From positions 930,001 to 994,000 of the forward strand of contig JAESUZ010001071.1 in assembly GCA_017311185.1 (NCBI GenBank): a stretch of 64,000 nucleotides of DNA, read 5' to 3'. The notes below the pieces were generated by a model. It made no database searches, was not told the origin of the DNA, and worked only from the letters and a program-made list of their open reading frames with translations. The stretch is from Proteles cristata cristata. Taxonomy: Eukaryota; Chordata; Mammalia; Carnivora; Hyaenidae. The position numbers and the translations under genes are program-made. Below, piece by piece: positions 1 through 64,000 of this stretch. How positions within the stretch are numbered: position 1 is the stretch's first letter; each line of letters opens with the position of its first letter.

Positions 1-429
1 AGAACATTCCACAGAAATAAAGGGAGAAGTAGAGAATTTCACACCCATAGTTGGAAATTTTGATAAACCTCCCTTGATAAATGATAGAAGCAGACAAAAA
101 TCATTACAGATAGAGAAGATTTCAATAAAGCTGTTAGCCAATTTAATTGCTTTTCTGAACAGTATACCCAATAACCATGGATATGCTTTCTTTTTAAATG
201 TATGTAAACCATTTAATAACATAAGTCATACACTGGCTTATAAAGCAAATATAACCAAATATCAAATACAACATAAATGGCCTCTGACTAACTAGAAATT
301 AAACTGAACTGATTTTTAAAAAAGGTAACCAGAAGACACCCAAGTGTGTTGTGAATTTAAGCAATCAATAAATATAAAAACCTAATAAAAAAATCAATAG
401 AACACTTGAAATGCCCTTTATAAAGAGCA
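1..429. other. AT-rich DNA, no gene recognised
   Basis: A-rich single-copy-looking sequence leading into an old L1 3' end. The 73-codon frame in it has no supporting splice, start or homology signal. It may be more eroded L1, because the sequence just downstream is L1. Confidence 0.4.
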
Positions 430-1042
430 CATTGTAATAACTAATAATAATAATAATGAACAATAAGCTCAACATCCTTACTCATGAAGGAAATATACAT
501 AAAAATCATCCAATAGGAAAAAAAATCACTAAAATTGACAAGACTGAGAATACCAAGTGTTGTCAGAATTCTAGAACTCTTCCACATTACTCGTGTCAGT
601 GTAGGATAATAAAACAACCATGGGAAACAGGCAGTATTTACTAAAGCAATTCTAATCCTAGATGCATACCCAAGAGAACTGAATAGATTTGCTTACAAGA
701 AGACATATACCAGAGTGCTCACAACTTTAAATAACCCAAAATTGAAACAAAAATATTCCCAAATAGAATGGATAAGTAAACTGAAGTATATATGTTATAT
801 AACAATAGTAAACAATAACAACAAAAAAAAAATAAGCTACTGCAACATGCAAGAACAAAATAGCTGTAACTTACAGATATTATGTTAAAATAAACTAGAT
901 ACAAAAGATTCCATATGATTCAATACAGATGAATTTCAAGAAGGTTCAAGATAAACTTATGGCAATAGAAGCTAGAAGAGTGGTTCCTTTAGAGAGTATT
1001 GCTATGCAAGTAAGTGTAAGAGATCCCTTTTAGTGGCTGGAA
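430..1042 (+). mobile_element. Ancient L1 3' end (L1M type), sense
   Basis: The sequence reads as a decayed end of L1 ORF2 followed by its 3' UTR. It contains the late-ORF2 run (about 470-560) on animals of the form 'ctcaacatccttactcatgaagg', then the 'accaagtgttgtcag' block (555), 'acccaagagaactgaat' (668), 'aacccaaaattgaaac' (734) and 'agaagagtggttccttt' (974). Many substitutions and indels mark it as old. It is cut at 1043 by the younger L1 on the other strand, and a short continuation may lie at 2912-2960. The family name is from memory. Confidence 0.7.
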
Positions 1043-1055
1043 ATCTATAGATCTT
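1043..1055. repeat. Target-site duplication, left copy
   Basis: ATCTATAGATCTT, matched by ATCTATAGGTCTT at 2899-2911 (12 of 13). The two copies flank the inverted L1 at 1056-2898. Confidence 0.75.
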
Positions 1056-1388
1056 ATTTTTTTTTTTATTTCATAGTTTATTGTCAAGTTGGATTCCTTA
1101 TAACACCCAGTGCTCATCCCAACAAGTGCCCTCCTCCATGCCCATCACCCTCCTTCCCCTCTCCCTGACCCCCATCAGCCCTGAGTTTATTCTAAGCATT
1201 CAAGAGTCTCTCATGGTTTACCTCCCTCCCTTTACCCAAATATTTTCCCCCTTCTATTCCCCCATGGTCCTCCATTAAGTTTCCCCTAATCCTTCTATAC
1301 ATGAAAGCATATGGTATCTGTCTTTCTCTGCCTGATTTATTTCACTCACCATAACACCCTCAAGTTCTATCCATGTTGCTACAAATGG

Positions 1389-2860
1389 TCAGATTTCGTT
1401 CTTTCTCATTGCCATGTAGTATTCCATCATATAGATAAACCACATCTTCTTGATCCATTTGTCAGTTGAAGGACACTTAGGCTCTTTCCATGATTTGGCT
1501 ATTATTGAGAGTGCTGCTATGACCATTGGGGTACATGTGCCCCTAGGCATCAGCACTCCTGTATCCCTTGGGTAAATTCCTAGCAGTGCTATTTTTAGGT
1601 CATAGGGGAATTCTAGTGTTAATTTTTTGAGGAAGCTCCACACTGTTTTCCAGAGTGGCTATACCAGTTTACATTCCCACCAACAGTGTAGGAGGGTGCC
1701 CGTTTCTCACATCCTTGCCAGCATCTATAGTCTCTGGATTTGTTTATTTTAGCCATGCTGACTGGCATGAGGTGGTACCTCAGTGTGGTTTTGATCTGCA
1801 TTTCCCTGATGATGAGAGACGCTGAGCATCATTTCATGTGTCTGTTGGCCATCTGGATGTCCTCTTTGGAGAAGTGTCTGTTCATGTCTTCTGCCCATTT
1901 CTTCACTGGATTATTTGTTTTTTGGGTGTGGAGCTTGGTGAGTTCCTTATAGATTTTGGATACTAGCTCTTTATCTGATTTGCCATTTGCAACTATCTTT
2001 TCCCATTCCGTCAGTTGACTATTAGTTTTATTGATTGTTTCCTTTGCCATGCAGAAGCTTTTAATCTTGATGAGGTCCCAGTAGTTCATTTTTTGCTCTT
2101 GACTCCCTTGCCTTTGTGTCAAGTAAGAAATTGCTGTGGTTGAGGTCAAAGAGGTTTTTTTTTGCTTTCTCCTCTAGGGTTTTGATGGTTTCCTGTCTCA
2201 CATTCAGGTCCTTTATCCATTTTGAGTTTATTTTCGTGTATGGTGTGAGGCAGTCATCTAGTTTCATTCTTCTACATGTTGCTGTCCAGTTCTCCCAGCA
2301 CCATCTGTTAAAGAGGCTGTCTTTTATCCATTGGATACTCTTTCCTGCTTTGTCAAAGATTAGTTGGCCATACATTTGTGGGTCCAATTTTGTGCCAATA
2401 CCATACTGTCTTGAAGATTACAGCTTTGTAGTAGAGACTAAAGTCTGGGATGGTGATGCCTCTGGTTTTGGTTTTCTTCAGTATTTGGTTATTCAGGGTA
2501 TTTTGTCATTCCATACAAATTTTAGGATCATTTGTTCTAGTTTTGAGAAGAATGCTGGTGCAATTTTGATTGGGATTGCATTGAATGTGTAGATTGCTTT
2601 GGGTAGTAATAAACTTTTAACAATATTTATTCTTCTAATCCATAAGCATGGAATGTTTTTACATTTCTGTGTGTCTTCTTCATTTTCCTTCAGAAGTTTT
2701 CTATAGTTTTCATCATAGAGATCTCTTATATCTTTGGTTAGATTTATCCCTAGGTATTTTATGGTTGTTTTTTTTTTTTTTTTTTTTTTTTTTGTGCAAT
2801 TGTGAATGGGATCAATTTCTTGATTTCCCTTTCTGTTGCTTCATTATTGGTGTATAAAAA
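1389..2860 (-). pseudogene. L1 ORF2 C-terminal remnant
   Basis: Minus-strand frames carry the familiar C-terminal third of the L1 ORF2 protein. The frame at 2061-2387 has the [13 protein letters not shown] region, 1829-2149 has the [18 protein letters not shown] region, and 1389-1643 ends with MEYYMAMRKNEI. The pieces lie in different frames, so frameshifts break the reading frame. The endonuclease and reverse transcriptase domains are absent because of 5' truncation, so it cannot be autonomous. Confidence 0.8.
2768..2793. repeat. Poly(T) run, 26 bases, inside L1
   Basis: An uninterrupted T26 run lies inside the antisense L1 body, not at its tail. On the L1 sense strand it is an A26 run within ORF2, so it arose by homopolymer expansion after insertion. 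Confidence 0.9.
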
Positions 2861-2911
2861 TGCAACCCATTTCTGTACATTGATTTTGTACCCTGGATAT
2901 CTATAGGTCTT

Positions 2912-4983
2912 GGTCTTGCATCTAGTAAAACATGTGTTTACATATTTAAACCTTCACTGAGGTGACCACTTGAAAGTACTGTGCCTTATGCTCTTCCTAA
3001 TGTAAATTTCACCTCATTAAATAAGGGAACAGGGAAGTAATGATATAAATTATCTGACCATTTGCAACTAGATCTTTATACATTTCTAATGTCAATTCCT
3101 TTACAGATGGTTAGTTTGTTAACAGAAACTCTTCTGCTCCATCCTGTGTGGTTAAGTATCTGTGACCTTCGGAGCACAATAACATTAGCACAAATGTAAC
3201 ATTTGCATTGTCTACCAACTGTTTCACCACCATTAAGTGGAAAATATCATCAGGAAGCATTACAGACCTTTGTCGTCTTAATGTTACTGTGTCTTTAAGT
3301 GTAGATTATCATGAGACAACCATATGCTTCTATATAGTTCTAGAGTAGAAAATTCACCTTTTATGCTTAAAACACTTTGCTCTATTTAGAGATGGGTTTT
3401 TTTTTTGTTTTTTGTTTTGTTTTCACTTTAGTACAACTTGAATAAATATACTGTGTACAGTGGGAAACCACTGATCAATTTCCACGCTTCATTCCCCTTC
3501 TAAGATACTTTTGGAAGCCTTAGATTTAATATCTTAAGGGTAAAATGATTTGTTTATCCTAAAGTAATTTTATGTCATTTTGGTAATTATTATAAGAACT
3601 GCCAGGTGTTGCCTGCACTACAATTTAGTGTACTGAAAATTAAGGAATAGGTATTAAGTCCGAGTTTTAGTTTTTATCTATTTGCATTAATTAGTAACTT
3701 CATCTTTTAACTCTGAATATAGAACACCGTAACAGGGCAAAACTTTACCTAAACTATTTTAGGGCCTGAAAATGACATTGACACAAGTTAGATTCACAGG
3801 ACAAAAGCATACAGATTTTTACATGTACACAGAAGGCGCCTCTGCCCCCACCCCAGGAAAGTGACAAACAAGCGAAGTGGCAAAATCTATAAATGTTTAT
3901 CTAGTAGGTTGAAATAAGAGTGGAAAATGAGGAAAGGAACTCAAATATCTAGGCAAAAGGCAAGTAGGAGTTACTCTAACAACGTCTTTTTGTACAGATT
4001 TTCTTGGCTTTTACTCCCCATCTCTGATGACAAGCTGCTTCTCTCCTTATACAGGGAGCTTGTCCATTTTGTATCTGCTGCTTTCCAAGTGTCTAGTTCA
4101 AAATAAAACTTACCCCAAAGTGGCATGTCTTGGGGTGGCACATTCTGCTGTCCTTCAGCAGGATCTAGGTACTCTAATCTGGTAGCCACAGTTTCTCATA
4201 TCTGAATACTCCTGGTCATTGAAGCTCCTATTTCCTCTCTAAATCTGTTAAATCCCTTCATTGTTGAGAAGTTTTAACTGTATTACACGTTTGTGTATAG
4301 CACTCTTTCTCATCATTTCTAAGCCTATATACAAACATGATTGAGTAAAACAAAAAACAGTTTGGGGGGGAGGGGAGGGGAGGGAAGGGAGGAAGGAAGG
4401 AAAAGTTCTAGTAAAATTTTCCCATTGAAGTGGTTCTCAAGGGCCTCATCGAAATGTGCCACTTTGGTATGTGGATTATTTAAGCTGAGGACAATCAAGA
4501 CCCAAAAGACTCAGGAAGAGCTTTGTACCATCCCCTTCAGTGTCTCTAAAAATTTAGATACAAGTCCTGGTCCAGGAAGAGAACTTACACTGATGAGAAC
4601 TATAAGCAGTATGAGTAGGTGCGGGAGAAGAGGGGGAGCTTGGCAAGGCCTGCTTGTTCAATATCCTCTGTATCATATCGTCTCTGCATGGCATGTCAGA
4701 TATGCTTACTAAACATTTGCTCTTCCCATCTTGATGTGAATGGTCTTCTTTCTCTTTCAAGCCTGAGACTCCTATCCATTTCTCCATAACTCAGGAGGGA
4801 ATTTAAGTCTCAACTGCCTGTGTGTGAGCCCTGATTGTTGTACAGCTCTGATATGTACAAAATTAAAGTTGTTTCTCTCCTGTTAATTTCTCCTCTATCA
4901 ATTAGTAGACTATCCAAAAGAACGAATTTCCCTTCCCAACACAATTGTCAACCCTGTGAAAAACTGTAATATAATTCTACATA
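2912..4983. other. Single-copy DNA, no gene seen
   Basis: About 2 kb with no recognised repeat apart from a possible short L1 continuation at 2912-2960 and the G-rich tract at 4364-4404. Short open frames here (60-123 codons) overlap one another on both strands and carry no recognisable domain. Confidence 0.4.
4364..4404 (+). repeat. Purine tract with G-quadruplex motif
   Basis: The + strand has a G7 run followed by G4, G4, G3 and G3 runs separated by one or two A, then GGAAGGAAGG. Four or more G-runs with 1-2 nt loops meet the usual definition of an intramolecular G-quadruplex candidate. It stands alone in AT-rich DNA. Confidence 0.75.
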
Positions 4984-5609
4984 CAGGCATACCTTGTTTT
5001 ATCATGCTTTATTTTATTAAACCTCAGATACTGTGATTTTTACAGTGGAAGCTTTGTGGCATCCCTGCCCTGAGCAAGTCTATCAGTGCCTCTTTTTCCA
5101 ACAGCATTTGCTCATTTGGTACCTGTGTCTCATTTTAGCCTCCTGATATTTCAAACTTTTTCATTATATTTGTTATGGTGATCTTCAATCATGACTCACT
5201 GAAAACTCAGAAAATGGCTATTATTTTTTAGCAATAAAGTATTTTTTAATTTCAGGTGTGTATTTTTTTTTAGACTTGATACTATTGCACACTTAATAGA
5301 CTACAGTTTAGTGTAAACATAGCTTTTAAATGTCCTGGGAAGGCAGAATATTCATTTTTTTTTAATGTTTAGTTTGAGAGAACCCATACATGAGTGGGGG
5401 AGGGATAGAGAGAAGGGGAGAGAGAGAATTCTAAGCAGGATCCATGCTGTCAGTATAGAGTCTGATGCAGGGCTTAAACTCATGAACTGTGAGATCATGA
5501 CCTGAGCCAAAATCAAGAGTCAGGCACTTATCTGACTGGCTCACCTGGGCGCTCCCAAAATATTCATTTGAATTGCTTTACTGCAGTGGTCTGGAACCAG
5601 GTATGCCTG
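4984..5609. mobile_element. Tigger-like DNA transposon (MITE), TIRs intact, SINE nested
   Basis: The element opens with CAGGCATACC at 4984 and closes with the exact reverse complement GGTATGCCTG at 5600-5609. TA dinucleotides flank both ends (4982-4983 and 5610-5611), as expected for Tc1/mariner-pogo elements. Without the nested SINE at 5358-5558 it is about 0.41 kb and has no transposase frame, so it is a non-autonomous internal-deletion derivative. Internal blocks match the second copy at 61186-61618. I recall these ends as Tigger1/MER37-type; the name needs a library search. Confidence 0.85.
5358..5558 (-). mobile_element. CAN SINE, antisense, nested in Tigger-like element
   Basis: The minus-strand tRNA-like head lies at the right end (TGAGCCA/ACCTGGGCGC type), then the 'gagatcatgacctgagcc' block, a GA-rich body and a T-rich tail at 5358. 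The repeats AATATTCATTT at 5347-5357 and 5559-5569 are its TSD. It is older than the CpG-rich copies. Confidence 0.85.
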
Positions 5610-5611
5610 TA

Positions 5612-7804
5612 TTGAGTCCTGTTTATCAGAGTTTCAATGTAACTACATAAAAAAAATCTGAAAGTTTTCTAGACTCCTAGAAACAGTCCAGGCCACATTA
5701 TTTTAGAGGCAGAATTCAATGGGCTTTTCAGGAAGCATCAGGTTTATCTTGAGACAATGTCTATAATTAGGATTTCAAATAAGAAAAAATCTAGGTTTTA
5801 TTTCTTCATACTTGGAAAATAGTCCTCAACTCACTGAGAAAAATAAAGCAAGTAAATCTAGGATCAGTTGTGAAGAGAGGTCTCCTGTACCAACATTATC
5901 TATAGTAGCTTGGCCACCAATGTCATATAATACCAGGAAAACAAAGGATAGGAAGACCAAATCCAATCTGTTGTCCAATTCATTTGACTGGTCTTGCTAA
6001 AAAATCATATACACTCATATTCTTTAAAGCAAGCAAGTCTAATGTATACAAGATCATCCAATGTATCTTTGTAATTTTACATTTCTATTTATGTTAAAAA
6101 GCATAATGTTATTTACTTGAGCATAACAAAATAAAAAGTTAAGAAAGTGAAACGAGATTGCAAATTTGGCAATTCTTGGCAAATGTTACAATATTGTGAT
6201 TTCTTAGAACTATGTATTTGGTTTCCCTCCTTGTTCCTGGTCCAGACTCTTTGTAATAGTCTGTGTCATAAGAGCTCTAGTGTCATCTTTGGTTAAAACA
6301 CTTAGTTTTGTTTCCTGGTGTCTTCAGGCAAATAGCATCAGAATTGAGTTAAATTATTGGATGCCCAGTTGTATAGGGGGGAAAAACCTACAATTCGGTG
6401 ACCAGAAGTATTGAGAGTGTTGAGAAGAGACAGTTTTTCCTGGTCAATGATAGTACTTCCTAAACTATTCTCCCTCAACAGAGGTCTGCAGAGGACCAGG
6501 GAGTAATTATTTTCAGCATTTCAAGCTACTAATAGTCTATCAAAACTAATCAATCTGTCACTGTAGCGCCGTAAACAATACATAGAAGAATGGGTGTAGT
6601 CAATGTTTTAATAAGACTATTTACAAAAAGATGGTAGAATAGAATTGGGTAACTGGCCTTATTTTATGATTGATTTCCTAAAAAGTCAGATATAGAAGAT
6701 ATTAAATTTATGGGGATCATTGCTTTTTGTTTGGTAGGTGTTTGCATATGGGTTTTCACACACTCCCATCTTAATCAGTAGACATTGACTTCCTATGATG
6801 AAAAAAGGAAAGTTAATCATTAATACTTATTCCCAGCTCTTCCTCAAAGGCCAATGTTTGTCAGGTATGTTGTATTATAAATATTCTACAAATGTTAGCA
6901 TTAAAACCAAGATATATCTAGTTCTCTCCTGGGTCTATCTTCCTATCAATCAAGATTCTTGAATTGAAAGGGTAAATATCCCTTAAAATACTACAAGCAT
7001 ACCTGCACACAAACAAGCAAACACATACAAAGATTGCACTAAGCAGCCTACAAGAAAAGTTCATAAGGCAGGTGTAATTATTTCACAAAGTGACTAGAGA
7101 AAGCATTTTTATTCCATTGTTTTTGTTTCCTGGAGCCAAAGGTACATATCATACTGGAAACCACTCACTGCCTTACCTATATACCCTGAAATTAACACCT
7201 TGAAATTACTGTCTTCAATTCCCTCCCTCTAAAGGTGAGGGTGATTTTACTAGTGGATCACTAGGGAAAAAAAAAAACATAGATGCTTATAAATGAAGGA
7301 TCCTCTACAATTTGACGTATTTGTAATAATTATGCAAACAGATAAATTAATTTTGTATGATTCATTACATATACCTTTTCTAGCTTGTAGAGAGAAAAGG
7401 AAGAAATTTCTACATGTGGAAGTCACTTCCCACCAACATTTCCTCTCATTAGCATCAGTCCCCAGATTCCAACAACTACCACCTTTCATTGCCTAACAGT
7501 TGTCACAGGGCTCAGGAGCTGGCTCTGCTACCTACCTGCCAGGCTGTAAGAGAAGAGGGATCAAGCACTCCAGGAACAACCCTAAATAACAGCTCACGGG
7601 AGTTGATGTCCCAACTCCCTTGCCAACCCCTTGGGTCTGTCTGACACAGAATTCCCCCCATGAAATTAAGCTTCGGCTGCCCATAGGGTTACTTAGTTGA
7701 TAATTCTCCATTTATTGGTGCCTTCCCTTTCCATTCTTCCAGTTCACTTCTTTGCCCCCGATGGGTTCCTTCATCTCTCATACCCCAAAGCACACATCGT
7801 TTGT
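5612..7804. other. Single-copy DNA, no gene seen
   Basis: About 2.2 kb without a recognised element or convincing exon. Short open frames such as 7293-7496 have an equally open shadow on the other strand and no family resemblance. Confidence 0.4.
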
Positions 7805-8060
7805 TAGTGTGCCCATTTTACAGATCATGAAACTGAAACTTAAAGATTTTTAAATAACCCCATCTATAAACAAAGATCTTCTTAGCTGTGGAGACCTTGC
7901 TAATGAACACTCTACCTTTCAATTTTTGTTTTGTTTTGGCAGTTTACTCTAAAAAAACCACAGGACATAGAGCCCAACATTATTAATAACAAAACTTTGT
8001 AGTGCCTACTCTGTGCCAGGGACAAGTATCACTTCACTTAGTTTTCACAGTAGGTAGGTT
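7805..8060 (-). repeat. MIR fragments
   Basis: Two pieces resemble the antisense MIR core: 'cccattttacagatcatgaa' at about 7812 and 'tgtgccagggacaag' at about 8012. Their order is not that of one continuous MIR, so they are probably two decayed copies. Confidence 0.4.
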
Positions 8061-8196
8061 TTCTACAGGCAAAAAGAACTTAAACTTAGGGTGGTTGTAT
8101 CTGGAGTCAAATTAGCCTATCTGCCTCAACAGAACAAGAATTTAAAGCTTTTACTCTGAGAGCTCTCAAGAGAGCAATGCATCAAAACTTTCCAGA

Positions 8197-8390
8197 GGTT
8201 AAATATCCAACTCTTGATCTTGGTTCAGGTCATGATCTCAGGGGTCCTGAGTGTGAGCCCTGCATTGGGCTCATGTGCTGGCAGTATGAATCCTCCTTGG
8301 GATTCTCTCTCTCCTTCTCCCTCTGCCCCTTACCTCTGAAGTGGGCTCGCTCTCAAATTAAATAAACTTAAAAAGAAAAAAAAAGCACTT
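8197..8390 (+). mobile_element. Older CAN SINE, head missing
   Basis: It begins within the tRNA-like head at 'atccaactcttgatcttgg', then has 'caggtcatgatctcag', a CT-rich stretch (8300-8330) and an A-rich tail (8366-8390). The A box is missing. Divergence is high, so this is an old subfamily. Confidence 0.75.
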
Positions 8391-8514
8391 GAAATAAAAT
8401 AATAAAATAATCATTCAGTACTTTTGCTGTGCTTCTAACTTGGCAGCACCCAGAACCACTTCTGGAAGTCCATAGACATTCTCTGATGAATTTCTGTCTG
8501 ATGAGGTCAACAAT

Positions 8515-8685
8515 AATTATATTTATTTCTTCCTACACTTTACACTCTACGGCAAATCTTAGGAACTAGATAGTATTTTTTATTTTAAAAGTAAAGAAAT
8601 TGAGGCTTAATTTTAGATGTTCAAGGTCACACAAATATAAAGTGGCAACACCCAGATTTAAATCTAGGTTTACCTGAGATCCAGC
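8515..8685 (-). repeat. MIR, antisense
   Basis: It contains 'aaagaaattgaggc' (8595), then 'caaggtcacac' (8622) and 'aagtggcaacacccagattt' (8640). This is the antisense order of the MIR core. Confidence 0.65.
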
Positions 8686-8806
8686 AGAATTTCCACCAGG
8701 CCTCATGGCTTCAGCCACCTACCCATTTAATGATGTCAAAAAAACAACAAAAAAGCAAAAAAACAAAAAACAAAAACATGTTCAAAGGGCTTGCTGTGGG
8801 AAATTT

Positions 8807-9020
8807 AAATTTTTTAAATGTTTATTCATTTCTGAGACAGAGAGAGACAGAGCATGAATGGGGAAGGGGCAGAGAGAGAGGGAGACACAGAATCCGAGGC
8901 AGGCTCCAGGCTCTGAGGTGATAGCAGAGAGCCTGATGCAGGGGTTGAACTCACAGACTGTGAGATCATGATCTAAGCTAAGGTTGGACGCTTACCCAAC
9001 TGAGCCACTCTGGCACCCCA
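8807..9020 (-). mobile_element. CAN SINE, antisense
   Basis: The reverse-strand head ends at 9020 (ACTGAGCCACTCTGGCACCCC), with a GA-rich body and T-rich tail at 8811-8835. GAAATTT occurs on each side (8800-8806 and 9021-9027) as a short TSD. Confidence 0.85.
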
Positions 9021-9036
9021 GAAATTTCATTTTTAC

Positions 9037-9593
9037 GTGAGCCATTTCCCTTCTTGGAATTTGTCCCATCCTGTTTTTTCCACTTGTAAGGACCTCCATT
9101 GTCTCCCCTCACCCTCTCTATTAACTCTTGATTCCAATGTACTGGGACCGCTTCCAGGAAGAGAGTCTTACAGGCCTTCTAGGTCGGTAAGATGGTGGTG
9201 CTCAAGATGGATATGTGTACCACCGAGAGCTTCATCTATACCAGAACCTGTCCCGGTCGCCAAGAAACCCCATTGCTACGGAGGCTATTTATATATTTGT
9301 TGCTTTGTTTTTGCTGTTCTCTCCTACTTAAAATGCAGAATGGCAATGTGGCACCAACACGGGTTTATTCAAAAATCTTGGAGAATCTTCAGAGTCATGA
9401 TGAAGTCTTGGTCTCCCACCCCCTACCCAGTAAACCCCTCTCTGCCTTTCTTTTGTTGCTACTAGGCACCTCTCTCTCCATTCCTCTCCTTTTTCCTCTC
9501 CTACACAACCCCACACACACATTCATATACACAAGCACCTCCAGTCCTTATACACATTTTAAAATTTGCTCTTCAAATATAAGATTTCATTAA
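9037..9593 (+). other. CpG-containing stretch open in two frames, unassigned
   Basis: Two + frames stay open together for 142 and 133 codons (9037-9465 and 9192-9593). Several CpG dinucleotides cluster at 9185-9285, which is unusual in the surrounding AT-rich DNA, and a GGTAAG donor-like string lies at 9185-9190. One frame has a hydrophobic run (YLYICCFVFAVLSYL). I do not recognise either product and see no acceptor, polyadenylation signal or homologue, so I do not call an exon. Confidence 0.2.
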
Positions 9594-9599
9594 ATTCAC

Positions 9600-12424
9600 C
9601 CCCAGAAAAGTATTAAAATCAAAAGCTTCATCTCCATAGGACTATTTGCATTTTAAGCCTCAGCGGCAGTGTGCAAAATAAAAAGTTTATCTCACTTAAG
9701 GGAATTTCATACATCAATGACCAGCTATTACAGGGAAAAGGGCGTCTTTCTTAAAACCCTATGCAAATACAGCCTGGCCTGGCTAATGGGCAGAGAAGGT
9801 TTGAGAGGTATCGCTAGGCATATCTTAATAGGCATTGGCCACAGTAATTGTTACCTGATGGTTTTGGTTTTAAATATGCATCACTCGGGACCTGCTCTGA
9901 AATTCAGACAATACCGCCACCATTACCATAAGCAGAAGCAGCACAGTAAGCATATCCCTTTCACTTTATAAACACATTTATCAAAACATGGCAAGACATT
10001 GCCCCCAATTGAATAAACAAAACTAGGATCAGTGTCTTTTCCTCAGGGGTGTTCTGTCTCCGCCAGCAAGAAAATGTCAAGGCTGACACCATTTATTCAC
10101 AGCACTGATAACCCAGCAACTTCTCTCAGCATCTCTGCAGCTCTGGGGAAAGATTCTTTGATATGGGACCTTACTTTCAGCTCAATGGTGGGGTTGTTGT
10201 GGGGTTTTTTCTTTCTTTTTTTATGGTGTGGGAACAAACAGGCATCTTGAGATAGCACAGGGTCTAGTTCTATTTCCCTCCCAGTCCTAGGAGAGCTCCT
10301 CTCTCCCTAGGTTTGCCTGCCAGTTTTCTGAGGGTCCAGCCAAGTTGCAAACCAGCCCCTGTTGATTCCTTTCATGCAGGAAAATTTGCTTCTGTAATTG
10401 CCTCAGGGAGGTGAAAATCTCCGGAAACAGAAGAGGTAGCATTTTCATTCACAACAATTCTGAGAATTTTCCTCACTGAAAATTTCATTAGCTTTTACCC
10501 GGCTCATTCTCACAGAGGCTTTAAGCATCTGCTTAGATGTCAGCTCTCCTGGGACTACAACTTCCTGACCCTGTGGTCTTCGTCAGGATGCTCTTCCCAA
10601 TCTTTCATTGTTGCTATTATCTCCCTGGGTTTTAATTTTCTGAGTCTCTGTCCCACTGGATAGGAGGTCTTAAGACAAGTCTGTGTACATAGAATATATC
10701 CTGGTAGCCCAAATCTATACACTTGGTTCAGCTAAGGTAGACATTTTGTTTAAATTAAAAATAGAAGACACTTCTATCCTATACAATGACGGGAGGAATT
10801 TGGTGTGGTTTTGTGAGGTCAGTTCATTCTCATTTTTGTCCCTAAAGCCTTTGAAGTCATGTTGCAGATTAATTTAGCCATGTCAATGATGCTGGAGAAA
10901 ATTTTAATTGCAGCAAGTTTATTGAACTGGAGAATTTTTTATCCTACCCCAAAGCTCTAGTGCTTTGCAAGTAGCGCACTACTTCTAAGTATACCCATGA
11001 CCCAGGGATTCAGGAGAAAGAAATAATGGATAGTGCCCTGCTGGTTTTGGTTTTAATCATCATGCCACTGTCATTATAAAACTCAGACATTCAGAGGTAG
11101 GAGTGGAAAAAAGAAAGCCTCAAAAGTTCTGAAACTCTTTCTTACAGTTACTATTAGGGAACAGTGCGCCTAATCAGTTCTACTACCCTGAGGCAGACAC
11201 CATCAAGGAAGACACACATATTACCAGGTACAAAAACAAAAGCTACCCTCTCTCCCCTGAATCTGCAATACTCAACTGTCCCCTGCGTGGAGCTAACAAA
11301 GCCCTGAAGCAACCTGCAAAGAATAAATTGAGACAAAGCCTAAGGTTAGTGTTGAATGAGAACTCCTTACAGAGGGAGGCCCTAGATGGAGTGTGGTAAT
11401 GAGCCCGAGAGCTCTGCACCTAGTGGGGATTAATCTCCAAAGAAAACAGAAGCGACAAGTGCAGACAGAGGTAGAGCCCTGAGGATGTACTAGGAGTTGA
11501 CATTGATGATGCTAGATTTTGTTCAGGGTTTTGAGTCAGAGTCAGAATGAACTGAGGAATGAATTATCATGTCCGTACCTGCCTGCCTCTGGTTTGCTGC
11601 AACTGTCAGCGCTCGATCCCCTCGCTGGGTCTCAGAGAAATCGACCTGCTAGCACAGGAAGAGCCATATTCACTAACAAGCAGAGCTTTAAAATAGGTTA
11701 GAGAGATGACTTTTTTGTTGTTGTTATGCAATCTCCACACTGGAAGTCTTAACTAAATGTATTCTATATTAAATTATACAGATTCACCATACAAATAATA
11801 CAAACAATGTAAATCTACAAAGACAAAAAAAAAAAGCATGCCAATGACAATATAGAAGTCTTTTAAAATGTTTTCAGTTGGAAAACAATTCCAGGTAGGT
11901 TTCCTTATGAAAAAGGCAAATAAAAATATTAATGATTAGAAACATTGCAGAACATTGTGACTCTACACTTCAGGCTATTATAAAATTATCGAGTTTAATT
12001 TCAATTACCAAAGAAACAAGTTAAAGAGAAACAAATATTTGTTGAGAAAAATACATACGTATTGGTGATCATAACTATATAAGATTATAAAAACATAGAA
12101 TCAAGAAAAATCTATTACAAGTTTTGCAAGATGTATTTTTATATTCATATTTTATGTCTCGTATTTAGTGATTCCCTGCTATAAAAAATGAGGCAAGGTA
12201 TTCTTCCTTCTTTAATCTCCCTAATTCAAGTTTTATTAATTATATTAGGTATTCAAGGTTTATAATTGAATAAAGTGATACCACTCTAAGAGGCTAATGA
12301 AAGGCTGAAACTCAAGAGCCCAAATACTGACTTCTAATACTTGATATTTTAACAGAATTTTCAGCAAAATATTTTACCTAGAAACTGTATAGCATAGACT
12401 TCTTATTCTATTTAGGAATTTTTT
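9600..12424. other. Single-copy DNA, no gene seen
   Basis: About 2.8 kb without recognised elements. It holds a perfect octamer ATGCAAAT at 9761-9768 and two short stretches that resemble each other (9856-9912 and 11038-11093). From about 11750 it becomes strongly A-rich toward the L1. No frame exceeds 100 codons. Confidence 0.4.
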
Positions 12425-13074
12425 TCTGACGAGAGCAGATGTATTTGAATAAATAATATCTGAAAACGTCCTGAAACTGGGGAGGGAAACACACATCCAG
12501 ATTCAGAAGACACAGAGATCCCTCAACAAATTCAATGCAAGGAGGTCCACACTAAGATAAAAGGGGAAAAATAGTGATAAAGAATTTTAAAGGTTGCAAG
12601 AGAAAAGAAAAGTTACATACAAAGGAAACCCCATAAGGCTATCAGCTGATTTTTCAGCAGAAACTTTGCAGTCCAGAATGGAACAGCATGATGTATTCAA
12701 ACTGCTGAAAGGGAAAAATTTACAGCCAAGAATACTCTATCCAGCACAACTACCATTTAGAAAAGAAAAAGAGTTTACCAGACAAACTAAAGTTAAAAGA
12801 ATTCATGACCACTAAACCAGCCATACAAGAAAAATTAGAGGGACTCGAGTGGAAAACAAAGCCATAATTAAGAAAAATGGGAAGCACAAAAGCAAAAAAC
12901 ACAAAATTTTAAAAAACCCTATACCCTATACCTCTAAGAGTCAGTCAAGAGAAGCAGAAAATAAAAGGATGCAAAATATGACACCAAATATCTGAAACAA
13001 GGAGGGTGGAGGAGTAAAGAATGAGTTAAAAATTAAGCAATTATCAGCTTAATATAGATTGCTATATGCAGAAG

Positions 13075-13123
<49 letters not shown>
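13075..13123. repeat. (AC)n microsatellite
   Basis: About 24 uninterrupted AC units lie inside the L1, between its inter-ORF region and the start of ORF2. A long pure array is likely to be length-polymorphic. Confidence 0.95.
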
Positions 13124-13124
<1 letters not shown>

Positions 13125-13299
13125 CGGTAACCTCAAATCAAAAACCAGCAATAGATACACAAAGTATAAAGAGTAAGAAATCATAACAAGTATATCACTA
13201 AAAAAAGCCAATAAACCATGAGAGAGAGAGCAAAAAAAAGGATCAGAGGAAAACTACAAAACAGCCCCAAAAGTACAGCATGGCAATCAATACATATCA

Positions 13300-14012
13300 A
13301 TTATTACTTTGAACATAAATGGACTAAATGATCCAATAAAAGACCTTGACTAACAGATTGGATTAAAAAAATCCATCTAAATTCTGCCCCCAAGAGACTC
13401 ATTTCAGACCTATAGACACCTGCAGTTTGAATGTGAGGGGAAGGGGAAACATTTATCATGCAAATGAGTGTCAAAAAGAAAAAGAATAAAGAAAGCCAGG
13501 ATGGCAATATTTCTGTCAGACAAAATAGACTGTAAAAAACAGGCTATAAAAAGTCACAAAGAAAGACACCATGTAATAATAAAGGGGACAATCCAACAAG
13601 AAGATGTAACAATTGTAACTATTTATGGACCCAAACATGAGCACCCAAGTATGTAAAACAGTTAATATCAAACATAAAGAAATTAAGCAATAGTCACATA
13701 ATTGGAGACTTTAACACCCTACTTACATTGATGGACAGATTATCCCAACGGGAAATCAAAGAAACAATAGCTCTGAATGACATACTGGACCAGATGGATA
13801 TAACAGATATATTCAGAACACTCCATCATAAAACAGAATACACATTCTTTTCAAGTGTACGTGGAACATTCTCCAGAATAAATCACATATTAGGCCACAA
13901 AATAAGATTCAACAAATTCAAAAAGATTGAGGGTATATCATGCATCCTTTCTGACCACAACACTATGGAACTAGAAATCAATCACAAGAAAAAAATCCTA
14001 AAAAGATCATAA
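13300..14012 (+). pseudogene. L1 ORF2 endonuclease domain, broken
   Basis: Translations resemble the apurinic-type endonuclease at the N terminus of ORF2: the GDFNT motif is recognisable near 13700 and SDHN near 13950. The usual RIDHI motif reads RINHI (codon AAT at 13881-13883), so an expected catalytic Asp is Asn. Frameshifts separate the early part (13468-13656) from the later part (13728-14012). Confidence 0.75.
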
Positions 14013-14599
14013 ACTCATGGAGGTTAAATAATAGGCTACGAAACAATGAATGGGTCAACCAAGAAATCAAAAAATCAGAAAGTACATGAGAAACAAAGGA
14101 AAAATAAACTAAGAGTCCAAAATGTTTGGGATGCAATAAAAGTGATTCTAAGAGGAAAGTTTATGACAAAACTAGCCTACATCAAGAAGAAAAGTGTCAA
14201 GTAAACAATCTAACCTTAAACCTAAGGAGCTAGAATAAGAAACAAAACCAAAAACCAAAAGAAGAAAGGAAATAATAAAGATTAGAGCAGAAATATAGAA
14301 ACTAAAGAAATAGAACGAGTCAATGAAACCAAAATGGTTTCTTTGAAAACATCCACAAAATGATAAACCTATAAGCAGATTTGTTAAAAGAGAGAAAGGG
14401 CTCAAACAAAATCACAAATGAAAGAAGGGAAATGAAAACCAACACCACAGGAATACAACTGTAAAAGAATATTATGAAGATATTCCCAATATTCACGATG
14501 ATATTACACATCAACAAATTAGACAACCTCAAAGAAATGGATAAATTCCTAGTAACATACAACCTACCAAACCTGAAGCAGGATAAAATTGTAAATTTG

Positions 14600-16890
14600 A
14601 ACTGATTATGAGCAAGGAGATTGAATCAATTAAAAAAAAAAACCTCCCAACAAACAGAAATCCAGGACCAGAAGTCTCCACAGCTGAATTCTACCAAACA
14701 TTTTAAGAAGAGTAATACCTATTCTTCTCAAACTATTCCAAAAAATAGAAGAAAATCTTACAATTTATTCTATGAGGTGAGAATATCACCCTACTACCAA
14801 AAACAAAGATACCACTAAAGAAGAGAACTAGAGAACAACACAGATGCAAAAATCCTCAGTGAAATATTACCAAACTGAATTCAATAATGCATTAAAACAA
14901 TCATTCATCATGATCAAGTGGGATTTATTCCAAGAAAGCAAGTGTGGTTCAAAATTCACAAAATTGATGGAATACATCAATAAGAGAAATAAAAATCAAA
15001 TCATTTCAATAGAAAAAATCATATCATTTCAATAGATGCAGAATAAGCATTTGGCAAAGTACAACATCCATTCATGATAAAAGCCCTCAACAAAGTTGGT
15101 TTAAGAAGAACATATTACAACCTAATAAAGGTCTTATAGGAGAAGCCCACAGCCAACATCATACTCAAAGGGGAAAACTGAGAACTTTCCCTCTAAAGTT
15201 AGGATGTCCACTCTCACCACTTTTATTAGACATAGTACTAGAAGTCCTAACCATGGCAATTAGACAACATAAAAAAATAAATAAAAGGCATCCAAATTGG
15301 TAAAGAAGAAGTACAACTATTTGCAAATGTCATGACGCTGCATATAAAAAAAAAAATCCTAAAAACTCCACCAGAAACTACTAGGGCTGATAAATGAATT
15401 CAGTAAAGTCACAGGATACAAAAGTCAATGTGCAGAAATGTGTCACATTTCCAGACACTAATAATGAAGCAACAAATGGAGAAATTAAGAAAATAATCCC
15501 ATTTGGAGTTGCAACAAAAATAAGATACCTAGGAATACACCTAACCACAGAGGTGAAAGACCTGTACTCTGAAAACAGACACTGATGAAAATTTGAAGAT
15601 GACACAAACAAATGGAAAGGCATTCCCTGAAGATGGATTGGAACAAATATTGTTAAAATACCTTTACTACCCAAAGCAATCTACACATTCACTGTAAGCC
15701 CTACCAAAATATCAAGAGCATTTTTCAAAGAGCTAGAACAAACAATTCTAAGATTTGTATGGAACCACAGAAGACTCCCAAAGAGCCAAAGCAGTTTTAA
15801 AAAAAGAAAAGCAACGCTGGAGGTATCACAACTCCAGACTTCCAGTTATATTACAAAGATGTAGTAATCAAAACAGTATGATACTGGCACATGAATGGAC
15901 ACATAGATCAATTGAACAGAATAGAAACACGAGAAATAAACTCACAATTACATGGTCAATTAATCTTTGACAAAGAATACAAGAATATCCAATGGAAAAA
16001 AGACAGTATCTTTAACAAATTGTGTTGAGAAAACTGGTCAGCTATGTGCAAAAGAAGGAAATGTAACCACTTTCTTATACCATACACAAAAATAAACTCA
16101 AAGGGATTAAAGGTCTAAGTGAAACCATAAATATCTTAGAAAAGACTGCAAGCAGTAATGTCTCTGACATCATCCACAGCAAAACATTTTTCTAGGTAGG
16201 TTTCCTGAGGCAAGGGAAATAAAAGCTAAAATAAATTATTGGTACTACAGCAAAACAAAAAGCTTTTGCACAAAGGAAACAGTCAACAAAACTAAAAGGC
16301 AACCTGAGTGGAAGATGATATTTGCAAATGATATATCTGATAAAGGGCTGATCTCCAAAATATATGAAGAATTGATACAATACCCAAGACCAAATAATCC
16401 ATTTAAAAAACTGGAAGACATGAACAGTTTTCCAAAAAAAGACATACAGATGACCAAAAGACACATGAAAAGATGCTCCATATCACTCATTAGAAAAATG
16501 CAAGTCAAAGCTACCGTGAGGTATCACCTCATATCCACCGGAATGGCTAAAATCAAAAACACAAGAAACAAGAGTTGGTGAGGATGTGGAGAAAAAGGAA
16601 GTCTTTTGCACTGTTGGTAGGAATGCAAACTGGTGCAGTCACTGGGGAAAAGATATGGAAATTCCTCAAAAAGCTGAAAGTAGAACTACCCTATGGTCTA
16701 GGAATCATACTACTGATTTGTCCAAAAAATACACAACACAAATGCAAAGGGATACATGTACCCCCTGTGTTTATTGCAGGATTATTTACAATAACCAAGC
16801 TATGGAAGCAGCCCAAATGTCCATCATTACATGAAAGGAAGTGGTCTGTTTTTTATGTATATATAAAGGAGTTAAATCTTGCCATTTGAA
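14600..16890 (+). pseudogene. L1 ORF2 reverse transcriptase and C terminus, broken
   Basis: Fragments of the reverse transcriptase region appear in shifting frames (14621-15674), followed by the C-terminal region with MNSFPKKDIQMTKRHMKR (16315-16581) and a late-ORF2 piece (16575-16889). The FADD active-site motif reads FANV at 15320-15331, losing both aspartates. Together with the frameshifts this rules out activity. Confidence 0.75.
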
Positions 16891-16994
16891 ACCTGTTTGG
16901 AGCTAGAGACTGTAATCTTAAGCAAAATAAGTCAGAGAAAGATAAACACCATATCATTTCACTCATATGTGGAATTTAAGAAACAAAACAGATG

Positions 16995-17222
16995 TCGGGG
17001 TGCCTGGGTGGCTTAGTCGGTTAAGCGTCCGACTTTCGCTTAGGTCATGATCTCGCGGTTCGTGGGTTCGAGCCCCGTGTCGGGCTCTGTGCTGACTGCC
17101 AACTCGGAGCCTGGAGCCTATTTCAGAGTCTGTATCTCCCTCTCTCTCTGACCCTCCCCTTCTCATGCTGTCTCTCTCTCTCTCTCCTAAAAATAAATTT
17201 AAAAAAATATTAAAAAAAAAAA
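16995..17222 (+). mobile_element. Young CAN SINE with 16-bp perfect TSD
   Basis: A full-length element with A box TGGCTTAGTCGG (17010), B box GGTTCGAGCCC (17065) and a CT-rich body, then A-rich tail. AGAAACAAAACAGATG flanks it at 16979-16994 and 17223-17238 without mismatch. Intact CpGs (gcgtccgac, ctcgcggttcg) indicate a fairly recent insertion. It sits in the 3' UTR of the older L1. Confidence 0.95.
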
Positions 17223-17509
17223 AGAAACAAAACAGATGAGCAAAGGGAAAAAGAAACTGAGAAGTCAAGCTTAACTATAGAGAACACACTGATGGTTACC
17301 GGGGGGAGGTGGAAGAAAGGATGAATAAAACATGGTGAGGATTAAGAAGTGCACTTGAAATGAAGAGCTCTGGGTGGTGTATGCAATTGTTGAATCACCA
17401 CATTGTATACCTGAAACTAATATAACATTGTATGTTTACTACACTGGAATTAAAATTAAAAGAATCTTCATTCTATATCACAACCAAATTGTTTGGGTTC
17501 AAAAATGGA

Positions 17510-17660
17510 TCTGTTACTTCAAAGTGTGAATTTGAACATATCAGTCTCAATAAGGAGTGGTTTTCCCTTTTGTAAGATGGGAATAATAAAGTACCTGATA
17601 TTTCACTGGAATTGAACGAATTTATGTATACCTAGTACTTAGCATAGTGCTTGACAATAG
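17510..17660 (+). repeat. MIR, sense
   Basis: It contains 'ttgtaagatgggaataataa' (17570) and 'tacttagcatagtgcttga' (17635), in MIR sense order, just downstream of the L1. Confidence 0.6.
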
Positions 17661-18279
17661 TAACCAACCAATGACAGCTATGTCCGGGTTATTACAGCTT
17701 TTGTTATTTTTACTAGCATTCTTATCTTGTCCCCAACCTACTTCAGTGTAATTTCTTAGAACACCCTTTCTCAGAATATGCTCCTGTGATACTGAATTTA
17801 TTGGATCTCAGAATATTCCATGCTCTCCCAAGCCTCCATACTTGGTGCCTGCAGTTCTGGTTGAATGTAGTGACCCAGTTCTACAAGAACTACCAGTCTC
17901 TCCACTTGCCAAATTGCTAATCTTTTAAAGAATTTCTTTAACATTCCCTCATCTGAGAGGCATATACAGATTTCCCTAGATAAGCATAGGTATATCCCTC
18001 TCCCAAATTTCGATTTCATCCTACAAAACCCTAGCTTATCATGTTGTATTGCTCTTTGAGGTCTCCATTTTAGTCTCACTTCTGGACAATAAATTTCATG
18101 AAGGACAATTTTTTCTATATATATTTAGTCTCTGACATCCTCTTCATTACCATTATCATGGTCACAGACAAATGTGTTTTATCATGTAAGATATTTATGG
18201 TTCTAACAACCTTACATATATTATATGAGTAAAACCTCATATAATTATTATGAGGTTATTATTAATTATTATGAATTAA

Positions 18280-18410
18280 ATTATCCCTGTGTGAAAGGAT
18301 GTGAAATGGAGATATAGAAATGTTTGGAAACTGGCTCAAGGTCACGCAAATAAGAATGAGAGACTGGTGATCTTTAACTCAGGAGCCCAACTCCTTAACG
18401 CAGTGAGGAA
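18280..18410 (-). repeat. MIR, antisense
   Basis: 'ggctcaaggtcacgcaaata' at 18333 and 'aggagcccaactccttaac' at 18381 fit the antisense MIR. Confidence 0.5.
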
Positions 18411-19692
18411 TAGACACTCAAATATTTTGTGAGTGTGTGGTTCCTAAAGTAACTTTTAGCCCAGTATGGTACATTTTCAAGGAGTTGTTAACCAATTCAC
18501 ATGTCATGCAGTAGGCTCAGTGGTGTGAAGGCTGGAAAAGAGCTATTACATAAGCCAGAGGTCTCAAGCACTTCACAGTTTTCTTGAGGAAAAAAAAAGT
18601 TTTAGCAGATGTAAAAAACTATGTGGTATGTATATACACTAAAATGGACTGTAATGAAATTCAGAAATGTTAAAAATCTGTGATGGCAAGAAAATCTGGA
18701 GGAGAATGCTATTATGAGGTTTTAAAGAGCCACTAATGGATTATATTCTACTTTGGAGTCTGCTCCTGAGTTCTAATGTGAAAATGCAGCACTCCCTAGT
18801 TATTTGGAGCCTAATGGTAAGCTATTGATTGCAACAAATATAAAACCACCTACCACTAATCTCATAGAGAAGAATGTCAGGGATATTTTGTATGTTTGAG
18901 TTCTGAGCACAGAAGGGTGGTGCATATAGCACTACTGTCTTTGAAATATTATTCTAAATCTAGAAATATGCAATTATAAGTAACTTGTGGTTGAAATTTG
19001 AACACTTTGTGATCTGTTGTGTGGTTTATTACACACTATTTCAATGTCAAATGGAGAAGTTGTAAATTGTGACCAAGCTTCTTTCACTATGTAACTAAGC
19101 ATTTGTACCACAGTTACTTCTCTCATCAGCAAAATGATCAACACAGAAAAGCAAGTGAGACATCCAGAGAAACTCTATCCAGAAGGGCCTAAGGGGTTCC
19201 TTTTAAAACTGCTCACGAAAGGAGGTCTAAAATCACCAAAGACAATTAATTAATAGATGTATATTACATATAAACTTCATGCAACTCACTTTCAAGGAGA
19301 TCCTAATAAAAATGTGCTACTGGAAATAATTGGCTGGAAATTCTGAGATAAGAAAAGGAAACCCTACTTTATGAAAATTCACATCCTATGCTTTTATTAG
19401 CACTGAGGATGCTAACAGTGAATCATAAATGTCCCAAATTCTGTTCTTTTGTTAAATTTAAATCATAATTAAATGGGACTTTTCCCCCTACATGAAAAAA
19501 TAAGCTAAAAGCTCATGATTCTATCCTGATAAACTAATTCATACATAATTTTATTATATATTTGCTAAGATTACTGAACCAAATTACACTCTCTGTTAAA
19601 CTTGAAGTGGTTCTTTATCTTATTAAGGTTAAGGTTTTTGATAATAAAATAGGCCTATAATTTAACCTTACTCTATTTAGGAAACTCATTAT

Positions 19693-19717
19693 GGTGTGTG
19701 TGTGTGTGTGTGTGTGT
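19693..19717. repeat. (GT)n microsatellite
   Basis: About 12 uninterrupted GT units. Confidence 0.9.
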
Positions 19718-20037
19718 ACCTGAAATACTTTTTAATCATTATTATCTCGAGTTGTTTAATTCATAAAAAAGTCAGTTGTATTTGGTTGACTAGATGCATA
19801 GCTTGAAGCTCTTCTTGATAAATTTAACACTTCCTTTAAAATAAAATACAGTTGAACACTAACCTTGCTGCATTGTTCTTTCATGGGTAGAAATTAGCAA
19901 CAGACATATTCATAGGCTTTCCAAAGTAAAGAAAGCATTCTCATTTTGATACAATTACAGATTTAAGCCATCCCTCCCATAAGTTCTAGGAACAAATCAA
20001 AGTGAATGAAGGATTGAACATGAAAATAGAAAAATAT

Positions 20038-20275
20038 CGGGGGGCCTGGGTGGCTTAGTTGGTTGGGCGTCAGACTTTCGCTTAGGTCATGATCTCGCGG
20101 TTCGTAGATTCGAGCCCTCCATCAGGCTCTGTGCTGACAGCCAGCTCAGAGCCTGGAGCCTGTTTCAGAGTCTGTGACTCCCTCTCTCTCTGACCCTCCC
20201 CTGATCACGGTGTCTCTTTCTCTCTCTCTCCTAGAAATAAATAAAACATTAAAAAATTTTAAAAAAAAAAGAAAA
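20038..20275 (+). mobile_element. CAN SINE with 16-bp perfect TSD
   Basis: GAAAATAGAAAAATAT occurs at 20022-20037 and 20276-20291. The head (gggcctgggtggcttagttgg), the B-box region (ttcgtagattcgagcc), the CT-rich body and the A-rich tail are complete. Confidence 0.95.
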
Positions 20276-20291
20276 GAAAATAGAAAAATAT

Positions 20292-21410
20292 ACTTTTGTC
20301 ATTTGTTCGATTTTTCATAACTCTGTCTTCTATTTAAGATCAGATTCATCAGTGTCACTCTTTCATAGAGAGTGGTGGATAGAAAAACAAAGAGTAAAAA
20401 AAAAAAGCACTGAAAAAAACAACAAAAAAAACCATAATAAAAATAGATTAAAAAAATCAATGAGCCTGAGAAGGAGAATGTGAGTAGACAGAAGATAAAT
20501 GGAATCTGAGAGTGTGGAGACCCAAATACTATGAGCAGTTCTGTGGCCAGCAACAAGTATAAACTTGAGTTAATCACAAAGTCACTCAACCTATTTTCCC
20601 AGTTTGAAAAGAGTTCTACTAGATAATGTTGAATGACAGACACTTCCAGACCTCTAAGTTGATTACTATTTTATTCCAAGAGCATAGGATGAAAGACAAA
20701 GCATATAGGACCTCCAAGGAAAGAAAAAAGGAAGAAATGAAGTGACAATTTAGCAAAATAATTCAATTGTTGGAAAAATTATGATGAAAGAGCACAGTGG
20801 AGGAAGATTTTTCCCTAGTGCTTTTTATATTTCCTCCCTTGTGTTTAATCCTAATAATTTCAACATTATTGCTATTCATTTTTTTTCCTTAGTAAAATGG
20901 TAGAGACTCTAGGAAAATAATAAAGTCAGAAACAAACAAACAAACAAACAAAAAAAAACCACAGGGAGTGCCTGTCAATTGAAGAATGACCAGAAGAAAA
21001 ATTAGTTTGAGTTTGCCCCCCTTAAATTATTAGTAGCTCAGCAAATAAGCCATTTGAGCATACTCTAAGGGGAAATAAGGGAATCTACAAAAACAATTTC
21101 ATCTCAAATAGATTTTGCACATGATTAGTTCTCTTGAAATCAATGTACCCATTCTTTACTTTTTGAAAGACCTAGGGCTTTTGGTCTAAGTGTGTATCCC
21201 AATATGATCATTCGGAACAACTATTCAAAAGAGCCTTTTCTCTTCACTGAGGAAATAATTCCAAAATATTTCAAATCTTTTATATCTGCTACTTCCATCA
21301 ATTAGTTTAAATGTAGCATGACAGTGACTTTATCTTTACTCCCAAAGCATTATTAAAATGATGGAGCCATCACTCATAAAGATGACTCATTTAACTTTAT
21401 AGCAAACTTT
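20292..21410. other. Single-copy DNA, no gene seen
   Basis: A-rich in places (20395-20450). A short (CAAA)n run lies at 20930-20950. No coding evidence; the 114-codon minus frame at 20299-20643 is an A-rich artefact dominated by F, L and S. Confidence 0.4.
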
Positions 21411-21414
21411 ATAT

Positions 21415-21600
21415 ACCAGACATTTTTCTTAGAACTTTGTTTATACTGCATCATTTAAACCTCATAACTATATAAAGCATATGATATAATCATGCTGACT
21501 TATAGAGGAGGAAACTGAGGCACAGAGGTTTTTTATAACTTTCTCCTTGTGAAAGAAAGTATAAACGAAGGAGCCAGGATTAAAATCCATGTGGTCTGGC
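21415..21600 (-). repeat. MIR, antisense
   Basis: 'gaggaggaaactgaggcacag' spans about 21506-21526, followed by 'aggagccaggattaaaa' (21568). This is a clear antisense MIR core. Confidence 0.8.
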
Positions 21601-21954
21601 TCAAGACATCTTGTTCTTACAACACTAACATTATAGTGATACAAATATGAAAGAAATAAGAAATTGTAGGGAGCAACTTTTTAAATTTCATCAGAAACTC
21701 TGAAAGACAAAAAGGAAGCTTGAATGCCTAGCCTGGCCAAAAACAATATGCAGACAGTCAAGATGAACTTAAGAGAAAAATGGGAGGTAAGTGCTATTAA
21801 AGTACCATTATAACAAATCCTTCTATTAAATAACTTCAAATATTTCAAGTTTAAATTACCTAAAAGAATTTTATAAACATCACGAGATTTAATTCAGGAA
21901 GCTTTAAAGTATATTAGTAATTCTACTAATGCAGGTATGTGTGTATACTACCAG

Positions 21955-22195
21955 AGCACAAATGAACATTTACTTACATATTACCTAATTTAATACTCAT
22001 GACAACCCTGGAACACGGATGGCCTTCTTACCTTCCCTACTACAATCTTGTTAAAATCCCTAGATTACAAATTAAAAATCCTAAAAATACAACGAAAAGG
22101 GAAGCACCAAGAAATAGGATAACTTGACCATACATAGTAATTAGGTGTTGAAACCTAGGCCTTCCAGCTTGGGATTCAACACAGCCCATCACCAT
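21955..22195 (-). repeat. MIR, antisense, decayed
   Basis: 'ttacctaatttaatactcat' (21982) and 'aggataacttgacca' (22116), then 'gaaacctaggccttcca' (22150), follow the antisense MIR order with an internal expansion. Confidence 0.5.
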
Positions 22196-23329
22196 GTTTC
22201 CCTTGATTTAAAGCTCAGCTAGACTGTCTACCTGTAGACATGCTGATATGACCTCTAGGCATTCCTGTTGACTGAGATACAACTGCTGGTGTGAGGGAGG
22301 TGACAAAAGAAGCCATACCTGTATGCATAAATCATCAGCCCATCAAGCTTGCAGCTTGTCTGTCCCTAATTGTCAACAGTAACTGGACAGGTTTAAGAAG
22401 AGGTCATTGATTCATCTGAGCATTCTTTGGAGTTTCTATATGTGGAAAGTCTTCTCGAAGATAAATTGGTGGGAACTTTAAAATGCTGAGAAAAATATGT
22501 TTATAGAGTACTAAACAATTTTATTATGGAAATGAACATTAATCCAACCAGCAACTCTATAATACATGCCAACAGGAAGGCAGAAGAGATAGAAATGATT
22601 ATAAACCTCATCTGAGACACATACAGGCTCTTCCCCTTTTCTAGTGATTGATCAAATGTTTTTTCAAAAAGAATTTCCAGTCATTTTGGAGGGAACCCCT
22701 TTTACTCAGTAATTCCTGGTCTTCTAAGAACCAGGCCTTATGGCCTTTGGTAGGATGTCAGGACCCAATACTTAAACTATTGTAAATCTGCAAAGATTAA
22801 TGTTTGTTACAGGGATTACAGGAAAGTGGATGCTCAGCAGCAACTAGAGAAACAGTCTTCTCTTTGAGAAGAGTTGAAGCCAAGTCCCCAGACTCTGTTT
22901 GGACTAACTTGAGTGCTTTATTCATGAAGTTGGCTTTCAAATTCCACAAAGGCTGCTTTTGTTTTCAGATCTTCAGGGAGTCTTGTAATTCCCAGTGTCA
23001 AGGGCACAACAGAATCTGTGATCTGCACACAACTCAGCTCATCAGCATTAATTATTGCTCTGCCAAGCTTGTAAACGAATGTAATCAGAAGCCTTATGTG
23101 GAGGCCCCAGTGAGGATGCCACCTTTTTCTCTGCCTGCTCATTCCCTGTTTGCTTTCCCTCTCCCGTTAACTGTTGACTTTCCACGCTTTGATTTCTCCT
23201 CTTATTTTTCACTTTCTCCCTGGGTGGGCACATCTGCCTTCCTGGCTTCAGCCAAGATCTCTATTATGACGACTTCTAATTATACCTTTCCAGCCTCAGC
23301 CTTTTTCAGTAGTTCACACCTGTATTTTT
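22196..23329. other. Single-copy DNA with the longest open frame; not called a gene
   Basis: A 175-codon + frame spans 22804-23331, but its first codon is TTG. The product is a mixture rich in S, F and P without a domain, and a minus-strand frame is open over the same bases. No promoter, splice sites or retrocopy poly(A) tail are visible. Confidence 0.4.
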
Positions 23330-24130
23330 GACTGCCTAATAAATGCAACCCAAACCACCAATTCCAAAGCAGGCTCATGCTATTCCTCTACCCACAAAAT
23401 CCATATTTGTTTTTCCCCAGCTGCTCCCACCTGAGCCAATGTCTCCACACTCTGCTTAGCCAATGCTGTAGAAAAAAAACAAAACATCAGTCTCATCCTG
23501 GATTCCTTTCTCTCCTTTACTCCTCTATTATCTCACTATATCCAGTCAGCCATCGGATCACCTCAATCCCAATTTAGGACCTTCTCCAAAACTGTTCCTA
23601 CCTGGGGACTATTGCCTTCTGTCAACTCTCCCTTGTTGCTTAGCTAGAGGATTCTCAGCCCCCATCAGTCTGACTGGAGACTCTTACCAAGCGTATCTCC
23701 CTGTCACCCACCAGTGCTATCTCTGACCAAGCATATCTCCCTCTCACCCACCAGTGCTATCTCTGTAGTTGTCACTTTGCTCCTCAGTTTTCTAAGGTTG
23801 TTTTTGTTTTTGTTTTGTGTGTGTGATGAATGTATTTACCTCTCTCGTGGCACAATACACTTTTTAAAGTAAAGTTTGATGAAATAGTTAAGTCAGCTTT
23901 TATTTTGATCTTAACAAGTTACTTTTTACATAACTGCTTCATGCTTTTTTCAGTGTAACTGAAACTCATTAGCCTGAAGGTTAAGGCAAAAGGCTATCAG
24001 CTAGATCCCAAACATCATCTTCTGCCATTCCCTCCATAGATGTTACAGTTTGGACACACTAGTGGTGCCTTTAACAGTTCCTGACACATAGCAAGCATTG
24101 AACAAATGCTTGGTGAATGGATGAGTATGT
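23330..24130 (+). repeat. L2-like LINE 3' region, decayed
   Basis: 'tctcatcctggattcctttc' (23491) and 'ggggactattgcc' (23604) recall L2 ORF2, and the right end 'cctgacacatagcaagcatt' (24079) with 'tgaatggatga' is L2/MIR-tail-like. Much of the interior is eroded or rearranged, including the 40-bp duplication at 23686-23765. Confidence 0.5.
23686..23765. repeat. 40-bp tandem duplication
   Basis: Two adjacent 40-bp units, 23686-23725 and 23726-23765, begin ACCAAGC and end CTATCTCTG. They differ at two positions by hand alignment. Confidence 0.9.
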
Positions 24131-24839
24131 TGTTCACAGTCGCCCAGCCTTACAAAGCTCTCCATATGCTTCCTGTTTGCCTTTTTCCATGCTACTTGGA
24201 AGCCTTTTTCCATTCTTCTGGACTCAGCTAACAGTTGCTACCCTTGCTGCAAAATCTAGTTGCCATTTGACCCTTTGATTCACTTAACTCAACAAACGTT
24301 TACTAAGCACAAATAAGGACCCTGGTGTCTAGGATACAAGAACCACAGCCTAGTGAGGAAAACGCCTTACCAAGCAATTGTGTACTTCTTTGTAGCCTTT
24401 CCTACAGGCTCACAAATATAGTTGTCCCTCCTGTCTATCTCCACAGAACTTGGTGCAGGAAGAACATTGAACGGTATGAAAAGTCACTCAAAACTATTAA
24501 TTTCTGAAAATCTCTATCCACATTAGAATCTGATATACTTCATGACCGCATTTTACTAGGTGGTTATTCCCCTTGTATTTCCCTTATGAGCAAATAGTAA
24601 GCTACCAATAAACGGTAGTCTTGATCTTTTCTCAGGTTAGCAATTATGCGTGGTATGGGACTCTTGTGACACTGGACAATGACAGCCACGGTTTTGCCAG
24701 GCACACAATCATGAGGGGAAACTGACATGTTTACAACCATTCTGTGCCCACACAGCCATTCTGGTTTTCAACTTCAGATTTCAATTACATGACATATCAA
24801 TACTATTATAAACTAGGCTTTCTGTTAGATGATTTTGCT

Positions 24840-24990
24840 CAAGTGCATGCTAATTTAAACATTAGGTTTGGCTAAGTTATGCTATTTGGTAGATGTATTA
24901 AATGCACTTTTGACTCCGGATATTTTCAACTTCCAGTGGGTTTTCTGGGACACAGCCCCACCAGAAGGAGAGGGAAATCTGTACATAATT
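24840..24990. mobile_element. Tigger-like DNA transposon fragment
   Basis: 'ggtttggctaagttatgct' (24865), then 'gatattttcaacttccagtg' (24919) and 'gacacagccccaccagaagg' (24950), match my memory of the end of a Tigger-family element. The terminal inverted repeat partner is not visible. Confidence 0.5.
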
Positions 24991-25825
24991 ATACTGAGAG
25001 TACAATACAAAATGAGCCTGTGTTTGTGATCAGATTGCCAATTTGAAATTCTGACAATCTGACCTATGCAATTAAGATCCAGAGCTGATCAGTTAACTTT
25101 CCTGGCCTCATTAGCATCTTTGTAAATCAGGTGGGACAATACCTGAAGTTCTTCAAAGTATCAAGCGATGATTAAAAAAAAAATCTCAACTATAAATGCT
25201 TGTCCACTGTGTTTGCCTGATTTGTGAAGAAATCTATATTGGTAATTAAAATTCGATAGACTGGATAAGTAGAAGAATGAACAACTGAGTTAGGTCAGCT
25301 TTTCCTAAATCGAGAAACTCTGAAGGCAGCAGCAGAAAACGACATATGGAAATAACTGCTGTAGTCAAACTGCAAAAGGAAACTGAAGAGCTTCTTACCT
25401 AAAGGGAGGAAGATGATGATATCAAAATAGACTATATGTTTATAGGATTTTTTAAAATTTATATAATATACAATAAAAGTTGCATTTCAAAGTGTTAGTT
25501 ATTATAAATAAATCTATTTTTGTTTTAAGTCTTAATTTTAAAAACACTGAAAGATGGAGACATCTGGATTACAGAAAGCAAAAAATCAGAATTCTGATTT
25601 GTGCTCTGACAGCACAAAACTTCCCTCCTTCCCATCTCTTTCCCAATGGTCTACTTCAGCACTGTTCATTTCTGTTTTCACTTTTACTCTGTTGGGCCCT
25701 TGATTCCTTTAGAATCCCTTATGCCGATATTTACCTGATGACTGACAGAGTCCATCAGATCAGGACTCCAGGACTGAAAGTTTTGCAAGCAATAGACTTT
25801 GCAATGGCATCTATATATGTCCGTG

Positions 25826-25857
<32 letters not shown>

Positions 25858-26265
25858 GCTGCACAGATGTCTGAGATAAGAGAACACCGCTCTCTAGGAT
25901 AGTTCTTTGTGTTTGCTTTAATACACTGAACTCCTCTTCACATATGAACTCTGCAAAGCTTGACTTAATCAAACTCTTCAAGTATTCCTCAAACATATTT
26001 TACCTACCAGGTATGTTTACAGAAAAGTTCAGCTTTAATTGATTACCTGAAATTCTCATTTTTTTTTCTCCTGTCATCCTTTTAAAGTTACCTTCCTGTC
26101 CTCTTGACCTGATAAAGGTAGGAATGATTAGCAAATTTCCAAAAGCAAACTGTTTATTGAAGCACAGAGCAATCTTCTAAAATCCTACAAAGTTTCAGTG
26201 TAAAACCACCATGAGAAACCAGAAGAAACTAAGAAAACTATCCCAAAATAAATAGGACACTTTTG
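24991..26265. other. Single-copy DNA, no gene seen
   Basis: No recognised element apart from the (AC)n array at 25832-25857. The 140-codon frame at 25480-25902 reads through that array and is not coding-like. Confidence 0.4.
25832..25857. repeat. (AC)13 microsatellite
   Basis: Thirteen pure AC units. Confidence 0.9.
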
Positions 26266-26269
26266 AATG

Positions 26270-26440
26270 GCTGTTACAAGGTATCATGTTTATTTTACAA
26301 ATGTATCCTTATTTAATTCTTCCACACAATACCTTGAGGAAATTGTGAGGAGGAAGGCTGAGCTTAATTTGTTCATGATCAAGTATGTTAAGAGGCTGAT
26401 CTAGGATTCGAACCAATTTCTATCTGAATCTAAAATATAT
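26270..26440 (-). repeat. MIR, antisense
   Basis: 'tccttatttaattcttccac' (26306) and 'gctgatctaggattcgaacc' (26395) are in antisense MIR order. Confidence 0.55.
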
Positions 26441-27489
26441 ACTTTTCTCACAATATTTTCCTAACCATGGAGTGTACTATTGTTCAGCTCTAGGGTTGCC
26501 ATGAACTTATAACAGAATAATTTGGAATTTTAGTCTTAAAGAGAAGATTTAAAATATATGAAGTTTTTTTTCTCTTTTAAAAATTGAATCATGCACTAGT
26601 GAGTCAATTTACAATTTTCCTTGGTTCATGATTTTATAAATAAACATGGCATTGCTTTTGGCAATGTGTCAATCTGACTTGTTTTCACAGCAGAAACTGA
26701 ATGAAGTCATGGAGTAGCTTTTCTGGCCAGGTCATAATAATATAATTTACAGCATATTAGCCTTTTCATATCATACTGATTTTTCATGCTGAAGGGCTTC
26801 CAAAACCACAATAGAAGCTAATTCTGTGCTAAGGAACAACGATATCAAATTAAAAGTTAAAGCATGTGCCAATTCAAATATCAAGCTGATGTTACAAAAT
26901 AAACATTTGCCGCTTCTTACAAACATTGGATTCACCCATGACTAGAGTCACACATGATGAAAGAATTTAAAAAACAAAAATGAAGACCAAAAGTCATTAC
27001 ATGCTAGTGCCAAAAATAAGAACCCTAATCAAATATTGAACTTGCAGGTTATCGGCATGAGAAAAAAAGAATCACTTGAAATAATTAAAAAGGAAACTGA
27101 TTATATAAAATGATGTAAGGAAAAATGTAAGCCAAGATTCAGGAAATATTTACAATTTGTCCTTTAGACTATGAAAAACTTCCTCACAGAATGATTTCAA
27201 GGCCGAGTCCCATATAAAGATCCTATTCATCCCTTTATCACATTTAGTAGTATTTGAGAAGTGCTGAATTTCTTATAAGATAAGGTTTTAGAGTAGAAAC
27301 GTCTCAGTATCCATCTCTGATCCCCCTCAATGCAGACTCTGACTTTTTAATGCAAAAAATGCTTGGAAGCAAAAGCAAACAACAAAGTCTTTAATCTGTT
27401 TGTCCCTCAAATCAATTTTAGGTTTTTAAATTTAAATCAAGAACGATACAATAAAACCTAGAAAAACTTTTCATTATTTATAAAAGTAA
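26441..27489. other. Single-copy AT-rich DNA, no gene seen
   Basis: No repeat or coding feature recognised. Confidence 0.4.
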
Positions 27490-28445
27490 CATATCTTTAC
27501 TTTCAAATGTAAATTACAGTGGTAGAACAAGAAATTCCCATATTCATTTAATCAGATCCCCCAGTTGTTAAGATCTTACATGTACCTCTTCAAACACAAT
27601 ATTCCAGAAAACATATATAACTTTGACATAACTTCCAAATCAGGAACTCAACATTGTTTCAACACTATAAAGACACCCACATATCCTTTCAAATTTGGTC
27701 AAATGTCCCAGTCATCTGGACAAGAGGTCTTTTTCCATTCTGGTCCAGATTCCTTCTGTTAATCAGGAGCTATCCCTCAGTCTTGCTCTCACCTTCATGT
27801 CCTTGACAAATTCAGCACCTATATGACTACCAAGCCAGGACTGTCTACTTTTTATTCTTGACCAGACTCAGGCCAGGCATCCCCAACAGAAACATCTCAA
27901 ACATGGTGCTATGCTTTCCTCACTGCAGCACATCAGAAGGGACACACACCATCAACCTTACCACCACTGGTGGTAGAAAAATGATATATGTAAATGTATT
28001 GTAACCAATGTAAACTAGTGATATAGGTAAGATACATGTAAGCATAATGTGTAACATTTCTGCAACTTTCTTCACATACAAAACCAAGCTTTTCCTTTCA
28101 TAATAAATTCAATTTCATGGAAGGTATTCTTAGATCATGGCAATATTCTGTTCAACTTCCACTAACAAAGTATCGTATGCTTTGATTCTCACTTAAAATA
28201 CCCATCACCATAGTTGCCAGATAGTGATGGAAGTGGAAACTCCTTTTTTTTTTTTTTACATTTAATACTTGGTATTATTACCATGAGAAATGGCTTAATG
28301 TACCTAACATATTGCTACCAATATGGACACATGCAATTTTATTTTATTCAGTGGTAGTCTGTTATTTTGATGCGCAAGCTGTTCTAGATTTGTCCAACAG
28401 TATCCCCCTTAAACTGGGTCCTGTGATTTTACCATGTCCCCATCA
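27490..28445 (-). mobile_element. Ancient L1 3' UTR, antisense
   Basis: Landmarks of an old L1 3' UTR, read on the reverse strand, occur in the right order: 'cagatcccccagttgttaag' (27553), 'tccttgacaaattcagcacc' (27800), 'gcacatcagaagggacacac' (27927), 'tagttgccagatagtgatgg' (28211) and 'accatgtccccatcatttt' (28431). The next L1 begins directly at its right edge, so this may be the host into which that element inserted. Assignment is from memory of consensus blocks. Confidence 0.6.
28243..28257. repeat. Poly(T) run
   Basis: Fifteen T, inside the antisense L1 3' UTR. Confidence 0.85.
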
Positions 28446-28853
28446 TTTTAAAAAACCTTTGTATTGACATAATCCACATGCCATAAAATTCACCCATTCA
28501 AGGTATATAATTCAATAATTTTAGCATTTTCACACAATTATCCCAATATCAACACAATATAAGCACAGAACCTTTGCATACTTCTCCAAAAAATTCCATG
28601 CTAAACATTAGCAATAATTCATAATGCCTTCCTATAAGCTATAAACAACCACTGTCTGTCTCCATAGACTCTCCATTCTGGATGTTCCATATAAAATAGA
28701 ATCATATAAAATGTTATTTTATATAAGATGCAGTCTTATTTTGCTAAGCATAATATCTTCATAGAGTACCCATGTGGTAGCATGAATAAGCATTTCATTT
28801 TTATCACCAGACAATATTCTGTTATATATATTATTTATCAATTGATGGGTGTA

Positions 28854-29220
28854 TCAGTTAGAGTACCACCAAAGAAACAGGACCAGCAGGAAACAGAGAC
28901 TTACCGCAAGGGGTTAGTTTATGTCATTATAGTACCTAGCTAGGCAGATCCAAAATCCAAAGGGTAGACCATCAGGAAGGATATTTAGGTATTACTGAAA
29001 TTACTATCTGTGAGCAGAATTTCTTCCTCAGGAAAGCCTCAGCTCTGCTCTTAAGGTCTTTCAAGAGATTGCCTACCCCGATTGTCTAAATTAATCTCTT
29101 AAAGTCAACTGATTATGGACTTTAATCACAACTAAAAAATACCTTGAGAGCTACATTTATATTAGTATTTTAGTGAATGACTGGGTAATTATAGGGTAGC
29201 TAAATTGACATATCAAGAAG
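28854..29220 (+). mobile_element. MLT2-like LTR (ERVL group), nested
   Basis: It opens TGTATCAGTTAGAG and contains 'aagaaacaggaccagc' and 'ccaaaatccaaagggtagac' (28950), ending near 'aaattgacatatcaagaag'. These are landmarks of an MLT2-type LTR. The L1 sequence resumes after it (gaggttttctac). It is a solo LTR with no internal retroviral genes. The family name is from memory. Confidence 0.6.
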
Positions 29221-29350
29221 ACCTCATGTGGATTTGAGGTTTTCTACTTTCTATCCCTTATATAGAACACTGCTTTGAACATCCCTGTTCAAGTGTTCAA
29301 GAGCATATGTTTTCATTTCTCTTGAATATATCATTAGGAGTGCAATTGTT

Positions 29351-29567
29351 GGGGTGCCTGGGTGGCTCAGTCGGTTAAGTGGCCTACTTCAGCTCAGGTC
29401 ATGATCTCACGGTTTGTGAGTTCAAGCCCCGCATCAGGCTCTGTGCTGACAGCTAGCTCAGAGCCTGAGCCTGTTTCAGATTCTGTGTCTCCCTCTCTCT
29501 CTGACCCTCCCCTGCCCATGCTTTCTCTCAGAAATAAATAAAACATTAAAAAAAATTTTTTTTAAAT
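29351..29567 (+). mobile_element. CAN SINE with TSD
   Basis: GGAGTGCAATTGTT flanks it at 29337-29350 and 29568-29581. Head ggtgcctgggtggctcagtcgg, full CT-rich body and A-rich tail. Confidence 0.95.
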
Positions 29568-29860
29568 GGAGTGCAATTGTTGGGTCAAAAGGAAACTATG
29601 ACATTCTGTTGGATGACACTGAAGAACTGCTAAAATGTTTCAAAGTGGCTGTAACATTTTAAATTGTCACCAACAATGTGTAAGGTTCCAATATCTCTAC
29701 ATCCTCATCAACATTCTTTTTGATTATAGCAACTGAGAAGGTGTAAATGGATATCTCATGATGCTTTGGTTTGCACTTACCTAATGGATGATGGGACTGA
29801 GCATCTTTTCATGTGCCCATTTGTATATCTTCTTTGGAGAAATCTCTCAAGTCTGTGCCT

Positions 29861-30045
29861 TAAGTTTGAGAGAGAATGAACAAGCACACACTTGCACTGT
29901 GGAGAAGGGCAGGGAGGGACAGAACAAGTCCCATGCTGTCAGCACAGAGCCCACCCAGCATGGGGCTCAATCACACAAACCAGGATATCATGACTGGAGC
30001 CGAAATCCAGAGTCAGATGCTTAACCTACTGAGCCACCCAAGTGG
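29861..30045 (-). mobile_element. Older CAN SINE, antisense
   Basis: The head at the right end reads CTACTGAGCCACCCAAGTGGCC, with a GA-rich body to the left. TSD candidates are gtctgtgcc (29851) and cttgtgccc (30047), both imperfect. It interrupts the antisense L1. Confidence 0.8.
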
Positions 30046-31293
30046 CCTTGTGCCCTGTTTTTAACTGAGGCATTTAAGTATTATAAGTTGCAAGTGTTCT
30101 TTATTTGGGATACTGGAGCCTTATCAAATATAGAACAATTTTCTCCTCTACTCTGAGTTATCTTTTAAAAGTTTTGATGTATTATCAAACAATGGAAAGA
30201 TTAGTTTTCATATAGTACAATTTACCCAGTTTCATTTTGCTCTTTTGCTTCTGGTACCATATCTAAGAAACCATTGCCTTTTGAAGATCAAAGATTTAAT
30301 ACTACTTTTTCTAAAAATTTTACAGTTTTAGCCCTTTTAAATCTAGGATACATTTTGGGATAATTTAAAAGGTATACCTTTCCTAATACTTTTTTATAAA
30401 TTATAAAAGGATCCATCTTTACTCTTTTCCATGTATATATCCAGTTATATTATTGTTGAAAAGTCTGCTCTTTTTTCATTGACTTCTAAATTGAAAGTAA
30501 ATTGACTGCAAAATAATAGAATTGAGAATCCTAACATAAATCATTAGTCCAGTGATCTATACATATCTACCCATATGCCTGAATCACATTGTCATTATGG
30601 TAACTGTACAGTAAGTGTGAAATCAGAACATGTGAGGCCTCTAAATTTTTTAAGGTTGTTTTTGTTACTCTTGGTCCCTTGGAAATCTATAGGAGTGTTA
30701 GGATCAGATTGTCAATTTCTGCAAAAAAAAAAAAAAAGCAAAATAAGAATTGAACAGGAAAAATTTTGAATTTATTAAAAGAAATTAACATATGGTCTTC
30801 TAGGCTGTGAACACTTTTCTTTCAACTTTTGTCTTCAATATCTTTCATCAGTTTTGTAGTGTAATGTACAAATCCTAGACTTTATTCCTGTTTTTTGTGT
30901 TATTATAAATGGAATTTTATTTTCGAAGGGTTAGTAATGTCTAGAAATATAATTGACTTTGTATGTTGATCTTGTATTCTGCAACATAGTTGAAATTGTT
31001 TCTTCTAATTACTCTTGTAGAATTTTTTGTAGCATTTCTATACGCAAGAATGTCATTTGCAAATATAAATTTAAAAATTATTTAAAATTCTGAGATCATA
31101 GTAATTATTTTCCAATCCAGTTGTATTACTTTTGCTTGCTTCTTTAGTGATGCTTGAAACCTCCCCCTGCCCCTCCCATAAAATGTTAGATAGACGTGGC
31201 AAGAGAACATCCTTGTTTATAATCTTAAGGAAAAAAGCTTTCTGTACTTCAATAAATATGGTATTGGCATTTTTGTTTCTGTAGATGTTTTTT

Positions 31294-31498
31294 AATGTTT
31301 TAAACGTTTATTTGTTTTTGAGACAGAGACATAGCACGAGCTGGGGAGGGGCAGAGAGAGAGGGAGACACAATCTGAAACAGGCTCCAGGCTCTGAGCGG
31401 TCAGCACAGAGCCTGATACGGGGCTTGAACCCACAGACCGCAAGATCATGACCTGAGCCAAAGTCAGACGCCTAACCAACTGAGCCACCCAGGCATCA
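31294..31498 (-). mobile_element. CAN SINE, antisense, with TSD
   Basis: CTGTAGATGTTTTTT (31279-31293) and CTGTAAATGTTTTTT (31499-31513) form a 15-bp TSD with one mismatch. The head ends at 31498 (TGAGCCACCCAGGCATCA). Confidence 0.93.
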
Positions 31499-32506
31499 CT
31501 GTAAATGTTTTTTAGATTGAAGGAGGAATACTGGGATATTTGGGGGTTATTTTTTGTTTTTGTTTTTGTTTTGAGGGCATGGTAGGGATGGGAGAATTTA
31601 AAAAGAATTGGTACTAATTATTTTTTAAACATTTGGTAGAATTGCCAATGAAGCTATCAGGGTCAGGTCTGGGATTTTCTTTGTGGCAAATTTTTAAATC
31701 ATTAACTCAGTCTTTATTTATTATAGGTCTATTCATATTTTTTATTTCTTCTTGAGTCAATTTTAGTGGTTTGTTTCTATGAACTTGTCCCTTTTCATGT
31801 AAGTTATCTAATTTGGCATATAGTTTTTCATGGTATTTCCAGGTAATCTTTTCCTTTAAGGTTAATAGTGATGCCACCTCTTAACTCTTGATGTTGGCAT
31901 TTAAGACATTTTTTATTAGTCTACCTAACAGTTTACCATTTTCATTTGTTTTCCTATTCTAGCTATTTTTGTTCTAATTTCTTTCTTCCTTTTCTTTGCT
32001 TTGGAGTTAGTTGATTTTCCCACTATCTTAAGATGCAAGCTTAGACTACTGATTTGAGATCTTTTTAATACAAGTGTGTTCAGCTATAAGTACCTTTAGG
32101 AGGTATTTTCACTTTGCCAGAATGCTATGTTTTTCTATACCATATGGTTATTTTCTTCATCACAAGATATTATCTAATACCCTTGTGATTTCTTCTTTGA
32201 CCCTTTTGTTATTTAGGAGCATATTATTTAACTTTCACTTGTTTGTGAGTTTCCCCAATTTTCTCTCTGATTTTTAATTCCACTGTGATCAGAGAAAATA
32301 ATTATGACATCAATTCAAAAAAATCAATTGAAGCTCATTTTATGGCATAACAGTCTGTCCCAGAGAATTTTCTTTGTGTACTTAAAAGTAGTCTGCTATT
32401 GTTGAGTGCAGTGTTCTGTGGAGGTTGTCATAGCTAGTTGGCTTATAATGTTCATCTCTTCCATTTCATTGTTGAGCTTCTGACTAGTTGTCCTGTTGAT
32501 AGTGGG

Positions 32507-32838
32507 TGTTATAGACTAAAATGTCCCTTCAAAAATCATGACTTTGTAAGAGGCACTTTAAAGATCTAATTTAAAATGATTGATTCAATATTTAAATGGG
32601 TGGGTTCTAATCCAATCTGACTAGCATTAAAGAGAGGAAGAGACACTAGGGGAAAGACCCTGTGAAGACATCCTGAGTAGGCAGCCATCTGTAAGCCAGA
32701 AGGGGGGACTCAGCAGAAACCAACCTGCAGATACCTGGATCTTGGACTTTTAGCCTCCCCAACTGTAAGAGAGGTTTCTCTTGTTTGAGCTCCCCATTGG
32801 CATTTTTATCTGGCAGCTCTAGCAAACAAATACAATAA
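32507..32838 (+). mobile_element. MLT1-like LTR (ERVL-MaLR), nested
   Basis: It opens TGTTATAGACTAAAATGTCCC. It continues with 'ctaatccaatctgactagc', 'aggcagccatctgtaagcca' (32681) and 'ggatcttggacttttagcct' (32737), and closes near 'aacaaatacaataag'. This is the landmark order of an MLT1 LTR. L1 sequence is continuous across the insertion. It is a solo LTR without viral coding sequence. Confidence 0.75.
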
Positions 32839-33091
32839 GGTATTGATGTCTGTCATATCAGCTATTATTATTGAAGTGTCTATTTTTTCCTTCAATTCTG
32901 GCAAATTTTGCTTAAAACAAAAGCTTCAAATATATGAAAGTACATATATTTCAAAGTTATGATTATATTTTTAGTGGTCTTTTTGAAGGATATTACTAAT
33001 AATAAAAGATTCAAGCTTTTATATCTAATTACATTAACTTTTAACTTTAAAGAATGCTCCATTCTTTAACTCTCAACCTCCTGTTTCTTTA

Positions 33092-33309
33092 TTTTTAATT
33101 TATTTTTAATGTTTTATTTATTTTTAGGAGAGAGAGAGAGACAGCGTGAGCAGGGGAGGGTCAGGAGAGAGGGAGTCACAGACTGAAACAGCCTCCAGGC
33201 TCTGAGCTGGCAGTCAGCACAGAGCCCAATGCGGGGCTCGAACCCACGAACCGCGAGATCATGACCCAAGTGAAAGTCGGACGCTCAACCGACTAAGCCA
33301 CCCAGGCGC
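33092..33309 (-). mobile_element. Young CAN SINE, antisense, with TSD
   Basis: CCTCCTGTTTCTTTA flanks it at 33077-33091 and 33310-33324, perfect. CpG-rich head (gaaccgcgagatc, gtcggacgc, ccaggcgcc). It forms a head-to-head pair with the next SINE. Confidence 0.95.
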
Positions 33310-33340
33310 CCTCCTGTTTCTTTAAAATATCTCCTGCGGG

Positions 33341-33528
33341 GGCCTGGGTGGCTTAGTCGGTTAAGCGTCCGACTTTCGCTTCATGATCTCGCGGTTCGTG
33401 GGTTCGAGCCTCGCGTCGGGCTCTGTGCTGACTGCCAGCTCAGAGCCTGGAGCCTGTTTCAGCCTGTGACTCCCTCTCTCTCTCTCTCCTAGAAATAAAT
33501 AAGACATTTAAAAAAAAAATAAAAAAAT
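33341..33528 (+). mobile_element. Young CAN SINE with TSD
   Basis: AAAATATCTCCTGCGGG (33324-33340) and AAAATGTCTCCTGCGGG (33529-33545) flank it, with one mismatch in 17. It has a small internal deletion after 'ctttcgctt' (33374) and a shortened CT region. Its head faces the head of the preceding SINE across 31 bp. Confidence 0.93.
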
Positions 33529-33545
33529 AAAATGTCTCCTGCGGG

Positions 33546-33700
33546 ATCACCTGGGTGGTTCAGTTGGTTAAGAGTCCAACTTTTGATTTCAGCTCAGGTC
33601 ATGATCTCACAGTTGTAAGACTGAGCCCCATGTCAGGCTCTGTGATGAGTATGGAGCTGCTTGTGATTCCCTCTCTCAAAAAATAAACATTAAAAAAAAA
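33546..33700 (+). mobile_element. Older, shortened CAN SINE
   Basis: 'cacctgggtggttcagttgg' at 33548 is its head, followed by 'caggtcatgatctcacagtt' and a short tail at 33678-33700. It lacks the middle CT-rich part. The younger SINE inserted close to its 5' end. Confidence 0.85.
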
Positions 33701-34176
33701 TGTGTCCCCTATAGACAGCAAACAGTTGGATCTGTTTTCAACATAATCTGACAATCTCTACCTTGTGATTGGGTTGTTTAATCAGTTCATACTTAAGGTT
33801 ATTGATATCTGGGATTTGTGTCTGCCATTTTTTTGGTTTTTTTTCTTCTATCTGGCTCATGTTTTTTGGGGGCACTTTTTTCTTTCTTTATCATCTTTAT
33901 TCTTATATTTTGTAGTTTTACATTTCAATTCATTTAATAAGTTTTAAGTGTCATATACTTTATTTTCTTAGTGATTTCTCTAAGGTTTACTGTACATGTA
34001 TAGGCATGCATATACTTCAGACTTACACTAACTTTAGTGAAACAAAATTTACTTACATAGCTCCACACCCTTCTCCCATTTGGGGATATTATAGAGGTTA
34101 CCTCTTTGTATATTATTAATTTATATGATCTTAGATCTTGAAAGAAGCTGAAACTATAAATATATACTTGCTCTAA

Positions 34177-34244
34177 TTTCTTATTTTTGTTTTCTAAATT
34201 TGAGAAAGAGCAAGCATGTGTGAGCTGGGGGTGTGGGGGTGGGA

Positions 34245-34285
<41 letters not shown>

Positions 34286-34434
34286 AGAGAGAGAGAGAGA
34301 GACTCTTAAGCAGGCTCCATGTTCTGCCCAGAACCCAACATGGGGCTCAGTCCCACAACCGTGAGATCATTAGCTGAGCTGAAATCAATAGAAATCAATA
34401 GTCTGATATTCAACCAACTGAAGCATCCATGTGT
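34177..34434 (-). mobile_element. Old CAN SINE, antisense, with GA expansion
   Basis: 'catggggctcagtcccac' (34338) and 'tgagatcattagctgagctg' (34362) are the antisense body, and CTCTAA at 34171-34176 and 34435-34440 is a short TSD candidate. The 10-bp string aaatcaatag is duplicated in tandem near 34382. The GA tract grew to about 55 bp. Confidence 0.8.
34248..34302. repeat. (GA)n microsatellite
   Basis: A polypurine GA array with two GGG interruptions, expanded inside an antisense SINE. Confidence 0.9.
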
Positions 34435-35001
34435 CTCTAAGCCTTTTAACTTACCTTTTCAGGTTCTCCATTTCCTCTTGCAGATTGAATTACCTTCTAA
34501 TGTCATTTACTTGCTCCAGTTCAGGTTTTATCCTCTCATGTGCAGTAACACTCAGATATGTTACATTTTTATATGCTAAGCTAAACAGTATTTGCTGTAT
34601 ATAATTTCATGTAACAAAATTGTTATAACATTTTATGCAATTACTCTCTAGGGAGAACACGAAGAAATAAGCAATTATCTCTATGTTCATAGCTATCTAT
34701 ATAGTTAAACAGGTTGCTTTGTTTTTCATGGGAATTAAAATTACTGTCCAGTGTCATCTGCTTTCAGCCCAAATACTTTAGTATTTCCTGTATGGGAGGT
34801 CTTCTTAGGAACAAATTATTTCACCTTTTTGTTTATCCTGGGAGGTCTTTGACTTTGTATTTGAAAGATAATTTTTCAGGATATAAAATTCTTGGTTTAA
34901 AGTATTTTTGTTTTATTTTTTATACTTACAGAACCCCGAATATGTCATCATGCCTCTAGTTTGACCTCTCATTTCTCTTTTGCTGTTTTTAAGATTTTTT
35001 T

Positions 35002-35226
35002 TTAAATTTTTTAATGTTTTATTTATTTCTAGGAGAGAGAGAGAGAGAGAGACAGCATGAGCAGGGGAGGGCCAGAGAGAAAGGGAGTCACAGACTGAAA
35101 CAGGCTCCAGGATCTGAGCTGGCAGTCAGCACAGAGCCCGACACGGGGCTCGAAACCCACGAACTGCGAGATCATGACCTAAGCGAAAGTCGGACGCTTA
35201 ACTGACTAAGCCACCCAGGCGCCCCA
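35002..35226 (-). mobile_element. Young CAN SINE, antisense, with TSD
   Basis: TTAAGATTTTTTT at 34989-35001 and 35227-35239. The head has AAGCCACCCAGGCGCCCC at its right end and retains CpGs (agtcggacgc). Confidence 0.93.
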
Positions 35227-35567
35227 TTAAGATTTTTTTGTCTTTATTTTTCAACATTTACTACACTGTATCTACGTTTGGATCTCTGTGTTTATCCTTA
35301 GAATTTGATGAGGTTCTTGTATGTATAGTTTTTCTAATCAAATTTAAGAAATATTCAACCACCTTTTTGGAATATTTTTGTCTTCTCTTTGCCACATTTC
35401 CACTAGGCATATATTGGCATACTTAATGTTTCTCACATTTCTGAGTGTTCATTTTCCCCCATACATTTTTTTCTTTTTCCTGATTGCATAATAATTCCTG
35501 TTGATCACTCTTCAAGTTTGTGGTCTCCTGTGCTGGCGTAAATAAACTGGTGAGTGCCACCTAGTCC

Positions 35568-35585
35568 TTTTTTTTTTTTTTTTTT
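35568..35585. repeat. Poly(T) run
   Basis: Eighteen T inside the antisense L1 block; no SINE is attached. Confidence 0.85.
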
Positions 35586-35942
35586 ACTTTTAAATTTTAC
35601 TATTGTACTTGTTATCGTCAGTAATTTTTATATTAATTTTCTTTATACAACTTTATTTGATGAGACATTATACCTTCATATAACTATGTTGTCTCTTTTA
35701 CTTTGAACAGATTTATAAGGGCTGCTTTGAAGTCTTTTTAAGTCCAATATTTAGGTCCCTTCAAAAGTAATCTCTATTGTTGAAAACTAGACATTTTTAG
35801 AGAATATACTGTAGCAGCATTGGATACTGGTTTCTTTCATCCTTGAGGAGTTGTTGCTGTTCATCTGTTTGATTCATGATGTAGCAGAACTGGCAACAGA
35901 TCTCTGGCAATGTGTAACTTCTGATGTCCCTAAGATTTTTTT

Positions 35943-36030
35943 TTTAAAGATCTTTACAAGGGGCTCAAACTCATGACCCCAAGATCAAGAGTCACAGGCA
36001 ATACCATGTAAGCCAGCCAGGTGACTCAAA
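35943..36030 (-). mobile_element. CAN SINE relic, antisense
   Basis: Only 'aaggggctcaaactcatgac' and 'aagccagccaggtgactca' survive with a T-rich end at 35936-35945. The GA-rich middle is deleted. Confidence 0.6.
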
Positions 36031-37739
36031 CATTTTTTTATCTTTTAGCCTGGCTATGTATGGTTTGCCTCCAAATAAGCAATGATACACTTATTGGTTT
36101 AAGACTTGCGTAATTTATTTTAGCACTCCAAGATTTACCCTTTACTCTTGGATAGGTGTGTGGCTTAGAGGCTTTATCATAGTTCAGAGTTTACTATTCT
36201 GACCACATTCAGACAGTGACTAGTAACTTGGATCTTGTCTCTTATCACTCTTATCTCTCATCAGAGGGTATGCATAGAATCTTCTAGATGCCTAGGGTTT
36301 CATACTATTAGACTTTTAAGCCTGGCTTACATGGGACTTGCTTCTGGATCAGAGTAAATTATAGATCATTTAGGCAGACACTGTATAAGTCCTTGTGCCA
36401 GTAAGTCTTCCACTCTGCTGATGGCTGTGTGTGTGGCTTTGGGAATATTTTTCAAGTCTATCTCATCTTACTCATTCTTCCTTGAGTAGACACAGCTTAG
36501 TGTACATGCACAACCTTCCCAATTACCAGGGTTGACAGCGACCCCAGGACTCTTCTCAGCGGTCTCTTTCCCTGGTTCTACATTAAACCTCTGACTGCGC
36601 TGCTATTTTACTCTTCATGACATGTTATCATGGAGCTAGAAGTGCACTTTCCTAATTGGTCTCTGTTAAGATCTCTAGTGTTTTCTTCACCATCCTTTGG
36701 TATGGAGTTTTACACCCTCTGTTTTAAATAAACAGTTCTCTTGGGCAGGAAATTCCTCATTTTAAGGCTTGCTTCTCTGGCCTGCCTCTTCTCATGGGCA
36801 GGAACTTTGCATCATGGCACAAGAAGTGGAGGCAGGAACAGTGTACACTCCTCCCAGAGTGACACCGCTGATTTACAAGTGGGTGCTGGGAGGGGGAAAG
36901 GTCTGTTTTGTTGACTCAGCCCTCTAGCTATGGAACCTCTACTCAGAAAGCCAGCTGCAGTGAGTGATCGAGACCCATTCTTAGCCTGCCAGCCTGGAGT
37001 GGGGCTTTTGCTCTATTATTAGGTAAGCTGAAGGAAGGTAATACACTGCCTTTCTGGCATAGAGCTTCTGCATCATGGGACAACAGGTGAACAGAAATAT
37101 TTGTGGCCTGGCCCTCCAGAGATGGAGTAGCCTAGCCTGGAAGCTGGGCAGAGAAGGAGTCCTGTCTTATTATAGCAGTCACCCAGCTAGAACTTCCAGA
37201 GGAGTTTCAGGAAGACAGAGCTGGAAGTCAGAGAGCAGTCCTATCGGAAATGCTACAGATGCTCATTGTTCTGATCAAGATTTAGTGCATTTTCCTGAAT
37301 GTTTATCTCCCCATTTTCTTTATGGCTTCAGAATAATTTCTGGATAACTTAAATTTCTTTTAAAATAATTTTCTCCAACAAAATGATTGTCGGGGTAAAG
37401 ATCCACTGTACTCCTCCAGAACAGGAAGCTAGTGATCCTATTTAGTAGTGAGATTCCAGTATTTTAAATCTCCATAAATTACTTGTGATAAGATCTGTCA
37501 TTTAGAAAAATACATGTCTGTCCAATATATAGTTGGTATCTACTATAGGCCTAGAACCATTAAGTGCTGCTTGCTACCCAAATGAGTAAAACAAACCCTG
37601 ACCTCAAGAGACGACAATCTAAAAGATGAGAAAATGAATTTTCATAGGTCTTCAAGTATATATGAATGATATATACACACATGTGAATCATCTGAAGCAT
37701 TGAAAATACCAGAAAACTAAAATGTCACTTAGCGTTTAG

Positions 37740-37745
37740 ATATTT

Positions 37746-37788
<43 letters not shown>

Positions 37789-37949
37789 GAGAAAGAGTGA
37801 ATGAGCACATGAGGAAGAGGGACAGAGGGAGAGAGAGAATCCCAAGCAGGCTCCATGCTCAGTGTGGCTGGATCCCACGACCCTGGGATCATGATTTGAG
37901 CTGAAATCAAGAGTCAGACGTTCAGCTGACTGAGCCACCCAGGCACCCC
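37740..37949 (-). mobile_element. CAN SINE, antisense, with expanded tail
   Basis: The head at the right end (CTGACTGAGCCACCCAGGCACCCC) and the GA-rich body are clear. The tail has become a (TTTA)n array. Confidence 0.9.
37746..37795. repeat. (TTTA)n microsatellite
   Basis: About 12 TTTA units derived from the AATAAATAAA tail of the antisense SINE. Confidence 0.92.
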
Positions 37950-39309
37950 TGTCACTTTTCTCTTTATGGCTAATTTACCTGGCTTATTTATTCAGTAAAC
38001 ATCTGTTATGTGAATTGGAGTTTAATTATACCCTTTCTCTTTCCTTCCAAGTTTTGACCAACTGAGATCAAAACACAAAATCGGATGGAAGGAAAAGATG
38101 GAAGTTTTATTACTAATAAAGTGACTAGCAGTTACAAATTAGATGTTTGGCCTCAGACTTTCCAATACTTTTGCTGATTTACACTTGGCCACTCAGAACC
38201 ATTGGCCGTCTCATGTCCACATTGTACTGGGATGCAGCTGACATGCCTTCACTCCACGAAGGAGCAAAAAAGAAAGATATACAGGCTTAGCAGAGACTGG
38301 TCCAAATGAGGAGGTGCAGAAGCCACTGAGCCACACGTTTCTTCTTTCTCCTGAGCTCAGCAAAGAAGTGCACTGGATGAGCTTTTTGCAGGGCTGAATC
38401 TGCATTAGTGAACAGTTGTGGTCCAGAATGAACAATGGCTTCAAGGAGTGCACACTCTAGGGACCTCTTGTTCCAGAGCACTGCCTCCTCTAGGAAATGT
38501 ATTTTTCATTGCTATTTAGTAACTGCCATCCATTTTCCTCTATGTGTCTTGAGGAACTTTACTGTCAGCATATAAGTGAACAATAACTGATGCAAATTAT
38601 GAAATTCTTTAAAATGTCCTTTCTGAGGTAATGAAGATACTTCATTGAACAAAAAGAAATATACTCTCCACCTTCTATAGCAGTCTTTCCAATATGTTGT
38701 GTAGCATCTAATGCAGAGTCCTATCTTACATTTTTTTCCTCTGCCTTCTTGGCCAGTTCTCATCTTATTTCCAAATAACACCACCTGCTGTTTTCATAGT
38801 GGTGGGAACATGCTCTTGCTGATCTACCCACCTGCTCAAAAAGATGGTTAGAGTTTAACCATCTGATTTATGGCATCATGAGTGAGGATATGAGTCAATC
38901 AACCAACTCTTAGTATTTTATAGATACCTAGTATTCTGTTTATGTCTAAATTAGCTCATAAGCTCTTTGGGGCAAGCACCTGGTCTAGGCTGCCTTATGC
39001 TTTGCTAAGCTCCATGCACACTTGCCACACTCTATAAATATTCTCACAGAATATTTATGACAAGTCTAACATAGAAAGCAATTTCTCCAGGGTCACTTTA
39101 CCCTGGTAGATTTAAAGCTACATAAATTAGAGTAGATATCTACTTTGTAATATATTTTATCTAGAAAAATCTAAGTTCCAAAGCAACTTTCAGATCCCAT
39201 TTTTCCAGCTTACTGAAGAAAAACTTGTATCAGAAATTGTTTAGTGACATTTCAAAGTCTGTGGATGTTAAAGAGCCACCACTGTAAGTAAAATTACTCT
39301 GAATTAAAA
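37950..39309. other. Single-copy DNA, no gene seen
   Basis: Minus-strand frames of 64-90 codons at 38211-38784 overlap in different phases and show no domain; I do not recognise a product. Confidence 0.4.
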
Positions 39310-39430
39310 TCTAGATTTGAGGCAGATTCGTCTGAGTTCCAATCTCAGCCAAACCACTTTCTATTTGACCTTGGACTTCTCTAAATCTGGATTTCTTCAC
39401 TTGTAAAATGGGTATTATAATAATTAGATC
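39310..39430 (+). repeat. MIR, sense
   Basis: 'gagttccaatctcagccaaa' (39334), 'tgaccttgga' (39366) and 'cttgtaaaatgggtattata' (39400) form the sense MIR core. Confidence 0.75.
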
Positions 39431-42170
39431 TACCTCTTAGCAGGGAAGGAGGTGGTTTGTGAAAATTAAAACCAGAAACTTGGTTTATGATCAGTACTTT
39501 GTAATGGATAGAAAATGTGGTAGAAGTTATAATAGGAGTAACGGTAACAGCAACAGTGGCTGAAAATCCATGCAAATGGATCTGGAGAAGCTATAAAAGG
39601 CATTATTTTTTTGGTGGGTAAAGGGCACCTGGGAATTCCAAAGCCCAACTGATCTCAAGAATATGAACTCTGGAAGCTGGGTTAAAATAGAATTGTAGTT
39701 ATACCAAAACCTAAACCATTGTATGTTCCCAGTTTAAAGAAAGATGGTGTTGACAGAATTAGACTAAGAGGTCTTGACAAATGAAAATCTGTAAGTGACC
39801 AATTACTAATGTGTCTTTTGAGTTGACTAGACTGTATCCTGACCTGTTGGCAGAAGTATGTATAGCAATTTGGCAGGTGCACCCTTATACCCGTGAGACA
39901 GATAGATCATGCTGTCCAACTGAGCTGTTTCTCAAATCATCCAACTATGTCCCTCCATTTGCTGTAATGCCATGCTTCTCAAGTACACTTATGAAAATCT
40001 GGCAGCCAGTGACCTTTTCCTTTTAGGGATAGAATGTTTGGCCCACTTCTATAGTTCTAATGAACAAGGTGGCAATTTGGTTTATACATCAGTCTTTGGT
40101 GCATTTAGTAGTCTGTTTCAGAGATATTAAACTAAGTGTCCTAATACAACAGGATTTCAGAAACTAAGAAGCTTAAAACCAGGCCTTGGACTATCATAAT
40201 GATAAAAATATGTCCACATATAGGATTTCCTGTCTGGCCAGCCATTGACCTCAATGGAAGTCATCTCTCAACTCTTTCACTATAACAAAATCTAAAAATA
40301 GGACGATAAAAAAAAATCCGACTTACCCCCAGCCTTCTTCAAGAGAAAAACTTAGATTGTGGAACAAGGGTTTTAGATTCTATTTCAGTACATAATGAGA
40401 ATCCATTTTTTATAGAGTAAAAATATATTTCACTGATACATTATACGCTTGACACAGAGGAAGACAAAAAAGTAAGAGAAAACAATTAAATAGATTAAAA
40501 ATTGACCCTGTTTTGATACTTGCATCTTTCCTTTGATTCCAAATATTAATTGAGGGAAAAATAGGTGGGATAAACTTACTGAAATGGAAAAATCTTAAAT
40601 ATAGACTATCAGTTTTTCTTCCATGAAATAATGTTTCCTGTTTTGTGTGGACCCAGCTTTCTCTTTACAGATTACTTGAAATAAAGGGTATTTCTAATTT
40701 ATTCAACTTAAAAGAATTTGGTGCTTTCTTTTCAGCAAAAGTATCCTCATTATGGGTAAATACCATGTGCTCTCAAATATCACATCAATGGGTTAAAACA
40801 AGAACATCCATTAATTTACATAGTGGTAGTTTCATAATCAGAGGATTATGACTTAACTTACAAGTTTCATGAATGACTCCAATTTCCTATTTTAAAAAAA
40901 GAGTCTATAGGTTACCTGAAAATTCAGTTTCCTCTAAAATGAAAGCTCTGTGATTTACAACCATGACCTGGTTAACAAAGAAAGGTAGCACTTTTGAGAA
41001 TTTTCAGTTTTACATCTCAGGGAATTTCTTCCCTTATGTTTAGTTAACACTGTACAAAAGATCTTCATTTTTTTGAGTTCCCTTAGATTTAAATGTGAAT
41101 ATTCACTAACTTTGTTTTCCTATTTGTTCTAAAAAAGATAAATAGCAATCAAAAAAATTTTGAAGATACTCACAAAGTTATATCCCCTAAAGAGTTCTAA
41201 AACACAATTGTGACCAATTAATTTTGAACAAGACTTAAATAAAGTTACTTTAGGTAGACTCAAACAAGGTACAGTGGTAGGTGGGGCTTATTATTTTACT
41301 TCAGATTTGTTTTGGCCACAGAACTCTTAGAGGCTATGGAATCAGAAATCAAAGTTATTTTTATTCTCTTAATAGATTTTTACACAAAGCCATTTGTATA
41401 AATGCTCTTACAGGGCACTGTCAAGTATTCATGTGTGTGTGTTTGTGCGTGTGCACATAAAGAGGATGAAGAGATGTTCTTGACACGGACAGTAACTATA
41501 GATATTGGGAAGGTCACAAAAGAAAAATAAACAATTAAAAAACTTAGTTTATATAAATTCAATGTTCCATTTTATGTTTAATGCTTTCATTTCTGTGTAA
41601 TTTCCATACAGAAAATAATTGGACATATTATACATGTCTCAGTTCAGTTTATATAAATTTCATTTGATATTATCAATATGTTCATATGGTCATGTATAGA
41701 CCATTTTTTATAGGTTATGGCCCTTGCAGGAAGGCCATCTGCTCTCAAGCTTTAAAAATAGGAAAGAGTTTTAAAGTCATGAAAAAGATATTCTATAAAG
41801 AAGAAATACAGAAAACAGTAAAATTTGAACATAAATGAGGAGTGTAATTCCATCTTAGTAAGTATGGTCTAAATAAGCAAACCAAATTTATCCTTTTAAA
41901 ATTCCAATTTCAACAAGTATGATCCCAGCTAATGTGTGAGAAACTATACAATGGTTATGATGTCAATAAAAACTTTGTCAGGTACACTAAATAAAGTTTG
42001 ACTCATTTTTCTCAGAATGGTGGATATTTTCTTGAAAAGAGAACTGTATGGGGCACACAACTGAATTCATTTCAATGAATTTTTTTAGGATGTATCTATG
42101 GTAATAGGAGGGCTTTGTTAACACTGAAACGATATATAAAACAGATAAGAATTTGCTACTTTATTTATTC
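39431..42170. other. Single-copy AT-rich DNA, no gene seen
   Basis: About 2.7 kb with no recognised element or coding signal. Confidence 0.4.
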
Positions 42171-42310
42171 AACATACAGGTTTTGTACCTAATTGGTATT
42201 AGACACTATTCTAACTTCAAGGGATATAATGGAGAATCAGATGGAGAAGATCCCTGCTATCAAGGAATTTCTATTCCAATATTAAAGAATTTATAAAAGC
42301 CCTTTGGGAT
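42171..42310 (+). repeat. Ancient dispersed repeat-like sequence
   Basis: 'tattagacactattctaact' then 'gggatataatggagaatcag' and 'gatccctgctatcaaggaat' follow a common old mammalian repeat pattern (gcactgttctagg, ggatacag, ccctgccctcaaggag). The family is uncertain. Confidence 0.45.
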
Positions 42311-43319
42311 GCGAAGGAAGTGCTTCAAGAATTCAGAAATGGAGGAGATTGTCCCTGCTTGCCTTTTGGTTGGACAAGAGAGCTTCATCAACAGGGGTTT
42401 CATAATACCGTATTATCTACTACACTGATTTTTTAATACTATACTGCTGTATCCTTTCCTTTTTTGGGGTTTTAAAACATTAATTGTACCCCCTGAAATT
42501 CATTTAACAACTCAGATTGCAAGTCCCATTTATAACACACTGGTATGTCATGGCTGTGGTAATAACGGGAAGAGGTAGTTTGGAGGACAGAACTACGGGA
42601 AGAGTGGGGTCAAGGAACTGGTAGACCAGGAAATGGAAGGTTCATGTAGGTGGGGATTAGACCAAACCAAAATTATGACAAAGAGCTTGTGCAGAAGATC
42701 GGGATCACAAGCATTTCACAGATTCTATAAGAATCAACCTACTCAAAAGATAAAGCTTTTAAAACTAAGGCTGCATGCAGAATACATGCAGACTAAATTA
42801 CACAGGTAGTATAGAACGGGTTACACTGTGCATAAGGAGACAACATTGATTCACTTTACTCTAAGTAGGTTATAAACATTCTGTATGTAGAAACTACCTC
42901 TTACTAGGAACTATTCCTTAAATTTTTTTTCTAATCTGTTAGGGTACTCAGTACATTGCTGAATCCATTAATTATCTCAAAAGCTAAAGAGACTTACTTG
43001 AAAAACATTAACATTCAGGTATAAGAAGGAAAACTCTTAACCTTATAGAAGTCAGTCTACTTTGACCTGCAGCATGCATCATATATCTAAAGAGAGAGGC
43101 TCTAGATACATTCCCTTTAAGGTGTCAAAGATCTGGGTACGTTCTCTTCTTGCCACTGCTCATCATAGAATCAGACGGTTATGGCCCAGTAAAAAGCAGA
43201 AAAGCAAAGAGGCATAAATAGTACCCACCACTGCCATTACAAATATAAGATCAAGAGACAACCCACTAAAATAAAAGAATTTCACATAACTACACAAAGT
43301 TTCTTACACTCTAGTAATT
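42311..43319. other. Single-copy DNA, no gene seen
   Basis: No recognised element or convincing open frame. Confidence 0.4.
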
Positions 43320-44337
43320 ACCAATTGAAACTGAAAAATAAAATATCACTTGCAATATATATTGCCATCCTTTCTATCTAGATTTTAAAGCAATTAACCA
43401 AATAAAGATTTTTTTGGACTGTATGGGGAAAAATCCAAACCGTTGAAGATCAATGAATTAAAAAATGGTCAGCTATACCATTTCCACAGTGGGAATGACT
43501 TAATATTGCAAAGATATAAATTCTCTCCAAATTACTTAATAAAATTAAACCAAATTCCAATTAAATTATATTAATAGGATAGGGGAGAAATAAAATGATT
43601 GTAAGATTCTCATGAAAGAAGTTCAGTAAACAGATAATTTTTCAAAGAAGAACAAAAAGAAGATTTTCCTTATTACATGTCGTCATATACCAAATCTTTG
43701 AAATATAAAACTGCATCGTTTTGGAACAATAGATTAAAAGAACAAGGAGTCCTAGTAAAAACAAAAATAGAAACAAAAGCTTTTATATGGGAATTTAGTG
43801 TATATCAATTTGAAAATAATAAGTTATTTAGGAAATTGGAAACTGTTGGGAAAATTAGCTCAATATGTAGAACAAAGAAAAATTAGATTCCTACCACATA
43901 TCATATTAAAAAATTAAGACCTAGTAGACCAAAGACATAAATGTGAAGAAAAAAATCAAAACTTACTAGAAGAAAATATAGTATATATTTGTGAACTCGG
44001 GAATGAAAAGAAGTCTTAAAACAGATTCATAAAATACAAGTCAATAAGGAAACAGTTAATAAATTCAGCTTATGAAAATTTAAGGTATCAATCCAATAAA
44101 GAAAATCATATGCAAAGTTATCAAGCAGATATCAGGCTAGGAGAAGATATTTGCAACCTTCAAAATCAACTAAGGTTTCATATATGGGATTTATAGAAAA
44201 TGAGAGAACACAAATGAAATAGGAGGGTAAGGATATAAATGGTAATTCAGACAGAGGCAATCCTAATTTCAATAAATATACACAGAGATGCCTAACCTCA
44301 CCAGCAACTAGAAATATGCGAGTTAAAATACTGAAAC

Positions 44338-45316
44338 TGAACTAAAAGGCAAGCTATGGAATGGGAGAAGATATCTGCAAATGACATATCAGATGAAGGG
44401 TTGGTATCCAAGTTCTATAAAGAACTTACCAAACATAACAGCCAAATAACAAATAATCCAGTGAACAAACAGGCAGAAGACATAAACAGACATTTTTCCA
44501 AAGCAAACATCCAGATGGCTAGCAGACACATGAAAATTTGCTCAACATCACTCATCATCAGGGAAATACAAATCAAAACCACAATGAGACACCACCTCAT
44601 ACCTGTCAGAATGGCTAAAATTAACAATTCAGGACACAACAGATGTTGGTGAGGATGTGGAGAAAGGGGAACCCTTTTGCATTGCTGGTGGGAATGCAAA
44701 CTGGTGCAGCCACTCTGGAGAATAGTATAGAGGTTCCTCAGAAAATTAAAAATAGAACTACCTTATGACCCCACAATTACACTACTAGGGATTTATCCAA
44801 AGGATACAAAAATGCTGATTTGAAGGGACACATGTAGCCCAGTATTTATAGAAGCACTATCAACAATAGCCAAGTTATGGAAAATTATATATATAATATT
44901 AAACACACACAGAAACACACACACACTGAAAACTGCCCAGCAATGAAAAAGAATGAAATCTTGCCATTTACAACAATGTAGATGGAACTGGAGTGTATTA
45001 TGCTAAGTGAAATAAGTCAGAGAAAGACAGATATAGTGTAGGATTTCACTCACACACAGAATTTGAAAAACACAACAGATGAACATGGAGAAGGGAAGGA
45101 AAAAAGATAAAAACAGAGAGGAAGGCAAACCATAAGATATTCTTAAATGCAGAGAACAGAAGGTTGCTGAAGGGGAGGGGGGGATGGGTTAAATGGGTAA
45201 TGGGTGTTATTAAGGAGGGCACTTTTTGGGAAGAACACTGGGTGTCCCATGTAAGAGATGAATCACAGGGCTCTACTCCTGAAGCCAAGACTATACTGTC
45301 TGTTAACCTGAATTTA
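44338..45316 (+). mobile_element. 5'-truncated carnivore L1, sense, with TSD
   Basis: AGTTAAAATACTGAAAC (44321-44337) and AGTTAAAAATACTGAAAC (45317-45334) flank it, differing by one inserted A. The body begins 'tgaactaaaaggcaagctat' and carries the ORF2 C terminus and the 3' UTR with 'aagaacactgggtgt' (45230). It inserted into the older L1. Confidence 0.88.
44356..44652 (+). pseudogene. L1 ORF2 C-terminal fragment
   Basis: A 98-codon frame contains [20 protein letters not shown] and [18 protein letters not shown], the standard C-terminal region of ORF2. It stops within the following segment. It is a fragment of a truncated element with no catalytic domain. Confidence 0.8.
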
Positions 45317-46365
45317 AGTTAAAAATACTGAAACAATTCTTCCTCTAAGTTTACCTGGTTTGGAAAAAATTATGAAGTCAGATAATATAAAATACTGGAT
45401 GGAATGATGGGAAATGAAAATCTTCTAATTGAATAGAATTTTGTATAGCCTATTTTTAGAGCAACATGGAATTTAGAGAAAATAGGATGGGAGCATAGTA
45501 TATTAGATGCTGATGTAAACAAGGAAGCCCAAATGTGAGTTATTCAACACAGTAAAACTATCCTTCTAGAACTGTCCACTGCCAGTCTTCCTATAAGATG
45601 GTTCTCTTGTCAACTATTTTGGGGACCCAGTTTCTTTTCATGATATTGCTCTGTCCTCTTTTCTACATGGCTTCTAAGATTTTCCAGGAACTCTTTGCCA
45701 TTCCAGCCTGGAAAGGGTAGAGAGGAAGGCATAAGGGAGGGATTTAGGTGCACGGCTTAGAAGTGATTCACATTGATTCCATTACCTCCCTGGCTTAGAC
45801 TGAGTCATAGAACCATTCCTAACTGCAAAGGAATATGGGAAATACAGTCACACTGCGGACCTAGGAAGAAAAGGAAATTGTCTAGGGAACACTAACAGTC
45901 TCTGACAAGCATATCTATGGTGCATCAATTCCACTCTGAGTTTATACATCCCCATAAAAAGTACAGCAAGACACAGAGATACAAGATACAAATATATGAT
46001 GTCCACTGGGGTGTGGTCTGTGGTAACAAAATTGGAGATGAATTTGGGTGTTTGTCAATAGAGGATGGATAAATGAAATAGCCCTGTGGATGCTGTGATA
46101 TATTATGCAGTAATTAGCAAAGATGGCCTAGATTTACAAATAGCAACATTTATACAGGTGAGAAAGATGTTGAGCAAAAAAAAAACACACAAGATTTCTA
46201 GCACAATATATATTTGGGTCAATTTTGAAGAGCACAAGAAACAGTACTATGTATTTCATCACAAATATATGAATGCATAAATAAGTGGAAGGTGAAAAGA
46301 GTTATCAAAACACAGGTGTGAATAACTATTGAGGGATGAGCTTGGGGATAAGTAAAAATGCCAGA

Positions 46366-47110
46366 ATGAAAGAAGAGGATGTACAGACTTCTGATGACCA
46401 TGTGCCTTGAATTTTGAAAGGTCATCAATTCAATACTATTCATCTGAACTCTTCCCCAAAACAAAACCTCCAAACCCAAACCCAGACAACCTGACCTGCG
46501 TACAACCATACACAGTAGACGACATAAAAAACAAACTGTCCATTTGGGGATTACAGAATCCTGAACTACCTCCAAGTCACTACAGGTTCAACATTTAACA
46601 CTCAGAAAAAGATTCACTACCCTGTGTATAAAATTGTCCTTATCTTCATAGAATTTACAGAGGAAGGGTCAGGTGGCTGGGACAGAGCAGCAGATCATAA
46701 GTTTTCACATAAGTTGTGATAAAAGTTTAGATGAAGAGAAAGATTATTAAGTCTTTATCACAAGCAGACCAGGTTTAGCTGGTGGGAAGTGGAGTCAATA
46801 GATCTCAATGCAAGTGTCAATCCAAATAGCATTTCCTTTTGTATATAAACTTAGGTGTGTGTAGGTGTACATGTGTGTATATAGTGTATATAATCATCTA
46901 GAAACTCTCCTACCTTATGTTTAATGCTAGAAAACCTCTGCCTATAAATACCATAATGTTGTTTACTTGAAAATGCCATGAATAGCCAAAAATTTTGAGA
47001 AAAAGGAGTTGAAATAAATAACCAACACTTATGGTACATTCCTATTGTCTATAGGTGGCGAGCATAATCCTTGAACATTTTTTCTCCCCTTTCTGTATGG
47101 CCATCTAGAC
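46366..47110. other. Single-copy DNA, no gene seen
   Basis: No element recognised beyond the end of the old L1. Confidence 0.35.
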
Positions 47111-47285
47111 CAATGGTTCCCAGTGTGTGAGAACCAACAGCATTGTCACCGTCTGGGGGTTTATTTGAGATGTAAATTCTTGAAACCTCTCCTACTGAAT
47201 CAGAAGTCTGGGAGTGGTGCCCTGCAATCTGTGTTCTAACAAGCCCTCTGTGTGAATCTGATACATCCTCAGGTTTGAACAAAAT
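47111..47285. mobile_element. MER5A-like hAT transposon
   Basis: 'caatggttcccagtgtgtga' is the left end, then 'ctactgaatcagaagtctgg' (47192), 'gcaatctgtgttctaacaag' (47224) and 'tcaggtttgaa'. This is the block order of MER5A, a non-autonomous hAT-Charlie element. Eight-bp TSDs are not visible. Confidence 0.75.
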
Positions 47286-48940
47286 CTCTGTACCTTGTTT
47301 GCATAGAGCACTGGGAATACTTATGAAGGGTTTGATGATAAAGTTGCAGACAGATGGGTTAGTGAGAAAATAAAAACAAAGAAGCAATGTAAGTTTAATC
47401 AGAAGTTAAACTTCCATTCCGTACATGAGTTTTGATTGGCACTGACACTGACCTTTTGGAAGTGTGAAGCTCCTGGCACAAATGCTTTTAATCTAGTACA
47501 GATTTTTGACCTCATCATTGACAGAAGGTTGGCATTTCTGATACACAAAGACAAGACTATCTGACCTTTCTGCATTATGGCAACTGTCATGATTGGCAGG
47601 CCTTGGCGTTGCTTTTTGAAGAGATGTGGCACCTGGCACCCTCAAATCATATCAAGAACCTTCATCCTGTCCTCTACACCCTGAGCACGACACATAGCCC
47701 TATCTGGCGGTGTTCGGAGATCCTGTTGTTTGCATGAGTATTTGGATGACTACCAGCTTGCTGATGACAGACAGTGTATAGGTTGGCAGATGCCATTCTG
47801 ATGTCCTTAACTTTGCAGTTGATACTGCTTTGACAGCCAAGACCTTTTGCTTGAACAGTAGTGAGATCTGATTTCAACTTAACAAGGAGAGAACTTTAAA
47901 ATACCTCATCTAGACTGCATATCACATGGCATCCCACTGGGAAAATCAGACAGACAAGAGGCCATGCAGGAGATAATACCTTCATCACTTGTGAAATCCA
48001 AATACGCCCCAAGGTAATGGTTTCCAATCTAACCCATATCACCAGCTTTAAAAGAGTCATTATCATCACTTCCCCAGCCAAGCACATGGCAAGGCACTAG
48101 AGGAAAGGACACACAAAAGGGAAGGGTCACCCTCAGGGTGCTTACTATCAGTTTGGCGGAAAGAGATATAGAAGCAGCTCTCAGCTCCAGCTTGTTGGAG
48201 TCTTACAGAATGATTAGCCTCTCCAAATTACAGAAATTTGGAATTTGAGATTTGATAGAGTAGCAATCCACTTCAACTCTTAACATTTAATTTCAAGTCC
48301 AAGCCCCTGTGCGGATCTGTGTTGTGTGGGGAAGTCAGGACACATTTGTGTGCTGACTGCAGCCCTCTGGTTTCTGACCTCTACCCAGTACAGGTTTTAC
48401 TCTTCTCATTTCACCATCTACTGATATCCTCTTAGAAAAGTCCCTCACCTCCAAAATAATCCAAACACTGATTTTGAATTGGAGCCATCATCAAAAGATA
48501 CATACAAGTAAAAATTAACTTCTGACTCCAGTTGTAGAGTTTTGTTTTTTTTTTAAGGATCTTATCTGAGAGATTTGTAGGGCTCTTAAAATCCACTGAA
48601 CTATCATCAACTGAAAATATTCCAGGTGGATCTATATGTCCATACTGTTATTATGGAAGGAACTTAAATGCAACATTTCCCCAATCCAGGGGCACACATA
48701 CAAAGACAAAATTACATAAACCCTTCATAACAAGTAAAGGGAAAGAAAAAAAAATTATCAAAGATCACAAGTCTTAACATCTATCTCCCATAATTGCTAA
48801 AGGAGGAATAGTGGGGAAAAAAGGGGGGATTCAGAATATCACCTGGCTTGATGTTTCTCAGGTACAAATGGAGTGTAAGGAAGTTGTATAAACATGGAGG
48901 AGAAAAGCAAAGAAGAAACACAAAGCAAATTGCTCCATTA
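47286..48940. other. Single-copy DNA with consecutive minus-strand frames, unassigned
   Basis: Minus-strand open frames follow one another at 47399-47632, 47674-47877 and 47896-48087 in different phases. One other minus phase near 48080-47900 reads GNHYLGAYLDFTSDEGIISC. This could be a decayed retrocopy or chance. I recognise no protein and see no poly(A) or TSD. Confidence 0.2.
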
Positions 48941-48951
48941 AGAGTGGTTCA

Positions 48952-49192
48952 GGGGCACCTGAGTAGCTTAATTGGTTAAGCATCCAAGTTCTGCTCAGGT
49001 CATGATCTCATGGCCTGTGAGTTTGAGACCAGAGTCAAGCTCTGTGCTGACAGCTCAGAGCCTGGACCCTCCTTCACATTCTGTCTCCCTTTCTCTGCCC
49101 CTCCCCTGCTTGTGTGCAGGCTCTCTCTCTCTCTATATATATATATCTCTCTCTCTCAAATATAAACAAACATTTTAAACAATTAAAAAAAA
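48952..49192 (+). mobile_element. CAN SINE with TSD
   Basis: AGAGTGGTTCA at 48941-48951 and 49193-49203. The head is gggcacctgagtagcttaattgg. A (TA)n and (CT)n stretch lies at 49123-49158. Confidence 0.93.
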
Positions 49193-49203
49193 AGAGTGGT
49201 TCA

Positions 49204-49764
49204 TAATTTCCATGACCCTTATCAATGAAATAATGGTTTCTAGTGTTGAAACCCAGGTTATCAGTGGCTCCATACACAGCCACATTTGATAACACTATCA
49301 ATCATTAAGTATATCTTTTGCATTTCCCAAAGATACTGAAATGTAGAATGCTGAACTGTAGACCCATTATTTGAAGCAACAAGTGAGAGGAAAGACAGGC
49401 AGATCTAATATTCTAATAATTACAGAGCTCACCCCTTATGAGAGTGGTCCATCTGAGCACTCTCCCATTTACATTTTCAGCAAAATTGCAATTACCATTT
49501 CAGTCATGACTTTAAACTCCAAACACTTCATTCCTGAACTATTGAAGGTTTCCACCAGCTACCTCTGTCCCTAAACTTTCTGTCTGTCAGTTCTTCCTCT
49601 AGATCTTATTACCAACTTCAACTTGCCACAATCCCACCATTATCATGTTTCATCTCTTCTCTGAACTTTGAAGGCCTCTGGTATCCCCAGGATACTTGAA
49701 CTCTTTACAATTACCCTTTTAAACTTGTTGAACGAATGTCAATATGGCACAAACATCAACATGT
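49204..49764. other. Single-copy DNA, no gene seen
   Basis: No element recognised. Confidence 0.35.
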
Positions 49765-49965
49765 GGCAGATAGTGTTCTTAATGCTTCTTAGCATTAGAT
49801 TCTCTTGGCAATACTATAAAAGAAGCTATTTTTAATCATTATTTTAAGAATGAACAAACAGAATCAGAGCGAGCTTGAACACCTTGCCCAGTTAGGACAG
49901 TGGTCAGTGACAGTGGCTGGCATTAAACATAGGAAGTCTGGCTCCAGAGATCAGGATTCCATGCT
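49765..49965 (-). repeat. MIR, antisense
   Basis: 'tgtggcagatagtgttctta' (49764), 'tttaagaatgaacaaacaga' (49843) and 'aggaagtctggctccagaga' (49931) fit the antisense MIR. Confidence 0.65.
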
Positions 49966-50319
49966 TCCAGGTTTTTTTTTTTCCATTGTAGCCAAATTCC
50001 TTGACCACACTCACCTATCAGAAGTTCTGATTTGAGTGTTGCAATTTCCTTTTCCTTCTGTTTCCACTTTCTTTTCAAATATTCCTCCTTAGATACCTGT
50101 GACTACTTCTATTCTGTGTCAGACGTAGGAGAAATTCTGCCAGGAAGAGGCCATAAGCAATAAAAAGCCAGTATGGAAAAATAACACTCTCTAAGAATCA
50201 AAGGAAATTCTACTCTCTCTCTAGTAACCCAGACCAGGAGATAGTTCTATCTTTGCAAAATTATGTTTCAGGCAGGATTTGTCTCTTGTTAACTATTAAT
50301 AGTCTACAAAGAAATGGCA

Positions 50320-50903
50320 CCTATCTGAAATGTGTATGTATGTGCACACATATACATGTACATACATGTACATAAATGTATCTAGGTATTTACTTGTAGA
50401 CATAAGTGAGGAAGAGTACAGGTTCAGGCAGTTTTAGAGTCTAAGAAGTCCCCAAAGCAGCCATGTGAAGACTACAGAACCTAGAAGACTGGTGATATAA
50501 TGCAGTTCAAGTCCAAAGACCTGGGAACCAGGGGAGCAGATAATGTAACTCCCAGTCATGGGGCCAAAGGCCTGAGAACCAGAAAGCTGCCAATGTAAGT
50601 CCCAGAATTGGAAGGCACAAGAACCAGGGACTGTGATGTCCAAGGGCAGGAAAAGATGGACTCTCAGCTCGAGAGGAAGTTTCCCCCGCTTCCCCTTTTT
50701 GTTGTATTCAGTACCCCTCCTCCCAAAAGGACTGATGATGATGTCCACCTACAGTAGTAAGGGCAGATTTCTTTACTCAGTCTACTGAGCCAAATGCTAA
50801 TCTCTCTAGAAACATCCTGATAGACACACCCAGAAATAATTTTCACCGGCTATGTGGGCATCCCTTAGGCAAGTCGAGTTGACACATAAAATTAGCCATA
50901 ACA
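50320..50903 (+). mobile_element. MLT2-like LTR (ERVL group)
   Basis: 'gcagttcaagtccaaagac' (50502) and the right end 'aagtcgagttgacacataaa' (50871) followed by attagccataACA match an MLT2-type LTR. It includes tandem-like internal blocks (gaaccaggg..., gaaccagaaagc..., gaaccagggactg). The left boundary lies somewhere in the TGTA/CATG-rich stretch at 50325-50385. No viral internal region is attached. Confidence 0.65.
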
Positions 50904-52829
50904 TTCAAGTCTAAAAATTATACTTCCAGGTGAATATTCGACTTCTTCACTTGGAAAACAGCAGCAATAACAACAACAACAAAAACCTACATCAGGGCAA
51001 AGACCAGTCTTTTTCTTATTAAACACACCTATTGGAATCGCACCCCTAGGTATGTATCATGCCCTTTCTTAGGTGTCTATAAAACCATGCTGAATAAACC
51101 GGTACCTGTCCTCATGTAGCCTATGTGACCAATAGCTCTTTTCCTCCAGTTTGTACTGCCATGTCTTAAAAATATCATCTATAAACCCTTAAAACAGAGA
51201 CAGTGAGGGAAAGGCTTGACAAGAAAGTGAGAGGGATAGAAACAGAAGAGACCAGTGATATTTTCAGCTACTTGAATATTGAGGGACCAATATTTGTGTA
51301 GACAGAGCATTCTTTGGAAGTGCTTTAAATGAATTTATACTATTTTTTATAACCATATTATCAGGGTCCTGGAAGTTTTACATACCAAAAAGTGATATTC
51401 ACTTTTTAGAGACTTTCAGAAAATAAATAATTATGCCCCATATATCTAGAAAGTCATCCCTGGTTTCACCTCCATTTAGGGGGAAATAAATTGGCTTCCT
51501 AAATGAGTTGTTCAAGATTGAGCCTACTTAATGACTGGGCTCTAAAAAGAATGTAAGACTTTTGCCTGGAATTAAATTCCTGATATAAACACTTGGGCAT
51601 TTTTTGCTTATAAAATGAAATTATGGCCATTTCCAATCCTAAATAATTTGGGCCAAATAGACTTTGCATGTGATATTTATGACTCATGTACCCTATTCTG
51701 TAAAATTTCCCCCAAAGACTCATTAAATCTGTTTTATGTGATTTTTTCCCAGCCTTGCACTTTCATTAACTGGAAGGAAGAGAATAAAGCCTGCTTACAA
51801 ACCTACCAGATCCACGCCAAGACCCTTATTTGATAGATGTCTTCCTAATGAATTATATATATTGTAAACAAGTAGTATGTGCCAGTCCAAGGTTTTCATT
51901 AATTTTTCATTAATGAAATGCACCACTTAGCTTGTTTGACATTTAAGTGAGTCACATAAATTTAAGCTAGAGGTCACAATAAAAGAAAGTATTTGCAAGT
52001 GTCACTGAAGGAATAAACTAGCAGCTGCTCCACCTCTTAACTCAAATCCTGCCCCAAACCATGTTCAAGTTTACCACCAACAGATTAATAAAATATGAAA
52101 CAAGCAAATAATATTATAATTAGCTAATGACTGACTTGGAATTTAGGGCTCTCTATTATTAGAGAATGTTGAGAAGTTTCTACTTCATTTTTGGCTCCCT
52201 GACGGACACTTTGGGTATCAGGTGTATGGCAGGCATCTTAGTTCCTCAGGATTTAAGTGCTGTGTATTTTAAGACCCTCTCCATCCCCCAATATATAGCT
52301 TTTACCATGTTTTGGGGTTCCAAAAAAGAGCTCTGAATTAAGGCAATACTGCAGAAAAAAATACTTTCATACCATAGTTGAAAACACTCTAACAGGAAAT
52401 TCAAATACCTGTATGATCTGAAAAGCCCAAAGTTTTCATACCAGAGAATTCCTAGCAATGTGAAAAATAAGCATACTTTAAAATATGGGGATTTGGAAAA
52501 GAATCCTCTCTCTCCCTTTGACTCTTGATTCACTTAGAAATCACGCTCAAAGTAGAGCAGTCTTAGAATGGCACGTGTAACTCTGGACTCTTCTGAATGA
52601 TGCACATGAAGCTTCCAATGTCTTTCTCACCTGATCAGAAGTAGCTCAGGACCCAGGTGGAGTTGAGTTACAGAAGAAGTTTTATCTAGGGAGTTCTATG
52701 AAGCTGGAGAAGGTAGAAGCCAAATGAAAATCAGATCTTTTTCCTTTCCAAGATATACACGGATCATGTAAAATACAAGTAAAACTGGTGAAGGATATAG
52801 GTGTGGTTTCTCTCATGTTGGTCAGGCAG
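50904..52829. other. Single-copy AT-rich DNA, no gene seen
   Basis: No recognised element or coding signal. Confidence 0.4.
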
Positions 52830-52843
52830 TGGGACACATTTTC

Positions 52844-52928
52844 TTTCTTTCTTTTCTTTTTTTTTTTTTTTACAAATAGTTTATTGTCAAGTTGGTTTCC
52901 ATGTAACACCCAGTGCTCATCCCCACAA
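52844..52928 (-). mobile_element. Very short 5'-truncated L1, antisense, with TSD
   Basis: Only about 65 bp of carnivore L1 3' end ('aatagtttattgtcaagttg' to 'cagtgctcatccccacaa') plus a T-rich tail. TGGGACACATTTTC flanks it at 52830-52843 and 52929-52942 (one base may belong to the L1). Confidence 0.9.
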
Positions 52929-52944
52929 TGGGACACATTTTCAA

Positions 52945-53100
52945 TCACACAAACTTTTACTATGCTGTGCCCGATACCAGGTTAGGCATGGAGAATACAA
53001 AGGATTAGAAGAATTGTTTTTCACTTCATGGAGTTCGTTTTAGGGGTGGACACCAACATGTAATTGGGTAGTATGTTAATAAAGGCAAGAATAGAGTATT
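52945..53100 (+). repeat. Ancient dispersed repeat-like sequence
   Basis: 'ctgtgcccgataccaggtta' then 'gcatggagaatacaaagg' and 'cacttcatggagttcg' recall the same old mammalian repeat pattern as 42171-42310. The family is uncertain. Confidence 0.45.
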
Positions 53101-54487
53101 CTTACACTATTTCCTCAAACAAGAAAGTTAAACTGAATCAATCCTATTGTAAAGTAGATGCTAGCTACCACCCTCCCAATAGGCTCTAAGACGTCCCTCA
53201 TCTCATCAGACAGAAGATCGAGCAAACATGGTTCCCGGTTAGAGCAGTACATTTGTGAAGGAGAAGTTTAGTAACAGAGAATGAAATCAGGAAGAATCTC
53301 TTGTTCTAAAAGGAGCACTATCCCTCCTGCAATTCTGTTGTAAGCACCATCATTGAGCCATGGAGGTTTCCTTTCAGAAATACTCTAGCTATCAATTCTC
53401 CATACCCAAGCAGGTATATCTTCTGGTGATCCTTTTGGGGTTATCTTTATTTCCTTCATGTTTTAATCCACCACCAATTTTTTTTTTTGTTTTTTTACCT
53501 AGAGTTTATGCCCCACCTTCACCTCTCCTCTCCTCTGCAACACTGCTTCTGAGGGGTTGCCATTTCCCCAGCCTATCTTTTCCCTGCTATTTCTCCAAAG
53601 AATGCAAAAGATTTGTTCTTAGAATACTCTGCTAAGCATTTAGTGAAGTAGACAAAAGGACAACAAATTGTCTCAGAGGAGCAATGTCAGTGTGAGAAGA
53701 CTGTGCATATCACGTTTGTACTGGTGAACCTCACAATAAAAAAAGAAAAGAAAAAAGTGGTGGAAAGAAAGTAAATACCAAGCTTAGAGCTACTCTTACT
53801 AAAACCTCCAACTGCTCCCCAAACATCTTTGCATCATCTATTAGTCTCAATCTATATAGCTATTCTAATGCCTCTCTTTCAGGAAAAAAAAAAAAAAAAG
53901 TCAACTTCGAGACTGTGAGGCTTTTCAATCACCTCACATCTTACCCAATAACTTATCACACAAACATATACCTTGTCTAAATCCTCTCCTTTTCTGTTGG
54001 CCACACCTTTGACACTGAATATCATGACACCCTCTATTTTTATGTTTCTCAAGGTTAAGTTCACCAAGATGTGCCCTGCTTCCAACCTCTGGCCCTTCTC
54101 CAGGTCATGAAGACTTCCTAGAAAGCCCATCCCACCCTCTTATGCAATAGATATGCAAGCTATGAGGTCACAGGAAAGTAGGAATCAGAAGAAATTAACA
54201 TTTACCCAACTCATATTATCATTTCATTGGAGAATTAGGAATCAAATGGGACCCACCCACTTTCCCCATAACTCTTCTCATTTTCCAATTATAGGACTAT
54301 TTAATTCACATAATTATTAAACAAATACATATACAAAACAAGTAGATCTATTTAAGTTATTAGCTTTTTGGTTATAGAAACCTGAAATACCAGCATAGTG
54401 ATAAGGTAAATTTGCTTTCTTAACATCTTCAATAATTACAAATATGAATATATTGCAAATAGAAGATATCCTTACCCACCAATTTTA
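53101..54487. other. Single-copy DNA, no gene seen
   Basis: Includes an A16 run at 53883-53898. The stretch at 53860-54130 may be L2-like but is too decayed to call. Confidence 0.35.
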
Positions 54488-54500
54488 AACATCACTCCAG

Positions 54501-54700
54501 GGGCTCCTGGATGGCTCAGTTGGTTGAGCATCCAACTCTTGATTTTGGTTCAGGTCAGGATCTCACGTTTATGAGATGGAGCCCCACTCAGGCTCTGCAT
54601 GGGCAGCAGGGAACCTGTTTGGGAATCCTCTCTCTCCCTCTCTCTCTGCCCCTCCCCCACTAATGTGCCTCACTGTCTCAAAATAAGTGAAATATTAATA
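54501..54700 (+). mobile_element. Older CAN SINE with TSD
   Basis: AACATCACTCCAG (54488-54500) and AACATTACTCCAG (54701-54713) flank it, one mismatch in 13. The head is gggctcctggatggctcagttgg. It lacks most CpGs, so it is an older subfamily copy. Confidence 0.92.
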
Positions 54701-54913
54701 AACATTACTCCAGAATTTATCAATAAAAGTTAGAAAGAAAAGAAATAGAAGAAGGATTAGCTAAAAGTCCATCAAAGTGAAGGTTTATCATTCAGTGCAA
54801 TAAATAGTACTATATTCTTCATGTGGATTCTAGACAATAAGAAATCAAACAGTAGTGAAATATAAAGTTCAGAATGTCTTTATTGCTGATCACCTTTCAT
54901 ATTAGAAGATGTA

Positions 54914-55138
54914 GGAGCGCCTGGGTGGCTCAGTTGGTTAAGTATCCGACTTCGGCTCAGGTCATGATCTCACAGTTTGTGGGTTCAAGCCCCACATCAT
55001 GCTCTGTGCTGACAACTAGCTCAGAGCCTGAAGGCTGTCTTCAGATCCTGTGTTTCCCTCTCTCTCTGACCGTCTCCTGCTCACACTGCCTCTATCTCTC
55101 TCTCAGAAATAAATAAAAAAACATTAAAAATTTTTTAA
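54914..55138 (+). mobile_element. CAN SINE with 13-bp perfect TSD
   Basis: ATTAGAAGATGTA at 54901-54913 and 55139-55151. Head ggagcgcctgggtggctcagttgg, complete body and A-rich tail. Confidence 0.95.
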
Positions 55139-55151
55139 ATTAGAAGATGTA

Positions 55152-55969
55152 AACCAATGTGAAAGTCTAAATGATCTGCTTACACAAATATCCCACCCAA
55201 TGAAGGACATCACTTCTGGCTACAACTAAATAAAGACCTCAAAAATTGTGAGGCAAAATAAGATGCTTAAATAAGAAGCTTTGGGGGCTGTTACATTATG
55301 AAGCAATAATGGATACAGCTCCTAACAAAGAACGAGTCGGGAATGAGATAAGAATATGAGAATGGCAGTAACAAAATGAAAAACTGAAAACAAGAGGAGG
55401 ACAATTTACTTAACTGTTATTTTCGGTTTATAAAATTTAACTCCATAGATTGAATGTATTCATTTTCTGGTCAAAGTCCTTTCTCTAATATGGTTTTTAG
55501 TTATACACATTACGTGCAAAACACTCTTGGTGTGATGAAAATGAAGGGATTGTTACTCTTATTACTTTTATATTTTATCAAATTCCTGCTATTACAAAAA
55601 CCAAGACCAAGAAGAGATGATTAACTGGGCAAGTCCATTGTTTAGCTTGTTTGTGTAAAGAAGTTCAAATTCCTAGGCTTTTCTGTAATGTTAGATAGTT
55701 GCTGTGCTTGTTGTCAAAAGGCCTTTGGATTCATTATAGTGAAAAGAATTTAAAGGAAATTTTTTTGTAAACCAGTTAAACTTAGAAATTAAATCTTTCG
55801 TTCACACCATATAACTTTTTTTTCCTCTATTTTTGATGTGGACATCTTGGATAACCTACATAGACTTAGGAAGGTGTCTTTCATTGTAAATGAGGACCTA
55901 TCTAGTTCCTCATTAAATAAAAGGGGAGGGACATTTTATATTCTATCACCCATATACTAAAAACATCTT
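55152..55969. other. Single-copy DNA, no gene seen
   Basis: No recognised element. Confidence 0.35.
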
Positions 55970-56255
55970 CATTCCTATCTATGCATTGAATCCATTTTCT
56001 CTCTTCTTGTTTTTATAATCTCCCCTAGGCCCTCATTATCTTTCCACAGCGTCACTTAATTGCCTCTTCAAAATTTGTTCTCAGCCTATTCACAGCCATT
56101 CACTCACCCACCAATATTGGGTTCTTGTAAAATATAAACATGATCTTTTCATTTCTTTAAAGTCTTCAATGACTTTCAAATAGCTATAGGATAAATACAA
56201 AGCTACTTGACATTATCCTTCATGATTCTTCTTTCAGGATATTACCTGGTCTTTT
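55970..56255 (+). repeat. L2-like LINE fragment
   Basis: 'aacatgatcttttcatttct' (56138), 'agtcttcaatgactttcaaa' (56161) and 'taggataaatacaaagctac' (56187), then 'ccttcatgattctt', follow L2 ORF2 order. A T17 run lies at 56252-56268. Confidence 0.6.
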
Positions 56256-56385
56256 TTTTTTTTTTTTTACCTTATCACTAGTTATATAGTATATACATGT
56301 ACTTAATGTTCAAGATACACTAAATAGCTTGAAATCATCCAAAGTTCCATATATTCTACCTCTAATAGAGTACCAGTTCCTCCTT

Positions 56386-56502
56386 GGGGAGCCTGGGTGA
56401 CTCAGTCGGTTAAGTGTCTGACTTCGCCTCAGGTCATGATCTCACGGTTCATGACCTGAGCTGAAGTGAGACACTTAACTGACTGAGCCACTCAGGCACC
56501 TC
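56386..56502. repeat. Palindrome of two SINE heads
   Basis: Arms 56386-56439 and 56449-56502 are reverse complements with about 8 mismatches in 54, separated by a 9-nt loop. It was created by the inverted insertion and could extrude as a cruciform. Confidence 0.92.
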
Positions 56503-56654
56503 AAAGTAGTAATTTTCAAAATGTTTTTACCATGGTCTTCAGTAAGAAATCCTTTATACATTACTTTCCAATACGTGACATAGTATGTGTGCCTGTGTAC
56601 ACAGACGCACACACACACACACACACTCCCTACTGAGAGGAGAATTTGTAGATT
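56451..56654 (-). repeat. Inverted templated insertion copied from 57294-57491
   Basis: Read on the minus strand this matches 57294-57491 at about 95% by hand alignment. It covers the (GT)n array, the 'ttacagaccatggt'-type single-copy stretch (actgaagaccatggtaaaaa on the source strand) and the first ~53 bases of the SINE at 57439. It therefore includes the boundary between single-copy DNA and that SINE. The left junction shares TC and the right junction shares TT with both parents, which is microhomology of about 2 bp. Confidence 0.93.
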
Positions 56655-57293
56655 CTCCCCGCATTGGGCTCTGTCCTGACAGCTCAGAGCCTGGAGTGTG
56701 CTTCAGATTCTGTGTCTCCCTCTCTCTATGACCCTCCTCTGCTTGCTCTCCTCTCTCTCTAAAAAATAAAAGTAAGTATTAAGAAAATGAAAAAAGAATA
56801 TAAATTTCTCTACCTGCTCCCAATTCTCATTTACCTTGCAAAGTCATTTCTCCCCCAACTGTGACAGATGATTTATTTTTCTGTAAAGCTCTCCTTACCA
56901 CCAGCACAAATCCAATCACTTCTAATGTAGATGTTTTTTATATTCCAAAATATAGATTTTGTAGATTTTGTAGATTTTTGTCTTCAGCACAAAAGGGAAA
57001 CTTACATTTCATAGGCCTCATTTTGATAGCAAAAAGACTGTGTATCAATAATAATAATAATAATACAATACTGAACAGGATTGCTCTGGGAGTAGGGGTT
57101 TCCTGATCCTGCCATGGCTTGGTGGTAAATCATAGATATTTGTATTGATACTCACATAGCTCATCTGCCAGACAGCATTTTTGTAAACTATAGTTGTACC
57201 CCCTTTAGTGAATCCTGAATTTGGTTAAAAATGTATAGGGTAAGGCAGGATAGGATGGAAAATACAGTTTATCATGTGTAGTAAGGACAGCAT

Positions 57294-57491
57294 AATTTAC
57301 AAATCCTCCTCTCAGTAGGAAGTGTGTGTGTGTGTATGTGTATACAGGCACACATACTATGTCACATATTGGAAAGTAATGTATAAAGGATTTCTTACTG
57401 AAGACCATGGTAAAAACATTTTGAAAATAACTATATTAAGGTCCCTGAGTGGCTCAATCAGTTAAGTGTCTGACTTCAGCTCAGGTCATGA
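57294..57491 (+). other. Source segment of the inverted copy
   Basis: Single-copy DNA with a (GT)n array (57322-57341) joined to the 5' part of the SINE at 57439. Its SINE boundary carries a normal TSD, so this is the original location and 56451-56654 is the copy. Confidence 0.88.
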
Positions 57492-57651
57492 TCTCACTGT
57501 TCTTGGGTTTAGTTTGAGCCCCATATCAGTCTCTGTGCTGACACCGCAGAGCCTGCAGCCCACTTCCAGTTCTATGTCACCCTCTTTCTGCCACTCTGTG
57601 TCTCATGTTCTGTCTCTGTCGTTCTCAAAAATAAACATTAAAAAAAATAAA
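57439..57651 (+). mobile_element. CAN SINE with TSD
   Basis: GAAAATAACTATATTA (57423-57438) and GAAAATAACTATACTA (57652-57667) flank it, one mismatch in 16. The head is aggtccctgagtggctcaatcag. It was already present when the inverted copy at 56451-56654 was made. Confidence 0.93.
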
Positions 57652-57667
57652 GAAAATAACTATACTA

Positions 57668-58825
57668 GACTATAAGCACATTGAAAACGGAAGCCAAGTG
57701 TATAATAATTAACATTATAACAATGTCCTCTGCATAGAATTTTCTGCTTGGAACCAGGTCCTGGTCCTTTTGTTTTCAATATAATTGTTAGTGTCTTGAC
57801 CAACATCCCACAACATAGATAGTAGCATCTCCATTTTACTAATAAGGACAGTTACTTTATTAATTGGGGGTTACAAATGCAGTTCTACTGTTTTGGATGC
57901 AGAATATTTCTATTCTCCCCACTTCTTGGATAAGTGCATTAGCACATCTTTTCTAGTCACAGGTATACACAACACAAGCCATTTTATGTGTTAGAGACCA
58001 AAGAACTATCCAACGCGGAGAAGGAATATTGGAAGTTACACCAAGTCTATTTAACTTCCAGAGCTATACCCTTTCCCTTGCCCTATGCTATCCTACCCTA
58101 GGGCTCTATCTACCTAACTGGATAGGATTCCTAGTACTCAACACTTAAGGGCTTGTAAAACGATCATGACACAGAGTTTTAATGTAATTTTGCTGAGCTG
58201 ATTGAATGAGTAGACATTATTAAAACACATTCCTTGGTCTCCAAAAGGTCCATACCAAAAAGAAGATGGTAATAGAAATATGTGTAAAAATATGCATTAT
58301 GACCCAATTATCAAAAATAACCTATTTGCAGAGAGGCACTCAGAGAAACACATATGAGCACTCAAAACCATGAAGTGTGCTAGCTTTGGTTACTAATAAG
58401 CATTATAAACAAAGTCCTGTCAAATCGGAAAGCAACCCATGGTCTGTCTTTACCTTTCTAAGTAATTAATGCCAAGCACTGGGAAATTTCCAAATACATT
58501 TTCATGTTTTGTTTAACATTATTATCTCAAGTGCAGGTAATTTCAAGTCTGCTTTGGTAATAGAGCTTTTTATATGTATGTTGACATTTCAGCTGGTTGT
58601 GAATAGCTTTACTTTTCCACTTAGTCATTTTTCTGATATTATAGCAGTCTAACTACTGCTACAAATAAATGGGCTTGCTCTTACATTTAAGTTAACCTAT
58701 TAATACATAGGCATATAAAGGCATAAATAGCTTAGACTCCTAAAATATAAATTTAAGTTTAAAATATGATCTCTCCAGAGGGAAGGTCCCAACAGACTTG
58801 AGGAAGAGAATGCAACCTTGTACAA
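57668..58825. other. Single-copy DNA, no gene seen
   Basis: A short MIR-like piece may lie near 57820-57870 (catctccattttactaataa). No coding evidence. Confidence 0.35.
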
Positions 58826-59060
58826 GTAAAGAGTACAGCTCTCAGAACCAAGTTGCCCTCTCTAGCTTCATACTGTAGCTCTGTCCCTCTGTCTCCAAAG
58901 CTACATGACTGTTTTATTCAACCACTTAGGTCTTCATTTGCCTTACCTGTAAGATAGAGATATTGATCTACCTCCTAGGACCAGTCTGAAGATTTAAGGA
59001 AGTATGAATACAGATTGTAATAGACCTGGCACTTATAAAAACTCAGTAAATGACATCTAT
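58826..59060 (+). repeat. MIR, sense, nearly complete
   Basis: 'caaccacttaggtcttcatt' (58919) and 'ttacctgtaagatagagata' (58943) are recognisable, then 'ctacctcctagg' (58969) and 'acctggcacttataaaaact' (59024). This is the full sense MIR order. Confidence 0.8.
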
Positions 59061-60793
59061 GGCTAAGATCTGATGATGTGGCAACTGGGAAAGTGGTTAG
59101 GATTTTATTTTCACAAGGATTGGATGTTCAGCTCTATTCTGCACTCTGAGGTCTGAAAACTCTGTTCAGCACAGTATTCTCAGCACCTGGCAGTGTGTCT
59201 AGCATACAAGAAGTTAACATGTGTTTTGAAATGAATGAATAAGTGAAAAAAAAAAAAAAGCAATAGTACAGCAAAGCTGATTACTGCTCCTAAGGATTCA
59301 ACTGTTTGGAAGGAGTAATAGCTGCCCCCTAATACTAGCTCCTGTTCCCCATGAATCCCAGCACCCAAGCAATATGTCACTTGCACCAGGGACTAAAGGA
59401 AAGAAGCTTGATTTCAGTGGGGAAGAAAGGGCGGTGAAGGGGTGGGAGAAATACTGAATTTTTCAAGTGGATGAATTCTTTTCTAGCCTCATACATATGA
59501 CCACCCTCATTCTCTCAATTCCCCACTACAACTCTGCCCTTAGTCATATTTCTTTGTCTCAAGTTTTCAGTATAGGATTCTAATGATTTTAAAGGGGAAG
59601 TCACATAAAAATGTTGCTACTCAATGCAAGAAAATGTGAACATGACTACTCTTTTGTGTTACCTAATAAAGAAGTTTAATGCAATGGGAACATGTTCACC
59701 TGTTCCCCCCAACAAGCAATTTCGTCTTTGGGAACTGAACAGAAATTGATGAACAACTCCAGGCCAACAAGAGAAATCTCATAAGGAATAAGAGGACCAG
59801 GTTTCTTCTGGGATCTAATGTCAGAATATGTTATTATCATTGGTATGGTCTTTGTTACCAGTTCTCTTAGCACAGAAAAAAAAAATGTATATACTTCTGT
59901 ATATACCTTGCACAGAGCTACAAAGTTAAAACATGCATTTGCAGAGGTATGATAAATTTCAATAAAAATGTACAGAGCAAAACTTCAGGAGTTATTCCCA
60001 CATTTAGAACTAAAATAACCTAAACAGATAAATTTAGTCCAGGAGAGTCAAGATGCAACATTTACTTATCTGAGGCAAACATAGCTAGGCACTGGAGAGG
60101 AATCAACTAGGTTAGTTCACAAGTAAGAGCCACAGGTATGGGGGGAATGTGCATGTTCCTTAAGCTTCTTCATTGGACACTACTAAGCAGTCACAAAAAT
60201 CTTTGCAAGAGTACTCTAAAAGTATTCATTGTGCCAGGCAGGGTAAAGAAAGGAGCAGGCACAGCAGAGGAGACAAGAAACCCCCTTGGATTTTTCTCCC
60301 CATCCCTTCTGTGGAACAAAAGCCTTAAACTGAGGTGAGGGGTATTAACAACATTATAACCTCAGGCACTAATAAAGATACACTGCAGCTAGGAGACAGA
60401 AAGGGTGAGAACATAGAGAGGCCAGGAATACAGGCTGGTCCAGAAAAGCTAGGAAGAGGGCAGGAGCTCAGAGAACTTTATATTCCAAAGAACATAAGGT
60501 CACGGTGCCTAGCCGAGATGGGAGTTTTATCCAAATAGAGAATACCTCACCCCAAGCTCTTGCCATCAGGCTAGCAAATGTCATGCTACAGTGGAATACT
60601 GCTGGAAGAATTATAAGAACATAGAACACGTCCTGGGGTATAGCACAAAGACAAGGCCTGAAGCAGAGGATGTAGCAATCCTTGAGTAAAATGCTGGCAA
60701 GCCAGCCCTTACCCTAAGCATGAGATATCCTAGAGGAATTTGAAGTCCATGGCACATGGACAGAACAGCAGCAGCAATCAATGTTAAGATCAA
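59061..60793. other. Single-copy DNA, no gene seen
   Basis: An A13-type run lies near 59248. Short frames at 60138-60538 have no recognisable domain. Confidence 0.35.
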
Positions 60794-60809
60794 CACAATC
60801 CTAGATTAG

Positions 60810-61075
60810 TTAGGAGGATTAGGAGGAACTTAACAGAGGACCAAGGGGGAGAAGAAGGGCAGAAATGGTGGGGGGAAAGGGAGAGAGGCAAACCATGAGA
60901 GACTCTTGAATGCTGACAAAAACTGAGGACTGATGGATGTGGGGGGGAGGAGGGATGGGCATGGAGGAGGACACTTGTGGGGATGAGCACTGGGTGTTAT
61001 GTGGAAACTAATTTGACAATAAACTATTTGTAAAAAAAAACAAAAAAAAACAAAAAAAAAAAACAAAAAAAACCC
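60810..61075 (+). mobile_element. Short 5'-truncated carnivore L1 with 16-bp perfect TSD
   Basis: CACAATCCTAGATTAG occurs at 60794-60809 and 61076-61091. The body is the L1 3' UTR ('gaggcaaaccatgagagact' at 60886, 'gatgagcactgggtgttatg' at 60982), ending in a long A-rich tail with regular C interruptions (61032-61073). A perfect TSD suggests a relatively recent insertion. Confidence 0.95.
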
Positions 61076-61185
61076 CACAATCCTAGATTAGATGAGCCCA
61101 CATCTTGAAATGAAAAGCCAAGAATAAAAAAAAAGTACCTTATTTCTACAACCTGAGGAGTAGTTGGTAAATGTAACTGTCTCCA

Positions 61186-61618
61186 CAGGCATACCTTACT
61201 CTACTGTGCTTGGCAGATGTTGCATTTTCACAAATTGAAGGTTTACGGTGACCCTGTTTGGAGCCAATCTATGAGTGCCATTTTTTCCCCAAGAGCATTT
61301 GTGCACTTTGTGTCTTTCAAGGTTGGTAATCCTTGCAATATTTAGAACTTTTTTCATTTTTTGTTATGGTGATCTATGATCAGCAATTGGAGTGTGCTGA
61401 AAACTCAGATTACAGTTAGTGTTTTTTAAGCAAAGTGTTTTTATATTAAGGTATGTACATTTTCTTTTAGATATGCCATTCTACACTTAATAGACTATAG
61501 GGTAAATATAACTTCTCTGTACTAGGAATCCAAAAAATCATTTGACTCCCTTTATTGCAGTATTTGCTTTATTGAGGTGGTCTGGAATGAAATCTGCAAT
61601 ATGTCCATGGTATGCCTA
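61186..61618. mobile_element. Tigger-like DNA transposon (MITE), second copy
   Basis: It opens CAGGCATACC and closes GGTATGCCTA, followed by TA at 61619-61620; the left flank is CA where TA is expected. Internal blocks (acaaattgaaggttt, agagcatttgtgcac, ttgttatggtgatct, acacttaatagactat) match the copy at 4984-5609, in the same orientation. At 433 bp it has no transposase frame. Confidence 0.87.
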
Positions 61619-61779
61619 TATTTAAAGTATACAACATGATGGTTTGATATACATGTACATTGTGGAATGATTACTTTTACCTCACTCTATTGATTTATAT
61701 AAATGTCCAGATTAATAATAAGATGAATTATTAAAAATCACACTGCCAATAGTACAATTAAACTCAAATATGTCACAGA

Positions 61780-62560
61780 TGTTGGACTGTCACAGAGTAT
61801 GGAAAATAACCAAAGAAAGTTAAGACTAAACAGATGGTAAAATACACAAGATCTAATTTCAACAGATTTCTAGAAACTGAGGAAGGATCAATTTCAATGA
61901 TGGGATGGGGGCATGAACACAGTAAGAGATAAAAGCTTTCATCAGTAGTCTTGACACAGCTGACTAAATTAGGAACTGGAAGACAGCTCAACAGAAATTT
62001 CCCAAACCAGAACACGAGCATTCAGAAGACATGATGATATCAAAAAATCCAACAGAAATTACGTGTGACTTGAATCCTGAATGGAGAACAAGGAAGTAAT
62101 ACTTATGAAAGCTGACAATTTTTCAGATAATAACATAAAAGAATCAAGAAACCCCAAAAAGAATGAATACCAAGAAAACACAAGCTAGTAATCTAAGGTT
62201 CAAACTGTTGAGAATAAGAGACCAACAACATCTTAAAAATAGAGACACACACACTTCACACACAGCGTGGGTAAGGGTTACAGACCCTCCAACAGAATCC
62301 ATAGAAACTAAGAGTAACATTTTATAGAGCTGAAAGAAAAAAAGTACAATTGCCAGCCCAGAAATATATAACTTTAAAAATAGATTTAAATGAAGAAACA
62401 AACTTTTCAGACAAACAAGCAGAATATTCATGGCCAGCAAAGCTACGCTAAAAGAAATGTTCAAATTGTAAAAGAAATTCTGCAGGAAGGAGGAATGTGG
62501 GACTAGGCAGAAAAGTGGATGTATCAAAAAGATACAAAGAACTCTAGAAATGGACTAACT
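61780..62560 (+). mobile_element. L1/HAL1-like ORF1 region, sense
   Basis: 'aactggaagacagctcaaca' (61975), 'cttttcagacaaacaagcag' (62403) and 'gctacgctaaaagaaatgtt' (62443) resemble the ORF1 and post-ORF1 region of old L1 or HAL1. It is strongly diverged. Confidence 0.55.
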
Positions 62561-62759
62561 ACAGGTAGAGAAAGCCTTCTTTCTCAACATTCCCCCTCAG
62601 GAATGTAGCTGTAAATCTCCTCAAAGTGTCAGCATGTCAAATACAACCATATGTAGAAAGGATAACACATCACAACTGTGATGTATTCCAAAAGTCAGGG
62701 CTGAGTCAATATTGGGGAGTCGGGGGAGAATCCATCCTTACACATTTGTAATAAGTCAT

Positions 62760-63178
62760 AGAAGTTTATAGCGCAAATAGTGAACTTTAAGGTACTTTTG
62801 AATTTCTTTAATTGAAATAGATACATCAACAATCATGGATATGGACTGTTCTTTAGGAAACAGATAAGAAGGAATCATTGATTCACACAAGGTGGATGAA
62901 TCCCAAATGTGTTTTGCTAAGTGAAAGACAAAACATTCTATGTGATGTTGTCTGACATTCTGGAAAAAGGAAAACTATAGGGACAGAGTACAGAAAACTA
63001 TAGGGACAGAGTACAGGAGTTTCAGAAACTGAGTATGAGGCCTGGTGTTAGTTACAAAAAGGCAGAGGTCTTTGGTGCCAGAATTGTTCTCTCTCTTGAC
63101 TGTAGTGGTGGATACACAAATATGTGAATTTGTCAAAACATGTAGGATTTTATACCTCAAAGTTTACTGAAATTTTTA
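62760..63178 (+). mobile_element. Ancient L1/HAL1 3' end, sense
   Basis: 'tttgctaagtgaaagacaaa' (62913), 'gacattctggaaaaaggaaa' (62954), 'cttgactgtagtggtggata' (63096) and 'tttgtcaaaacatgtaggat' (63130) follow the old L1 3' UTR. It may be the 3' end of the element at 61780-62560 after internal loss. Confidence 0.7.
62971..63016. repeat. 23-bp perfect tandem duplication
   Basis: AAAACTATAGGGACAGAGTA followed by CAG occurs at 62971-62993 and again, unchanged, at 62994-63016. Confidence 0.95.
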
Positions 63179-64000
63179 AAAAGCATAAACCAATAACTCA
63201 AAAATCCTTGAACTCCTTCACAGCTCTCAGAAACTACTACAAATATTTTATGAGAATATGTAAAGCAAATTCCACACGATCGTTTTGTCAGAATGCACAA
63301 TCATGTATGGTAATGGAAATGATTGCTTAAAAAAGTCATTCTTTAAGAAAACAAAAGGGATTCAGGGTCAGTCAGGGTATATCTACACCACATTTAAGTA
63401 CAAACTTGAAATAGGCCTGTATTACAGAGTCTGAAATCCATCTGTTTAGTGAATTCTTTTGATGTTCCACTCTGTGTTTTATGTGAGGCAAACGGCAAAC
63501 TGTGTGTAAAGTCTGGGAATACACAAAACTTTAGTTTAGGCTTTTAGTGCCTTACATTTCCTTCGACCACAATTATTTTAGACAAATCTCAGGTAAGGTA
63601 TATATGTGAGTTGATTACAGATGGGAAAATATCCTAAAAATAGCATCAATGCTATTCCTGTTCCTTATTGATCCTTAGTATATCTTTATAATGATGGATA
63701 TAATGGCAGCAAAACTAGAAAAATAAAGTTAACAATATCTAAACTACATACAGTTTTTAAAGCAATAGAATTAACTTTCCATACTATAAACATGTAGTTA
63801 AAACTCTAGAAGTATTTACTAGCACTGTGGGGCTAGGGGGAGAGAATTAGACATTCCATTAAAGCCAGTTGTGAGTGTTTCTATAATTACCACCACCATT
63901 ATGGTAAAATAATAATCCTTTTCTGTATCCATGTAAAGCAAACAGGAGAATAGACCCATGTAAAAGCAAGCAGTTACAATTTGCTTAGATTTTAATTAGA
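63179..64000. other. Single-copy AT-rich DNA, no gene seen
   Basis: No recognised element or coding signal up to the window end. Confidence 0.4.

What the first reader, a model, noticed from the sequence alone, without database searches (positions are those of the whole stretch)
56386..57667. Inverted templated insertion: a SINE split by a reverse copy of a neighbour spanning another SINE's boundary
The SINE at 56386-56770 is interrupted after 'ctcacggttc' (56450) and resumes at 56655. The 204 bp between are the reverse complement of 57294-57491, about 0.8 kb away, at roughly 95% by hand alignment. The copied piece runs from single-copy DNA (with a GT array) across the 5' boundary into the first ~53 bp of another SINE. 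That SINE has a clean TSD at its own site, so the direction of copying is clear. Retrotransposition cannot carry flanking single-copy DNA upstream of a SINE in inverted orientation. A fork-stalling template switch or microhomology-mediated event, guided by two inverted-relative SINE heads, fits. About 10 bp of the host SINE were lost, and both junctions show about 2 bp of shared sequence.
Basis: partly seen in the sequence, partly recalled or inferred. Interest (0 to 1): 0.85.

Follow-up and report, generated by a model that had tools for sequence, protein, structure and literature searches.

The report
Inverted local copy splits a SINE
An old copying error pasted a flipped 200-base copy of a neighbouring stretch into the middle of a cat-type repeat element; it is a clear fossil of a well-known kind of mutation, with one odd detail: the split repeat lacks its usual flanking duplication.

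Summary
56449-56654 is the reverse complement of 57294-57491: 185 of 198 aligned bases agree (93.4%), with 13 substitutions and an 8-base GT-array length difference. The copy runs from non-SINE DNA across a SINE's 5' boundary and ends 53-54 bp inside that SINE. The donor SINE has a 15/16 target-site duplication (TSD), so the direction of copying is sound. The divergence (K2P 0.069) makes an assembly artefact or a recent event unlikely.

The best reading is a two-switch template-switch (MMBIR-like) insertion. This is a documented mutation class, so the case is a new member of a known kind.

(1) Both SINEs lie in the same orientation, so no inverted SINE pair guided the event.
(2) The left junction overlap is 2 to 6 bp (at most the palindrome TCATGA), depending on the unknown pre-event base; the right is about 2.
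(3) Host loss is 1 to about 11 bp, for the same reason.
(4) The split host SINE has no detectable TSD, while 13 of 13 other SINEs tested do. Its halves may therefore belong to two SINEs.

No orthologue could be examined. The genome search did not complete.

The parts
56386..56454 (+). 5' part of the host SINE (CAN/SINEC-like, tRNA-derived head); the last bases, 56449-56454 (TCATGA), can be credited to host or donor
   Evidence: alignment to 13 other SINEs of the window; overlap with the donor alignment
56449..56654 (-). templated insertion: reverse-complement copy of 57294-57491
   Evidence: 185/198 aligned bases identical, one 8-base array difference
56449..56502 (-). SINE-head part of the insertion (donor SINE positions 1 to about 54, truncated at its 3' side)
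   Evidence: row copy_head_rc; 94.3% to the donor SINE over 53 bases
56655..56800 (+). 3' part of the host SINE with its A-rich tail
   Evidence: alignment; end of tail read by eye
57294..57491 (+). donor (template) segment: non-SINE DNA with a GT array, TSD, first 53-54 bp of the donor SINE
57423..57438 (+). 5' target-site duplication of the donor SINE
   Evidence: 15/16 to 57652-57667; none of 200 null draws reaches its score
57438..57651 (+). donor SINE, complete
   Evidence: start at 57438 or 57439 not resolved
57652..57667 (+). 3' target-site duplication of the donor SINE
56384..56504 (.). near-palindrome made by the event: host SINE head against inverted copied SINE head, arms 56 bp, 9-nt centre
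   Evidence: I2, 86% complementary; single-strand DNA fold -47.7 kcal/mol, z -12.2

Best explanation
An old germline mutation by two template switches. A nascent strand extending through the host SINE (+ sense) stopped near 56450-56454 and re-annealed, through 2 to 6 matching bases (at most the palindrome TCATGA), to the other (+) template strand at 57486-57491, about 0.83 kb ahead in the pre-event sequence. It copied about 198 bases backwards to 57294, out of the donor SINE head and across its target site into non-SINE DNA, and then returned to SINE sequence at about a 2-base TT match. The result is one inverted dispersed copy with a small loss and a new SINE-head hairpin. Shown: copy, orientation, extent, direction of copying. 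Inferred: template switching (MMBIR/fork) rather than capture at a break, the microhomology used, and that the return was to the same SINE. I see no function; it is a mutational scar.
For: Contiguous inverted copy spanning a SINE boundary. Donor SINE complete with 15/16 TSD. The copied head is the donor's: 94.3% to the donor SINE over 53 bases, against 85.2% to the host head over 54 and 88.9% to SINE 29353 over 54. No poly-A in the insert, and host bases lost rather than duplicated, read by eye, so not L1-mediated. The geometry is the '1-4-3-2' order, one of the two majority patterns reported for germline template switches in great apes (PMC7954356, passages and section 8 part 1), and the described MMBIR signature: an insertion near and inverted to its template with junction microhomology (PMC8421209, passages and section 10 part 1). 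If the pre-event host already read TCATGA, a floating overlap of 6 bp has P about 0.0013 (analytic, equal base frequencies).
Against: Microhomology is not proven. By eye, 11 of 13 relatives have G where the host now has A at the left junction, and only one (s5538m) reads TCATGA there; with G in the host the unmutated overlap is only TC (P 0.16), as at the right junction (TT, P 0.16). At 198-204 bp the insert exceeds the longest copied tract in the great-ape gold-standard set (max 128, median 12), and the distance exceeds the 100 bp range of MMBSearch. The host SINE lacks a TSD, which simple insertion into one ordinary SINE does not explain.
Confidence: 0.7

Rival explanations
1. SINE-SINE chimera: the two host halves come from two different SINEs. 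The inverted templated patch sits at the junction of a deletion that removed the end of the first, the DNA between, and the head of the second (a SINE recombination/template-switch deletion with a templated insertion). This shares the copying step with the best explanation and changes what was lost, so its confidence overlaps with that one.
For: 13 of 13 other SINEs tested have a TSD (12 at P 0.02 or less, one at 0.05; 60 null draws each), while the host's best candidate is 8/10 with P 0.65; a second ungapped scan (P 0.785) and a gapped one (P 0.60) also find none. Age does not excuse it: host non-CpG divergence from the window consensus is 6.1% (8/131), the third lowest of the 14 elements. 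Loss of matching TSDs is the usual mark of recombinant SINEs (recalled from the Alu literature; the paper I tried to read for it was not held).
Against: The halves resume in register within about 11 bp, which two unrelated cuts would rarely give unless homology guided the return. Both halves show similar divergence (7 of 63 and 8 of 84) and both are nearest to the same window SINE, 29353, though by narrow margins (57/64 against 56/64 for the next; 75/83 against 73/81). Some SINE insertions lack a TSD (recalled).
Confidence: 0.4
2. Break repair by patch capture: a double-strand break in the host SINE was filled by a roughly 200-nt DNA fragment of the neighbouring region (for example a displaced flap) or by a reverse-transcribed RNA, ligated in inverted orientation by end joining (class 2 templated insertion).
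For: Small loss at the site and junction overlaps that may be only 2 bp fit end joining. Experimental templated insertions at breaks in human cells, after enrichment for insertions by gel, had a median of 191 bp, and class 2 insertions have neither TSD nor poly-A (PMC5110952, parts 1-2 of 4). Templated and inverted insertions at yeast breaks are documented (PMC11724301, passages and start of abstract).
Against: The human patches mapped to distant loci rather than nearby ones, and the yeast local inverted ones are mostly about 5-34 bp; a source 0.64-0.83 kb away is more simply explained by switching within a fork or repair bubble.
Confidence: 0.25
3. Assembly or library artefact (foldback chimera).
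For: Inverted local duplications are a common artefact form (general knowledge).
Against: The copies differ at 13 of 198 sites and in GT-array length; an artefact would be identical. Where the SINE consensus allows polarising, changes fall on both copies: donor 57443 and 57457, copy 56468.
Confidence: 0.02
4. Ordinary retrotransposition or nested SINE insertion.
For: SINEs are dense here (19 hits).
Against: The insert holds non-SINE DNA upstream of a SINE head, its SINE part is truncated at the 3' side, and it shows no poly-A and no TSD (by eye).
Confidence: 0.02

Closest known systems
MMBIR-linked templated insertions (MMB-TI), PMC8421209
   Same: inverted insertion close to its complementary template, junction overlaps, germline occurrence (103 and 99 filtered calls of 25 bp or more in two people, 10 and 11 of them 'classical')
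Short-range template switches (four-point model), PMC7954356
   Same: order 1-4-3-2, a single inverted repeat made, small host loss
   Different: tract about 198 bp against a median of 12 and a maximum of 128 in their gold-standard set
Class 2 templated sequence insertions, PMC5110952
   Same: size near their experimental median (191 bp), microdeletion, no TSD, no poly-A
   Different: source adjacent rather than distant; an RNA intermediate was not tested for here
Alu recombination-mediated deletions (recalled; no paper on them read beyond passing mentions in PMC3024322)
   Same: a SINE whose two ends lack matching TSDs
   Different: here the SINE is interrupted by an inverted patch, and no second parent SINE is seen

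Membership tests
MMBIR-type templated insertion | insert is a copy of a still-present nearby template | tested here: met
   93.4% over 198 aligned bases; template site intact with the SINE's TSD
MMBIR-type templated insertion | inverted orientation to the template | tested here: met
MMBIR-type templated insertion | microhomology at junctions | tested here: inconclusive
   left 2 to 6 bp depending on the unknown pre-event host; right 2 bp; 2 bp is expected by chance at 0.16
MMBIR-type templated insertion | arises during replication or break-induced replication | not testable with these tools
   sequence alone cannot show it
Four-point template switch (PMC7954356) | three ordered fragments L-1, 2-3 (reverse complement), 4-R explain the locus | tested here: met
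   points near 56454, 57491, 57294, 56655; the ancestral host sequence was inferred from SINE relatives, not seen; their pair-HMM was not run
L1-mediated retrotransposition (class 1 TSI, SINE) | TSD and poly-A at the insert | tested here: not met
   no A-tail at either insert end; host bases lost rather than duplicated (by eye)
SINE recombination-mediated deletion (chimeric SINE) | flanks of the element lack matching TSDs | tested here: met
   P 0.65 for the host against 13 of 13 other tested SINEs with a TSD
SINE recombination-mediated deletion (chimeric SINE) | orthologue has two SINEs with DNA between them | not testable with these tools
   no feliform genome at hand; the genome search not answered
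Feliform CanSINE subfamily II (PMC4084570) | lacks the subfamily I 'TCCTGAT' motif near position 36 | tested here: met
   host and donor lack it, while 5538m and 33550 carry a 7-nt insertion there (motif)
Feliform CanSINE subfamily II (PMC4084570) | 'GGCTCGG' motif near position 118 and B-box variant | not tested
   not scored

The most novel reading that the evidence does not exclude
One replication accident did two things at once: it deleted DNA between two direct SINEs and filled the junction with an inverted copy of a third SINE's boundary, primed by the palindrome TCATGA, which the donor-type position of this SINE carries in 13 of 13 aligned copies of the window (by eye). If general, this SINE family would carry a built-in inter-strand template-switch primer, and TSD-less, hairpin-bearing split SINEs would recur across feliform genomes.
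Probability: 0.08. Interest if true: 0.5.

Novelty: new member of a known kind. Interest (0 to 1): 0.25.

Why it matters
It is a readable fossil of an inverted local copying event at a length (about 200 bp) and distance (0.6-0.8 kb) beyond the limits of the two short-range surveys I read, so such events may be under-counted. The SINE TSD lets the direction of copying be read without an outgroup. A possible role of a palindrome inside an abundant SINE as a switch primer is testable genome-wide. As a single case it changes no one's view of mechanism.

Tried and rejected
Clustered mutations from error-prone synthesis: 5 of 13 mismatches lie in 57429-57443 and a 62-bp identical run precedes them, but random placement gives these at P 0.06 (5 in 15 bp), 0.12 (4 in 10 bp) and 0.09 (the run), so I do not claim it, nor later gene conversion.

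Foldback copy of the host's own SINE head: rejected, since the copied head is 94.3% to the donor SINE but 85.2% to the host head, and it is continuous with donor flank.

Other events of this kind in the window: of the 7 rows, 52839/60975 looks like two independent L1 3' ends (label recalled), one is the copied head matching SINE 54920, and four are diverged matches (70-76%) that look like older repeats by eye. Pairs lying mostly in SINE intervals that I listed by hand were dropped before that count.

Chimera test by subfamily: host halves do not differ clearly in divergence or nearest relative; not decisive.

Large ORFs: 2 of at least 150 aa under table 11, neither followed.

Structural-variant terms dDUP/INS-iDEL: the 8 rows listed of 40 papers were not relevant. 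PMC3024322 was looked at in passages and gave no statement on TSD loss in recombinant SINEs. Apart from the papers cited here as read in passages or sections, papers in the listings were not opened.

Weakness of the TSD count: of the 19 SINE hits, three partial ones (30040, 34387, 37947) were not tested for TSD, one is the copied head, two are the host halves and 13 are the tested elements. Element boundaries were set by hand and the null used 60 draws per element.

The relatives show that 2 bp is as possible. I lowered the best explanation from 0.75 to 0.70 and the novel case from 0.12 to 0.08, and raised patch capture from 0.20 to 0.25.

Full report
What is there. The window holds many copies of a tRNA-derived SINE (19 hits with the donor SINE as query). 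I recognise it from memory as the carnivore CAN/SINEC type with feliform features. One copy at 57438-57651 (+) is complete and flanked by a 15/16 target-site duplication. Another at 56386 (+) is interrupted after its first 65-69 bases and resumes at 56655. The stretch between is the reverse complement of 57294-57491: one alignment block, 185 matches, 13 mismatches, one 8-base gap inside the GT array. The copied piece starts in DNA whose only other matches in the window at E 0.001 cover its GT array, crosses the donor SINE's 5' boundary, and stops 53-54 bases into it. Against 311 other 400-bp segments the non-SINE part scores 232 versus a best of 42, so chance is excluded.

Direction and reality. 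The donor SINE sits in its own TSD and continues to its tail, while the insert's SINE part stops inside the body and breaks another SINE; the neighbour is the source. The copies differ by K2P 0.069 (13/198; uncorrected 95% CI 3.5-11.0%), so this is not an assembly foldback. Halved, it is about 3.3% per copy. With recalled mammalian neutral rates near 1-2 x 10^-9 per site per year this is very roughly 15-35 million years, and the confidence interval widens it further. It is probably, not surely, older than the felid radiation (about 10 million years in the abstract of PMC4084570). I therefore predict it in all living cats; this was not tested. The host SINE is 6.1% from the window consensus at non-CpG sites (8/131), more than 3.3%, which fits an insertion before the event.

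Junctions. At the left, 56449-56454 reads TCATGA. The donor has TCATGA at 57486-57491 and so explains all six bases. The host's relatives read TTC or TTT followed by G in most copies: 11 of 13 have G where the host now has A, one (s5538m) has A, and the donor has T (by eye). If the host also had G, the overlap that needs no later mutation is TC (2 bp, P 0.16); if it already had A, the overlap is TCATGA (6 bp, P 0.0013). TCATGA is its own reverse complement, so a 3' end carrying it can anneal to either strand. This would give an inter-strand switch a primer without any inverted repeat. At the right the shared run is TT, perhaps TTC, which chance would often give. Host loss is 1 to about 11 bases, depending on how the junction bases are credited.

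The unexpected detail. I tested 13 other SINEs of the window for TSDs by one procedure. All 13 had one (12 at P 0.02 or less, s9017m at 0.05), whereas the split host SINE's best candidate is 8 of 10 at P 0.65. Another ungapped scan and a gapped one agree. Three partial SINE hits were not tested. The host is among the less diverged elements, so decay is a poor excuse. Either it inserted without a TSD, or its halves belong to two SINEs whose joining ends were lost in the same event, or a flank was altered by something else. In-register resumption, similar divergence of the halves (7/63 and 8/84) and the same nearest relative by narrow margins argue for one element; the missing TSD argues for two. 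I cannot decide without an orthologue.

Consequence. The event made a near-palindrome, 56384-56439 against 56449-56504 (86% complementary), folding as single-stranded DNA at -47.7 kcal/mol (z -12.2, 0 of 200 shuffles). I have no evidence of function.

Compared with the literature. Inverted local templated insertions are a described germline and somatic class. PMC8421209 (passages and section 10 part 1 read) describes the MMBIR signature as an insertion near and inverted to its template with junction microhomology, and reports 103 and 99 filtered germline calls of 25 bp or more in two people. PMC7954356 (passages and section 8 part 1 read) reports 4017 significant events across great apes, the majority patterns, and gives copied tracts a median of 12 and a maximum of 128 in the gold-standard set. 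The present case has that order but is longer and its template farther away. PMC5110952 (parts 1-2 of 4 read) describes class 2 templated insertions at breaks, with a median of 191 bp in cell lines after gel enrichment, from distant loci. So the kind is known; this is one more member, on the large side for the short-range class, with a TSD anomaly worth an orthologue check.

Verdict. Observation confirmed; mechanism most likely a two-switch template-switch insertion (0.70, with simple split and chimera both open); interest low to moderate.

Noticed in passing
window 33105-33700: Three SINEs within 600 bp: 33306 (-) and 33343 (+) stand head to head as a near-palindrome (33165-33480), and 33550 (+) follows directly, its TSD overlapping that of 33343. 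It looks like serial insertion into one target.
   Followed up: partly
window 5340-5556 and 33543-33700: Two SINEs carry a 7-nt insertion (TCTTGAT and TTTTGAT) near position 38, resembling the subfamily I 'TCCTGAT' motif of PMC4084570: apparently older, feliform-wide elements beside younger ones.
   Followed up: partly
window 56386-56800: The split SINE lacks a TSD while 13 of 13 other SINEs tested in the window have one.
   Followed up: yes
window 56953-56978: Perfect short tandem repeat, 9-bp unit TAGATTTTG, 2.9 copies, between host and donor.
   Followed up: no
window 1103-2895, 15412-16826, 44340-45245: Long diverged inverted matches (68-73%, 0.9-1.5 kb), probably old L1 copies (label by guess).
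   Followed up: no
window 52839-52928 and 60975-61063: 90% inverted match with A/T-rich ends, looks like the 3' ends of two L1 insertions (label recalled).
   Followed up: partly
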